DNA of 38,945 nucleotides from a virus. Shown here one piece after another: positions 1-38,945 of this stretch (positions within the stretch are counted from its first letter, which is position 1; each line of letters begins with the position of its first letter). The DNA is taken from IMG/VR virus record IMGVR_UViG_3300024518_003327, positions 1 through 38,945 of that record; one strand, written 5' to 3'. Both the position numbers and the translations under genes were made by a program. The notes below the pieces were generated by a model. It saw only the letters and a program-made list of their open reading frames with translations. It did no database searches and had not been told where the DNA came from.

Positions 1-13
1 ACCCTGCGTCACC
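1..13. repeat. Terminal direct repeat, left copy (candidate cos overhang)
   Basis: The first 13 bases, accctgcgtcacc, are identical to the last 13 bases of the window. A linear cos phage whose single-stranded ends were filled in before sequencing would show exactly this. The length is close to lambda's 12-base overhang, and the neighbouring Nu1/gpA-type terminase belongs to a cos-cutting family. It could instead be a short chance or assembly overlap, but 13 bases is shorter than usual assembly k-mers. Confidence 0.65.
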
Positions 14-20
14 CGCACGG

Positions 21-45
21 CTAGAGGCCCTAGAAGGACCCTAGA
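21..45. repeat. Three CTAGA repeats beside the genome end
   Basis: CTAGA occurs at 21-25, 30-34 and 41-45, within about 30 bases of the terminus. No gene covers 14-165. Repeats beside a cos end can be terminase contact sites, as cosN/cosQ flanks are in lambda. That role is inference from position only. The rest of 46-165 is GC-rich with several C-runs, and I see no gene in it. Confidence 0.4.
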
Positions 46-165
46 GACCCCCCTCCAGGCCCCCCCCTGCAGGGAGCCCACTCAGTTCGAGTCTGTACGC
101 GATTGTGCCGGGGGTAGAGCGTGTATCCCCAAGGGACCGGAGCGGGTGCTCTCGGCCTCACTGGG

Positions 166-462
166 TCAGGGGAAGCCCGTCCCCCTCGGTGGTGCAGCGT
201 TCCGACGAACAGGTGGGGCACCCATCCCCCACGCTCCAGGAGGTAGCCCCTCGATCACGACCCCCCGCATGGCCCGGAGCAGTTCGATCGTCGGCGGCCT
301 GTAGTGCCTGCGCGGCACGGCCTCGACCCTGCCCCCCGAGACCTTGACGTCCTCGAGCTCCTCGCGGATGCGCTCCATGTGGTCAGGCTTGAGGGGTATC
401 TCGCCCAGCCCTTCGAGGTAGCCCCTCAGCCACTTCACGAACTCCTCAGCGGTCTGGCTCAT
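166..462 (-). CDS. Small unknown phage protein, last gene before the genome end
   Basis: 98 aa protein of unknown function. The N-terminal half is predicted helical and charged; the tail is rich in Gly, Pro and Arg. The ATG at 462 overlaps the stop of the upstream gene, and a GAGG ribosome binding site lies 5 bases before it; a GTG at 465 is the alternative start. It forms an apparent operon with the two genes upstream (113 aa and gpZ-like). It is the last gene before cos, so a structural or packaging-related role is possible but not shown. Confidence 0.6.
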   Translation of the reverse strand: MSQTAEEFVKWLRGYLEGLGEIPLKPDHMERIREELEDVKVSGGRVEAVPRRHYRPPTIELLRAMRGVVIEGLPPGAWGMGAPPVRRNAAPPRGTGFP

Positions 463-803
463 CACGTCCTCAGCACGGCGACCATGAGATCCGCGTCCGT
501 GGTGTCGATCCAGAAGAGCCCGTCGGCCTGGCGCCAGCCTGTCGCTGTGAACGGGCCCGCCATGGCGTACTCGCCAGCAGCGACCACGATCGCCTCGTCT
601 TCGACTCTGCCGCTCTGGTCGGCCACGCTCTTCAGTGTGATGGTCTGAGACCCCACGTCATCGTTGCGGATGAAGAGCATCGGCTGCCCTGAGAGGCTGA
701 AGCTGTTGTGGTTGACCGCGTCGGTCGCCCCCCACGTGAGCGCGCTGTTGGCTGGGTTCTTCGTGCTTGGGCGCGTCTGCGCGGTGATCTCTGTTCGGGC
801 CAT
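462..803 (-). CDS. Small beta-rich protein, possible virion decoration or adaptor
   Basis: 113 aa. The sequence is rich in Thr, Val, Ala and Gly with alternating hydrophobics and has a central segment ending GEYAMAGPF, followed by a GWRQ-D-G stretch. It resembles small beta-rich proteins found among phage head and tail genes, whose job is not firmly known. A GGGAGG ribosome binding site precedes the ATG. It lies directly downstream of the gpZ-like gene and overlaps the next gene, which supports a late structural role. Function is inference. Confidence 0.55.
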   Translation of the reverse strand: MARTEITAQTRPSTKNPANSALTWGATDAVNHNSFSLSGQPMLFIRNDDVGSQTITLKSVADQSGRVEDEAIVVAAGEYAMAGPFTATGWRQADGLFWIDTTDADLMVAVLRT

Positions 804-815
804 GTGGCCTCCCTG

Positions 816-1451
816 TCAAGCCTTGCCGAAGCCCACCATATGGGCCCGTGTGATGATCTTTCGATCGGTGATGAGCTTCAGCTGGCCCATGAATTCGCGG
901 ATGAGCACCTTCCCGCCTCTGCGCGCGATCTTGCGGCGCAGGTCTCGGTTGCTTGCGATCACCACCCCAGGGCTGGTCGTCTTGGCCGCGTAGATCGGGA
1001 GCCGCTCCTTCCCCGCGCGGAAGAACGGCGCACGATGGCCCGACTCCATCTTCGCGACGAACCAGGGCTGCGGAGCTCGCCGGCGCCGGCCCTTGTAGAT
1101 CTCGATCTCGACGTAGCGGTCATTAAAAGCGGAGCCGCGTTTCTGGTAGCCCTTGGCCTTGAAGGCGCGGGCGAAGTCTGAGCCGATCTCCATGGGCTCC
1201 GTCTTGGCTCTGAAGTAGACCCCCAGCTCGGTGCCTGTGCGACCCAGGCGGCCCGTCGTCATGGCCTTCTTTGCCTTCGTCGACTTCATCGTGGTCTTCC
1301 GCGCGACCTCTTTCGCGGCCATCACCTTCATGGCCTTCCCGGAGGCGTTCACGGCCCGCTTCCAGGAGATCTTCCGCTCCCGAGGGTTGAGCCTGGCGAG
1401 CATGTCGAACAGCTCGAAATGGTGGGGGATCGCCACCTCGATCTTCGGCAT
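816..1451 (-). CDS. Phage minor tail protein Z-like (tail completion)
   Basis: 211 aa. Residues 28-65 form a basic helical stretch (AVNASGKAMKV then KEVARKT) typical of the gpZ N-terminus, where a run of Ala/Arg helix precedes a lysine-rich turn. Residues 107-163 match the family core: a GSAF motif, a long basic insert, FVAKMESGHR, FFRAGKERLPI and a serine-proline turn. Lambda gpZ finishes the tail before head joining. AAGGGGG five bases before the ATG is a good ribosome binding site. It is oddly placed, on the opposite side of cos from the other neck and tail genes, and directly after a terminator. Confidence 0.72.
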   Translation of the reverse strand: MPKIEVAIPHHFELFDMLARLNPRERKISWKRAVNASGKAMKVMAAKEVARKTTMKSTKAKKAMTTGRLGRTGTELGVYFRAKTEPMEIGSDFARAFKAKGYQKRGSAFNDRYVEIEIYKGRRRRAPQPWFVAKMESGHRAPFFRAGKERLPIYAAKTTSPGVVIASNRDLRRKIARRGGKVLIREFMGQLKLITDRKIITRAHMVGFGKA

Positions 1452-1484
1452 GCGATCCCCCTTTCGAGCTGTGAGCGTGGAACG

Positions 1485-1511
1485 AAAAAGGGCCGCCCCG
1501 AGAGGCGACCC
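1485..1511 (-). terminator. Rho-independent terminator upstream of the gpZ-like gene
   Basis: Read leftward, an 8-bp stem (arms 1504-1511 and 1490-1497, one G-T wobble) with a 6-base loop is followed by five T residues (1489-1485). It lies 34 bases before the gpZ-like start codon and after the Zn-finger gene that ends at 1655. It would stop transcription coming from the regulatory region unless antitermination occurs, like lambda tR' upstream of the late genes. Confidence 0.75.
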
Positions 1512-1601
1512 TGTTCCGATCTGGGAGGTGAGAAGGCATCAGGCGCACCCGATGCAGATTGACCCTTTCTGACACGCTCTGAGGGGTTGCGCAATGGCGG
1601 C

Positions 1602-1637
1602 GTTGGCGAGATGGGCGATATGGGCGAGATGGGCGAG
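1602..1637. repeat. 9-bp tandem repeat (ATGGGCGAG)
   Basis: Three copies of ATGGGCGAK at 1611-1619, 1620-1628 and 1629-1637, preceded by a degenerate copy at 1602-1610. The array sits in the roughly 200-base intergenic interval between the Zn-finger gene and the terminator. This interval is the best place for a late promoter or antiterminator loading site. I found no convincing -35/-10 pair in it. Confidence 0.6.
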
Positions 1638-1654
1638 AAAAGTGGCCGAATTGT

Positions 1655-1900
1655 TCACTTCACGAGGCGTAGATGGGTCGGTCGTGGCTTTTTCGCCATG
1701 CTTCGGCCGGTCTCGACGATCAGCTCCATCAGATCGTCCACCTGGACCCTCACCTCGGCGTTCGTCTTCGCCAGTGGGCCGCCTGGTGTCTTCCGGCACC
1801 TCTCGCAGGCGTAGCCCCAGAAACGATCGCCACCGTATGACCACTCGACCGAGGGCCGGTCTTCCTGGCAGACGTCGCAGAACTCGAGGGTGGAGTCCAT
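1655..1900 (-). CDS. Small zinc-finger-like protein
   Basis: 81 aa. Two CxxC pairs (CDVC near residues 8-11 and CERC near 32-35) enclose an aromatic stretch, suggesting one zinc ribbon. The C-terminal half is an acidic then basic helix ending in a Lys/Arg tail. The ATG overlaps the TGA of the upstream gene (ATGA), indicating translational coupling. DNA or RNA binding is plausible but not shown. It is the last gene before the intergenic terminator. Confidence 0.65.
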   Translation of the reverse strand: MDSTLEFCDVCQEDRPSVEWSYGGDRFWGYACERCRKTPGGPLAKTNAEVRVQVDDLMELIVETGRSMAKKPRPTHLRLVK

Positions 1901-2169
1901 CAGGTCTCCGTCCGCTCGACCTTGAAGATCCGGCCCATCACTACCGGGAGGCTGTCCCTGGCTGAGACCTCGAACGTGTAGACGATGTCGGGCGGCGTCA
2001 CTCGCCTGACCTCGATCCAGGCGTGACAGCCTTCGCACTCGGTGTAGAAATACGGCACAGCCTCAGGGCGTAGCGTCTCGAGCGTGCGCGGGCCGGACTG
2101 CGTCTGGAAGCTCCCCGCCTTGGCCCCGCACCTGGGGCACTCGCACTCATAGTCGACCCAGTCGAACAT
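1900..2169 (-). CDS. Small zinc-ribbon-like protein
   Basis: 89 aa. CPRC near residues 10-13 and CEGC near 44-47 form a probable zinc ribbon, followed by a beta-rich segment. The start chosen is the ATG of MFDWVDYEC; a longer frame begins at 2217 but would extend into the hairpin region upstream. The stop overlaps the next start. No family is recognised. Position between the HTH regulator and the late terminator suggests a regulatory role, as inference. Confidence 0.65.
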   Translation of the reverse strand: MFDWVDYECECPRCGAKAGSFQTQSGPRTLETLRPEAVPYFYTECEGCHAWIEVRRVTPPDIVYTFEVSARDSLPVVMGRIFKVERTET

Positions 2170-2239
2170 CCCCACGCGCCCTCTCCCCTCCCGCCAGCAC
2201 CCTGAGGCCGCACCCATCCCAAGGCGGCCCCAGGGCTAT

Positions 2240-2277
2240 AGACGGCCAGACACAGGAGCCCCCACTCCTGGCCGTCT
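2240..2277. other. Strong hairpin overlapping the stop of the Zn/HTH gene
   Basis: A perfect 10-bp inverted repeat, agacggccag (2240-2249) and ctggccgtct (2268-2277), with an inner AGGAG/CTCCT pairing. It overlaps the TAG stop of the upstream gene. There is no T-run after it in the leftward direction, so it may be a weak terminator, an RNA-stability or processing element, or a protein-binding dyad. Confidence 0.6.
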
Positions 2278-3100
2278 AATTCTTCGGGATCACTCGCCGG
2301 CTCTTCTCGTAGTCCAGAACTGACTGCCGATAGACGAAGTAGACCGCCTGCTGGGCCCCGTCCCTCCGCAGATCGACCGCCACGATGTCACCCTCCTCGA
2401 TCATCTGGCGAACCCTCTCGCGTGAGCATTGCAGCCGATCGGAGACCTCCGAGACCCGCATCTTCGGGCCTCCGGTGTAGTCCTTCACGGGTGCGCGCTT
2501 CTGCGACGTTCTGTCGCTCTGTGTTTCCTTGGCCACACCTACCCCCTGGCATTCCAGCTCAGCAGCTTCTAGGCGCCGCTCGAGCTTCTCTCTCGTGCGT
2601 TTCACCGCGCGGCGCACCGCGTCGGCCGTCCATGGTGCCCCGGGAACCCCCCGGAACTCCGCACCGAACACCCTCTGCCCGGCTTCCCCCCTGCCACTGG
2701 CCACCTCGGCCGCCTCATCATACGGCCAGTCGTAGACGACCTTTAGAACGCTCACCGCGAGATCGCCAGCCGGAATACCCTCCAGGAGCTCCAGAGCGTA
2801 CACGCTGGCCGCGTGAGCGGCCTCGGTGGCCCCTGGGTCGCGCTGTGCGTCGACGTGACCCTTCCGGACCATGATCGACTCGCCGCGCCATGGCTCGTAG
2901 CAGGTGGCGCAGACGGTCCGGTACCGGCGCCTGGCCCTCTCGTCGTGGGTCCTGGTGCAGATGATCGTCGCAGGGCCTTCGCCGCACAGCTTGCACCGCT
3001 TGCCGGCGATCTGTGCTGGGTCGACACCGTGCGGCGCGCTGAGCTGCACGAAGCGGCCGAGAGCCTCCTTGAGTACCTGATCTGCTCGGCGGGTCTTCAC
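2276..3100 (-). CDS. Zinc-binding and helix-turn-helix protein, candidate late regulator
   Basis: 274 aa from a GTG that overlaps the upstream stop (GTGA). A cysteine cluster near residues 33-70 (CKLC, then C, H and CATC) looks like a zinc finger. A middle helical region is followed by AVKRTREKLERRLEA, like the end of a sigma region 4 or other HTH helix. The C-terminus (MRVSEVSDRLQCSRERVRQM) is a clear MerR/excisionase-like helix-turn-helix followed by a beta wing. No exact family is recognised. Its place just upstream of the late terminator suggests a late activator or antiterminator, as inference. Confidence 0.65.
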   Translation of the reverse strand: MKTRRADQVLKEALGRFVQLSAPHGVDPAQIAGKRCKLCGEGPATIICTRTHDERARRRYRTVCATCYEPWRGESIMVRKGHVDAQRDPGATEAAHAASVYALELLEGIPAGDLAVSVLKVVYDWPYDEAAEVASGRGEAGQRVFGAEFRGVPGAPWTADAVRRAVKRTREKLERRLEAAELECQGVGVAKETQSDRTSQKRAPVKDYTGGPKMRVSEVSDRLQCSRERVRQMIEEGDIVAVDLRRDGAQQAVYFVYRQSVLDYEKSRRVIPKN

Positions 3101-3264
3101 GCATCCCACCACCACCGGACGACCTCGAACACGATCCAGCCGATGGGCGCAGCGACCCAGATCCAGATCAGCGGCGTCACCGGGTCTCGGATGATCTGGT
3201 TCGGTGGCTCTGCGGGTGGTTCTCTCTCGTCGATGCTGTGAAGCTTGCCCGGGACGTAGCCCAT
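3097..3264 (-). CDS. Small single-pass membrane protein
   Basis: 55 aa. An N-terminal acidic/proline segment is followed by a hydrophobic tryptophan-rich stretch (LIWIWVAAPIGWIVFEVV) that is one membrane segment, then WWWDA. The ATG overlaps the upstream TGA and its own TGA overlaps the GTG of the next gene, so it is embedded in a coupled operon. Possible roles are holin, membrane exclusion protein or unknown. No homologous family is recognised. Confidence 0.7.
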   Translation of the reverse strand: MGYVPGKLHSIDEREPPAEPPNQIIRDPVTPLIWIWVAAPIGWIVFEVVRWWWDA

Positions 3265-3836
3265 CAGCCCTCCCCTGCTCGAAGGAGCGGCGCCCAGCGA
3301 TGCGTCGGAGCACAGGGCGACGCCTTGAAGTATCGCTGTATCACGAACCCGAGAGGCGCGCCCTGCTGCCTCCCAAGGTCGACCACGATCATCTGGCGCT
3401 CGTCGGGCTTCATCTCCTTGAAGGTGACCCAGTGGATCTCAGGCGCCGGCGTGGTCTCCGGGTCACGAGCCTCGACGAGCGGCCCATCGAGGCCGCCGTA
3501 CTTCATCCCCTGGAGCGGACCGGCGGCGTCGGCCTTCTTCCCCAGCCTCGCCTCGTGCGCTGCCAGGTGGCGATGATGCGCCGCCAGCTGATACGACAGG
3601 CCGTCGCACCGTGCGACGCGTTTTCGCCTGTCCTCGTCGGCGTTGTTCTGGGTCTCTGTGAGGGTCTGCTCGAGCGTCTCGACGAGCTCGGCCAGCCGGT
3701 CAGCGTTCCGCTGGGTCTCGGTGAGGGTCTGGGCGGAGAGCTCGAGCCTGCGGTACACGTCCTCGAGTTGGCCCGCCAGCTTCTCCTCGAGAGCTTCGAT
3801 ACGTTGGAAGACAAAATCGCGCTTGTGCTCAGCCAT
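3264..3836 (-). CDS. Coiled-coil protein of unknown function
   Basis: 190 aa. The N-terminal two thirds is a long predicted coiled coil with repeated LTETQ(R/N)NAD segments, so it contains an internal duplication of about 28 residues. The C-terminal part is mixed and ends near a possible RNA- or protein-binding stretch. The ATG at 3836 is chosen because GGAGG lies 6 bases upstream; 3839 is possible. It overlaps the Tat-signal gene upstream and the membrane protein downstream. No function recognised. Confidence 0.65.
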   Translation of the reverse strand: MAEHKRDFVFQRIEALEEKLAGQLEDVYRRLELSAQTLTETQRNADRLAELVETLEQTLTETQNNADEDRRKRVARCDGLSYQLAAHHRHLAAHEARLGKKADAAGPLQGMKYGGLDGPLVEARDPETTPAPEIHWVTFKEMKPDERQMIVVDLGRQQGAPLGFVIQRYFKASPCAPTHRWAPLLRAGEG

Positions 3837-4092
3837 CATCGGCCTCCGTGTAGTAGGCCACTGAGAACGCCTCGTCAGCGATCGTGACCTCGTGGACGAC
3901 GAACTGGTGACAGTTGCGCTCATCGTGGCAGACGATGTCACCACTCCGCAGCAGCTCTGGGTGCTTGGCGTGCATGATAATCTCGCCCGGCCCACAATCG
4001 AGCGCCTTCGGCTGTGCCCCGACCACCTTGGCCACTGCAGCCGGAGCAGCCACCGCCGCCGCCAGGCCCTTCAGGAAGTTGCGTCTGTTCAT
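3829..4092 (-). CDS. Secreted protein with twin-arginine signal
   Basis: 87 aa. The N-terminus NRRNFLKG followed by an Ala-rich hydrophobic stretch and AxA cleavage site near residue 26 is a textbook Tat signal. The mature part is about 60 aa with two or three Cys and several His, compatible with a folded metal- or disulfide-containing domain exported by Tat. A TAGGAGG ribosome binding site lies 11 bases before the ATG. The role is unknown; phages rarely use Tat export. Confidence 0.7.
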   Translation of the reverse strand: MNRRNFLKGLAAAVAAPAAVAKVVGAQPKALDCGPGEIIMHAKHPELLRSGDIVCHDERNCHQFVVHEVTIADEAFSVAYYTEADDG

Positions 4093-4505
4093 GGTTTCCG
4101 GAACCTCCTAACGAGCCCGGTCCAGATCGCCGGAGGGCTCTCTCCGAGCGGCCACTGCTCAGGCGACCGAGGGCCGGACGTCAGGCAGCATGTGTAGTGC
4201 GCGACCGGGTGTTCCACGACCACCACCTCCCACTCGTCCGGGTCCGGCATCACTTGATCGAGGTGCGTCCACGCTGGCTCTAGTGATGGCCCAGCAGTAG
4301 CCGGCGGCGGCGTCCCGATCCACCGGTCGCCGATGCCGGCGCTCATCGGGTGCTCCGCCATGGCGACGGCGACCTTCGCGAGGAGTCCACGGTATTGCAA
4401 TGCGCTCGCCAAGCGGTCGCGCTCATCGGCCACCTCGGCCGCCTGTTGGAGAAAGGCCAGGACATTGGAAGGGTCCAGGGGGCTGTCGTCGGCACGCTTA
4501 GACAT
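4089..4505 (-). CDS. Conserved-looking hypothetical protein
   Basis: 138 aa. The first 55 residues are helical with an AAEVADERDRLASAL heptad-like run, then a proline-rich linker and a C-terminal domain with two adjacent Cys (YTCCL) and several Trp. The ATG at 4505 has AAGGA at 5 bases; 4511 is an alternative. It overlaps the stop of the upstream gene and runs into the Tat gene start. No family recognised. Confidence 0.55.
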   Translation of the reverse strand: MSKRADDSPLDPSNVLAFLQQAAEVADERDRLASALQYRGLLAKVAVAMAEHPMSAGIGDRWIGTPPPATAGPSLEPAWTHLDQVMPDPDEWEVVVVEHPVAHYTCCLTSGPRSPEQWPLGESPPAIWTGLVRRFRKP

Positions 4506-4818
4506 GCTCATCCTTCTCCGCGTCGACGTCCGGCTCGATGTCGCCGCCGGCCTTCACCCTATCGTAAGCCTCGATCGACTCGTCACCGCCCTGTGGAGAC
4601 GTGTAGGCCTCCGTCGGTTGACCGTCGCCCATGGTCTCACCGGCCGGCGTGTCGTTCTCGAGGTTGTCCGCGAGAGGGTCGATCACGTCGTCCGAGAAGA
4701 ACTGCAGACCGTCCACGAACGCCTCACACTGTGTCATAAAGTCCTCACGCGAGTGCGCCATGAACCTGTGGTGGGGTGCCTCAGGTCCCCGGATCTCGAA
4801 GCCTATCGCCTTGGCCAT
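4498..4818 (-). CDS. Acidic hypothetical protein
   Basis: 106 aa, strongly acidic, particularly in the C-terminal half. The N-terminal 50 residues contain His/Phe-rich helices (HHRFMAHSREDFMTQCEAFVDG). Such small acidic phage proteins sometimes act as DNA mimics or inhibitors of host proteins, but nothing in the sequence proves this. It overlaps the genes on both sides. Confidence 0.55.
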   Translation of the reverse strand: MAKAIGFEIRGPEAPHHRFMAHSREDFMTQCEAFVDGLQFFSDDVIDPLADNLENDTPAGETMGDGQPTEAYTSPQGGDESIEAYDRVKAGGDIEPDVDAEKDEHV

Positions 4819-5050
4819 CGTTGTCTCCTTCCGCCTCTTCGACGGGTTGTCGGTCGCTCCGCCTGGTGCCGATGCGCAGTGTTAGCGCGCCCTCTCGGAG
4901 CAGACACCACCCCGGAGGCTCGCTGGACGCCTCGAACTTCAGCGAGTGGAAGCCCCGTAGAGCCTCAGCAACGCACTGGGAGAAGTGCCCCAGCCTCCGC
5001 GGTCCAATGTGGAACGGGCAGTCGGAACAGTCGCGCACGCTGTAGTCCAT
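4781..5050 (-). CDS. Small Cys-containing hypothetical protein
   Basis: 89 aa. Begins MDYSVRDCSDCPFH, with CxxC at residues 8-11, a further C near 26 and another near 49, so a zinc-binding fold is likely. The C-terminus is acidic and overlaps the next gene by 38 bases, so the last residues may be poorly conserved. No function recognised. Confidence 0.55.
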   Translation of the reverse strand: MDYSVRDCSDCPFHIGPRRLGHFSQCVAEALRGFHSLKFEASSEPPGWCLLREGALTLRIGTRRSDRQPVEEAEGDNDGQGDRLRDPGT

Positions 5051-5056
5051 CTCCCC

Positions 5057-5422
5057 CTACTCCTCCGGGAACGGTTCCGTTATGCCGTTATGCCGCAGCC
5101 TGAGCTTGAGCTTCGGAATGCTCACACCCCACTCGATCGAGGTGACTCTCTTCTTTCCGTTCTCGTCGATCTGGATCACCGGGTGCCGGATGGTCTCGAC
5201 GAAGCCGGCCTCCTGCATCACAACCGAGATGAACTCCCGGAGGCTGTTGAGCTCGAGCACCTCCGCGTCGATCCGGTGGAGCAACAGGTGCGTGAAGGTG
5301 TGGAACGCGGGCGCGTTGTCGCGCGCCTGTTCCGAGTGGAACGCCTGTAGGATCCGACGGGCCCGGTCCCGCCGTAGCTGGTGGATGTTCCACGCCTTCT
5401 CAATTCTCGCGATGTCTGCCAT
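5057..5422 (-). CDS. Hypothetical protein in replication operon
   Basis: 121 aa. Mostly helical N-terminus (IEKAWNIHQLRRDRARRILQAFH) followed by a beta-rich C-terminal half (KKRVTSIEWGVSIPKLKLRLRHNG). A strongly basic helix suggests nucleic-acid contact. It lies next to the RusA gene in the leftward early operon. No family recognised. Confidence 0.55.
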   Translation of the reverse strand: MADIARIEKAWNIHQLRRDRARRILQAFHSEQARDNAPAFHTFTHLLLHRIDAEVLELNSLREFISVVMQEAGFVETIRHPVIQIDENGKKRVTSIEWGVSIPKLKLRLRHNGITEPFPEE

Positions 5423-5455
5423 CTCTCGCCTCCTTCGTTCTGTTGATCCGCTGGG

Positions 5456-5887
5456 TCACACGCCTAGCGGGACTTGCTGCGGCTCCGCTTGCTCGAGCGG
5501 CCTGACGGAGATCTCGACTCCCTCACGGACGCCCCAGATCTTCCTCGCCTCGATCAGCACCACACGCTTGTCGTCGTCGAAGGCGATGCCCGTCAGAGCG
5601 TCGTCGACGGCCCGCACGAGCTTGTCGAGGTCTGGCATCTTATCCGGCCACCTACGCCACGAGGGGAGAGCCTGGGGGGGCTTTAGGTAGAACGTGCAGC
5701 GTAGCGAGACCGGCGCGTTGAATGGTATGTCGAAACACGGCCGCGCGGCCTTTGCGATGGTCCTCCGCCAGGCCTTCAGCTTCGGCGGCGTCGGCATGAT
5801 GATCTGGTGGGTCGTCTTACTGAGGATCGCCCTCATCGATCCCTGAGGAACTGGCCGGCCGAGGACAAAGAAGTCGACGGACATCAT
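5456..5887 (-). CDS. rusA: RusA-like Holliday junction resolvase
   Basis: 143 aa, near the usual 120-140 aa of RusA. RusA dimers cut four-way DNA junctions; phages use them to resolve branched DNA from recombination and replication before packaging. The signature PDLDKLVRAVDDAL at residues 85-98 supplies the paired catalytic Asp residues (86 and 88), and FDDDKRV near 103-109 supplies the third. The N-terminal VLGRPVPQGSMR is also typical. Two ATG codons at 5887 and 5884 are equally possible starts. It sits in the replication gene cluster, matching partner exonuclease and annealing genes at 10.4-11.9 kb. Confidence 0.9.
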   Translation of the reverse strand: MMSVDFFVLGRPVPQGSMRAILSKTTHQIIMPTPPKLKAWRRTIAKAARPCFDIPFNAPVSLRCTFYLKPPQALPSWRRWPDKMPDLDKLVRAVDDALTGIAFDDDKRVVLIEARKIWGVREGVEISVRPLEQAEPQQVPLGV

Positions 5888-5890
5888 CCC

Positions 5891-6274
5891 TCACTCCCCT
5901 CCCACGACCGCCTCGAGTGCGGCTGTCGTCAGTGTGCCCTCACCGATGCGAGACCCGGTCTCCTTCGGTCTCTCGCGGGCCTCCCCGATCGCGACCCGAT
6001 ACCAGCGCGGCGTCGAGAGCTGACCGGACATCTCGCTGCGCTGCCGTGGTGAGATGGCCAGAGCGGCCTTCATGATCTGCCCCGGCGAAGGGATGAACCC
6101 AGACTCATTCGTGAGCACCGCCCTGTCGACCGCTCCGGCGAAGAGCTCGCAGGGGATGCGGCTAGTCTTGTTCGCGAAAAATCGGATCCGTCCCTCGTCC
6201 GAGATCCCGAAGCCCATGAACAGCTCAGCCAGGATCGTCAAACGGTAGGCCTTTTCCTGCTCCGCCATCTCCAT
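5891..6274 (-). CDS. Replication accessory protein, possible helicase loader
   Basis: 127 aa. A helical N-terminus, a GFIPSPGQIMKAA motif near residues 59-71 (a short phrase common in phage replication loader-like proteins), then a segment with WYRVAIGEA and acidic residues. AAGGAG lies 7 bases before the ATG at 6274. The start overlaps the end of the initiator gene by 50 bases, as lambda O and P are tightly linked. A loader role is inference from order and motif; no nucleotide-binding site is visible. Confidence 0.55.
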   Translation of the reverse strand: MEMAEQEKAYRLTILAELFMGFGISDEGRIRFFANKTSRIPCELFAGAVDRAVLTNESGFIPSPGQIMKAALAISPRQRSEMSGQLSTPRWYRVAIGEARERPKETGSRIGEGTLTTAALEAVVGGE

Positions 6275-7052
6275 CTCGCCTCTCCTTCGAAGGTGATGTT
6301 CTCATGATGTTCCGAACAGAGTCCTTCACGGCGCTCGACTTCTCGTTCCCTCTCGCGGCCCCGTTCTTCGGCTGCAGCCAGCCGTCTCGGACACCATTCC
6401 GGATCACTGCCAGCCAGCTCTTCCGCTTGTGGCCTTTCCCCTCCGCCCAGTCGCGGGCCTTGTCGATCGCGTGCGTGATGTTCGGGGGTCCGTGTTCTGG
6501 GTGCTTCAACCACCACCGGTGGAGGCCGTCTTCGATCTCGGTGGTGTCCTTTGGGAACGTGGTCAGACCGCCCTTGGAAGAGACAGATCGCTCCGCGCTC
6601 CGCGGAGCAGGGCTATCTATATTTGGTTCTTTGGTTCCTTGGTTCTTTGGTTCCTTGGGGGTTTCCGGACTCCGCGGAGTACCTCCACCGTCCGCGGAGC
6701 CGTAGCCCTGTTTTTTCGAGAACTTAGGGATCGAGGTCACGATGACGTCGCCGCGACGTTCGAAGGAGTATTCGAGGACGTTGAGCAGACGTTGGACCGA
6801 CGTTGACGCAACGTCGGGCCGACGTTTGCCCGATATCCACGCGATGTCGGCCGGACCTAGGTGAAGCTTCCCGCCTGCTCGACCGGCGAAAGCCTCGGCC
6901 GCGACCATCATCAGCGCGAGGAATTGCCCACGGAATTCGGCGCCGTCAAAGTGGCCGACCGTCTTCCGATGGGTCCTCACAGACAGATGGATTTTCACGT
7001 GAGGGCGTTGCCTCAGACGCTTGTCGTCGCTCGGATAGCGCGGCCTCTTCAC
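6225..7052 (-). CDS. Replication initiator-like protein (lambda O-like)
   Basis: 275 aa from a GTG with a GGGGGAG ribosome binding site. Residues 1-110 form a basic DNA-binding domain with a probable winged helix, ending near FSKKQGYG. A low-complexity linker (PETPKEPKNQGTKEPN) is encoded by an 8-bp DNA repeat. The C-terminal 90 residues (HRWWLKHPEHGPPN, then KGHKRKSWLAVIRNG) look like a replisome-partner domain. The gene contains a phased iteron array and palindromes, exactly as lambda O contains ori. This supports initiator function; identity is by layout and architecture, not by a strict signature. Confidence 0.65.
   Translation of the reverse strand: MKRPRYPSDDKRLRQRPHVKIHLSVRTHRKTVGHFDGAEFRGQFLALMMVAAEAFAGRAGGKLHLGPADIAWISGKRRPDVASTSVQRLLNVLEYSFERRGDVIVTSIPKFSKKQGYGSADGGGTPRSPETPKEPKNQGTKEPNIDSPAPRSAERSVSSKGGLTTFPKDTTEIEDGLHRWWLKHPEHGPPNITHAIDKARDWAEGKGHKRKSWLAVIRNGVRDGWLQPKNGAARGNEKSSAVKDSVRNIMRTSPSKERRDGDGGAGKGLPFDDPG
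6597..6698. other. Three TCCGCGGA palindromes in the initiator gene
   Basis: GCTCCGCGGAGC (6597-6608) and ACTCCGCGGAGT (6669-6680) are perfect 12-bp palindromes. A third copy has the 8-bp core at 6691-6698. They flank the 8-bp tandem repeat in the linker of the initiator gene. Probable protein-binding sites at a replication origin or operator; role is inference. Confidence 0.6.
6623..6658. repeat. 8-bp tandem repeat TTGGTTCY
   Basis: About 4.5 copies of TTGGTTCT/TTGGTTCC alternate without gaps. The period of 8 is not a multiple of 3, so the array is unlikely to reflect a protein repeat. It is the most AT-rich-looking stretch of the initiator gene and could be the unwinding element of an origin. 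Confidence 0.7.
6755..6831. repeat. 11-bp phased iterons (GACGTT), candidate replication origin
   Basis: GACGTT begins at 6755, 6777, 6788, 6799 and 6821, with an inverted copy AACGTC at 6810. All starts are multiples of 11 bases apart; the 6766 slot holds a degenerate copy. One copy per helical turn puts the sites on one face of DNA, as for initiator iterons. It lies in the N-terminal coding region of the initiator gene. Confidence 0.65.
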
Positions 7053-7080
7053 CCCTCTCCCCCCACCGAACTAACTGGCG

Positions 7081-7428
7081 TTACTCCTCGCCGCCTTCCC
7101 CGCCTTCGCCTTCGCCCTCGTTCCAGTTCGTCGGCAGACCGAGCGACAGCTGCTCGTCGTCGTCGATGTGCATGTCGATCTCGAACGGCTCCCGCGGCGT
7201 CCTGACGCGGGCCGAGACCTTGCCGACGAACCGCCCCCGCTTGCCGCCCTTGATCTGCAGGGTCGCGGAGAACGACCCGCTGGCGGTGGCTGTCTGAACT
7301 CCCATGTTCAGCTCCGGGAAGGCGTCGATGAGCTCGCTCTCGATGTGCGCCATCACCTCCTGGACGATCTTCCGCTGGCTCTCCGGCAGACTTTGCCGGA
7401 GCTCTCTCAGGTTTCCTCGTGTGGCCAT
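7081..7428 (-). CDS. Hypothetical protein with acidic tail
   Basis: 115 aa from an ATG internal to a longer frame. The N-terminal helical 40 residues precede a beta-rich core (FSATLQIKGGKRGRFVGKV) and a glycine/glutamate tail (GEGEGGEGGEE). An acidic disordered tail after a basic beta-rich core resembles single-strand binding protein architecture, but no SSB signature can be named. It lies between the XRE regulator and the initiator gene, so a replication or regulatory role is likely, as inference. Confidence 0.5.
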   Translation of the reverse strand: MATRGNLRELRQSLPESQRKIVQEVMAHIESELIDAFPELNMGVQTATASGSFSATLQIKGGKRGRFVGKVSARVRTPREPFEIDMHIDDDEQLSLGLPTNWNEGEGEGGEGGEE

Positions 7429-7495
7429 GCTGTGCAGTCCTCCCATCCGCGGCCGGAATTGGCCGCGAGAATTCAGCCGCGGCGGAGGTGTGCCA

Positions 7496-7711
7496 TCACG
7501 CCGCATCTTTCAGGAAGTCGAGCGCCGTCAGCTCTAGAGCCTTGAGCTGGTCGGCGTAGGTGCGCAGAATCTGCGCAATGGTCGAGCGGCCGAAGGTGTC
7601 GATCCCCTTCTCGACCTGGCAGACCCTGGCGGCGCTGACACCGATTGAATCACCGAAGGCGGCCTGGGAAAGTTGCACATGCTGCCGGAGGCTCAGGACT
7701 GGGTTCGCCAT
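7496..7711 (-). CDS. XRE/Cro-type transcriptional regulator
   Basis: 71 aa. Residues 7-60 form a typical XRE helix-turn-helix: LSLRQHVQLSQAAFGDSIGV, then SAARVCQVEKG as recognition helix, then TIAQILRTYA. It is Cro-sized, with no room for a CI-type oligomerisation domain. ATG at 7711; a GTG at 7720 is possible but no ribosome binding site precedes either, so the mRNA may be leaderless. It is first in the leftward operon and faces the rightward operon, so it probably controls the switch. Confidence 0.85.
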   Translation of the reverse strand: MANPVLSLRQHVQLSQAAFGDSIGVSAARVCQVEKGIDTFGRSTIAQILRTYADQLKALELTALDFLKDAA

Positions 7712-7718
7712 GGCCGGC

Positions 7719-7747
7719 ACCGTAGCCGGGAGACTTTATTGAGTCAA
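7719..7747 (-). promoter_or_regulatory. Leftward early promoter with operator-like dyad
   Basis: Read leftward, TTGACT (7747-7742) and TACGGT (7724-7719) are separated by 17 bases, a good -35 and a weak -10. Transcription would start close to the ATG at 7711, giving little or no leader. The -35 overlaps a TTGAGTCAA dyad (7739-7747), a likely operator. Confidence 0.5.
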
Positions 7748-7762
7748 CCTTAAAGATCCTGC

Positions 7763-7806
7763 TTGCGCGTCCGATAAGTGGTGTTAAGGTCCACTAATCG
7801 AAGGAG
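7763..7806 (+). promoter_or_regulatory. Rightward promoter candidate and ribosome binding site
   Basis: TTGCGC (7763-7768) and TAAGGT (7785-7790) are separated by 16 bases, a moderate promoter. An AGTGG/CCACT inverted repeat spans 7778-7794. AAGGAG at 7801-7806 is a strong ribosome binding site seven bases before the ATG at 7814. Confidence 0.45.
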
Positions 7807-7813
7807 ACCCACC

Positions 7814-8410
7814 ATGGCCTGCTCGACCATCCCCGAGACCCACCGCGCCACCTTCTGCGAACGCTGTAAAGATGACACCTGCCACGCTTGCCCGACCTGC
7901 TCGGTCTGTGGCGAGTTCCTTGTCGAAGGCACCGACCTGGCCCGCGCCTGGGTCGCCATCCTTGAGCCGAAGGGCGGCGTCAACGTCTTCGAGACCCTTC
8001 CACCCGAGGAAGAGTGCGCGACGCCCTGCTCGATTGACTGCCTACGCCAGGCCGCGGCGGAGCAGATGACCCGGTCCGCGGCGCTGTCGATCGTCGCCCA
8101 TGCGGCGCAGCGATACTCGGCGACGCCCCACCGCGACGCTGCGATGATGGGCAGGATCCTTGAGCTGCTCGACTTGTACGCGGTGGCGTATGCCGGCGAG
8201 CTTCAGACCGATCTGCGGATTGACCGCGAGGAAATCATCCGCGACGAGATCGCGAAGCTGGACCGACGCGTCGATTCGCAGCTGGCGACCCTCACAGAGA
8301 CCGACCCCAAGCGTCGCGAGCTTGTCCACGAACTAAAGATGCTTCTAATGGGCCGCCCCAAGTACCGGCCCTGCGCCGAGGTTCGCGAGATCCTCAAGGG
8401 AGAGACGTGA
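7814..8410 (+). CDS. Cys-rich hypothetical protein, first gene of rightward operon
   Basis: 198 aa. The first 30 residues hold CERC, C, CPTC and C, a probable zinc-finger cluster; further Cys pairs follow near residues 68-75. The C-terminal half is helical, with RDEIAKLDRRVDSQLATLT as a likely coiled coil. Strong AAGGAG site chosen over an upstream GTG in the promoter. No family recognised. First position under the rightward promoter suggests early expression. Confidence 0.7.
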   Translation: MACSTIPETHRATFCERCKDDTCHACPTCSVCGEFLVEGTDLARAWVAILEPKGGVNVFETLPPEEECATPCSIDCLRQAAAEQMTRSAALSIVAHAAQRYSATPHRDAAMMGRILELLDLYAVAYAGELQTDLRIDREEIIRDEIAKLDRRVDSQLATLTETDPKRRELVHELKMLLMGRPKYRPCAEVREILKGET

Positions 8411-8734
8411 ATGGACTTTCAAGACCTGCAGAAGCAATACGAGGACACGTTCCTCGAGAAGGGAATCCCGGGCTACATGGTGGGCGGCCTCGCCCGGTAT
8501 GTCGTTTTCGGGATCGGGCCCGGCCACTTTCTGAGCGGCGTCATCGCGAACGACTTCCTGGAGGCTGTGGGGCGCGCAGACTCCACGAACCAAACGAGGC
8601 TGCTCGAGTATGCGCGGGTGATGTGGAACGACGTCCCGGCCGGGTGCAAGGGCAGCTCGGAGCGGCTCGTGGCGTGGATGAAGCAGGGCGGCCTGGCTGG
8701 ACAGATGGCCGAAGAGATGAAGGAAGAGGCGTGA
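8411..8734 (+). CDS. Small conserved phage protein (GxxxGxFLxxVxxND type)
   Basis: 107 aa. The motif GIGPGHFLSGVIANDFLEAVGRAD at about 34-57 is a hallmark of a widespread group of small phage proteins of unknown function, often found in early operons. The remainder is helical with EYARVMWND. The ATG directly follows the previous stop and its TGA overlaps the next ATG. Only the family resemblance is supported; function is unknown. Confidence 0.7.
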   Translation: MDFQDLQKQYEDTFLEKGIPGYMVGGLARYVVFGIGPGHFLSGVIANDFLEAVGRADSTNQTRLLEYARVMWNDVPAGCKGSSERLVAWMKQGGLAGQMAEEMKEEA

Positions 8735-8997
8735 TGGACGGCTTCAGCTTCAAGCATGACGACCGCTGCACAAAAATCGACATCCACCTGTCAGGTCGAG
8801 ATGGCGGGACCGTGGAGGCGTACCTGCTTAATACGAGCCGCACGTTGATCTCGATCAACACTGATCGCGACGAGTTCAAGCACGGGGTGTATCGAATGGT
8901 CTCCGTCTCAACCTACCTCAGCATCGAGCAGGCGGCAGAGCTTCACCGCAAGCTTGGCGAGGCACTCGCGCAGGCCAAGAAGCAGGAGGTGGCGTGA
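8734..8997 (+). CDS. Hypothetical protein
   Basis: 87 aa. Beta-strand-rich start (KIDIHLSGRDGGTVEAYLL), a central strand-turn region, then a C-terminal helix (SIEQAAELHRKLGEALAQAKK). The ATG overlaps the previous stop. No family recognised. Confidence 0.6.
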   Translation: MDGFSFKHDDRCTKIDIHLSGRDGGTVEAYLLNTSRTLISINTDRDEFKHGVYRMVSVSTYLSIEQAAELHRKLGEALAQAKKQEVA

Positions 8998-9371
8998 TGG
9001 CTGAGCACACACCGGGGCCGTGGAGTATCTGTTCTGCAAACGACAGCCGTTGCAGTTGTAGGTTGATTGCCGCCGATGGTGTGGGCTGCTTTGTTGCCCA
9101 GGCGCTTATGGCAAGCGATGAGGACCAGACTGGCGGCGAGGGGGTGGCAGATTTCGATGTTGCCATCGCCAACGCCCGTCTCATCGCCGCGGCGCCATGG
9201 TTGCTGGAGGCGCTGAACTCACTTGCGAACGAAGCTGCTGGGTTTCTGGAGATGGGCCTGGCTTCGGAGCAACCGCTCCCGGGTTCAGTTGGACACACTA
9301 ATGTTGCGGTGATGCGCAATCGAATAGAGTATGCCCGCGCCGCCATCGCCAAGGCCCGGGGCGAGTCATGA
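8997..9371 (+). CDS. HTPGPW-type phage protein, copy 1
   Basis: 124 aa. Starts MAEHTPGPW, a motif of many small temperate-phage and prophage proteins of unknown function, with the conserved LIAAAPWLLEAL core. It ends IAKARGES. The following gene has the same opening, core and ending, so these are tandem paralogs. The ATG overlaps the preceding stop. Confidence 0.75.
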   Translation: MAEHTPGPWSICSANDSRCSCRLIAADGVGCFVAQALMASDEDQTGGEGVADFDVAIANARLIAAAPWLLEALNSLANEAAGFLEMGLASEQPLPGSVGHTNVAVMRNRIEYARAAIAKARGES

Positions 9372-9667
9372 CCAAGCACACACCGGGACCGTGGCGATGC
9401 GAGGTGGAAAAGTGGGAGGAGGTCTGGAGTGTGCGCGAGGACGTGGCGAACTACGGCTTCGTTGCGGTGCTCAAGGGAGGTGGCCACTGGGTAGACAAAG
9501 TCCAACTCGAAGCCAACGCCCACCTCATCGCCGCGGCTCCGGAGTTGCTGGAGGCGCTCGAACGCACCCACGAAGTCCTCCTAGCCGCGTCGCATAACGT
9601 CTACGAGAGCAGCCAACTCTACCTCGACGCCACTGCCGCCCTCGCCAAGGCCCGAGGTGAGTCATGA
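9368..9667 (+). CDS. HTPGPW-type phage protein, copy 2
   Basis: 99 aa. Starts MTKHTPGPW and shares AHLIAAAPELLEALE and a KARGES ending with the gene before it. The DNA around the LIAAAP and C-terminal segments is also similar, showing a fairly recent tandem duplication. The start overlaps the previous stop. Function unknown. Confidence 0.75.
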   Translation: MTKHTPGPWRCEVEKWEEVWSVREDVANYGFVAVLKGGGHWVDKVQLEANAHLIAAAPELLEALERTHEVLLAASHNVYESSQLYLDATAALAKARGES

Positions 9668-9996
9668 GAACCTGCGGCGAGTGCTTCCACTTCGGTCTAC
9701 TCGGGTCCGAGTGCTTCCGGTATCCGCCGCCCCACTACCGGAACGGCCAGACCGTGGACGTTGCGTCAGTCGGTCCGGACCGCCGCGAGTGCGGCGAATT
9801 CAAGCCAGCCGACGAGGCGCCGGACCGACCGCGCGAACTGCTGCTGATGGCCTACGCGCTCGAGGTGTTGGACCGGCTGGGGAACATGGAGGCGTTCCAA
9901 ATGGCTCGTATGATTGACCGGACCGGCGACACTGAGCTGCTGGCCCGGATCGACTTCGCCCGCGCCGCCGCCATCAGAATCAGGGGGCCGGGATGA
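9664..9996 (+). CDS. Zinc-ribbon-like hypothetical protein
   Basis: 110 aa. MRTCGECFHF gives CxxC, and further Cys residues follow at about 18 and 44, compatible with one zinc site. The C-terminal half is helical (LLLMAYALEVLDRLGN). It overlaps both neighbours. No function recognised. Confidence 0.65.
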   Translation: MRTCGECFHFGLLGSECFRYPPPHYRNGQTVDVASVGPDRRECGEFKPADEAPDRPRELLLMAYALEVLDRLGNMEAFQMARMIDRTGDTELLARIDFARAAAIRIRGPG

Positions 9997-10175
9997 GCAC
10001 GCTAACCGACTGCGCTCTCTTTGTGGCGTCTGTGGTGGGAGTCATGATGTTGATCGGCTGCCTGATGGTGCTGGGCAGCATCGAGAGCCACGTGGCGAAC
10101 ATCGAAGAGACACTAGAACGGGTCGAGATCCGCCTGGAGTGCGGCGTCCCGACCGAGAGGGAGAGACATGATTAA
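9993..10175 (+). CDS. Small membrane protein
   Basis: 60 aa. One long hydrophobic segment (FVASVVGVMMLIGCLMVLG) near residues 10-28, then an amphipathic helix (SHVANIEETLERVEIRLE) likely to be a coiled coil. Probably an inner-membrane protein. The ATG overlaps the previous stop, and its end overlaps another small membrane gene. Function unknown. Confidence 0.65.
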   Translation: MSTLTDCALFVASVVGVMMLIGCLMVLGSIESHVANIEETLERVEIRLECGVPTERERHD

Positions 10176-10296
10176 GAAATATCGCCGGCAGTGGTGGCAC
10201 GCCTCGCGCGCCAGCCGGAACTTCGACCGCGCGTTCTACCTGGCCGTGATCGTCTGCGCCGGGTTGCTGGGAGTCTACGCGGCGCACCAGTTCTAG
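10168..10296 (+). CDS. Very small membrane protein
   Basis: 42 aa. A positive, Trp-containing N-terminus (KKYRRQWWHASRASR) precedes one membrane segment (FYLAVIVCAGLLGVYAA). A GAGGGAGAG ribosome binding site precedes the ATG, which overlaps the previous gene. Paired with the 60 aa membrane protein it could form an exclusion or lysis-timing module; this is inference. Confidence 0.6.
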   Translation: MIKKYRRQWWHASRASRNFDRAFYLAVIVCAGLLGVYAAHQF

Positions 10297-10376
10297 CTGC
10301 CAAAACGATTGACACCATGGCAGCGAGGCTCGGCGCATTACCGGGGATGGGGTGCGTCGGGCCTCAAGGGAGCCAG

Positions 10377-11276
10377 ATGGCAGACCAGACTGAAGAGCTA
10401 GAGACCGGCCGATACGAGTCGGTCCCGGAAATGGCCTACCACGGCTGGGACGCGATGAGCAACGGACGGCTGACGACCATTCGCCAGTCCCGCGCCCACT
10501 GCCAGTGGAGCATGGGTCACCCGAGCAGCGACACGCCGTCGACGGCGTTCGGCACGGCTGCGCACTGCGTCGTCCTCGAGCCCGAGCGGTGGGACCTGGT
10601 CTACTGCCTTGAGCCCCAATGGGTGGAGGGCATCCAGAACTCCAAAGGCAAACCAATCACCCGCCAGGGATGGCGGAACAGCACCCTGTTCAAGGATCGG
10701 AAGGCTGATCTGGTCGATCACGGCCGCGAGCCACTTTCCCAGGCCGACCTCGACGCCTGTCGGACCATCCGAGACCACCTGTATGAGCGGCCGTCGAAGG
10801 CACGCGACATCATGCTGGCGAAGACCGCGACGGAGGTCAGCTACCTCGCGACCGATCCCGACGTCGGCGTCCTGGCCAAGGTCCGTCCGGACATCGAGGT
10901 CCCGAGCGCGGACATGGTGGTCGACTTCAAGACCAGTAAAAACGCGGCCCGCGATGAGTTCGAGCGGAGCATCTACAAGTTCGGCTACCACCGGACGTCA
11001 CCGTTCTATCGCGACGTGATGAGCGCGGAGGGATCGCACCAGTGGAAGCACTACCTCTTCCTGGTGGTCGAGAACGTCCCGCCCTTCGAGGTCGCGATCT
11101 ACGACCTCCACCCGGACGCGGTGGACCTGGGACGGTTCGAGCTGGAAGGGTTAAAGCTGAAGTATGCACACTGCATCGAGTCGGGCGAATGGCCCGGCTA
11201 CCCGGACGAGATCCGGACGGTCGACGTCCCGCGCTGGGTCTACCGGGAATGGGAGGGAGTCACAATTGAGCAATGA
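10377..11276 (+). CDS. RecE-like PD-(D/E)XK exonuclease
   Basis: 299 aa. Matches the RecE/exonuclease VIII-type PD-(D/E)XK fold: FGTAAHCVVLEPE (His63), a TEVSY strand (Glu153), RPDIEV (Asp172), VVDFKTSK (Asp183, Lys185) and Tyr residues near 204-211. It would resect DNA ends 5' to 3' for the annealing protein made by the next gene. The ATG at 10377 has GGGAG close upstream; 10317 is a weaker alternative. It overlaps the next gene's TTG start. Pair order matches many phage recombination modules. Confidence 0.82.
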   Translation: MADQTEELETGRYESVPEMAYHGWDAMSNGRLTTIRQSRAHCQWSMGHPSSDTPSTAFGTAAHCVVLEPERWDLVYCLEPQWVEGIQNSKGKPITRQGWRNSTLFKDRKADLVDHGREPLSQADLDACRTIRDHLYERPSKARDIMLAKTATEVSYLATDPDVGVLAKVRPDIEVPSADMVVDFKTSKNAARDEFERSIYKFGYHRTSPFYRDVMSAEGSHQWKHYLFLVVENVPPFEVAIYDLHPDAVDLGRFELEGLKLKYAHCIESGEWPGYPDEIRTVDVPRWVYREWEGVTIEQ

Positions 11277-11925
11277 GATCACTGTCAGGACTTCGGAATT
11301 CGAGCAGGCCCAGAGGGAGGCGAAGGCGATCTCCTCGAGCGAGCTCGTCCCGAAGGCGTTCCAGAACAACATCCCGAACACGCTGATCGCCATGGAGATG
11401 GCACAGCGGACCAGCTTCGGCGTGATGACCATCATGCAGAACATCCACGTGATCCACGGACGGCCCGGGTTCAGCTCTCAGTTCCTCATCGCGTGCGTGA
11501 ATCACTCGCGACGGTTCTCGCCTATGCGGTTCAATATGACCGGCGAGAAGGGCACCGACGGGCGGACCTGCGTCGCCTACGCGACCGACCTCGAGACCGG
11601 CGAGATCGTGGAAGGTCCCGAGGTCTCCATCGGCATGGCGAAGGCTGACGGCTGGTGGAGTCGGAAGGACAGCAAGTGGCCGAGGATGCCGGACCTGATG
11701 CTGCACTACCGCGCCGGCACGTTCTTTGCTCGGCTGTACGCGCCCGAGATCCTGATGGGGATGCGGACGACTGACGAGATCCACGACATCGCGGCGTCAG
11801 ACTCTCGCGCGCAGGTCTCGGTCGATTCCGCGACTTCCGCCCTCGCTGCTGCGACTCCCGAGACGGATCCCGAGACCGGACAAGTGATCCCCGACCACGT
11901 AGGGAAGGAGGAGAGCAGCCAGTGA
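11266..11925 (+). CDS. RecT-like single-strand annealing protein
   Basis: 219 aa from TTG at 11266 with GGGAG upstream. Shares the conserved course of a phage recombinase group: NIPNTLIAMEMAQRTSFGVM, then HGRPGFSSQFLIACVN, RFSPMRF, VSIGMAKADGWW, KWPRMPDLMLHYRAGTFF and RLYAPEILMGM. It is not the classic Bet or ERF sequence. Placement directly after the exonuclease gene, overlapping it, strongly suggests annealing function, as in lambda and Rac modules. RecT superfamily assignment is inference. Confidence 0.68.
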   Translation: MSNEITVRTSEFEQAQREAKAISSSELVPKAFQNNIPNTLIAMEMAQRTSFGVMTIMQNIHVIHGRPGFSSQFLIACVNHSRRFSPMRFNMTGEKGTDGRTCVAYATDLETGEIVEGPEVSIGMAKADGWWSRKDSKWPRMPDLMLHYRAGTFFARLYAPEILMGMRTTDEIHDIAASDSRAQVSVDSATSALAAATPETDPETGQVIPDHVGKEESSQ

Positions 11926-12266
11926 GCACCCAGGCCGAGATCGCCCAGAAGAGGCTCGAGATCGAGCACGCACGATTCAACATCACCCAGAACCGCGAGA
12001 CCCGGGAGTTCCTGCGGCGGATCCAGGCGAAGGCCGACGAGCTCAATACCTGCATCCGGAACCGCGAGAGCGCCCAGAAGCTGGACAAGGAAGAACTTGA
12101 GCAGATGCTGAAGGGCCTCCACGACGGCGCGAACGCGGTCGCGGCTCTCGTCGACCCGGATCTCGAGGCGCTCCAGGCTGAGCTGGTGACGCTGCGCCAG
12201 CGGCTGGTCACGGAATGCAACGAGGCCGAGGGGGACTGCGAGCAGCAGGTGCCCGGCGATGACTGA
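11922..12266 (+). CDS. Helical hypothetical protein
   Basis: 114 aa from a GTG that overlaps the previous stop (GTGA). Charged helices throughout, including KADELNTCIRNRESAQKLDKEEL and LQAELVTLRQRLV, so a coiled coil is likely. Adjacent to recombination genes, so a cofactor is possible but unproven. Confidence 0.6.
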   Translation: MSTQAEIAQKRLEIEHARFNITQNRETREFLRRIQAKADELNTCIRNRESAQKLDKEELEQMLKGLHDGANAVAALVDPDLEALQAELVTLRQRLVTECNEAEGDCEQQVPGDD

Positions 12267-12591
12267 CCCCGACTACTACGGCGGCTGTGGCGCCTTTAGC
12301 TACGCGACAGACGCGAACCTGGCGTTGCTCGTGCCTGGGATCACCGACCGCGTCGATCCGGAACGCTGCGACCTGCACGTCTCGATCGACTCGGTCGTGG
12401 CGCCTAGGGTCGACGGCCAGACGCGCATCGTCCTGCACGGCTGCCCCGTGCCTGGCGACCCGGTCCTAATGCGCTGGAACGTGTGGCACTACTGCGCAGG
12501 CTTCGAGGACGAGGTCGCGGTGATGGGGTGCTTCTCCAGCTCCTGGGTCCTGACCTGGTGGTGCGTCGCGCTGGCTGGAGGTGGGGGATGA
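12259..12591 (+). CDS. Hypothetical protein, Trp-rich C-terminus
   Basis: 110 aa. Beta-rich, with a C-terminal stretch (SSWVLTWWCVALAG) that is hydrophobic and may be a membrane segment or a buried strand. Several Cys residues. Overlaps both neighbours. No family recognised. Confidence 0.55.
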   Translation: MTDPDYYGGCGAFSYATDANLALLVPGITDRVDPERCDLHVSIDSVVAPRVDGQTRIVLHGCPVPGDPVLMRWNVWHYCAGFEDEVAVMGCFSSSWVLTWWCVALAGGGG

Positions 12592-12977
12592 TCGGCGAGA
12601 CGTTTCTGTGCGACGTCGGTCAGGGGGTGATCGTTGGGGAGGCGAAGGTCCACCACGAGGCGGCCGAGTATCTCTATCTGCTCGGCTGTGGGCAGCTCAA
12701 CTCGGAGTGGGAGCGGTGGGACGGCGTCGACTGGGTTTCGTGTGACAGGTATCTGTGCTTCCACGAGATGGCGGACCGCGAGGCGGCGCAGCGTTGGGTC
12801 GACGACATGCTGAGCCCCGATGTCGTGGCCCATGGATGCTACCGCTACAGCCCTGGGATCGTCTGGCCTAACGCGCTGCCCTGGGTCGGCTGGGTTGCCA
12901 GCTCGACGATGGCCTGTGGCGATGGGCCGCTGCCTATCGCCACACCTGGCCGCGTCGTCGTAGGGGCTGGCCGATGA
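12588..12977 (+). CDS. Hypothetical protein
   Basis: 129 aa, beginning at an ATG overlapping the previous stop. Contains several Cys and Trp residues; EAAQRWVDDML is a helix, and the C-terminal third is Gly/Pro rich. No function recognised. Confidence 0.55.
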   Translation: MIGETFLCDVGQGVIVGEAKVHHEAAEYLYLLGCGQLNSEWERWDGVDWVSCDRYLCFHEMADREAAQRWVDDMLSPDVVAHGCYRYSPGIVWPNALPWVGWVASSTMACGDGPLPIATPGRVVVGAGR

Positions 12978-13294
12978 CCCACACGAAACAGGTCTACGTC
13001 TACAAGACGGCCGGCGCCACGATCGCGCTCAACGCGGCGAAGGAGGCCTACGGCGTCGACCCGACGAAGATCGGCCTCGACCACCTGTGCTGGTCAATCA
13101 TCCACGAGCCGGACGACTACGAGACGGCCTGTGGAGTCGAGCCTGGGAGCCTCGTCGTGGAGGCCCTGGACGGGAAAGGGTACGCGCCCGATGTGCACTG
13201 GATGGAGCCGTCGAATTGCCTGACGACCTACCTGGACGAGGTCGACCCGACCCACCGGTTCTACGCGTACCGCCCACTGAACGGAGGTCTGTGA
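12974..13294 (+). CDS. Hypothetical protein
   Basis: 106 aa. Mixed alpha/beta, with YVYKTAGATIALNAAKEAY at the N-terminus and a PTHRFYAYRP motif at the C-terminus. The ATG overlaps the previous stop, and its own TGA overlaps the next ATG. Function unknown. Confidence 0.55.
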   Translation: MTHTKQVYVYKTAGATIALNAAKEAYGVDPTKIGLDHLCWSIIHEPDDYETACGVEPGSLVVEALDGKGYAPDVHWMEPSNCLTTYLDEVDPTHRFYAYRPLNGGL

Positions 13295-13605
13295 TGGCAC
13301 CCGAATCCGATCAGATGTTCGAGGAGCTCGGCCTCAGCCTGAGCGATGCGGCCGACCTGCTGGAGCGTATCGCCGACCTGGCTGTGATCTACACCGCGAA
13401 CGAACAGGGCGACGTGGGGAGGTCGGCGCTGCTGTGTGCGAAGGGTCTGCTCAGGGAGGCCCTCCCGGACGTGGGCGAGCCGACTCTCTGCCTGATCTGG
13501 GGGAGTGCCGCTCTAACGGTCCGCATCGTCCGACAGAGGCTGAAGGCGCATCTGGCCGCCACCCAGGAGCTGGCAGGCCCGCCGGCGAAGGAGACGGTCC
13601 ATTGA
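13294..13605 (+). CDS. Helical hypothetical protein
   Basis: 103 aa, mainly helical (SLSDAADLLERIADLAVIYTA and LTVRIVRQRLKAHLAATQEL). Starts with ATG overlapping the upstream stop. No family recognised. Confidence 0.5.
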   Translation: MAPESDQMFEELGLSLSDAADLLERIADLAVIYTANEQGDVGRSALLCAKGLLREALPDVGEPTLCLIWGSAALTVRIVRQRLKAHLAATQELAGPPAKETVH

Positions 13606-13880
13606 ACGGAGACTACGACGACGCGGCGGAGACCCTGAAAGACCTCGCCGGACTCGACCACGGGAAGGGCCCAGAGCCTGGCTCGCCGGCTGACCTCTTC
13701 GCCATCGTGGGGAAGGTCTTCGACATCCTGGAGCCTCTCGAGTGGGATGACCGGGAGAGAGTGCTGGACGGCGTCCGCGGCATCCTTGCGACGCTCAGCG
13801 ATGCCTCCGCGCTGCGCCGTGTACCCCATGGCAATTTCGAGCGCGACCACCCGGACGACACGGAGGATATCCCGCTGTGA
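13602..13880 (+). CDS. Helical acidic hypothetical protein
   Basis: 92 aa from TTG at 13602 (TTGA overlap), with AAGGAG eight bases upstream. Acidic, helical, with LFAIVGKVFDILEPLEWDD and DRERVLDGVRGILATL. No function recognised. Confidence 0.5.
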   Translation: MNGDYDDAAETLKDLAGLDHGKGPEPGSPADLFAIVGKVFDILEPLEWDDRERVLDGVRGILATLSDASALRRVPHGNFERDHPDDTEDIPL

Positions 13881-14266
13881 TGAACCGCGTCAGAGAGCAC
13901 CGCGAGGCGTTCGGCATGAGCCCGGAGCGTCTAGCATCAGCCAGCGGCTTGGACGTGCGCACCGTTGAGCGCGTCGAGGGGGGCCGGAATTGTCAACAGG
14001 ACACGAAGCGCCGACTCGTGGTCGGCCTGGGCTTCAAGTGGCCCGACCGTGAGCATGTGTTCCCGAGGGAGGGGGAAGCGATGACGAGCGAGGGGAGAGC
14101 GATGACGAACGGCGAGGCATATCGGAAGGGATTCGAGGACGGCCTGAAGTGCTTCGCGTGGTGGAAGGACGGCGTGCAGTACGTCGGCACCTGCGGCACC
14201 ACGCTACGGGACGCGCTCCGCCAGATCCGCACGCTCTGGGGTTACGACCCGCCCGAGGAGGGGTGA
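13880..14266 (+). CDS. XRE-type HTH fused to a small phage domain
   Basis: 128 aa. Residues 1-55 form an XRE helix-turn-helix (VREHREAFGMSPERLASASG, then VRTVERVEGG). The C-terminal half has AYRKGFEDGLKCFAWWKDG followed by QYVGTCGTTL, a unit I associate with stand-alone small phage proteins of unknown function. Two in-frame ATG codons (14081 and 14102) between them have GA-rich upstream sequence, so a short C-terminal product could be made separately. Confidence 0.6.
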   Translation: MNRVREHREAFGMSPERLASASGLDVRTVERVEGGRNCQQDTKRRLVVGLGFKWPDREHVFPREGEAMTSEGRAMTNGEAYRKGFEDGLKCFAWWKDGVQYVGTCGTTLRDALRQIRTLWGYDPPEEG

Positions 14267-14529
14267 TGGCCTACTTCCCGAGCACGACCGCCCGTCAGGT
14301 CTTCGAGAAGGCCGAGTGCCTGAACTGCATCCACGACCCGGACGAGCCGGAAGGGATCTGCGCCGTCCGTGACATCCACTGTCTGTTCAACTCCGACCAG
14401 ATGGTCGACGGCGACCGCGAGAACCCGCTGGGCTTTGCCATGTCGCGCCTGATCGAAGACCACAAGCCACTCGGCCAGATGTGCCAGATGCGGGTCGCGA
14501 AGGCCGTACGAGCGAAAGGAGGGAGCTGA
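14266..14529 (+). CDS. Cys-rich hypothetical protein
   Basis: 87 aa. CLNC near residues 18-21, then C near 32, C near 39 and a late C, consistent with a zinc or iron-sulfur site. The ATG overlaps the previous TGA. No family recognised. Confidence 0.6.
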   Translation: MAYFPSTTARQVFEKAECLNCIHDPDEPEGICAVRDIHCLFNSDQMVDGDRENPLGFAMSRLIEDHKPLGQMCQMRVAKAVRAKGGS

Positions 14530-14687
14530 TGGGTGACCGCGCTGATAATCGGTGGGAAAACCTCGATGTCCAGACGCGCTCAGACCACGCGAAGCACCAC
14601 GATGCCGAGCGAGGGAGAGACGATCTGGGCCGGTTCCCGCCAGAGCGGCTGCGCGTGCGGGAGTTTCCGGGGGAGGGAGGGGAGTGA
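14529..14687 (+). CDS. HNH-endonuclease-like fragment
   Basis: 52 aa. ADNRWENLDVQTRSDHAKHH resembles the second half of an HNH nuclease domain (the N..N and H..H part). The first His and the zinc cysteines of the full domain are absent, so it is likely a remnant or a small derived protein. No matching upstream half is seen in the preceding gene. Nuclease activity is not expected. Confidence 0.6.
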   Translation: MGDRADNRWENLDVQTRSDHAKHHDAERGRDDLGRFPPERLRVREFPGEGGE

Positions 14688-14956
14688 TGCCGACACCTAT
14701 GAAGTCAGCACCGCCGGCCGATGCAAGCGGCTGGACGTGCGGATGTTCCAACGACCGCGGGCGCGTCCTCCGGCATCGCCCCGGGTGCGAAGAGGAGGCG
14801 GAATACGACCGAGAGATCGCCGCGATGTCAACTTGGGGGGCGTGCTGCTGCGGGTTCGATCACGTCCCGGGATGCAAGGTGCGCGAGCTGGAGGTGATCC
14901 TCGTCCAGTGCGCGATCGGAGCCGCTGCGGTGTTTCTAATCTGGTGGCTGGTCTAA
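14687..14956 (+). CDS. Cys-rich protein with C-terminal membrane segment
   Basis: 89 aa. Cys residues cluster as CGC, C, then CCC and C, so a metal site is likely. The C-terminal 17 residues (LVQCAIGAAAVFLIWWLV) form a membrane anchor, giving a cytosolic metal domain tethered to the membrane. The ATG overlaps the previous stop. Function unknown. Confidence 0.6.
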   Translation: MPTPMKSAPPADASGWTCGCSNDRGRVLRHRPGCEEEAEYDREIAAMSTWGACCCGFDHVPGCKVRELEVILVQCAIGAAAVFLIWWLV

Positions 14957-14984
14957 AGCCAGCACCGCGAGCAAAGGAGAAGTG

Positions 14985-15203
14985 ATGCCGCAGACGATCA
15001 ATTTGCTGAGATACGACACGCCCTTCGTGAACGACTGGCGCGTCGGCCTGAACGGCGTGGTCGACATCGTTAAGTCGTCCATCAACGCCATGGAAGTCGA
15101 GTGCGATGTCTTCCACGTCCGCGGCGAGAATGAGCGGCTGATCGCCCAGGTCCCGGCGTGGAAGGTGACCGTCGTCTTCGCACGGCCTGAGGAGGGGAGG
15201 TGA
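14985..15203 (+). CDS. Small hypothetical protein
   Basis: 72 aa. ATG at 14985 preferred because AAAGGAG lies 5 bases before it; a GTG at 14982 is too close. Beta-rich, with VVDIVKSSINAMEVECDVF and a conserved-looking APAWKVTVV-like end (VPAWKVTVVF). No family recognised. Confidence 0.55.
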   Translation: MPQTINLLRYDTPFVNDWRVGLNGVVDIVKSSINAMEVECDVFHVRGENERLIAQVPAWKVTVVFARPEEGR

Positions 15204-15382
15204 TGGACTGCGAACTCTGCGGAGACCAGCCGAGCCAGGAGGAGATGCACCTCCGCGCGAAGTGCCACCTGACCGCGCCACTACAGGTCACGCTCGACGG
15301 CCAGGTGCTGATCCTTCGCTGCTATCTGCCGAACTGCGGCCGTGAGGTCGCGCGGTTCAGGGTGGTCGAGGAGGAGGGTTAG
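15203..15382 (+). CDS. Small zinc-ribbon-like protein
   Basis: 59 aa. CELC near residues 3-6, H and C near 16-21, then CYLPNC near 40-45: a probable treble-clef or zinc ribbon. Starts at an ATG overlapping the previous stop. No function recognised. Confidence 0.6.
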   Translation: MDCELCGDQPSQEEMHLRAKCHLTAPLQVTLDGQVLILRCYLPNCGREVARFRVVEEEG

Positions 15383-15604
15383 GTGGCCGGCGTGTACTTC
15401 TGCTCCCACACGAACAGCACCTTCTTTACTACTTGCTGTGAACTCGCGGTCGTGGATGGTGAGGACGACTGCCCAGGCTGTGGCGAAGAGGTCTTTCCCA
15501 AGGGCCGGAAGGCACGATGGGACAGCGCCATGGAGAAGCTGTACGGCAGGAAGCGGCTGCGCGAAATGCGCGATAAGGGTCGGCGCAGAATGGAGGGGCG
15601 GTAG
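15383..15604 (+). CDS. Small zinc-binding-like protein
   Basis: 73 aa from GTG at 15383, directly after the previous stop. CSH and CC near 7-19, then CPGCG near 30-34, giving a zinc-ribbon-like arrangement, followed by a basic helix (KLYGRKRLREMRDKGRRRM) suited to nucleic acid. Function unknown. Confidence 0.6.
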   Translation: MAGVYFCSHTNSTFFTTCCELAVVDGEDDCPGCGEEVFPKGRKARWDSAMEKLYGRKRLREMRDKGRRRMEGR

Positions 15605-15760
15605 ATGGCTCACACATGCGAAGAATGCGGGATGGTGTGCTGCTGCGACTGTGACGACATGTTCCTCTTCCCTCAGCCAGCCAACTGCACGTGCCTTCGA
15701 GAGCACGACAAAGAACAGGACGAATGGGAAGCCCCCACCCCGCCCCCGGAGGAGACGTGA
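15605..15760 (+). CDS. Tiny Cys-rich, metallothionein-like protein
   Basis: 51 aa with eight cysteines, including a CCC run, and an acidic Pro-rich tail. The density of Cys recalls metallothionein or a compact zinc finger. Starts after the previous TAG and overlaps the ART-like gene's GTG. Metal binding is plausible; function unknown. Confidence 0.6.
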   Translation: MAHTCEECGMVCCCDCDDMFLFPQPANCTCLREHDKEQDEWEAPTPPPEET

Positions 15761-16164
15761 TCGAGCGATACTACCACGGCGGCGTCCCGGGGCTTCGTGT
15801 TGGAGACCGGATCCTTCCGCCCTCGGTGACCGGCAAGGGAACACTCTTGTCCTACTCAAGAGAACTCGAGGGGGGTGAAGTCCACCGAGAAGATCGTGTC
15901 TACGTAGCCCGAACCGTCGACCTTACCATTCCTTACGCCTACGTCTATCCGCACGGTGGCGTCTATCGCGTGGCTCCAGATTCGCCCGTAGAGCCCGACG
16001 AGGACGCAACTGATCCCGGCTACAGCTTCCAGGCCAGGGGCGCGACTGTTCTCTCAGTCATTAATCGGGGCAACCCACGGAAGGCGAAGTTCGCGCGCAG
16101 GAAGGTCCGACGCATGAACAAGAAGCGCCGCCCGCCCACCCCGCCCCCCGACGAGGAGAGGTAG
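15757..16164 (+). CDS. Arr-like ADP-ribosyltransferase-fold protein
   Basis: 135 aa from GTG at 15757 (overlaps previous stop). The opening YYHGGVPGLRVGDRIL, then DRVYVART, YAYVYPHGGVYRVAP and VEPDEDATDPGYSF, follow the order of rifampin ADP-ribosyltransferase (Arr): H-G near the start, GD turn, a VY-strand, then a Y-x-V-x-P strand with an acidic proline stretch. Similar small proteins occur in some actinobacteriophages. It would transfer ADP-ribose from NAD to a target, if active. A full catalytic triad cannot be proven by eye. The C-terminus is basic and repetitive. Confidence 0.55.
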   Translation: MIERYYHGGVPGLRVGDRILPPSVTGKGTLLSYSRELEGGEVHREDRVYVARTVDLTIPYAYVYPHGGVYRVAPDSPVEPDEDATDPGYSFQARGATVLSVINRGNPRKAKFARRKVRRMNKKRRPPTPPPDEER

Positions 16165-16407
16165 ATGCACACCAAGCGAGGCGCCGATGGAATAGACCGT
16201 GTCTACCTGACCATTCATGAGCGCAACACGATGGCCCGCGCCGGGAAGCTAGCCACTCAGGCGCTCGCCGTGTTTAAGGAACACTCTGGTTGCCACGACA
16301 CCGACCACGACGACGAGATCATGCTGAAGGATATGGAGAAATCGTGCTCGCACTTTGATTATATGGGGTACATGGAGTTGCCCCCGCCCGCGGACGAGGA
16401 GAAGTGA
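16165..16407 (+). CDS. Small hypothetical protein
   Basis: 80 aa beginning at an ATG right after the previous TAG. Contains YLTIHERNTMARAGKLATQ, a Cys/His segment (GCHDTDHDDE) and an acidic PPPADEE end. A metal site is possible. The stop overlaps the next gene. Confidence 0.5.
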   Translation: MHTKRGADGIDRVYLTIHERNTMARAGKLATQALAVFKEHSGCHDTDHDDEIMLKDMEKSCSHFDYMGYMELPPPADEEK

Positions 16408-16706
16408 TGGACCGAGACGAGGGAGCCACCGGTAACTGGGGCGGAGACGAGGCACGCGGTGAGTGCAGGGATCTGCGGCACAGGGTCAAGGAGTTGGAGT
16501 ATGCGCTGGAGCAGGCGCAAGAAGAGATGCGCGTGCAGGCGGCGAGCAATCGCGCATTGCGAGCCAAGCTTGTAGAGGTGGGCAGGGGAGAGGACGCACT
16601 CAAGTGGGAGAGACGCGCGCGCATGGCAGCGTCCAAGTGGTTGGAGATCACATGGGATCTGCACGACGCAGCGGCAGCAGAGGATGCTGCGCTGGAGGGG
16701 AAGTGA
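16407..16706 (+). CDS. Coiled-coil hypothetical protein
   Basis: 99 aa. Heptad pattern from about 22-65 (HRVKELEYALEQAQEEMRVQ) indicates a coiled coil. The ATG overlaps the previous stop and its stop overlaps the next ATG. Similar small coiled-coil genes end many phage early operons. No function recognised. Confidence 0.55.
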   Translation: MDRDEGATGNWGGDEARGECRDLRHRVKELEYALEQAQEEMRVQAASNRALRAKLVEVGRGEDALKWERRARMAASKWLEITWDLHDAAAAEDAALEGK

Positions 16707-17026
16707 TGGGGTTTGATAACACGCGGTGGACGTCAGTTGGTGAGATGGTCGCCGACGGAGAGCGATGTGGCAGTGACGTACCGTTCACGGGCGGCGAGTG
16801 GGTGGAGGCAGACTACGCCACGCACCTGGAGCAGCAGCTCGCGGAGGCGCAGGCAAGTGCGGAGCTATGGGAGCACCGTGCGCGCGTGGTGGCAGACTGG
16901 CTGGCTGGGGCGGTACTTGCGGCTGCAGGCTCAGACGCGAAACGACCAGCGACCGAGAACCCTCAGCCCGACGTAGCGGATCCAGGCGTTGACGAATCCG
17001 AGCGCCAGGAAGAGAGCCCCGAATAG
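16706..17026 (+). CDS. Last gene of rightward operon, hypothetical
   Basis: 106 aa. N-terminal half (MGFDNTRWTSVGEMVADGE), a helix from 38 to 70 (LEQQLAEAQASAELWEHRARV), then a low-complexity acidic/Pro tail. Its last 96 bases overlap the C-terminal end of the oppositely directed 16931-17365 gene. Since the tail is low complexity, it may be a poorly constrained extension over the neighbour. Confidence 0.5.
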   Translation: MGFDNTRWTSVGEMVADGERCGSDVPFTGGEWVEADYATHLEQQLAEAQASAELWEHRARVVADWLAGAVLAAAGSDAKRPATENPQPDVADPGVDESERQEESPE

Positions 17027-17365
17027 CCTCAAGGTCCAGGGCATGTCGTCCTGGAGCAGCTCGCGCCGGAGAGTTGCGATGCAGCCGCGCCGATAGACCA
17101 CGTCCGCACGATGTCGCCAGTCCATCGGCAGCTCGTACACCCGCCCGAGCAGATACGCCCAGTCATGCAGATTCGCCGGCAGCCAGTGGCCATTCTCGAA
17201 GGCGTCGGCAAAGGCGGCACCTGTCCGACCGATCCGCACGCCGGCGATGTGATCGCGACTCATGCTCGAGCCCTCGGGACCGGCCCAGCCATCGCGGATC
17301 ATCTGGTCCCACATCTCGCGGGTCGGGGGTGCTAGGAAGGCTTGGATGTCCTGCGGTCTGGGCAT
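16931..17365 (-). CDS. HD-W-x-Y protein with C-terminal membrane segment
   Basis: 144 aa. MPRPQDIQAFLAPP start; core SRDHIAGVRIGRTGAAFADAF then LHDWAYLLGRVY, where HDxxY recalls phospholipase A2-like and other phage lysis-cassette proteins of unknown activity. RADVVYRRGCIATLRREL follows. The C-terminal segment LRLFGALFLALGFVNAW is a probable membrane anchor. GAGGAG lies about 8 bases before the ATG. It is last in the lysis/tail operon, downstream of an M15 peptidase. Function uncertain. Confidence 0.6.
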   Translation of the reverse strand: MPRPQDIQAFLAPPTREMWDQMIRDGWAGPEGSSMSRDHIAGVRIGRTGAAFADAFENGHWLPANLHDWAYLLGRVYELPMDWRHRADVVYRRGCIATLRRELLQDDMPWTLRLFGALFLALGFVNAWIRYVGLRVLGRWSFRV

Positions 17366-17375
17366 AGTGGTCTCC

Positions 17376-17759
17376 TCATTCCGGCCAGCCGTCGGTCGGA
17401 TAGTCCCAGGTGCCAGGCGCCACCGGCTGGGTGTGGAGATGCTGGTTCGGGCCGTCGCCGTGCACTGTGGCCCAGAGTCCCAGCACCTTTGCCACGTGTT
17501 CGAGCTCCTCGATCTTCGCGAGCCCCGTGTCGCTCTCACTGTCCCATGGCATCCCGTCGGCGACGTAATCACGCGCCACAGCGCGCCGGCCGCGCCCTGG
17601 TGGCCTCAGATGCTTCGAACCCTCTGAGCCACCGACCAGCGCATTCCGGGCCGCAGAGCGGACTCCAGAGGTCTGGCTGAGATCAGGCCGGAGTTCCTCG
17701 AGCCTTCGGTAGGCGGCAGCCGCTCGGCCCAGTCCCATGCTCGTTCTGTAGTAGTCCAC
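17376..17759 (-). CDS. M15-type peptidase, probable endolysin
   Basis: 127 aa. Motifs fit the M15 (VanY/DD-peptidase) fold: TSGVRSAARN then VGGSEGSKH gives His50, ARDYV gives Asp64, and GPNQHLHT gives the closing His residues (107/109). These are the zinc ligands of D,D-carboxypeptidases and L-Ala-D-Glu endolysins. The 126-130 aa size suits a minimal enzyme without signal. GTG at 17759 has GGAGG seven bases upstream. Lies between a secreted protein gene and the HD-W-x-Y gene in the lysis region. Confidence 0.78.
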   Translation of the reverse strand: MDYYRTSMGLGRAAAAYRRLEELRPDLSQTSGVRSAARNALVGGSEGSKHLRPPGRGRRAVARDYVADGMPWDSESDTGLAKIEELEHVAKVLGLWATVHGDGPNQHLHTQPVAPGTWDYPTDGWPE

Positions 17760-17783
17760 GTCGGCGCCTCCAGAGGATCACCG

Positions 17784-18209
17784 CTACGGCGGCGAACTGT
17801 CCAAAAAAAGTGGAGCCTCGACCGTATAGGTCACCCGGCACGCGTTCGCGCTGGGTGGCGACTCTTCCCCGATGCAGCCCGCTGCGCTGTGAGCTCGTGC
17901 GCGGAGCTCCGGGTGCGGGAATGCTGGGTCGTATGGGAGCGAGAAGGAGACGGCGAACTCGTCCCCGACGAGCTCGTGGCAAACCGGCACCATCGTCGGG
18001 CCCGAGTCGACGAACAGTGAGACCGATACCGCCGGCAGGTTCGTGCCGCCCGCCGCGGTGCTCGCCTGCCCTCGGCACACGAATTGGGTGGCGATCTGCC
18101 CCGCGTCGACGTCGGCCACCTGAGCCTCGGCCGCGTTGGCGACCACCAGCATCAGCAGCGCGACGATCAGCCTCATCCAAAGAACGTCTAGCGGTTGGCG
18201 TCTCCTCAT
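17784..18209 (-). CDS. Secreted Cys-containing protein
   Basis: 141 aa. Positive n-region (RRR), hydrophobic core (LIVALLMLVVANA) and AEA-Q cleavage site near residue 29: a Sec signal. Four cysteines in the mature part (VCRG, VCHEL, GCIG, ACRV) suggest two disulfides in the periplasm. ATG at 18209 overlaps the previous stop. A T7 run near the end could shift reading into a hydrophobic RRRR tail (see finding). Function unknown. Confidence 0.62.
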   Translation of the reverse strand: MRRRQPLDVLWMRLIVALLMLVVANAAEAQVADVDAGQIATQFVCRGQASTAAGGTNLPAVSVSLFVDSGPTMVPVCHELVGDEFAVSFSLPYDPAFPHPELRARAHSAAGCIGEESPPSANACRVTYTVEAPLFLDSSPP

Positions 18210-18478
18210 GGCTTCGGTTTCTCCTCCATCGCGTCGGCGATCCTCTTCAGCGCCGCGCGGATGTGCTCCATGTGCACCTCACTCACGATCGCCGACTTCT
18301 CCACCGCCGTGAGCCTCTTCTCATGGTCGTCGCTTGTCTCCTTCGCCGTGGCAATAGACTGGCCATGGACTGCGAAGGTGCCAGCCAGGCTGGCGATGAG
18401 GACGGCACAGGTCAGAATCAGGGTCAGCATCCCGGACGAGATCTTCATTCGCCCGTTGTGCTCTTTCGGGTCTCCCAT
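18206..18478 (-). CDS. Membrane protein with coiled coil, possible spanin or holin partner
   Basis: 90 aa. One membrane segment (LTLILTCAVLIASLAGTFAV) followed by a helical, coiled-coil-like region (HEKRLTAVEKSAIVSEVHM). N-in membrane anchor plus periplasmic coil is the layout of an inner-membrane spanin, and such proteins are also annotated as holin-like. ATG at 18478 is preferred over 18484 because the ribosome binding site GGGGAG is better spaced. The next gene upstream is a lipoprotein. Role is inference. Confidence 0.55.
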   Translation of the reverse strand: MGDPKEHNGRMKISSGMLTLILTCAVLIASLAGTFAVHGQSIATAKETSDDHEKRLTAVEKSAIVSEVHMEHIRAALKRIADAMEEKPKP

Positions 18479-18519
18479 CGTCATCTCCCCTCAGTCGAAC
18501 GGGTGGCGGTGGCTGCGGC

Positions 18520-18786
18520 TCAAAAGAGATCGAGAAAAAAGTCCTTGACCCCGCGGAGCTGGTTGGAGGTGGCCTCGACGGCGTCGAACACGATATCGAC
18601 AACAGTCCCGCCCTCAGCGGCAACGAGATCCGCACCCTCCGCGACGTGAGAGCCGATCGAAGCTCCTTTGGTGAGCGCGCTCTTCACGGACTCGCGAGCT
18701 CCTGTGAGTTGGGCCGCCGTGCAGCCGAGCGGCGCGACGAATGCGAAGCAAAGAGCCAGGGCGATGAGTCGGGTTCTGATCTTCAT
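18520..18786 (-). CDS. Small lipoprotein
   Basis: 88 aa. MKIRTRLIALALCFAF precedes a lipobox ending PLGC, so the mature protein is a lipid-anchored 66 aa peptide. The remainder is helical and amphipathic, ending FFLDLF. It may be an outer-membrane lipoprotein partner of the coiled-coil membrane protein downstream (spanin-like pair) or a superinfection exclusion lipoprotein. AAGGAG lies seven bases before the ATG. Strong sign of a Gram-negative host. Confidence 0.68.
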   Translation of the reverse strand: MKIRTRLIALALCFAFVAPLGCTAAQLTGARESVKSALTKGASIGSHVAEGADLVAAEGGTVVDIVFDAVEATSNQLRGVKDFFLDLF

Positions 18787-18802
18787 GGGTCTCTCCTTTG
18801 GG

Positions 18803-19813
18803 TTACACCAGCCACGCCGCAATAGCGTACGCGGTGCCGTTGATCTCTATGGTGGGATAGTCGTCTGGGGGTGTCATGTCGACAGTCGACGACGACGCCC
18901 AGCCCGGGTCGCTCGCCGGAGCTCCAGTCTCCCCGCCCCACAATCTGTGAGTGTTGGTGCCATCGTAAAAGTGAAGCGTCCCGTCTGGGTCGACTCGAAG
19001 CTGTGCGACCGTCACCGTCCCGGCCGTGTTCAGGACGTTCAGCTTCGCCTGCTGGTTCGTCCGGTCCCACTGCAGCTCAACCCGCGTCTTCTTTCCGGTC
19101 GCGTTCTCGCGCAGCGTGAGCTGGATCGCAGTCGCCGCGCCCGGGTCGTCGATATACAGCTCGTCTTCGAAGGCGCAGTCGGAGGTCACAATCTGGCCGG
19201 CCGAGTTCCTCCAGACGAAATCGGCGGCATGCTTCCCGTCCACCTTGTCGACGTCGTAGGTGTCAGGGTCCAGCGATATGAAGGCAGACCATCCCATGTC
19301 CATGGCGGCCTGCTCCGGCTCGGTGAATCCACCACCACCAGATCGACCGCCGCGCTGTACGGGCCCAAGTTGGACCCACCTGCTGGACGTCTCCTCGAGC
19401 TTGAACACGATCTGATCGCGACCATTCTCGAGTGTGATGTCGGTATCGTTGTAGAGCTTGAACTCACCGCCCAGGCTGCCGGTGGTCAGGTGCTTGATCG
19501 TGATGTCGCCCGTCTCGGTGAGCGCCTTCGACAGGACCAGCAGCTGGCCCTCGATGAAGTCGTTCCCGGTCGAATTCCAGATCTGGTCGAGATCGTCGTC
19601 GACTCCGAACGTCTGGCAGTTGGCAAAGATGCAGGAGACTGGCTCGCCTGGATCGATCACACCCGACGCGATCGTCTCCGACTTATTGTTCTGCCCGGTC
19701 CCGACGTTGTTTCTCAGGACCTCCATCATCACGTCGATCGTCGTCCGGACCTCGCCGTTCGTGCGGGCCAGGTTCGTCCAGTAGCCGGCTACTGCCAGCG
19801 CTGCGGTGGCCAT
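18803..19813 (-). CDS. Tail fibre-like virion protein
   Basis: 336 aa. Beta-rich, with repeated short strand/turn units and VDGKHAADFVW, a common motif in phage tail fibres. The N-terminus (MATAALAVAGYWTNL) may attach to the tail tip; the C-terminal 100 residues resemble a receptor-binding or trimerisation domain (DPDGTLHFYDGTNTHRLW). It begins directly after the J-like gene's stop. Host range role is inference from place and composition. Confidence 0.65.
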   Translation of the reverse strand: MATAALAVAGYWTNLARTNGEVRTTIDVMMEVLRNNVGTGQNNKSETIASGVIDPGEPVSCIFANCQTFGVDDDLDQIWNSTGNDFIEGQLLVLSKALTETGDITIKHLTTGSLGGEFKLYNDTDITLENGRDQIVFKLEETSSRWVQLGPVQRGGRSGGGGFTEPEQAAMDMGWSAFISLDPDTYDVDKVDGKHAADFVWRNSAGQIVTSDCAFEDELYIDDPGAATAIQLTLRENATGKKTRVELQWDRTNQQAKLNVLNTAGTVTVAQLRVDPDGTLHFYDGTNTHRLWGGETGAPASDPGWASSSTVDMTPPDDYPTIEINGTAYAIAAWLV

Positions 19814-22800
19814 CTAGTCATACCCCTCGATTGTAAAGTCGACGTAAGCCTTGACGCGGGTTCCACCGGAGTCCTCGACCTCGATGTCCGGTCCGTTCGT
19901 GGCGTCACGATCCAAGACGAGGATGCTCCGCCCGGTGTTGTCGGTCGCGTCGTAGACGACTGTCCCCGTGACGACCTTGATCGCGCGGAAGTCGCCGGCC
20001 GCCTCGTCGATCAGTTCGCTCCCGGTGTCGTCGATGAACACGTTCGAGTAGTGCCGCACGACAGAACGCGCCCGCGTCCGGACATTGAGGTCGTCGATCG
20101 TCGGTCGGTTCGCGACGTCGGCGCCCCAGATCTGGATCCGGTAGTCGATGGTCTGCGTCGCGACACCCAGCGGGACGTCGATGAAGCGGTCGAGGTTCTG
20201 CCAGTTCGTGTCACCCGGAAGCTTGTATTGGAAGTTCCAGTGCGCGCCCTGCATCGTCGCCTCGATGACGAACATCGCGCCACTGTTGGCCACCGTGATG
20301 TCCCAGCTGTCCTCGTAGATGCAGCCCTCGTAGGACTGGATTCCCCAATGCAGCGAGGCGTCGAGCTTCCAGGCCGTCTCCCAGTCCGGACTCCAGTACA
20401 TGATCGCGGCGGAGGCGTTCTGGATCGGGTCGGCGATCACGGCGCCGGCGCTGACCGAGCAGTCTGTCTTCGTCCCGGTGTACCCCGCCGCGTCGACGTC
20501 GTCCGTCCCCAGCAGATACTGGGCCGGGTCGGTCTGGACTTCGCTGATCGTCACCGTTAGGTCGACCGGGTCGCCCTCGAGTCCCGTGTCATCGACCGGC
20601 GCGACCTGGATCGTCTGCTCGCCCCACATGAAGCGAGACATGGGGAACGTGTTCCCGGTGATGTACTGCTGGTGGCGCTGCGTCCCGATCTCCCAGACTC
20701 CCGCGGTCCCCATCGTCGACTTTACGATGAAGCCGGCCAGGTCCGTCGGCGGGTTCTCGTAGTCCCAGGTCAGCATCTCGTTCTGAGCCACGCGAAGGTT
20801 CGTCACCGGCCGCGGTGGCCCGGTCTCATCGTCAGCGCCGACCGTGAAGTTCTGCAGATAGGTCCAGGCGCTGACCTCGCCGAACTGCGCCTGGGTCCGG
20901 ATCCGCACGTCGTAGGCTCGCCCCATCACGACCGGCTCGACGTACACGACGACGTTGTCCGCAGGGGTCACCGGGATCGACTTCCAGCTGCCGATCGGTT
21001 CCTTCGTTCTGAACTGCGCCTGGTAATACTGCGGCGAGATGTCCAGCGTCGTCGACGTGTAGCCCACCGCGAGGACGATGCGCGGCACTGAGCTGCCATC
21101 GGCGAGCCGGCGCCGTGCGCTGAGGCTCGAGTTCGCGGAGAAGATGACCGGCTTCGGTGGCGTCCGCAGATCCTGGGGAATCGTGTTCACGATGCCCGCG
21201 TCCCATGCCGGCGGCGTCGCGTCGGTGTCGAAGATCTCCGGGATGTAGTCGACGAACTCCAGGTGGGCGCTCAGATCTCCCTTGAGCGCGATCGACTTCA
21301 CGATGCAGGGCCGGGACTCTTCCTCGTACAATCCGACGAACGCCATGTCGCCGATGGCTGGATCGACTCCCGAGGGATTCGTTGGCACCAGGAGCGTGAA
21401 CTTCGCCGGGTTCGTCGGGTCGTGCGTCACCTGCTGGACGATGTAGAGGTTGTCACTCTTCCGAAGTCGGACGCCCCACTGAATCGACGGGTCTCGGTCG
21501 ATGTCGTTGTCGAGCGTGAAGTCGACGAGCTCGTCGCTCCCATTGATCGTGAGATCTACGAGCCGGCCCTGGCCGTGTCCCAGGGAGAGAGACGGCGTCA
21601 CGTACCGAACGAGGTCGCCGCGCGTCACCACGATGTTCTCGATGTCTGAATCGCAGTGGAAGATCTCCCGCTGCAGTTGGCCGCTGGCAAGTTGGAACGC
21701 GCCCTCCCGTGCTGCCGCGATCTCCGTCATCGCCCCGTACAGCTCCAGGCTGGCGAAGATGGTGCCCAGCTCCTTCCCCTCGTTCTGTACCGCCTCGGCG
21801 TCCCCGTAGCCGTGGCCGTAGACGAGGATTTCGTCCGTCTGCCAGCTCTTCGAGTTGTTGATGAAGCCCACTCGGAGCCCGTGGACTGGTCGCTTGTAGA
21901 ACGTCGTCGACCCCATGTTCGAGCAGTTGAATGGGCCGAACATCGCGACCACAGTCGAGCGCGGCTCCTCGACGACGACGCCATACTTCCCATCCGTTCG
22001 CGTGATCGACGCCCGCCCAGCCCCGGCGATGTCGCGCATCTGATCATATAGACGCCGCTGAGTCGTCAACACGATGTTGCAAAGACGATCGCCGTCGGAA
22101 TAGACGTTCGAGAGGTTCCAGGCGTTCAGCGACACGCTGTCGATCCGTGCGTCCGGGAAGGGCTGCGCGTTCGCCCCGCCTCGCATGATCTCGGCCAGGA
22201 CGTCTCCGAACTTCTGGCTCTCCGCGATGTGCGTGTCCCCAGACGCTCGCGTGTCCGGTCCCCATGGCGCCGGCGAATGAGAGAGCGAGTAGGTCGGCAG
22301 CACCGAGGACGCCTCAGCGTTGAACGACTCGAGCATCCCCTGGGCCTGCGGCGATTGTTTGATGCGCATCTCGACCAGGCAGTGGTTGTCGAGGTGCGTG
22401 TTCTTCACCGCTGACTTGATCGACCGGAGAACCGTCCAGATGAAGTCGGACCAGATGAAGTCGTCGTCGAGGTTGTAGGCCTCCTCCTCTCCGCCCACTG
22501 GGTGGTCGTTTAGACGGGTGAACGCACTCGCACCGGGCCCGCCTGTGTTCATCCTGTACTTGTGCCAGTTGTCCTCCGCGTGTCGCGTCACCCTGACGTC
22601 GTATTGCTGGGTGGCGCTGATGTCGCCGCCCGTCGGCGTCCAGAACAATCCACGGGTCATGGGTTCGCCGTCGTCGCCTACAAAGCGATACACCCCAGGA
22701 GCATCGGGCAGGCCCTGCCAGGTATGGGGGAAGTCGACGAAGGTCGTGTGGTCCCACGCGTCGTGGAACGGGACGAGCGGCTGGTGGCCGCCCGGCTCGC

Positions 22801-23848
22801 CTGACCGCGCGTCGCGTTCGAACAGATGGCGGTTGTTCTCGTCGTAGATCCCGTCCTCGGCGAGCGCCGTGTCGTAGTCAACGGTCGTCAGGTTGATCCA
22901 GCTTGAATCTTCGACCGGCTTCCACTCGATCAGAACATCGACCGCGACCCAGTGCTCGTCGCCGTCCTGCTCGTAGCCCAGCAGGCCGCGCTCGAAGAAG
23001 AAGTCGAGGGAGATCGACTCGGTGTCCGTCTCGGTGGTGATGATCTGCGAGTCGGTCGTGCCGCGCTCGAACTCTCGCGTAACCGCCGTCTCGCTCGCCG
23101 TCGCACTGACGATCGAATAGTCCTCGTCATCGTCGTAGCCTGGGTGGATCCTGTAGCCACCAGTGTCCCCGTCCCATTCCGGACCGATGGAATCCGGGAA
23201 GTCTGCGATGTCTGTCTCGCCCAGCTTCAGGTTCGTCAGGATCTGCGGCCCGTGCCCGAAGTCGTAGATGATGTCGATCCACTGTTCGCCGTGCCGGTTC
23301 ACGAATGGCTTCGTCGCGTAGTATGGGAAGACCCGATTCTTCCCGAAGTTCCTCATCCACGGCTTCCCCTGGCCGAGCTCGTTCCGTGTTCCCGTGACGT
23401 CGCCGAGTGGACTCGATCGCCCGCCGCTCAGATCGCCGAGGCGTGGAGGCTTCGCCAGTAGGGACTGGATCCCCGACGCGACTCCCATCACGCCACCGAC
23501 CACCATCCCCGCACGGCCGAGCGCGGTCAGTTCCAGGAAGGCCGGGTTGAACACCCCGAACGCGGCCATGGCAACGCCAAGGATGATCCCGAATACAGAC
23601 TTCCCCTTCCCGCCACCACTGGGCACGTTATTGAAGACGATCAGCGCGTCCGGTCTGGGCACTGTGACGTCGAACTGCTCCGGGTTGAGCGGGATGCCAT
23701 CGACGACGACGTGCCACCGGCCGACCGTGCCGGCCTTCTCTTCGACAACCGACAGGATCTTCGCGACCGAGGCGCCTTGTGGGAAGGTCTCGGTCTGCGA
23801 CTTAGTCGAGAACATATCGGCGACCCACGTCACGGTCAGAGCGGGCAT
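19814..23848 (-). CDS. J-like tail tip/host specificity protein with I-like N-terminus
   Basis: 1344 aa. The first 100 residues resemble gpI: a ubiquitin-like beta domain (VVDGIPLNPEQFDVTVPRPD), a Gly-rich linker, then a hydrophobic helical hairpin. No separate I gene exists. The middle has the lambda J/host-specificity core, followed by FN3-like modules (PPRPVTNLRVAQNEML) and beta-rich C-terminal domains likely exposed at the tail tip. The start ATG at 23848 is preferred over 23887, since the extra 13 residues would overlap the K-like gene more deeply. It forms the baseplate hub and contacts the host. Confidence 0.85.
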   Translation of the reverse strand: MPALTVTWVADMFSTKSQTETFPQGASVAKILSVVEEKAGTVGRWHVVVDGIPLNPEQFDVTVPRPDALIVFNNVPSGGGKGKSVFGIILGVAMAAFGVFNPAFLELTALGRAGMVVGGVMGVASGIQSLLAKPPRLGDLSGGRSSPLGDVTGTRNELGQGKPWMRNFGKNRVFPYYATKPFVNRHGEQWIDIIYDFGHGPQILTNLKLGETDIADFPDSIGPEWDGDTGGYRIHPGYDDDEDYSIVSATASETAVTREFERGTTDSQIITTETDTESISLDFFFERGLLGYEQDGDEHWVAVDVLIEWKPVEDSSWINLTTVDYDTALAEDGIYDENNRHLFERDARSGEPGGHQPLVPFHDAWDHTTFVDFPHTWQGLPDAPGVYRFVGDDGEPMTRGLFWTPTGGDISATQQYDVRVTRHAEDNWHKYRMNTGGPGASAFTRLNDHPVGGEEEAYNLDDDFIWSDFIWTVLRSIKSAVKNTHLDNHCLVEMRIKQSPQAQGMLESFNAEASSVLPTYSLSHSPAPWGPDTRASGDTHIAESQKFGDVLAEIMRGGANAQPFPDARIDSVSLNAWNLSNVYSDGDRLCNIVLTTQRRLYDQMRDIAGAGRASITRTDGKYGVVVEEPRSTVVAMFGPFNCSNMGSTTFYKRPVHGLRVGFINNSKSWQTDEILVYGHGYGDAEAVQNEGKELGTIFASLELYGAMTEIAAAREGAFQLASGQLQREIFHCDSDIENIVVTRGDLVRYVTPSLSLGHGQGRLVDLTINGSDELVDFTLDNDIDRDPSIQWGVRLRKSDNLYIVQQVTHDPTNPAKFTLLVPTNPSGVDPAIGDMAFVGLYEEESRPCIVKSIALKGDLSAHLEFVDYIPEIFDTDATPPAWDAGIVNTIPQDLRTPPKPVIFSANSSLSARRRLADGSSVPRIVLAVGYTSTTLDISPQYYQAQFRTKEPIGSWKSIPVTPADNVVVYVEPVVMGRAYDVRIRTQAQFGEVSAWTYLQNFTVGADDETGPPRPVTNLRVAQNEMLTWDYENPPTDLAGFIVKSTMGTAGVWEIGTQRHQQYITGNTFPMSRFMWGEQTIQVAPVDDTGLEGDPVDLTVTISEVQTDPAQYLLGTDDVDAAGYTGTKTDCSVSAGAVIADPIQNASAAIMYWSPDWETAWKLDASLHWGIQSYEGCIYEDSWDITVANSGAMFVIEATMQGAHWNFQYKLPGDTNWQNLDRFIDVPLGVATQTIDYRIQIWGADVANRPTIDDLNVRTRARSVVRHYSNVFIDDTGSELIDEAAGDFRAIKVVTGTVVYDATDNTGRSILVLDRDATNGPDIEVEDSGGTRVKAYVDFTIEGYD

Positions 23849-24273
23849 TTTGCGTGCCTGTAGTATCCCGAGATCCTCGGCAGCCATTTCCTGGTGTCGA
23901 TCCTTTCGACTGACGAGCGGAGCCCGTCCATGGTGTGCAGCGCCTTGCCGTCCTCGACGTAGATCATCACGTGAGTCAGTCGCGCGAACCTCGACCTGAT
24001 CACATCGAACGGGCGCCGATCGGCGGCGTTGACCTGGACCCAGGCCCGCGCCGACTCAATCGCAAAGATCCGGTCCATCCCCGGGACGTCCTCGGTGTCC
24101 TCGTAGTAGGTGTTATACGACGGGAGGAAGACACCCAGCTCGCGCTGGTACACGAAGGCCAGCAGGCCGTAGCAGTCGATCCCCTGCTCGGTCCTGCCAC
24201 CGTCCAGGAAGGGCCAGCCGATGTAAGCGTTCGACCATGCGTCGGGCGCCGCGACATCGTTCGAGGCTGTCAA
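23836..24273 (-). CDS. NlpC/P60-type tail peptidase (lambda K-like)
   Basis: 145 aa from TTG at 24273, overlapping the previous TGA (TTGA). GIDCYGL at 31-37 supplies the catalytic Cys34, and LTHVMIYV near 100 the His, as in NlpC/P60 cysteine peptidases that cut cell-wall peptides. Lambda gpK-like enzymes act in tail tip assembly and local cell-wall hydrolysis at entry. The longer frame to 24321 lies within the upstream gene. Order L-like, K-like, J-like is as in lambda. Confidence 0.82.
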   Translation of the reverse strand: MTASNDVAAPDAWSNAYIGWPFLDGGRTEQGIDCYGLLAFVYQRELGVFLPSYNTYYEDTEDVPGMDRIFAIESARAWVQVNAADRRPFDVIRSRFARLTHVMIYVEDGKALHTMDGLRSSVERIDTRKWLPRISGYYRHAKCPL

Positions 24274-24743
24274 TAGATCCCCGGCTCTGTCGTCTGCGTG
24301 CGGACCTGGAACGGATACCAATTAAAGAGGCCTTCGGGCGCGATGGCGGTTGCCGTCGCCGTGGTCTGGCTGATCTCGACCTGCTCGATCTCAAGGTCGA
24401 ACGGACCGGCCAGGACTTCGTCCCAGTCCGTCTCGGAGACGAGCGACATGAGGGCCGTCGGTCGCCCAGACACTGAACGCACAGCATCGCCGACGGCCCG
24501 GTCGATGTTGTCGATCACCAGCGTCGTCTCGCCCAGGCTCTCGCCGTCGTCTTCAGGGAGGCCCACCTCGAACCACATGGGCAGGTACACGTCGCCGTCG
24601 TGCGTGATCGCGAGTGAATTCGCCACGAGGCGGATCGGTTCGGCCAGTGTCGGCTCGTCGACCTCGAGCAGGACCAGGAACGGCTCGTCCGTGTTCAAGG
24701 CGTACAGGTGGGCCTTAACCGTGTCGCTGATCACCCGCGCCAT
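24270..24743 (-). CDS. Minor tail protein, L-like (DUF1833-type)
   Basis: 157 aa. Begins MARVISDTVKAHL and has DEPFLVLLEVDEP, LTHDGDVY-like ITHDGDVYLPMWFEVGLPED, and GETTLVIDNIDR, all typical of DUF1833 tail proteins, which occupy the lambda L position in many siphophages. It attaches the tail tip to the tube. The ATG overlaps the TAA of the M-like gene. Next gene is the K-like peptidase. Confidence 0.78.
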   Translation of the reverse strand: MARVISDTVKAHLYALNTDEPFLVLLEVDEPTLAEPIRLVANSLAITHDGDVYLPMWFEVGLPEDDGESLGETTLVIDNIDRAVGDAVRSVSGRPTALMSLVSETDWDEVLAGPFDLEIEQVEISQTTATATAIAPEGLFNWYPFQVRTQTTEPGIY

Positions 24744-25099
24744 TAGATCGCTCGCTCGAGCTGCACCGAGACGACGAAGACGTCCTCGTGCGTCTCGACC
24801 ACCGTCGGCGGCGCTTCGAAGGCGTAGTCCTTTGTCGTGTCGTCGACCGGATCAGTGAAGTCGAAGGCCAGGCTCCCGCCCTTCGTCGTCGTCTCGTAGA
24901 ACGTGTCGAAGGTCGCGAACTGCGCCTTCGTGAAGACGAACTGCCCGGTGAAGACCCGAGGCGCTGCAGCCGAGTACCGGCGCCGGCGTTTCTTTGGCCC
25001 GCTGTCGGTCTGCGTCACGATCGTGTTATTGCCGAAGGGCTGCTGCCAGCCGTAGCGGGGATACACCGGCAGGGAGCCAGGCCACGCGATCGCCGCCAT
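24743..25099 (-). CDS. Minor tail protein, M-like
   Basis: 118 aa. Motifs PGSLPVYPRYGWQQPFGNN, RYSAAAPRVFTGQFVFTKAQF and FDTFYETTTKGGSLAFDFTDP match a phage minor tail family that follows the tape measure in lambda-like tail modules. Begins with ATG overlapping the tape measure stop. Completes the tail tip with L- and J-like proteins. Confidence 0.75.
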   Translation of the reverse strand: MAAIAWPGSLPVYPRYGWQQPFGNNTIVTQTDSGPKKRRRRYSAAAPRVFTGQFVFTKAQFATFDTFYETTTKGGSLAFDFTDPVDDTTKDYAFEAPPTVVETHEDVFVVSVQLERAI

Positions 25100-26997
25100 C
25101 AGTAGTCTCCCTTCACGCCTTGCCGGCTCGCGCCGAAGACCTCGGTGATCTGCTGACCGATGCGGCCGTTCGTGATCGAACCCACGACGACCTCGTCGAT
25201 CATCACGGCCAGCTCGCGCCGTCCGTCGACGCCGATCGTCTCCTGCGCTGCCACCTTCGCCGGAGTGTTGTTGTGAATGACCACATTCATACCTCCGCCG
25301 CCACCGCCGCCGACGCTGGGAAGGATGGTCCCCGACACGTTCGGGACGAAGACCTCCGGCCGACGCTCGCCGACGATATAGGGGACGTTGGCCGATACGG
25401 GCCCGCCGGCAGCCTTGCCACCGCCACCGAAGAGTCCACCGAAGACGCCGCCACCGCCACCGAAGACGCCGCTCAGCAGGGCGTTCATGGCCTGGTCGAC
25501 GAACATCACCTGGAAGGACTGCGACAGTTGCTTGAACGATCCCTCACCCGTCACGACCATCTGCGCGAAATTCGACGTGACGCTCGAGAGCATCGTGCTC
25601 CCCATCTCCTGCCACGCGCTGGTCGACACCTCTACCATCTTCGCGACGGACTCTTCCTCGGCCGTCTCTTTCGCCGCGATGGCGATCTCCCACTGCTCCT
25701 GATACTCCTCGGGAAGGAACCCGCCGAAGCTGAAGAACTGGTCCCGCTGCTCCTTCGATGGCGTCGACCCACGCGCGCCGAATGCGCCGAGGGCGAGTTG
25801 TCCACCAGCCAGCTCCCCGCGTAGCTCCTTCGACGCGTCGGTGCCTGTGCCCTCCTGGAACGCGAGCCCGGGCCCAAGCTGCGGAGCGAGGGCCTTCGCG
25901 GCGGCTTCGGACTTCCGCTTCAGGGCATCCGCGTTGGCCTTCGCCTCGCGACGAGCCATCTCTGCCTTTACCTCGGCAACGCCGCTCTGAAGCCGGAGCA
26001 CCTGCTCGGCCTGGCTCCCGCCGATCAGGGATTCAGCGATCCCACCCGGCCCCGCCGCGATGCCACGATTCTTCTCGGAGGCGCTCAGCTTCAGGAGGTG
26101 CTGCAGCGAGAACGCCGCGCCGCGCTGCCTCTGCTCGAGCAGGCTCTTCAAGTTCGAATCGTTGAGCTCGCCGATCCCGCCAGCTCCAAAGAAGTTCGCC
26201 GCGCTCGCGGTGCTGGTGGCAAACGAGGTGCCGGCCTTGGCCATCGCCTCAGCCATCTCGAGGATGGCCGGCGTCAGATTGACCTTGATCACCTCGGACA
26301 GGACCAGGAACTCTTCCCGCGTGGCCTTGGCCTTGTCGATCGTCTCGGTGCTGAACGCGAGCCCCAGCTCTGCGGCCTTATTCCGTAGCGCCTCGTAGCG
26401 GTCGGCCATGGTGACCAGCGCCGCACCTTCGGAATCAAAGAGCTTGAACCCGAGCCGGAGCCGATCCGCCTCACTGTTGACCCCGCCGAGGGCCTTCATC
26501 ACATCGTCAAAGATCTCTTCCGCGCCGCGGATCGCGCCGGTCGTCTTGTCGCGTAGCTCGATGCCCAGCTCGGCCAGCGCGTCCTTTGCTTCGCCGGTCC
26601 CGTGAGCAGCTTCTGCACTTCTCCGTTCTAGACGCTGCAGCGCCATCCCGAGAGTGTTCGCCTCGATCCCGACCGCCTTCGCTGCGAACTGCGTCTCCTG
26701 CAGGAACTGGGTGGTCACCCCGAGCTTCTTTGCCTGGTCGTCTAGGATGGCGACCGTGTTCGCGGTGTTGCGGCCGAGGACGACCATCTGTCGCGCCAGC
26801 AGTCCCAGCGCCGCGGGACCTGCGAGTCGAATCATCGTCTTCGTGAGCTTCGACCCGGTCTTATCCATACCGAGGAAGCCCTTCTGCATCCCCTTCGTGG
26901 CCTTGTCGGTCTTCCCGTCCATCTTGGCGAGTTCGGCGGCGTACTGCCGAGCGTTCAGCTTGACCGCAATTTCGACGACTTCGGCTTGTTTACCCAA
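25099..26997 (-). CDS. Tape measure protein
   Basis: 632 aa. Starts at TTG (26997) with AAAGGAG upstream. N-terminal phage-H-type start (VEIAVKLNARQYAAELAKMD), long coiled-coil runs, two hydrophobic stretches (AGPAALGLLARQMVV), a Gly-rich insert and a C-terminal NVVIHNNTPAKV domain with VDGRRELAVMIDEVV. By the usual about 0.15 nm per residue this predicts a tail near 95 nm. The 5' end overlaps the T-like frame by eight bases. It sets tail length and may help DNA entry. Confidence 0.88.
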   Translation of the reverse strand: MGKQAEVVEIAVKLNARQYAAELAKMDGKTDKATKGMQKGFLGMDKTGSKLTKTMIRLAGPAALGLLARQMVVLGRNTANTVAILDDQAKKLGVTTQFLQETQFAAKAVGIEANTLGMALQRLERRSAEAAHGTGEAKDALAELGIELRDKTTGAIRGAEEIFDDVMKALGGVNSEADRLRLGFKLFDSEGAALVTMADRYEALRNKAAELGLAFSTETIDKAKATREEFLVLSEVIKVNLTPAILEMAEAMAKAGTSFATSTASAANFFGAGGIGELNDSNLKSLLEQRQRGAAFSLQHLLKLSASEKNRGIAAGPGGIAESLIGGSQAEQVLRLQSGVAEVKAEMARREAKANADALKRKSEAAAKALAPQLGPGLAFQEGTGTDASKELRGELAGGQLALGAFGARGSTPSKEQRDQFFSFGGFLPEEYQEQWEIAIAAKETAEEESVAKMVEVSTSAWQEMGSTMLSSVTSNFAQMVVTGEGSFKQLSQSFQVMFVDQAMNALLSGVFGGGGGVFGGLFGGGGKAAGGPVSANVPYIVGERRPEVFVPNVSGTILPSVGGGGGGGMNVVIHNNTPAKVAAQETIGVDGRRELAVMIDEVVVGSITNGRIGQQITEVFGASRQGVKGDY

Positions 26998-27265
26998 GGC
27001 GGCGGCGCTCCTTTGCCCGGTGGATGGCGATTCGTTGTTGTTCCGCGTGCACCATGGCGGCCATCTCCAGCTTCATCTCGTGCGGGATCGGACCTTCACC
27101 CGGCTTCGACGGCATGGCGTTCGCGTCGGCGTGTGCGTCGCAGACTGCCCACCACTCGTTCGGAGTGAGCACCCAGAACTCAGACGTCGACCCTGCCCAC
27201 ACGCCGACCCAGATCCCGAACATCGGCCGGATGGGCAGGATCAGGTCTACGACGCGGGTGGTTTT
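26990..27265 (-). CDS. T-like extension of the tail chaperone (frameshift product)
   Basis: Not an independent gene: it has no good start, and it reads in the -1 frame from the end of the G-like gene. After the shift near 27262-27268 the frame continues through TTRVVDLILPIRPMFG, VLTPNEWWAV and ends KERRRLG, giving a G-T fusion of about 215 aa. Lambda GT has the same layout and binds the tape measure. The end overlaps the tape measure start. Confidence 0.72.
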   Translation of the reverse strand, partial: KTTRVVDLILPIRPMFGIWVGVWAGSTSEFWVLTPNEWWAVCDAHADANAMPSKPGEGPIPHEMKLEMAAMVHAEQQRIAIHRAKERRRLG

Positions 27266-27636
27266 TCCGAGTCTGGATCTTCCACGTGGTTCTTCTTTGT
27301 GTTCTCGGACTGCGGGCCTTCGAACGCGCCCAGGAGGTAGGTGATGATCCGCTTCGACAGGACACCCCAGCCCTGGGCCAGCACCGGATCGAACACCTGG
27401 CGGAGCTCGAGCGTCGCCGTCGGGTTCGTGGTGTTGACCATCAGCACGACCAGCTCGACCGTCGCAGCCAGCCCGAACCGATTCTCCCGGAACGCCTCGG
27501 CGACGGCCCCCTCCCCGCCGTACCGCTTCTGCATGGACTGGGCCAGTTCGAAGGTGTAAGGGACTTCCCACGTCCCCAACTCCGGGCCCAGGTCGATCTC
27601 GATCATGTTGCGTACTAGCTCGCCTTTTCCCGCCAT
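27247..27636 (-). CDS. Tail assembly chaperone, G-like
   Basis: 129 aa. Starts immediately after the tail tube stop (TAAATG). The fold segments LGPELGTWEVPYTFELA and GAVAEAFRENRFGLAATVEL fit a helical chaperone with a beta start, and the acidic tail ends at 27247. Immediately before its end the A-run at 27262-27266 can shift ribosomes by -1 to give the GT form. Chaperone role follows from position between tube and tape measure genes. Confidence 0.8.
   Translation of the reverse strand: MAGKGELVRNMIEIDLGPELGTWEVPYTFELAQSMQKRYGGEGAVAEAFRENRFGLAATVELVVLMVNTTNPTATLELRQVFDPVLAQGWGVLSKRIITYLLGAFEGPQSENTKKNHVEDPDSEKPPAS
27262..27268 (-). promoter_or_regulatory. Candidate -1 frameshift site (GGAAAAA)
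   Basis: In the zero frame TCG GAA AAA CCA; a -1 slip at AAA re-reads one A and enters the T-like frame (ACC ACC CGC). The site is 6 codons before the zero-frame stop. The heptamer is less canonical than lambda's GGGAAAG, so efficiency is uncertain. Confidence 0.6.
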
Positions 27637-28053
27637 TTAGACGTCCGCTCCTATTGTGACGGCTCCGGCATTCTGGACCGAGAACGACACCTCGGCCATG
27701 TCGTCGAAGCCTCCGCTGATCCCCCAAGACGTGACTTGGAACGTCCCGGAAGCCTTGTCTCCTTCCCCGGATGTGAACTCCATCGCCGACGATGGGTCGG
27801 TCGCGTGGAAGGCAATATCCTGGAGCTCGCTCATCCCGGCGTCGTCGCTCATCAGCCCAGAGAAGGAGCCGGTGACCGTGGCGCGGGAGGCGACGGAGTG
27901 CAGCGAGGTGTATCGGTTCGTGAGGTCTTTCGTGGTCGTGTCGACCGGGGGGTTCGAGACCTCCCAGGAACCGACGCGCATCGAACCGATGAGCGTCTGG
28001 GAGGCGGAGATGTCGATCCGAGCGAGGACGAGGTGCCCTGGGAAGAATGTCAT
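27637..28053 (-). CDS. Major tail tube protein, V-like
   Basis: 138 aa. Beta-rich, with GSWEVSNPPVDTTTKDL, TVTGSFSGLMSDDAGMSEL and ISGGFDDMAEVSFSVQNAG, the strand pattern of phage tail tube subunits. Hexamers of this protein build the tail tube. Located between U-like terminator and chaperone genes, as in lambda. It lacks the Ig-like extension found on lambda V. Confidence 0.78.
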   Translation of the reverse strand: MTFFPGHLVLARIDISASQTLIGSMRVGSWEVSNPPVDTTTKDLTNRYTSLHSVASRATVTGSFSGLMSDDAGMSELQDIAFHATDPSSAMEFTSGEGDKASGTFQVTSWGISGGFDDMAEVSFSVQNAGAVTIGADV

Positions 28054-28117
28054 GGCGTGAACTCCTTACTGAGTGTGTCGACGCTCGAGGCGCCAGTGGA
28101 ATAGAGAAGCCGGTAGG

Positions 28118-28507
28118 TCACAGCGCCGGGTATGAATACTTCAGGTCGTAGGTCAGCTCGGCGGAGTACAGCAGCTGACCTTCGGTGTTCGGTTCGTCGA
28201 AGTCCGTCCCGCGCAGGATCAGGATGTGCCACTTCTCCGCGTTGGCATCGAGTTCGTCCTCTACCTGTTTGATAAGATCCTCGAGCGTGGCCATGGTCTT
28301 CTGCGAGCACTTGAACTTCAGGTCGGCCTCGCGGAGCTTCTGCCCTTCCCTGGCGAAGGTCGTCTCATCGTTCTCGAGCCAGACGCAGACCGCCGGCGGG
28401 TCGCTGGTGTCCATCACCTCGTCAGGGTTATCGAAGAGCGTGACGCCGCTGAGTCCCTCGATGATCGCCTCGATCTGCGATCGGATCGTCTGCCGTTCAT
28501 GGGTCAC
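28118..28507 (-). CDS. Tail terminator, U-like
   Basis: 129 aa from GTG at 28507, overlapping the previous TGA (GTGA). Contains TLFDNPDEVMDTSDPPAVCVWLE and ends LLYSAELTYDLKYSY, closely following the course of lambda U: a conserved DxPAVxVYL-like strand and an AxLTYxIxY end. It caps the tail tube and joins it to the neck. A 64-base gap separates it from the tube gene. Confidence 0.75.
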   Translation of the reverse strand: MTHERQTIRSQIEAIIEGLSGVTLFDNPDEVMDTSDPPAVCVWLENDETTFAREGQKLREADLKFKCSQKTMATLEDLIKQVEDELDANAEKWHILILRGTDFDEPNTEGQLLYSAELTYDLKYSYPAL

Positions 28508-29205
28508 GGGTTCGCTAGCTCCATGATGACGTTCCCAATGTTGTCGGTGTGCGGAGGCTGGACGACCTTCCAACTCTCGCCGCCCAGTGTGGGCGCCCAG
28601 GTGTCGCCCTTCTGAACCGTCCCGCCTGCAGAGGCCAGGTCAGCCTTCGACAGCGTGACAGTCGGCATCGTGACGAGGATCTCCTGCCCGCCGGCCAGCC
28701 GGACGCGTTGCGGCTCGCGATCGGTGAGCAGCTTCAGCTGGACAGCGCTTCCGCCGAGCGGCGTATACATGCCGACGTCGCCGAGCTGGTTCCCCAGGTT
28801 GCCCATCATCAGCGCGAACGGGTCGGCCGTGTTCGAGATCGCCGGGACGTACTGGTGGGGCGGAGCCAATTCGAAGTAGTCGTAGGCGTCGATGTTCGGA
28901 TGCGTCGGACTCGACCCATCGAAGTGCATCGTGAGGCGCGTCGACGTGAGGTCGAGATTCGTGTCGCCGAGATTCAAGCCGCCGGCGCGGCTGTAGGTCC
29001 CGTTCCCCAGGTGCGGCAACGTCAGCTCCTGGTCGACGTGCCCCGCCGCCTTGAACACCAGGTCGTCCCAGTCGAGGAAGTAGCTCGTTCCGTCTTCCTG
29101 GAGGTCGACCGTGATCGTCGCGTCTGTGACCGCGCCGACGCTCGAGTTGACGTAGAGGTCGACCGGGATCACCCCGGCCCGGTTCTGGTTTACGTAGGTA
29201 GACAT
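28504..29205 (-). CDS. Head-tail attachment protein, FII-like, with extra N-terminal domain
   Basis: 233 aa from ATG at 29205. The C-terminal 110 residues have VKLKL-like strands (SAVQLKLLTDREPQRV), PTVTLSKADLASA, KGDTW and SWKVVQPPHTDNIGNVIMEL, which is the FII/neck order. The N-terminal 110 residues form an added beta domain (VIPVDLYVNSSVG, ATITVDLQEDG) like an Ig or fibre module. It therefore appears to be a decorated neck protein. Start overlaps the sulfotransferase end by 16 bases. Neck role is inference from motif and place. Confidence 0.65.
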   Translation of the reverse strand: MSTYVNQNRAGVIPVDLYVNSSVGAVTDATITVDLQEDGTSYFLDWDDLVFKAAGHVDQELTLPHLGNGTYSRAGGLNLGDTNLDLTSTRLTMHFDGSSPTHPNIDAYDYFELAPPHQYVPAISNTADPFALMMGNLGNQLGDVGMYTPLGGSAVQLKLLTDREPQRVRLAGGQEILVTMPTVTLSKADLASAGGTVQKGDTWAPTLGGESWKVVQPPHTDNIGNVIMELANP

Positions 29206-30062
29206 TGAATCGAATCCACCATCGACTGGTAGGCTCTCGCCTCCGGTCTCTCCGCGGCCCAATTGAAGACCGCCGCCATATCCATGCCGCGCCACTTGTC
29301 GACGCTCGGCTGTCTGATCGGCCGCGTCGTCTCTCCGTTGGGCCCGGACTTCGGATGGGGGTACGCGTCCCGCAGCAGGCTGTCCGCGTCGATGTTCGTG
29401 TAGGGCACCGCTGAGAAGTCATGGACGAACCGCTCGAGGCCTAGCTGCTCGTACAGGAAGTCCATGTAAGCCTGGGGCCGCGTAAGCCAGTCCTCGTATC
29501 GGAACACGATCATCTCGTTCCTGCAGGTCTCGTACATTTCAAGGACGCAACGGATCGTCCCGCCCAGCACGTCGTCCAGCTTCAGCATCCGCTCGATGAG
29601 CTCGCGTGTCGTCATGTGCTGGCCCGCCTGGACCTGGGTCACTGGATGCTCCAGGTCGTGCGTGATGATCGATGCCAGCAGGTCTCGGAAGTTCCGGACC
29701 GGGACGACGTAGCGACCGCCAGGGAAGAGAGCCTTGAAGAGAGGCCAGGTGATCCCCCACGTCCGCGACTTGTCGAAGACGTGCTGCTCGGTGCGGTCGT
29801 AGTAGCGTCCGCGCGCTGGGCCGCGCAGCACCTCGAGCTGGCTCTCTTTCTCCCATGCGCTGTCGTGCAGCGCCCGGTATGACGGGACGTAACGCCCGAC
29901 CCCGAACTCCGGCTGTAGCACGTGCGTCAAGTCCGCGACGTCCGACGTCGAGCTGGCGAACACGTCGCCCAGCTCAGCGCCGCGCTGGTTCAGAACGTCG
30001 CAGAGCAATGTCCCACCGACACGCGGCGGCCCCCCTACTGAGTGCAGAAACTCGAACCCCAT
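29190..30062 (-). CDS. Sulfotransferase-like protein with variant P-loop
   Basis: 290 aa. Sulfotransferases move sulfate from PAPS to sugars, tyrosines or lipids. The 5'-phosphosulfate loop GGPPRVGGTLLCDVLNQ (10-26) matches the common PRSGSTLL form, but S/T changes to V and G in the centre. VPVRNFRDLLAS (120-131) is the 3'-phosphate-binding strand, with Arg123 and Ser131. DKSRTWG near 97-103 and IVFRYEDWLTRP near 185-196 complete the family pattern. ATG at 30062. It lies among head and neck genes, so it may modify a virion protein or a host surface glycan, as inference. Confidence 0.8.
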   Translation of the reverse strand: MGFEFLHSVGGPPRVGGTLLCDVLNQRGAELGDVFASSTSDVADLTHVLQPEFGVGRYVPSYRALHDSAWEKESQLEVLRGPARGRYYDRTEQHVFDKSRTWGITWPLFKALFPGGRYVVPVRNFRDLLASIITHDLEHPVTQVQAGQHMTTRELIERMLKLDDVLGGTIRCVLEMYETCRNEMIVFRYEDWLTRPQAYMDFLYEQLGLERFVHDFSAVPYTNIDADSLLRDAYPHPKSGPNGETTRPIRQPSVDKWRGMDMAAVFNWAAERPEARAYQSMVDSIQCLPT

Positions 30063-30081
30063 CGCCTGGCCTGTCCCCCTG

Positions 30082-30366
30082 TTACAGTTCGCGCGGCGTC
30101 GGTACTGAGGCCGCGTCGACTTCCGCTATCGCGTCGACGTACTTCTGGACGTCCGCCTCTCGCGCCGCCAGTTCCGTCTCGGCCGCGGCCAGGCGCTTCT
30201 CGGATCGGTTCCGCCTGCGACGCACGTCACCTAGAACCCTTCGCGCGTTTCTCTCATGCCCGACGAGCTCGGCGCGGCTGACCTTGATCGTCTCGCCTTG
30301 TCGCTCGAGCGTCGCTGCACCTGTCACCGGGTCGACCTTCGCGGAGTGATTAGATAGATCGCCCAC
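30082..30366 (-). CDS. Small coiled-coil protein
   Basis: 94 aa from GTG at 30366, with AGGGGGG four bases upstream. Central basic helix (RRVLGDVRRRRNRSEKRLAAAE) then a helical, acidic end. Lies between the beta-repeat gene and the sulfotransferase gene. A linking or chaperone role for one of them is possible. No family recognised. Confidence 0.6.
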   Translation of the reverse strand: MGDLSNHSAKVDPVTGAATLERQGETIKVSRAELVGHERNARRVLGDVRRRRNRSEKRLAAAETELAAREADVQKYVDAIAEVDAASVPTPREL

Positions 30367-30375
30367 ATTACCCCC

Positions 30376-31878
30376 CTAGAACGTGGCCGCGCCTGCGGCA
30401 TCCTGGCGCCACCAGTTGGTTCCATCGAACCACATGGACCCAGGCCGCGGCGAGGTAGGATTCTGTTCAGCATGAATCTGCACCTCTGCACCGACTCCAA
30501 TGGAGCCCGCGGTGGGGTTGACCCCGATTCCGAATTGCCAGCAGTTCGAGGCTCCCGTCGCGCGGATGTGCTCGCCCGCAATGACGCCACCGTATCCGAA
30601 GGCGCCGCAGCCGATGCCCGTCACCTCCATCGTCGATCCGCGGGTGATCTTCCCGGCCATGATCGAGGCGGAGCCGCTCATTAGCATCGTGCCCTTTGTC
30701 AGCGTCGTGTGGCCGAGTTGCCCCGAGACGATGTTGCCCTTCGACGCCGGGTCGATGGTCAAGTCGCCGCGGTGGTGCGCGATGTTCACGAAGTTGGCCC
30801 AGCCGTCGAGCGTGAACACTCCATCGTTCACGCGCGGGTCGGAAGCGATGTTGCCAAGGATCCCACGCGATGCCGCTGGAGTCGTGACTGTGAGGTTCTC
30901 TCCGGTCGTCGGGACGTCTGTCGCGAGAAGGATCAGAGAGGCGTTGCCGTCCTGATGGATCTCGCTCGGCGAGCCCGCGCCCGGTGGTGTGTGCGCGAAG
31001 ATGGCGACGTTCGCCTTCCCGGTCTGATCGATGATCCCCTCATCGAGCCACGCCACAGCCAGATTCGCCACGCCCGACTGGGAGAATGAACCGTCGTTGA
31101 GCATCTGCACCACGGATGCATTCGCTGTGCCGTCGATATCCACGGCACCATCGAACTCCCCGACCACAAGGTGTCCCACTCCATCGATCGTGGCCGGTAG
31201 CCCGCTGTGCCTCAGGGCAAAGACCGACGCCTCCGTGTCCTGCGACAGACTCGAGCCGAGGGACCAGATCGCGCCGACGTTCAGTCGGCCGTCCGCTGTG
31301 AGTCCCGTACCAGTCGAAAGCAGGGCAAGGATCGACGAGGTCGCATAGGTGGTCGCGTTGGCGCGATTCGCGTCGACCGTGACGATCGAGAATTGACCGT
31401 CGCCGAAACAGGTCACCGTCCCGGCTAGGTCCTTGAAGGCGGAGAAGACGGACACCCCACCGTAAGCATACGGGCCGGAGTGGCAGAAGGTGTCGCCGGT
31501 CAGAGACCGCGAGAGCCCGATCAGGAGCCCGCCGTAGTACGACTCGCCCAGGACGTCCGCGGTCTCTGTGCCCAGCCCGCGCTCGGTGTGACCGATCACA
31601 ATCGACTGACGATCGAGTGCGCGGACTGTGCCGCCCGATGGCGCCTTGCCGTAGTAACCGCCGCCACTCGTCCCGATCACCAGCGAGTTGCGCTGGGCCG
31701 ATAGTGTCGGCTGGTCTGCCAGACTCAGATCCTGGAGGAAGAGATCATTGAGAGCGCTCGACCAGACCGCCTCATCCTCGGCGGCGTTCCCCGTCAGGAG
31801 CTCGCCGTGCTGGTAGTCCGACGGTGTATCGGGCGCAGAGCTGAAGAACGTGGCCTCGGATAGGAAGACGTCTGCCAT
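30376..31878 (-). CDS. Beta-repeat virion protein, probable head fibre or spike
   Basis: 500 aa. Middle and later parts have irregular repeats of about 20-25 residues such as GSFSQSGVANLAVAW, GIIDQTGKANVAIFA and EIHQDGNASLILLA, typical of a beta-helix or stacked-strand fold. The N-terminus (MADVFLSEATFF) and the C-terminal PRPGSMWFDGTNWWRQD are typical of fibres and spikes. It sits after the decoration gene, so it may bind the capsid, or it may be a receptor-binding spike encoded among head genes. Coding on this strand fits a leftward operon. Confidence 0.62.
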   Translation of the reverse strand: MADVFLSEATFFSSAPDTPSDYQHGELLTGNAAEDEAVWSSALNDLFLQDLSLADQPTLSAQRNSLVIGTSGGGYYGKAPSGGTVRALDRQSIVIGHTERGLGTETADVLGESYYGGLLIGLSRSLTGDTFCHSGPYAYGGVSVFSAFKDLAGTVTCFGDGQFSIVTVDANRANATTYATSSILALLSTGTGLTADGRLNVGAIWSLGSSLSQDTEASVFALRHSGLPATIDGVGHLVVGEFDGAVDIDGTANASVVQMLNDGSFSQSGVANLAVAWLDEGIIDQTGKANVAIFAHTPPGAGSPSEIHQDGNASLILLATDVPTTGENLTVTTPAASRGILGNIASDPRVNDGVFTLDGWANFVNIAHHRGDLTIDPASKGNIVSGQLGHTTLTKGTMLMSGSASIMAGKITRGSTMEVTGIGCGAFGYGGVIAGEHIRATGASNCWQFGIGVNPTAGSIGVGAEVQIHAEQNPTSPRPGSMWFDGTNWWRQDAAGAATF

Positions 31879-31973
31879 GGTGTCCCGAGGCGCGGAATGG
31901 TGGACGGATCATCGACGAGCCGGCGAAGAGCCCCTCTCCCCGGATCCACCACCCCGCGCGGGGGATGCGACTG

Positions 31974-32318
31974 CTAGACCGGAGACTGCGCGATCAGGAG
32001 CAGCGAGCTGGTCTGGGTCGTTGCGACCTTGGCGTCCACCGCGTAGCCGCAGAAGACCGCACCTGTGGCGATGTCGGTGAGCTTCCCGTTGACCGTGTGC
32101 CAGTACAGCTTCGCACCAGCCAGCCAGTCTTCGGCCGTGGTGGCCGGCAGGTAGTGAATCCCTGCCGTCTCGAAGTTGCACATCTGTCCGGTCACCTTGT
32201 CGTTCAGCGAGACCCCGAAGAGGTCTTCCACGTGGTAGGCCGTCCCGGCGGCGTAGGTGGCCAGACCGAGAATCGGCACGACCTGCGAGAGGCCGCCTCG
32301 AAAGGTTGTTCCTGCCAT
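31974..32318 (-). CDS. Capsid decoration protein (DUF2190-type)
   Basis: 114 aa from ATG at 32318. MAGTTFRGGLSQVVPILGLATYAAGTAYHV, then LFGVSLNDKVTG, AKLYWHTVNGKL and GAVFCGYAVDAKV show the DUF2190/gpD-like order with a Trp-Lys core and a Gly-rich start. Small trimers of such proteins stabilise HK97-fold capsids. Follows the protease-capsid gene, as expected. The preceding intergenic hairpin may limit its expression relative to capsid. Confidence 0.75.
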   Translation of the reverse strand: MAGTTFRGGLSQVVPILGLATYAAGTAYHVEDLFGVSLNDKVTGQMCNFETAGIHYLPATTAEDWLAGAKLYWHTVNGKLTDIATGAVFCGYAVDAKVATTQTSSLLLIAQSPV

Positions 32319-32374
32319 GGTGTTTCTCCTTCTTTCTCCGCGCGACTGGCGCGCATTGGTTCGGCATAAACAGA

Positions 32375-32400
32375 GGGCCCAGGTCACACGACCTAGGCCC
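32375..32400 (-). terminator. Hairpin between capsid and decoration genes, possible partial terminator
   Basis: Read leftward, an 11-base arm (32400-32390), ACAC-type loop and a matching arm (32385-32375) pair in 10 of 11 positions, with one mismatch, followed by TCTGTTTATG. The T-tract is short, so it probably attenuates rather than fully stops transcription. Confidence 0.5.
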
Positions 32401-32427
32401 CCCGCTCAGCTGGCCTACTGCTGGCCG

Positions 32428-34578
32428 TTACGCGCCGGCGTTCTTGTAGAGCGGCCGGTGATCGGCAACACCCGTGCCGAAGTCGTGCGAGACGCGCCAC
32501 TGCATCCCGTCCGTGAGGAACGGGTTCTGGGTCACGACGCTCGGACCCGTCTGGCCGGTCAGGTACGCGTGCACCACGCCCGGCATCTGGGTGGGGTCGG
32601 CCGCGAAGTAGTACGCGGTCGTGCTGGCGGCCCCGAGGATCGGCTCCACGATCACAGCCTTGAACGTGCTCTGCAGCTGCACGGTCGAGTTCGCCGCGGT
32701 GGCGTTGTAGGTCACGTCCCGGAGGAGTTGACCCATTACGTTCTCGTGCTCCGCGGGGACGATCGCGTAGGCCGGCACCAGGTTGAGCGCTTTGCTCTGC
32801 ACCGGGTCGGTCTGGTTCCGCATGTCGGTCTTGGCCTCGTCGAGCGTGGTGATCGACGGCGCCCCGGCCGTTCCGAGGTTGCTGTGGTTGGCGTGGAAGA
32901 TCGCGTCTCCGTCGGCCATGTCACCGTTCGCGGTGAAGATCAGCCACATCTGCTCGTTCTCCATCTGAGCGGCAGACTTGCCCATATCGGGCCCGATGCC
33001 GGAGAACGCGGACAGGTCGTCGTTGATGATGGCCTGCCTCGAGATGCCGAAGATTCGGCCGTATGACGTGAGCACGATCGGCTCCTGGCCTTCCCCGATG
33101 GTCCCGTAGCTGAACTCCCCACCTTCGGTGATGGCTGCCAGCGCCGGCACGAGGCCACGCTTCACCATCTGGGTCACCTTGAAGTCCTTCAGCGGGTGGA
33201 AGGTGCTGATGGGGAGGAAGGATCTGTTCCCCTCCAGGTAGCCGTCCATGAGGGTCTTCGCGGCCGATGCGGCCAGGATGTTCGGGAAGTCGTCGGTCGT
33301 GTGGAGTGCGAACTCGATCAGCTTGTTCGGACCCCAGCGCCTGACCGAGCGCCCCTGCTTCTCCTGGGCGTAGTCCCTCATCATGTCGATCAGAGAGAAC
33401 TGCACCCAGTCCTGGCCCGGCTCCGTGAGCTCGTACTTCGCAGGGTTCGCGCGGTACATGATGGCATCTTGGATGCCCTCCCGGAGCGTGCCCTGCTCGT
33501 CCCTCCCTTCGAAGGTGATCCCACTGGGCCCGGCGTCGTCCTTCGTTGCCCGAGCTTCGAGGAGATCCGCGCGGAACTTGTCGACGGTCATGTCCTTGTC
33601 GAGCAGTGCGAGTTTGCCCGCTTCGACCTCGTCCACCTGGGCCGCCAGCTTGATGATGCCGTCGGTCCGTCGGGTCTCGGCCAGGTCTTCGGGGGTCGGC
33701 GTGTCGACGACGTGCATCGTCCGCTTCTCTCCGAGTGTCACATCTTCCTCGACCGGCTGAGTCTTGTCGGTTCCACCGGCCGCCGCTGTCTTCGTGTCTT
33801 CTGCCATTGGGTTCTTCCTTTCCTTGTGCGCGACGGGCGCGCGGTTGACAATTTCAGCGAAGCCCAGAAGCTGGCTCGGCTCGCCAGCAAGAAGCTGCGC
33901 TCCCTTCGAGGCCCCGATCGGGACCGCGGAGATCTCGTTAGGTGTCCAGTCGATCGCGAGGAAGGTCGACAGCTCGTCACCCTTCTCGGTGATGTCTCGG
34001 AGCTTGTGAACGATGAAGCCCACCGAGACGTTCCGGATGATGCCTTCCTCGATCTTGTTCCAGATGGGCGTTACTTCGTCGCCGTCCGAGAACCGCAGCC
34101 TGGCCTTACCACCCTTCGGGCTGACCGTGGCGGAGTCGTCCTCGACGACGCCCAGGACGTCGGCCAGGTCCCACCGGCTGTGATTGTTCAGCACTGGGGC
34201 GCCACTGTTGAGCTCCTCCAGGTTGGCGTGCTTCGGGTCCATGGAGAGCTGCAGGTAGTAACGCTCGCCAGTCCAGTAGTCCTCGCGGAGCACCTTGTCG
34301 CCGGCATACCAGCGGACGTCTTTGATCCGCTCGCCTGGTGCATCGGCGCCTTCTCCGTCGGCGCCTTCTCCGTCGGCGAAGGTCACGTCGACGAGCTCGG
34401 CCGCGAAGCACTCGATCCCATCCGCCCCGAGCGCCTTCGTGGCGTCCTTCACGCGCTGCACGTCTTCCTCGAGTCCTTCCGTATTGAGACGGACGCCGAC
34501 CTCGATCGTGTCGCCTTGCACCGTTGCGAACTCGTGACGCTGTGCTCGTGCTTTCTTCGCGCGGCTCCGCTTGCTCAT
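32428..34578 (-). CDS. Fused prohead protease and HK97-fold major capsid protein
   Basis: 716 aa. Residues 84-225 resemble HK97 prohead protease (S78): PVLNNHSRW supplies His133 and IRNVSVGFIV supplies Ser185, with a strand LEIS-like WTPNEISAVPIGA after it. Residues 258-716 are a major capsid protein of gpT/HK97-type: AITEGGEFSYGTIGEGQEPIVL, YGRIFGISRQAIINDD, IFHANHSNL and AYAIVPAEHENV. An internal ATG (33807) has its own ribosome binding site, so capsid may be made alone too. Located between portal and decoration genes. Confidence 0.85.
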   Translation of the reverse strand: MSKRSRAKKARAQRHEFATVQGDTIEVGVRLNTEGLEEDVQRVKDATKALGADGIECFAAELVDVTFADGEGADGEGADAPGERIKDVRWYAGDKVLREDYWTGERYYLQLSMDPKHANLEELNSGAPVLNNHSRWDLADVLGVVEDDSATVSPKGGKARLRFSDGDEVTPIWNKIEEGIIRNVSVGFIVHKLRDITEKGDELSTFLAIDWTPNEISAVPIGASKGAQLLAGEPSQLLGFAEIVNRAPVAHKERKNPMAEDTKTAAAGGTDKTQPVEEDVTLGEKRTMHVVDTPTPEDLAETRRTDGIIKLAAQVDEVEAGKLALLDKDMTVDKFRADLLEARATKDDAGPSGITFEGRDEQGTLREGIQDAIMYRANPAKYELTEPGQDWVQFSLIDMMRDYAQEKQGRSVRRWGPNKLIEFALHTTDDFPNILAASAAKTLMDGYLEGNRSFLPISTFHPLKDFKVTQMVKRGLVPALAAITEGGEFSYGTIGEGQEPIVLTSYGRIFGISRQAIINDDLSAFSGIGPDMGKSAAQMENEQMWLIFTANGDMADGDAIFHANHSNLGTAGAPSITTLDEAKTDMRNQTDPVQSKALNLVPAYAIVPAEHENVMGQLLRDVTYNATAANSTVQLQSTFKAVIVEPILGAASTTAYYFAADPTQMPGVVHAYLTGQTGPSVVTQNPFLTDGMQWRVSHDFGTGVADHRPLYKNAGA
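33807..33823 (-). promoter_or_regulatory. Internal ribosome binding site for major capsid protein
   Basis: Read leftward, GGAAAGGAAGAACCC ends directly before an in-frame ATG (33807-33805), giving a good Shine-Dalgarno site inside the fusion gene at codon 258, right at the protease-capsid junction. This start would produce a 459 aa capsid protein in excess over the protease fusion. Confidence 0.6.
34343..34378. repeat. 15-bp in-frame tandem repeat in the protease domain
   Basis: Two full copies of TCGGCGCCTTCTCCG (34343-34357, 34358-34372) plus a partial copy. It encodes repeated GADGE and sits in an acidic linker before the protease core (residues 68-82). Being a multiple of 3 it does not shift the frame. 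Copy number may vary between strains. Confidence 0.7.
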
Positions 34579-34587
34579 GTCAGTCTC

Positions 34588-36111
34588 CTACGCGACGGCC
34601 AGGCCGTCGTCGTCGTTGGCGTCTGTCTCTTTGTCTGTCTCTTCGTCTTTGTCGTCGAAGGCGTTCGGGTCGGTCGCCTGCGCCTGACCGGCCTTCGTCG
34701 TCGTTGCGGGTTCGCCGTCGCTGACCAGACCGCGCTCGAGCATGTCTTCGCGCTCCTTCTGGCGCCGCGCGATCACGGTGTCGTAGTTGCGGCCGTAGCG
34801 GGTCGTCAGTTCTTTGTGCGTCGTTATCATTAGCCGCAGCTCCATCTGGTCGCCCTGCAGTTCCTTGATCCGATCGTGCGCCTCGATCTTCGGCGCGATG
34901 TGATCGACGACGGCCTCGAAGGTGCCGGTCTTCCCAGCCAGGACCGCGGCCTCGTTGAACCAGCGCCACACCGTGTATCCGAGCTGCCGGACCATCACGT
35001 CGCCCTGGTAGGTCCGATTCCCCGCCGACATGAACAGGTGGCCCATCCGGTTGCTTGAGAAGCTGCTGTCGGAGTAGTCCCCGGTCAGCGCCGCGTAGGT
35101 GATGTTCGTCCCGCTGCCGAGCGCCTGAAGGTTCGTCTTGTTAAAGCCGGGATAGTTCGCCGAGAGCGTCGGCTGATAGAAGTCCACCCGCGTCCCGTCC
35201 TTCAGATATTGGAACGTCGCCGGGTTCCAGTCCTCCTGCCGTTGCGAGTCTGTCGGGTTGCTGCCCTCGCTCAGCCGGCCCATAAGGTTCCACCCGGCAG
35301 CGTCACCGGTGACGGCGCCGACCGCCATCGATTCGAGGAGCTTCCCTTCGAGTTCGGCCTTCTGGTACTGGTCCAACATCCTGAGCCGCGACATGATGGG
35401 CGCATACCAGCTCGCGCCGATGCGCTGTCCAGGCGTGTCGACGCGGAAGGCGTAGGCCATGTCCTTCGCGCTCACGAACTTGCTCTCCTGGTACGCGACG
35501 AGGTCGGGATGCTCGTCGAAGATCCAGAACCCGCGGAGCCGGTCCAATTTGTCGTAGTCGAGTCCGTTGACGACGCGCCCGGTCTCTGTCTTCCCGTGCT
35601 TCCTTGAGTCGAGGTGACCCGGGTCCAGCGTCTGGATCTGTAGCGGCACCGGCAGGCCGTCCGACTCGCGCCGGGTGCGGCGTCGGATCAGAACCGCGCC
35701 GTCGACCGGGATCGTCTTCGCCCAGAGACCCTGCAGGCCGTAGATCCCCAGCGACCCTTCGGCCGCGGCGTATGGTGCCCACTCGTCCCAGAGCGCCTTG
35801 AGCTGTTCACTCTTCGGGTCTGGAATGATCCCAGGGCCGACCGCGTTCATCGCGATCACCGACCGGATGCGCTCGGCGTAGGGGTTGTTCCGCACCGCGT
35901 CCCGCGCGTTCGCGAGCAGGTCCGGAGCTTCGTCTCTCAGAGAGTCATTGATGTGTTCACCCGGGATCTGCCAGCCACCCATCTCTCGACGCGTTCGATC
36001 GGATCCCTTATAGGCACGGAATAGCTCCATCCGCTTTCGAGCGACACCACGCGCGAGGCCGTGCTTCGGAGAGACAAAACCGATCGCGCGGTCGATCCAA
36101 TTCGCAGCCAC
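34588..36111 (-). CDS. Portal protein, lambda type
   Basis: 507 aa. Matches the lambda gpB-type portal: N-terminal RAYKGSDRTRREMGGW, RDEAPDLLANARDAVRNNPYAERI, AMNAVGPGIIPDP, then GAVLIRRRTRRESDG and PLQIQTLDPGHLDS, then GAVTGDAA and YQPTLSANYPGFN, the wing-to-stem order. Dodecamers form the DNA channel and anchor terminase. The C-terminus is acidic. Followed by protease-capsid, as in lambda-like modules. Confidence 0.88.
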   Translation of the reverse strand: MAANWIDRAIGFVSPKHGLARGVARKRMELFRAYKGSDRTRREMGGWQIPGEHINDSLRDEAPDLLANARDAVRNNPYAERIRSVIAMNAVGPGIIPDPKSEQLKALWDEWAPYAAAEGSLGIYGLQGLWAKTIPVDGAVLIRRRTRRESDGLPVPLQIQTLDPGHLDSRKHGKTETGRVVNGLDYDKLDRLRGFWIFDEHPDLVAYQESKFVSAKDMAYAFRVDTPGQRIGASWYAPIMSRLRMLDQYQKAELEGKLLESMAVGAVTGDAAGWNLMGRLSEGSNPTDSQRQEDWNPATFQYLKDGTRVDFYQPTLSANYPGFNKTNLQALGSGTNITYAALTGDYSDSSFSSNRMGHLFMSAGNRTYQGDVMVRQLGYTVWRWFNEAAVLAGKTGTFEAVVDHIAPKIEAHDRIKELQGDQMELRLMITTHKELTTRYGRNYDTVIARRQKEREDMLERGLVSDGEPATTTKAGQAQATDPNAFDDKDEETDKETDANDDDGLAVA

Positions 36112-36115
36112 GTGT

Positions 36116-36331
36116 CTACTCCTTCCAGTTAACGATGGTCGACATCGACGTCGGCTCGGTGCCGTTCAGCCGGTCCAGCTTGGCCTGCGCCGCGTTGACG
36201 GCGCGCTGCAGGTCCGCGGTGCTCTGGTATCCGACCCGCTTCCCGTTGTGCTCGACCACGCGGATCCCTTGGAACAACGCGGCCTCTGCGGCTTCCAGCC
36301 ATGCTTCGATCTGTGATGCGGACGCGGCCAT
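36116..36331 (-). CDS. Head-tail joining protein, W-like
   Basis: 71 aa, near the lambda W size of 68. EAWLEAAEAALFQGIRVVEHNGKRVGYQSTADLQRAV is close to gpW in order: an Ala/Leu helix, G-x-R-V turn, strand with GxRVxY and a second helix. It seals the portal and docks the neck. Four bases separate it from the portal gene. Lies between terminase and portal as in lambda. Confidence 0.75.
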   Translation of the reverse strand: MAASASQIEAWLEAAEAALFQGIRVVEHNGKRVGYQSTADLQRAVNAAQAKLDRLNGTEPTSMSTIVNWKE

Positions 36332-36361
36332 CCCCTTACCTCCCGGGATGGCGTGCCTGAG

Positions 36362-38371
36362 CTAAAGCCACCCGTCAAACTCGTCTCGTCGCTTGCGTTG
36401 TCGCCGCGGCGTGTGCTCGCTCGGCGCGTAGCGTGTGTTCGGTTGCTGTAGGACCACCGGGTCCGCCGCCACTGTGGGCGCTTCGATCACTTTCCCGCGG
36501 ACTTGCTCGGCCAGGGCGTCCAGGTCGAGGCCGATCGTATACAGCGCGCAGAGCGCCGCGTAGTTGTAGACGGAACAGTCGAAGACCTCGTTCCGCAGTC
36601 GGCCTTTGCGAAGACGCCAGACCTTGACCGGGAAGCCCTTGGCGTTGACGGTCGGGAACCGCTCCTCGGCAGTGAACTGCCTGAAGTAGTCCGATCCAAG
36701 GGACATGGGCCAGTGCAGCGTGCCGGGCCCGCTCTTCCCGCCCTTCAGTCTGGCGTCCGCCCTCGCATAGACCCACTCCTTCGCCGGGTCGACCTTGATC
36801 GTGTAGATCGGGCAGTCCTTGAAGTTCGGCGCCTTGCCTGCTTTCGCGGGCCAGACCTGGCCGGTCCCGCTCGAACCCCGAACCGCCCAGGTGAAGCCCT
36901 GGCCACCTTCCGGCGTTCTGTAGATCGGCCGCGGGCTGACGAACTGATAGATCGACTGGGCCGCGTAGTTCGCATCGATGCAAGTCGAGCGGATGTAGTC
37001 GACTCCGCCGCGCTCCATGTAACGCGGCCGAAGCATCGAGTCCCAGACCACCGACCAGAGCGGCTCGGCTGTGGGGTCGCCGTGGTAGACGTTGTGCTCA
37101 ACCACCCAGACTTCCTCACCGCCACCCCAGCCCCACACGCTTTGCTCGACCCGGTCTGGCTGGACATCGAACGACGAGGTGAGGACCGCGACGCCCTCCG
37201 GCACGAGCTCCGCACGCTCCGGCTCGCCATCGGGAAGGGCCCGGCCTGTCTCGCGTAGTGCGTACGCCTCGCGGCATCCCAGCAGCTTCTCGTCGTCCGG
37301 CGCTTTCCCGACGACCTCGAACGGTTCGCCCAAGACCGTGTTCACCCAGACCTGGAGCTTGAGCGGGTCGTCTTTGACTTCCAGGAACTCGGCCGCGATC
37401 TTGCCCCACGCGGCAGAAGGGAGCGGCGAATAGGCCGCCCAGATGTGCCAGCCCGGGAAGAGCCCGTCCGGGTTCGTCGCAAGGTAGTGACCCTCCTCGA
37501 CCATCCGCGCCCGCTCCCGATACCCGATCGGCTGCAGGCATTGCTCGCACAGATAGAACGCCTCGAGCGGTCGACCTTCCGGCCACTTGATTCCGTAATC
37601 ATGATCCCGGCCGCCCCAGCTCAGCGGCTGGCCGTGGTCGCAGTGTGGACACGGGACCTGGTAGAACCGCTGATCGGAGAGCTCGAACTCACGCTGGATC
37701 TTCGAGCTGTCTTTGTGCTTCGGCGTCGAGCCGATCACCAGGAGCGGGTTCGGACAGTCGCCCATCCGGCCCTCGAGCAGCTTCAGCTGATCGCCTTCGC
37801 CTCCGCCCCGACCGCTTCCCGCGCTGGCGATGTAGGCGTCGACCTCATCCGCAAAGGCGAGACCGACTGAGATCTGCCGGAACAGCTTCGCCGAAGTGGC
37901 GGCGCCCATGTAGAGCGTCCCACCCAGGTAGCTCTTCCGCTGGATCGTGTTCGAGCTGCTCTTCTCGCGTTGCTCTGCGACGAGACCCCGGAGCGCTGGG
38001 GTCTGATCGAACATCGGCTGGATTTCGGTGGTCGAGAACGTCGACGAGTCGCCGTCGGTCGGAGAGCACACCGCGATCGAACACGGGTCAATGTGGATCC
38101 GCCGACCGATGGCGGCCACGATGCAGCCCTTCGTGAACCCGGTTCGCTTGCTCTTCCGCATCACGACGCGCTCGATCCCGAGCTCCGGCGCCTCGGCGAT
38201 GAGGTCCATCGGTTCGCGCTGGTAGCCGATCGCTCGGAAGCGCCCCGGCGTGCTGCTGGACTGGCCTTGGAATCGGTAGTGCTTCTCAGCCCACTCGACC
38301 CCGCCCATCTTCGGCGGCGGCCTCAGTAGCTGCGCCGCTTGCTGCGCCGCCTGCCACTGCGGTGCCGTCAT
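36362..38371 (-). CDS. Large terminase subunit, lambda gpA type
   Basis: 669 aa. ATPase features: a Walker A-like stretch RKSKRTGFTKG (72-82) and Walker B LAFADEVD (171-178). A zinc pair CPHC (241-244) and CEQC (275-278) is typical of gpA. Nuclease-domain residues follow in the C-terminal half. It pumps DNA into the prohead and makes the staggered cut at cos. ATG at 38371 overlaps the small subunit gene by 86 bases, and GGGGAAG precedes it. Confidence 0.9.
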   Translation of the reverse strand: MTAPQWQAAQQAAQLLRPPPKMGGVEWAEKHYRFQGQSSSTPGRFRAIGYQREPMDLIAEAPELGIERVVMRKSKRTGFTKGCIVAAIGRRIHIDPCSIAVCSPTDGDSSTFSTTEIQPMFDQTPALRGLVAEQREKSSSNTIQRKSYLGGTLYMGAATSAKLFRQISVGLAFADEVDAYIASAGSGRGGGEGDQLKLLEGRMGDCPNPLLVIGSTPKHKDSSKIQREFELSDQRFYQVPCPHCDHGQPLSWGGRDHDYGIKWPEGRPLEAFYLCEQCLQPIGYRERARMVEEGHYLATNPDGLFPGWHIWAAYSPLPSAAWGKIAAEFLEVKDDPLKLQVWVNTVLGEPFEVVGKAPDDEKLLGCREAYALRETGRALPDGEPERAELVPEGVAVLTSSFDVQPDRVEQSVWGWGGGEEVWVVEHNVYHGDPTAEPLWSVVWDSMLRPRYMERGGVDYIRSTCIDANYAAQSIYQFVSPRPIYRTPEGGQGFTWAVRGSSGTGQVWPAKAGKAPNFKDCPIYTIKVDPAKEWVYARADARLKGGKSGPGTLHWPMSLGSDYFRQFTAEERFPTVNAKGFPVKVWRLRKGRLRNEVFDCSVYNYAALCALYTIGLDLDALAEQVRGKVIEAPTVAADPVVLQQPNTRYAPSEHTPRRQRKRRDEFDGWL

Positions 38372-38831
38372 CTTCCCCGGTCCACTCGGACAGCTCTTCG
38401 AGTGCGCCGAGGATCCCAGCCCGGCAGACCTTGGCCTGCTCCGGACTCAGCCCGGCCTGGACTCGCCACATCTGCGGCAGGGCGAGCAGTATCGACTTGC
38501 ACGCGATGACGAGCTGACTCCACGTGAACGCGTAGTCTTCCTTCCGCGCCAGCTCCCCGGCCTGCTCCCGGTTCGCCATCTCCTGCTCGTCGGCCTTCAG
38601 GTTCTTTAGTCTGAGGTCCGCGTTCGCGATCTCGAGGCCGACGCCCTTCTTTTCCGTCTTGAGGGTTGCGATATAGCCGCGGATGCAGGCGACCGTCTCG
38701 TATTTTCCTTTCCCCGCCCGGTCGATCGCGCCCTCGATCACCAGCTGCTGGACCCGTTTCTCGGTCACTCCCAGCAGATGTGCCAAGGTCGCGCCGTTCA
38801 CGATCTCCGGAAATTCCACAGCCTTCGCCAA
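38286..38831 (-). CDS. Small terminase subunit, Nu1-like
   Basis: 181 aa from TTG at 38831 with GGGGAGG about five bases upstream. The N-terminal 55 residues are a winged helix-turn-helix (NGATLAHLLGVTEKRVQQLV, then RAGKGKYETVACIRGYI) like Nu1, which binds cosB. A central dimerising helical part (LKADEQEMANREQAG) and an Ala-rich tail follow. It recognises cos and delivers DNA to the large subunit. 114 bases to the genome end, as expected for a cos phage. Confidence 0.82.
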   Translation of the reverse strand: MAKAVEFPEIVNGATLAHLLGVTEKRVQQLVIEGAIDRAGKGKYETVACIRGYIATLKTEKKGVGLEIANADLRLKNLKADEQEMANREQAGELARKEDYAFTWSQLVIACKSILLALPQMWRVQAGLSPEQAKVCRAGILGALEELSEWTGEDDGTAVAGGAASGAATEAAAEDGRGRVG

Positions 38832-38845
38832 AGCTGCCTCCCCGC

Positions 38846-38904
38846 ATGCTGTCCCCCGTCATGCTCCCAGATTACCCAGTCCCGTCGTAGGGAAATGCTG
38901 TCCC
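38846..38904. repeat. Candidate cosB (terminase-binding) repeats
   Basis: ATGCTGTCCC occurs at 38846-38855 and 38895-38904, with a partial copy ATGCTCCC at 38861-38868. They lie between the genome end and the small terminase gene, exactly where lambda has three Nu1-binding R sites. The repeats are same-direction, as R sites are. Confidence 0.55.
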
Positions 38905-38932
38905 AAATTCCACCCACTTGCGCAGAAACGCC

Positions 38933-38945
38933 ACCCTGCGTCACC
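38933..38945. repeat. Terminal direct repeat, right copy (candidate cos overhang)
   Basis: Same 13 bases as 1-13. With the terminase small subunit gene starting 114 bases inward, this end corresponds to the conventional left end of a lambda-like genome. Confidence 0.65.

Follow-up and report, generated by a model that had tools for sequence, protein, structure and literature searches.

The window analysed here, by which we mean the whole stretch of 38,945 nucleotides, comes from an uncultured tailed phage (source record 39 kb, 64% GC). It carries a lambda-like head/neck operon in which the genes follow one another in the order terminase, W-like protein, portal, protease/capsid, decoration-like protein, 500-aa protein, 94-aa protein, sulfotransferase, FII-like protein, U-like protein and tail tube. 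The members of this operon to which the argument refers are as follows.

36362..38371, minus strand: terminase large subunit, GpA type
34588..36111, minus strand: portal protein
32428..34578, minus strand: prohead protease/major capsid fusion
31909..32367, minus strand: decoration-like small protein, so named because it occupies the place of lambda D
30376..31878, minus strand: P0002, 500 aa, beta-type protein rich in Gly, Ala, Ser and Thr, a candidate both for the virion surface and for the substrate
30082..30366, minus strand: P0003, 94 aa, small, coil-like
29190..30062, minus strand: P0001, sulfotransferase-fold gene, 290 aa (open reading frame, profile and predicted fold)
28504..29205, minus strand: FII-like head-tail attachment protein, extended at its N-terminus by about 125 aa

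P0001 is an intact open reading frame of 290 codons that runs on the minus strand from an ATG at 30062 to a stop codon ending at 29190, and the plus strand across 29190-30062 contains several stops. An earlier reading made from the letters of the DNA (the sequence-only reading) had described a sulfotransferase-like gene embedded in the head/neck operon at these positions, and its coordinates and gene order agree with ours. The gene is tightly packed between its neighbours. A gap of 19 nt separates P0003 from its start, an AGGGGG lies about 12 nt upstream of its ATG, and its 3' end overlaps the ATG (29205) of the FII-like gene by 16 nt. Its base composition (GC 0.64, GC3 0.84) is similar to that of the neighbouring genes. 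A scan restricted to consensus sequences detected no sigma-70-like promoter between 28000 and 33000, and no minus-strand terminator was found in the same interval. A second IMG/VR contig, possibly not an independent sample, is identical to the window over 16.9 kb, including the P0001 open reading frame.

The flanks of P0001 had been described as a beta-repeat protein and a coiled coil, and these descriptions survive in weakened form: the 18-residue repeat period of P0002 is borderline (p=0.067) and the coiled-coil matches of the flanking genes are all sub-threshold. A single-sequence AlphaFold2 model of P0002 reached a pLDDT of 37, too poor for a structure search, and no relatives of this protein were found in phages, the PDB or viral contigs apart from the identical contig. 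The N-terminal extension of the FII-like protein holds acidic tyrosine sites (Y42, Y108 and Y110). A scan of the window proteins for such sites gave 3/8 in the FII-like protein vs 12/160 elsewhere, numbers too small to carry weight; sites of this kind are present in the FII-like, J and post-J proteins and we claim no enrichment. Within the window, no other modifying enzyme was recognised by Pfam and no gene for making PAPS was recognised. PHROG 27 (tail completion or Neck1) also has a match at 816-1451, outside the head-tail block and at the opposite end of the window; were the genome circular, it would lie upstream of the terminase block.

For comparison with syntenic relatives we screened 80 viral contigs with related terminases, 6 further loci and 3 isolates. 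A related capsid gene was present in 41 of the screened loci, 21 of which extend at least 3 kb beyond it. A search for the three-gene insert in related phages had been proposed in the sequence-only reading, and the outcome was negative: no sulfotransferase of the P0001 family occurred in any of the 41 capsid relatives, the 21 with at least 3 kb downstream included, and no relatives of P0002 or P0003 were found among the screened syntenic loci. Within the reach of these data, the block of P0002, P0003 and P0001 is thus confined to this lineage. Rhodobacter phage RcMamaDuck shows the same gene order, with a small post-capsid gene directly before the head-tail attachment gene. P0001 resembles a moron in being an extra gene relative to syntenic relatives, but the consensus scan gave it no promoter or terminator of its own, and its base composition is not deviant as that of a moron would be. 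A search for prophage relatives through the terminase in genome contigs returned 0 loci with a single query and one 30% locus with a pair alignment; with so nearly empty a result, the host of the phage was not found.

The sulfotransferase identity of P0001 was borne out at the level of the fold by profile and structure searches. The PHROG 27463 profile matches residues 6-229 of 290 with an E-value of 1.2e-14. Pfam Sulfotransfer_3 (PF13469) matches with an E-value of 2.9e-4 and 21.6 bits, which falls short of its 27-bit cut-off, and for this reason we file P0001 under the fold and the PHROG and not as a member of PF13469. An NCBIfam search gave no match, and a phmmer search of P0001 alone against the PDB returned noise only, so that a family profile was needed. 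When 29 relatives from viral contigs (alignment A6) were used for AlphaFold2, the model of P0001 reached a pLDDT of 75.5 and a pTM of 0.75, with residues 220-249 poorly modelled. The top Foldseek matches of this model are human and tick protein-tyrosine sulfotransferases (TPSTs; E 3e-7). A VIA-align comparison placed TPST1 ahead (Z 16.4, 4.1 A over 227 residues) of heparan sulfate 3-O-sulfotransferase (Z 14.3), NDST (13.6) and the SULT group (at most 12.5). The family profile likewise ranked TPST1 first among PDB sequences (2.2e-10), with CurM close behind (5.8e-10) and an olefin-synthase sulfotransferase domain at 2e-8. Among viral folds, that of the S-SCSM1 sulfotransferase comes closest (TM 0.63). 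Identity to any relative is 20-25%, and the end branch of P0001 is so long (3.3-3.5 changes per column) that its position in the tree cannot be fixed, which makes any transfer of function from the context of relatives risky.

The residues expected of a cofactor site are arranged along P0001 in four stretches.

30006..30032, minus strand: 5'-phosphosulfate-binding loop, residues 11-19 (GPPRVGGTL), R14 family-invariant
29757..29774, minus strand: DKSRTW motif, residues 97-102, R100 and W102 invariant
29670..29699, minus strand: 3'-phosphate-binding motif, residues 122-131 (VRNFRDLLAS), R123 and S131 invariant
29355..29384, minus strand: C-terminal stretch with family-invariant D227 and H236, low model confidence

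The sequence-only reading had described two sulfotransferase motifs, and both are confirmed: PRVGGTLL in the P-loop and VRNFRDLLAS for binding of the 3'-phosphate. Nine residues (G11, P13, R14, R100, W102, R123, S131, D227 and H236) are invariant over 52 bacterial and phage members of the family, and P0001 retains every one. Departures from the family pattern are found elsewhere. The leucine beside P13 that is common to all other members is P12 in P0001, the family SPV motif is SDV, and the alignment leaves the place of an otherwise invariant arginine uncertain (L155, with R152 and R158 nearby). P0001 retains 72% of the conserved columns, compared with 62-75% in other divergent phage members, and the gene thus does not have the look of one in decay. 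The P-loop reads PRVGGT (V15, G17), whereas most relatives have PRSGST. That change had been taken as a hint that activity or co-substrate choice may differ. The change itself is real and in its double form unique to P0001, but each single change has precedents: PRAGST, found in several phage members, has no hydroxyl at the first variable position, PRSGVT, found in two, has none at the second, and KGGT is the working loop of heparan sulfate 3-O-sulfotransferases. The altered loop is accordingly no argument that activity was lost or that the co-substrate is new. By fold, profile and motif, P0001 is a PAPS-dependent sulfotransferase, with sulfate transfer as its predicted activity. A more specific TPST label was considered and dropped, despite TPST being the nearest fold, because the catalytic glutamate is missing. 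The general base of TPST, the GEETR-motif glutamate (Glu99 in TPST2), corresponds in the alignment to T39 of P0001 and to S, T or N across the family.

Bacterial relatives of P0001 were present in 13 of 398 Pseudomonadota genomes. In seven of the 13 a giant open reading frame directly follows the sulfotransferase on the same strand, and all seven giant proteins contain DUF4347; among three that were scanned with Pfam, one also carries fn3/Ig repeats and one cadherin-like repeats. DUF4347 itself occurs in 93/398 genomes overall vs 10/13 of those with the sulfotransferase (Fisher p=5e-5), and the adjacency of the two genes would arise by chance with a probability of about 3e-16. Among the papers open to our literature search, none described this pairing. 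That bacterial sulfotransferases of this family sit beside giant adhesin-like DUF4347 proteins is a new observation of the present analysis. The pairing can be followed in bacterial loci L212-L222 (for example L214:4979-10701). A Caballeronia sulfotransferase adjoins an M10 metalloprotease gene, with a C39-peptidase ABC exporter two genes away on the other side (L223:4422-10475). On a Nostoc plasmid (L224:6980-8582), the sulfotransferase gene is followed by cysC and a gene for a hemopexin-repeat protein; cysC encodes APS kinase, which makes PAPS.

Phage relatives were found on cyanophage-type contigs, and control genes were drawn from the same contigs for counting neighbours. Kelch or RCC1 propellers were immediate neighbours of the sulfotransferase in 17/70 cases vs 4/72 for the control genes (p=0.002), and GT25 was an immediate neighbour five times, compared with 0 among controls. 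The neighbour counts take related contigs as independent, which makes the p-values optimistic. Giant fibre/baseplate-like proteins, 2OG-Fe(II) oxygenases, GT1-FkbM fusions and carbamoyltransferases lie within three genes of the phage copies. These surroundings suggest that the cyanophage-type clusters beside propeller and giant fibre-like proteins serve the decoration of proteins or glycans. Clusters drawn from sulfotransferase, 2OG-Fe(II) oxygenase, GT25, GT1, FkbM methyltransferase and carbamoyltransferase genes occur in loci L005, L007, L044, L063, L066, L103 and L117. Three phage neighbours weakly match the APS_kinase profile, with KTI12 a slightly better match.

The reading that we favour, tentatively and at somewhat less than an even chance, is that P0001 sulfates a beta-rich surface or virion protein late in infection with PAPS from the host. 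According to this proposal, P0001 would be a PAPS-dependent sulfotransferase that is active or was so until recently, presumably made late along with the head and neck proteins among whose genes it lies. The sulfate donor would be PAPS made by the host. The sulfate would go to a beta-rich surface protein whose gene lies alongside, most likely P0002, which would then be located in the virion, with the FII-like neck protein or another virion protein as alternatives; the group modified could be a tyrosine, another hydroxyl or a glycan carried on the protein. Progeny surfaces would become sulfated and negatively charged, which could alter adsorption, aggregation or recognition. We counted in favour of this proposal the packing of P0001 in the operon, its composition and cofactor-site residues, and the fact that, among solved structures, both profile and fold put relatives that act on proteins at the top. 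The DUF4347, Kelch/RCC1 and fibre- or baseplate-like neighbourhoods of relatives also favour a beta-rich surface or virion target, and the rax-like exporter arrangement in Caballeronia was counted on the same side. Counted against it were the low identity and unplaced branch of P0001, the lack of conservation of the TPST glutamate, the lack of relatives or a usable model for P0002, and the failure of Pfam to recognise a further modifying enzyme in the window. We also considered a wider proposal, in which a phage protein sulfotransferase modifies the virion's own surface or neck proteins in late assembly and belongs to an unrecognised family whose bacterial and phage members pair the enzyme with large beta-rich surface proteins. 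Taken as a whole, that proposal is doubtful.

Glycan targets fit the cyanophage clusters equally well, since these hold glycosyltransferases, methyltransferases and carbamoyltransferases. Late in infection P0001 might sulfate a host-envelope glycan (LPS, O-antigen or exopolysaccharide) and so keep progeny from re-adsorbing to debris or infected cells, by receptor masking or superinfection exclusion. The carbohydrate sulfotransferases (HS 3-OST and NDST) form the next fold group at Z 13-14, the copy in S-SRM01 has a glycosyltransferase and a nucleotide-sugar epimerase nearby, GT25, GT1/FkbM and carbamoyltransferase genes adjoin other phage copies, and a glycan made by the host would call for no further modifying enzyme in the window. 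The bacterial relatives, however, are tied to giant adhesin-like proteins in 7/13 genomes, and P0001 is wedged among head/neck genes and not in an early or lysogenic-conversion region. On balance we regard a host glycan as an unlikely target.

Quite improbable, in our estimate, is that P0001 has lost catalysis and is kept as a structural or assembly factor, in which case its P-loop and long branch would be signs that selection had relaxed or shifted. A loop without either of the canonical hydroxyls, the change of SPV to SDV and the very long branch would fit such a history, but R14, R100, W102, R123, S131, D227 and H236 are all in place, single losses occur in other phage members, 3-OST works with a KGGT loop, and the open reading frame is intact and identical in the second contig. 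Least probable of the readings weighed is an auxiliary metabolic enzyme that sulfates a small molecule unrelated to the particle, such as a metabolite or a polyketide-type substrate: many sulfotransferases do act on small molecules, CurM and the olefin-synthase domain are close in profile, and the sulfotransferases of glacier viruses were called auxiliary metabolic genes (PMC8290583), but P0001 has no metabolic genes around it in its tightly packed morphogenesis operon and no examined family member lies in a polyketide cluster.

The sequence-only reading had regarded a phage that sulfates its own particle as new. Phage sulfotransferases as such are on record: OM43 phages carry them, with a function stated to be unclear (PMC10580990), and the cyanophages S-SKS1, S-SRM01 and S-SCSM1 have sulfotransferase annotations. 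A search of the literature, with most subscription journals outside its reach, found no report of a phage sulfotransferase acting on the virion. The phage 'PAPS reductase/sulfotransferase' proteins of PMC10434257, PMC10269572 and PMC2920897 are apparently CysH-type PAPS reductases and belong to a different family.

Among known systems, the sulfotransferases of PHROG 27463, of the three cyanophages and of the marine single-cell viruses AG-345 share the fold and the invariant residues with P0001, at 21-25% identity. The genomes of the named cyanophages measure 208-241 kb, and several have glycosyltransferase/oxygenase/propeller clusters, whereas P0001 differs in its P-loop and sits between decoration-like and FII-like genes in a lambda-like operon. 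Human TPST1 and TPST2 align with P0001 at the P-loop arginine and the 3'-phosphate motif, but identity is about 15% and their glutamate base is not conserved. RaxST of Xanthomonas oryzae is a bacterial tyrosine sulfotransferase encoded in an operon with the C39 exporter RaxB, a pairing of the enzyme with the export genes of its target (PMC4216712). The Caballeronia relative of P0001 is also near a C39 exporter, a likeness of gene arrangement, whereas no exporter was recognised in the window. If the favoured reading is true, bacterial protein sulfation would reach well beyond the RaxST system. At the P0001 locus the enzyme gene is fixed among head and neck genes next to a possible substrate; together with the family-wide link to giant adhesin-like proteins in bacteria and to propeller/fibre-like proteins in cyanophages, this offers concrete proteins to examine for sulfate. 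A close parallel to the proposed role comes from mycobacteriophages, for which virion glycosylation is attributed to Freeman et al. 2023 as cited in PMC11256854 and PMC12619734. According to these citing accounts, capsid or tail proteins of the particles bear an added group that is ascribed to enzymes of the phage, as we propose for P0001, although glycosylation was seen on the particles there, while sulfation here is deduced from genes and would involve a different enzyme class. If the favoured reading is true, sulfation would join glycosylation as a means of decorating phage particles.
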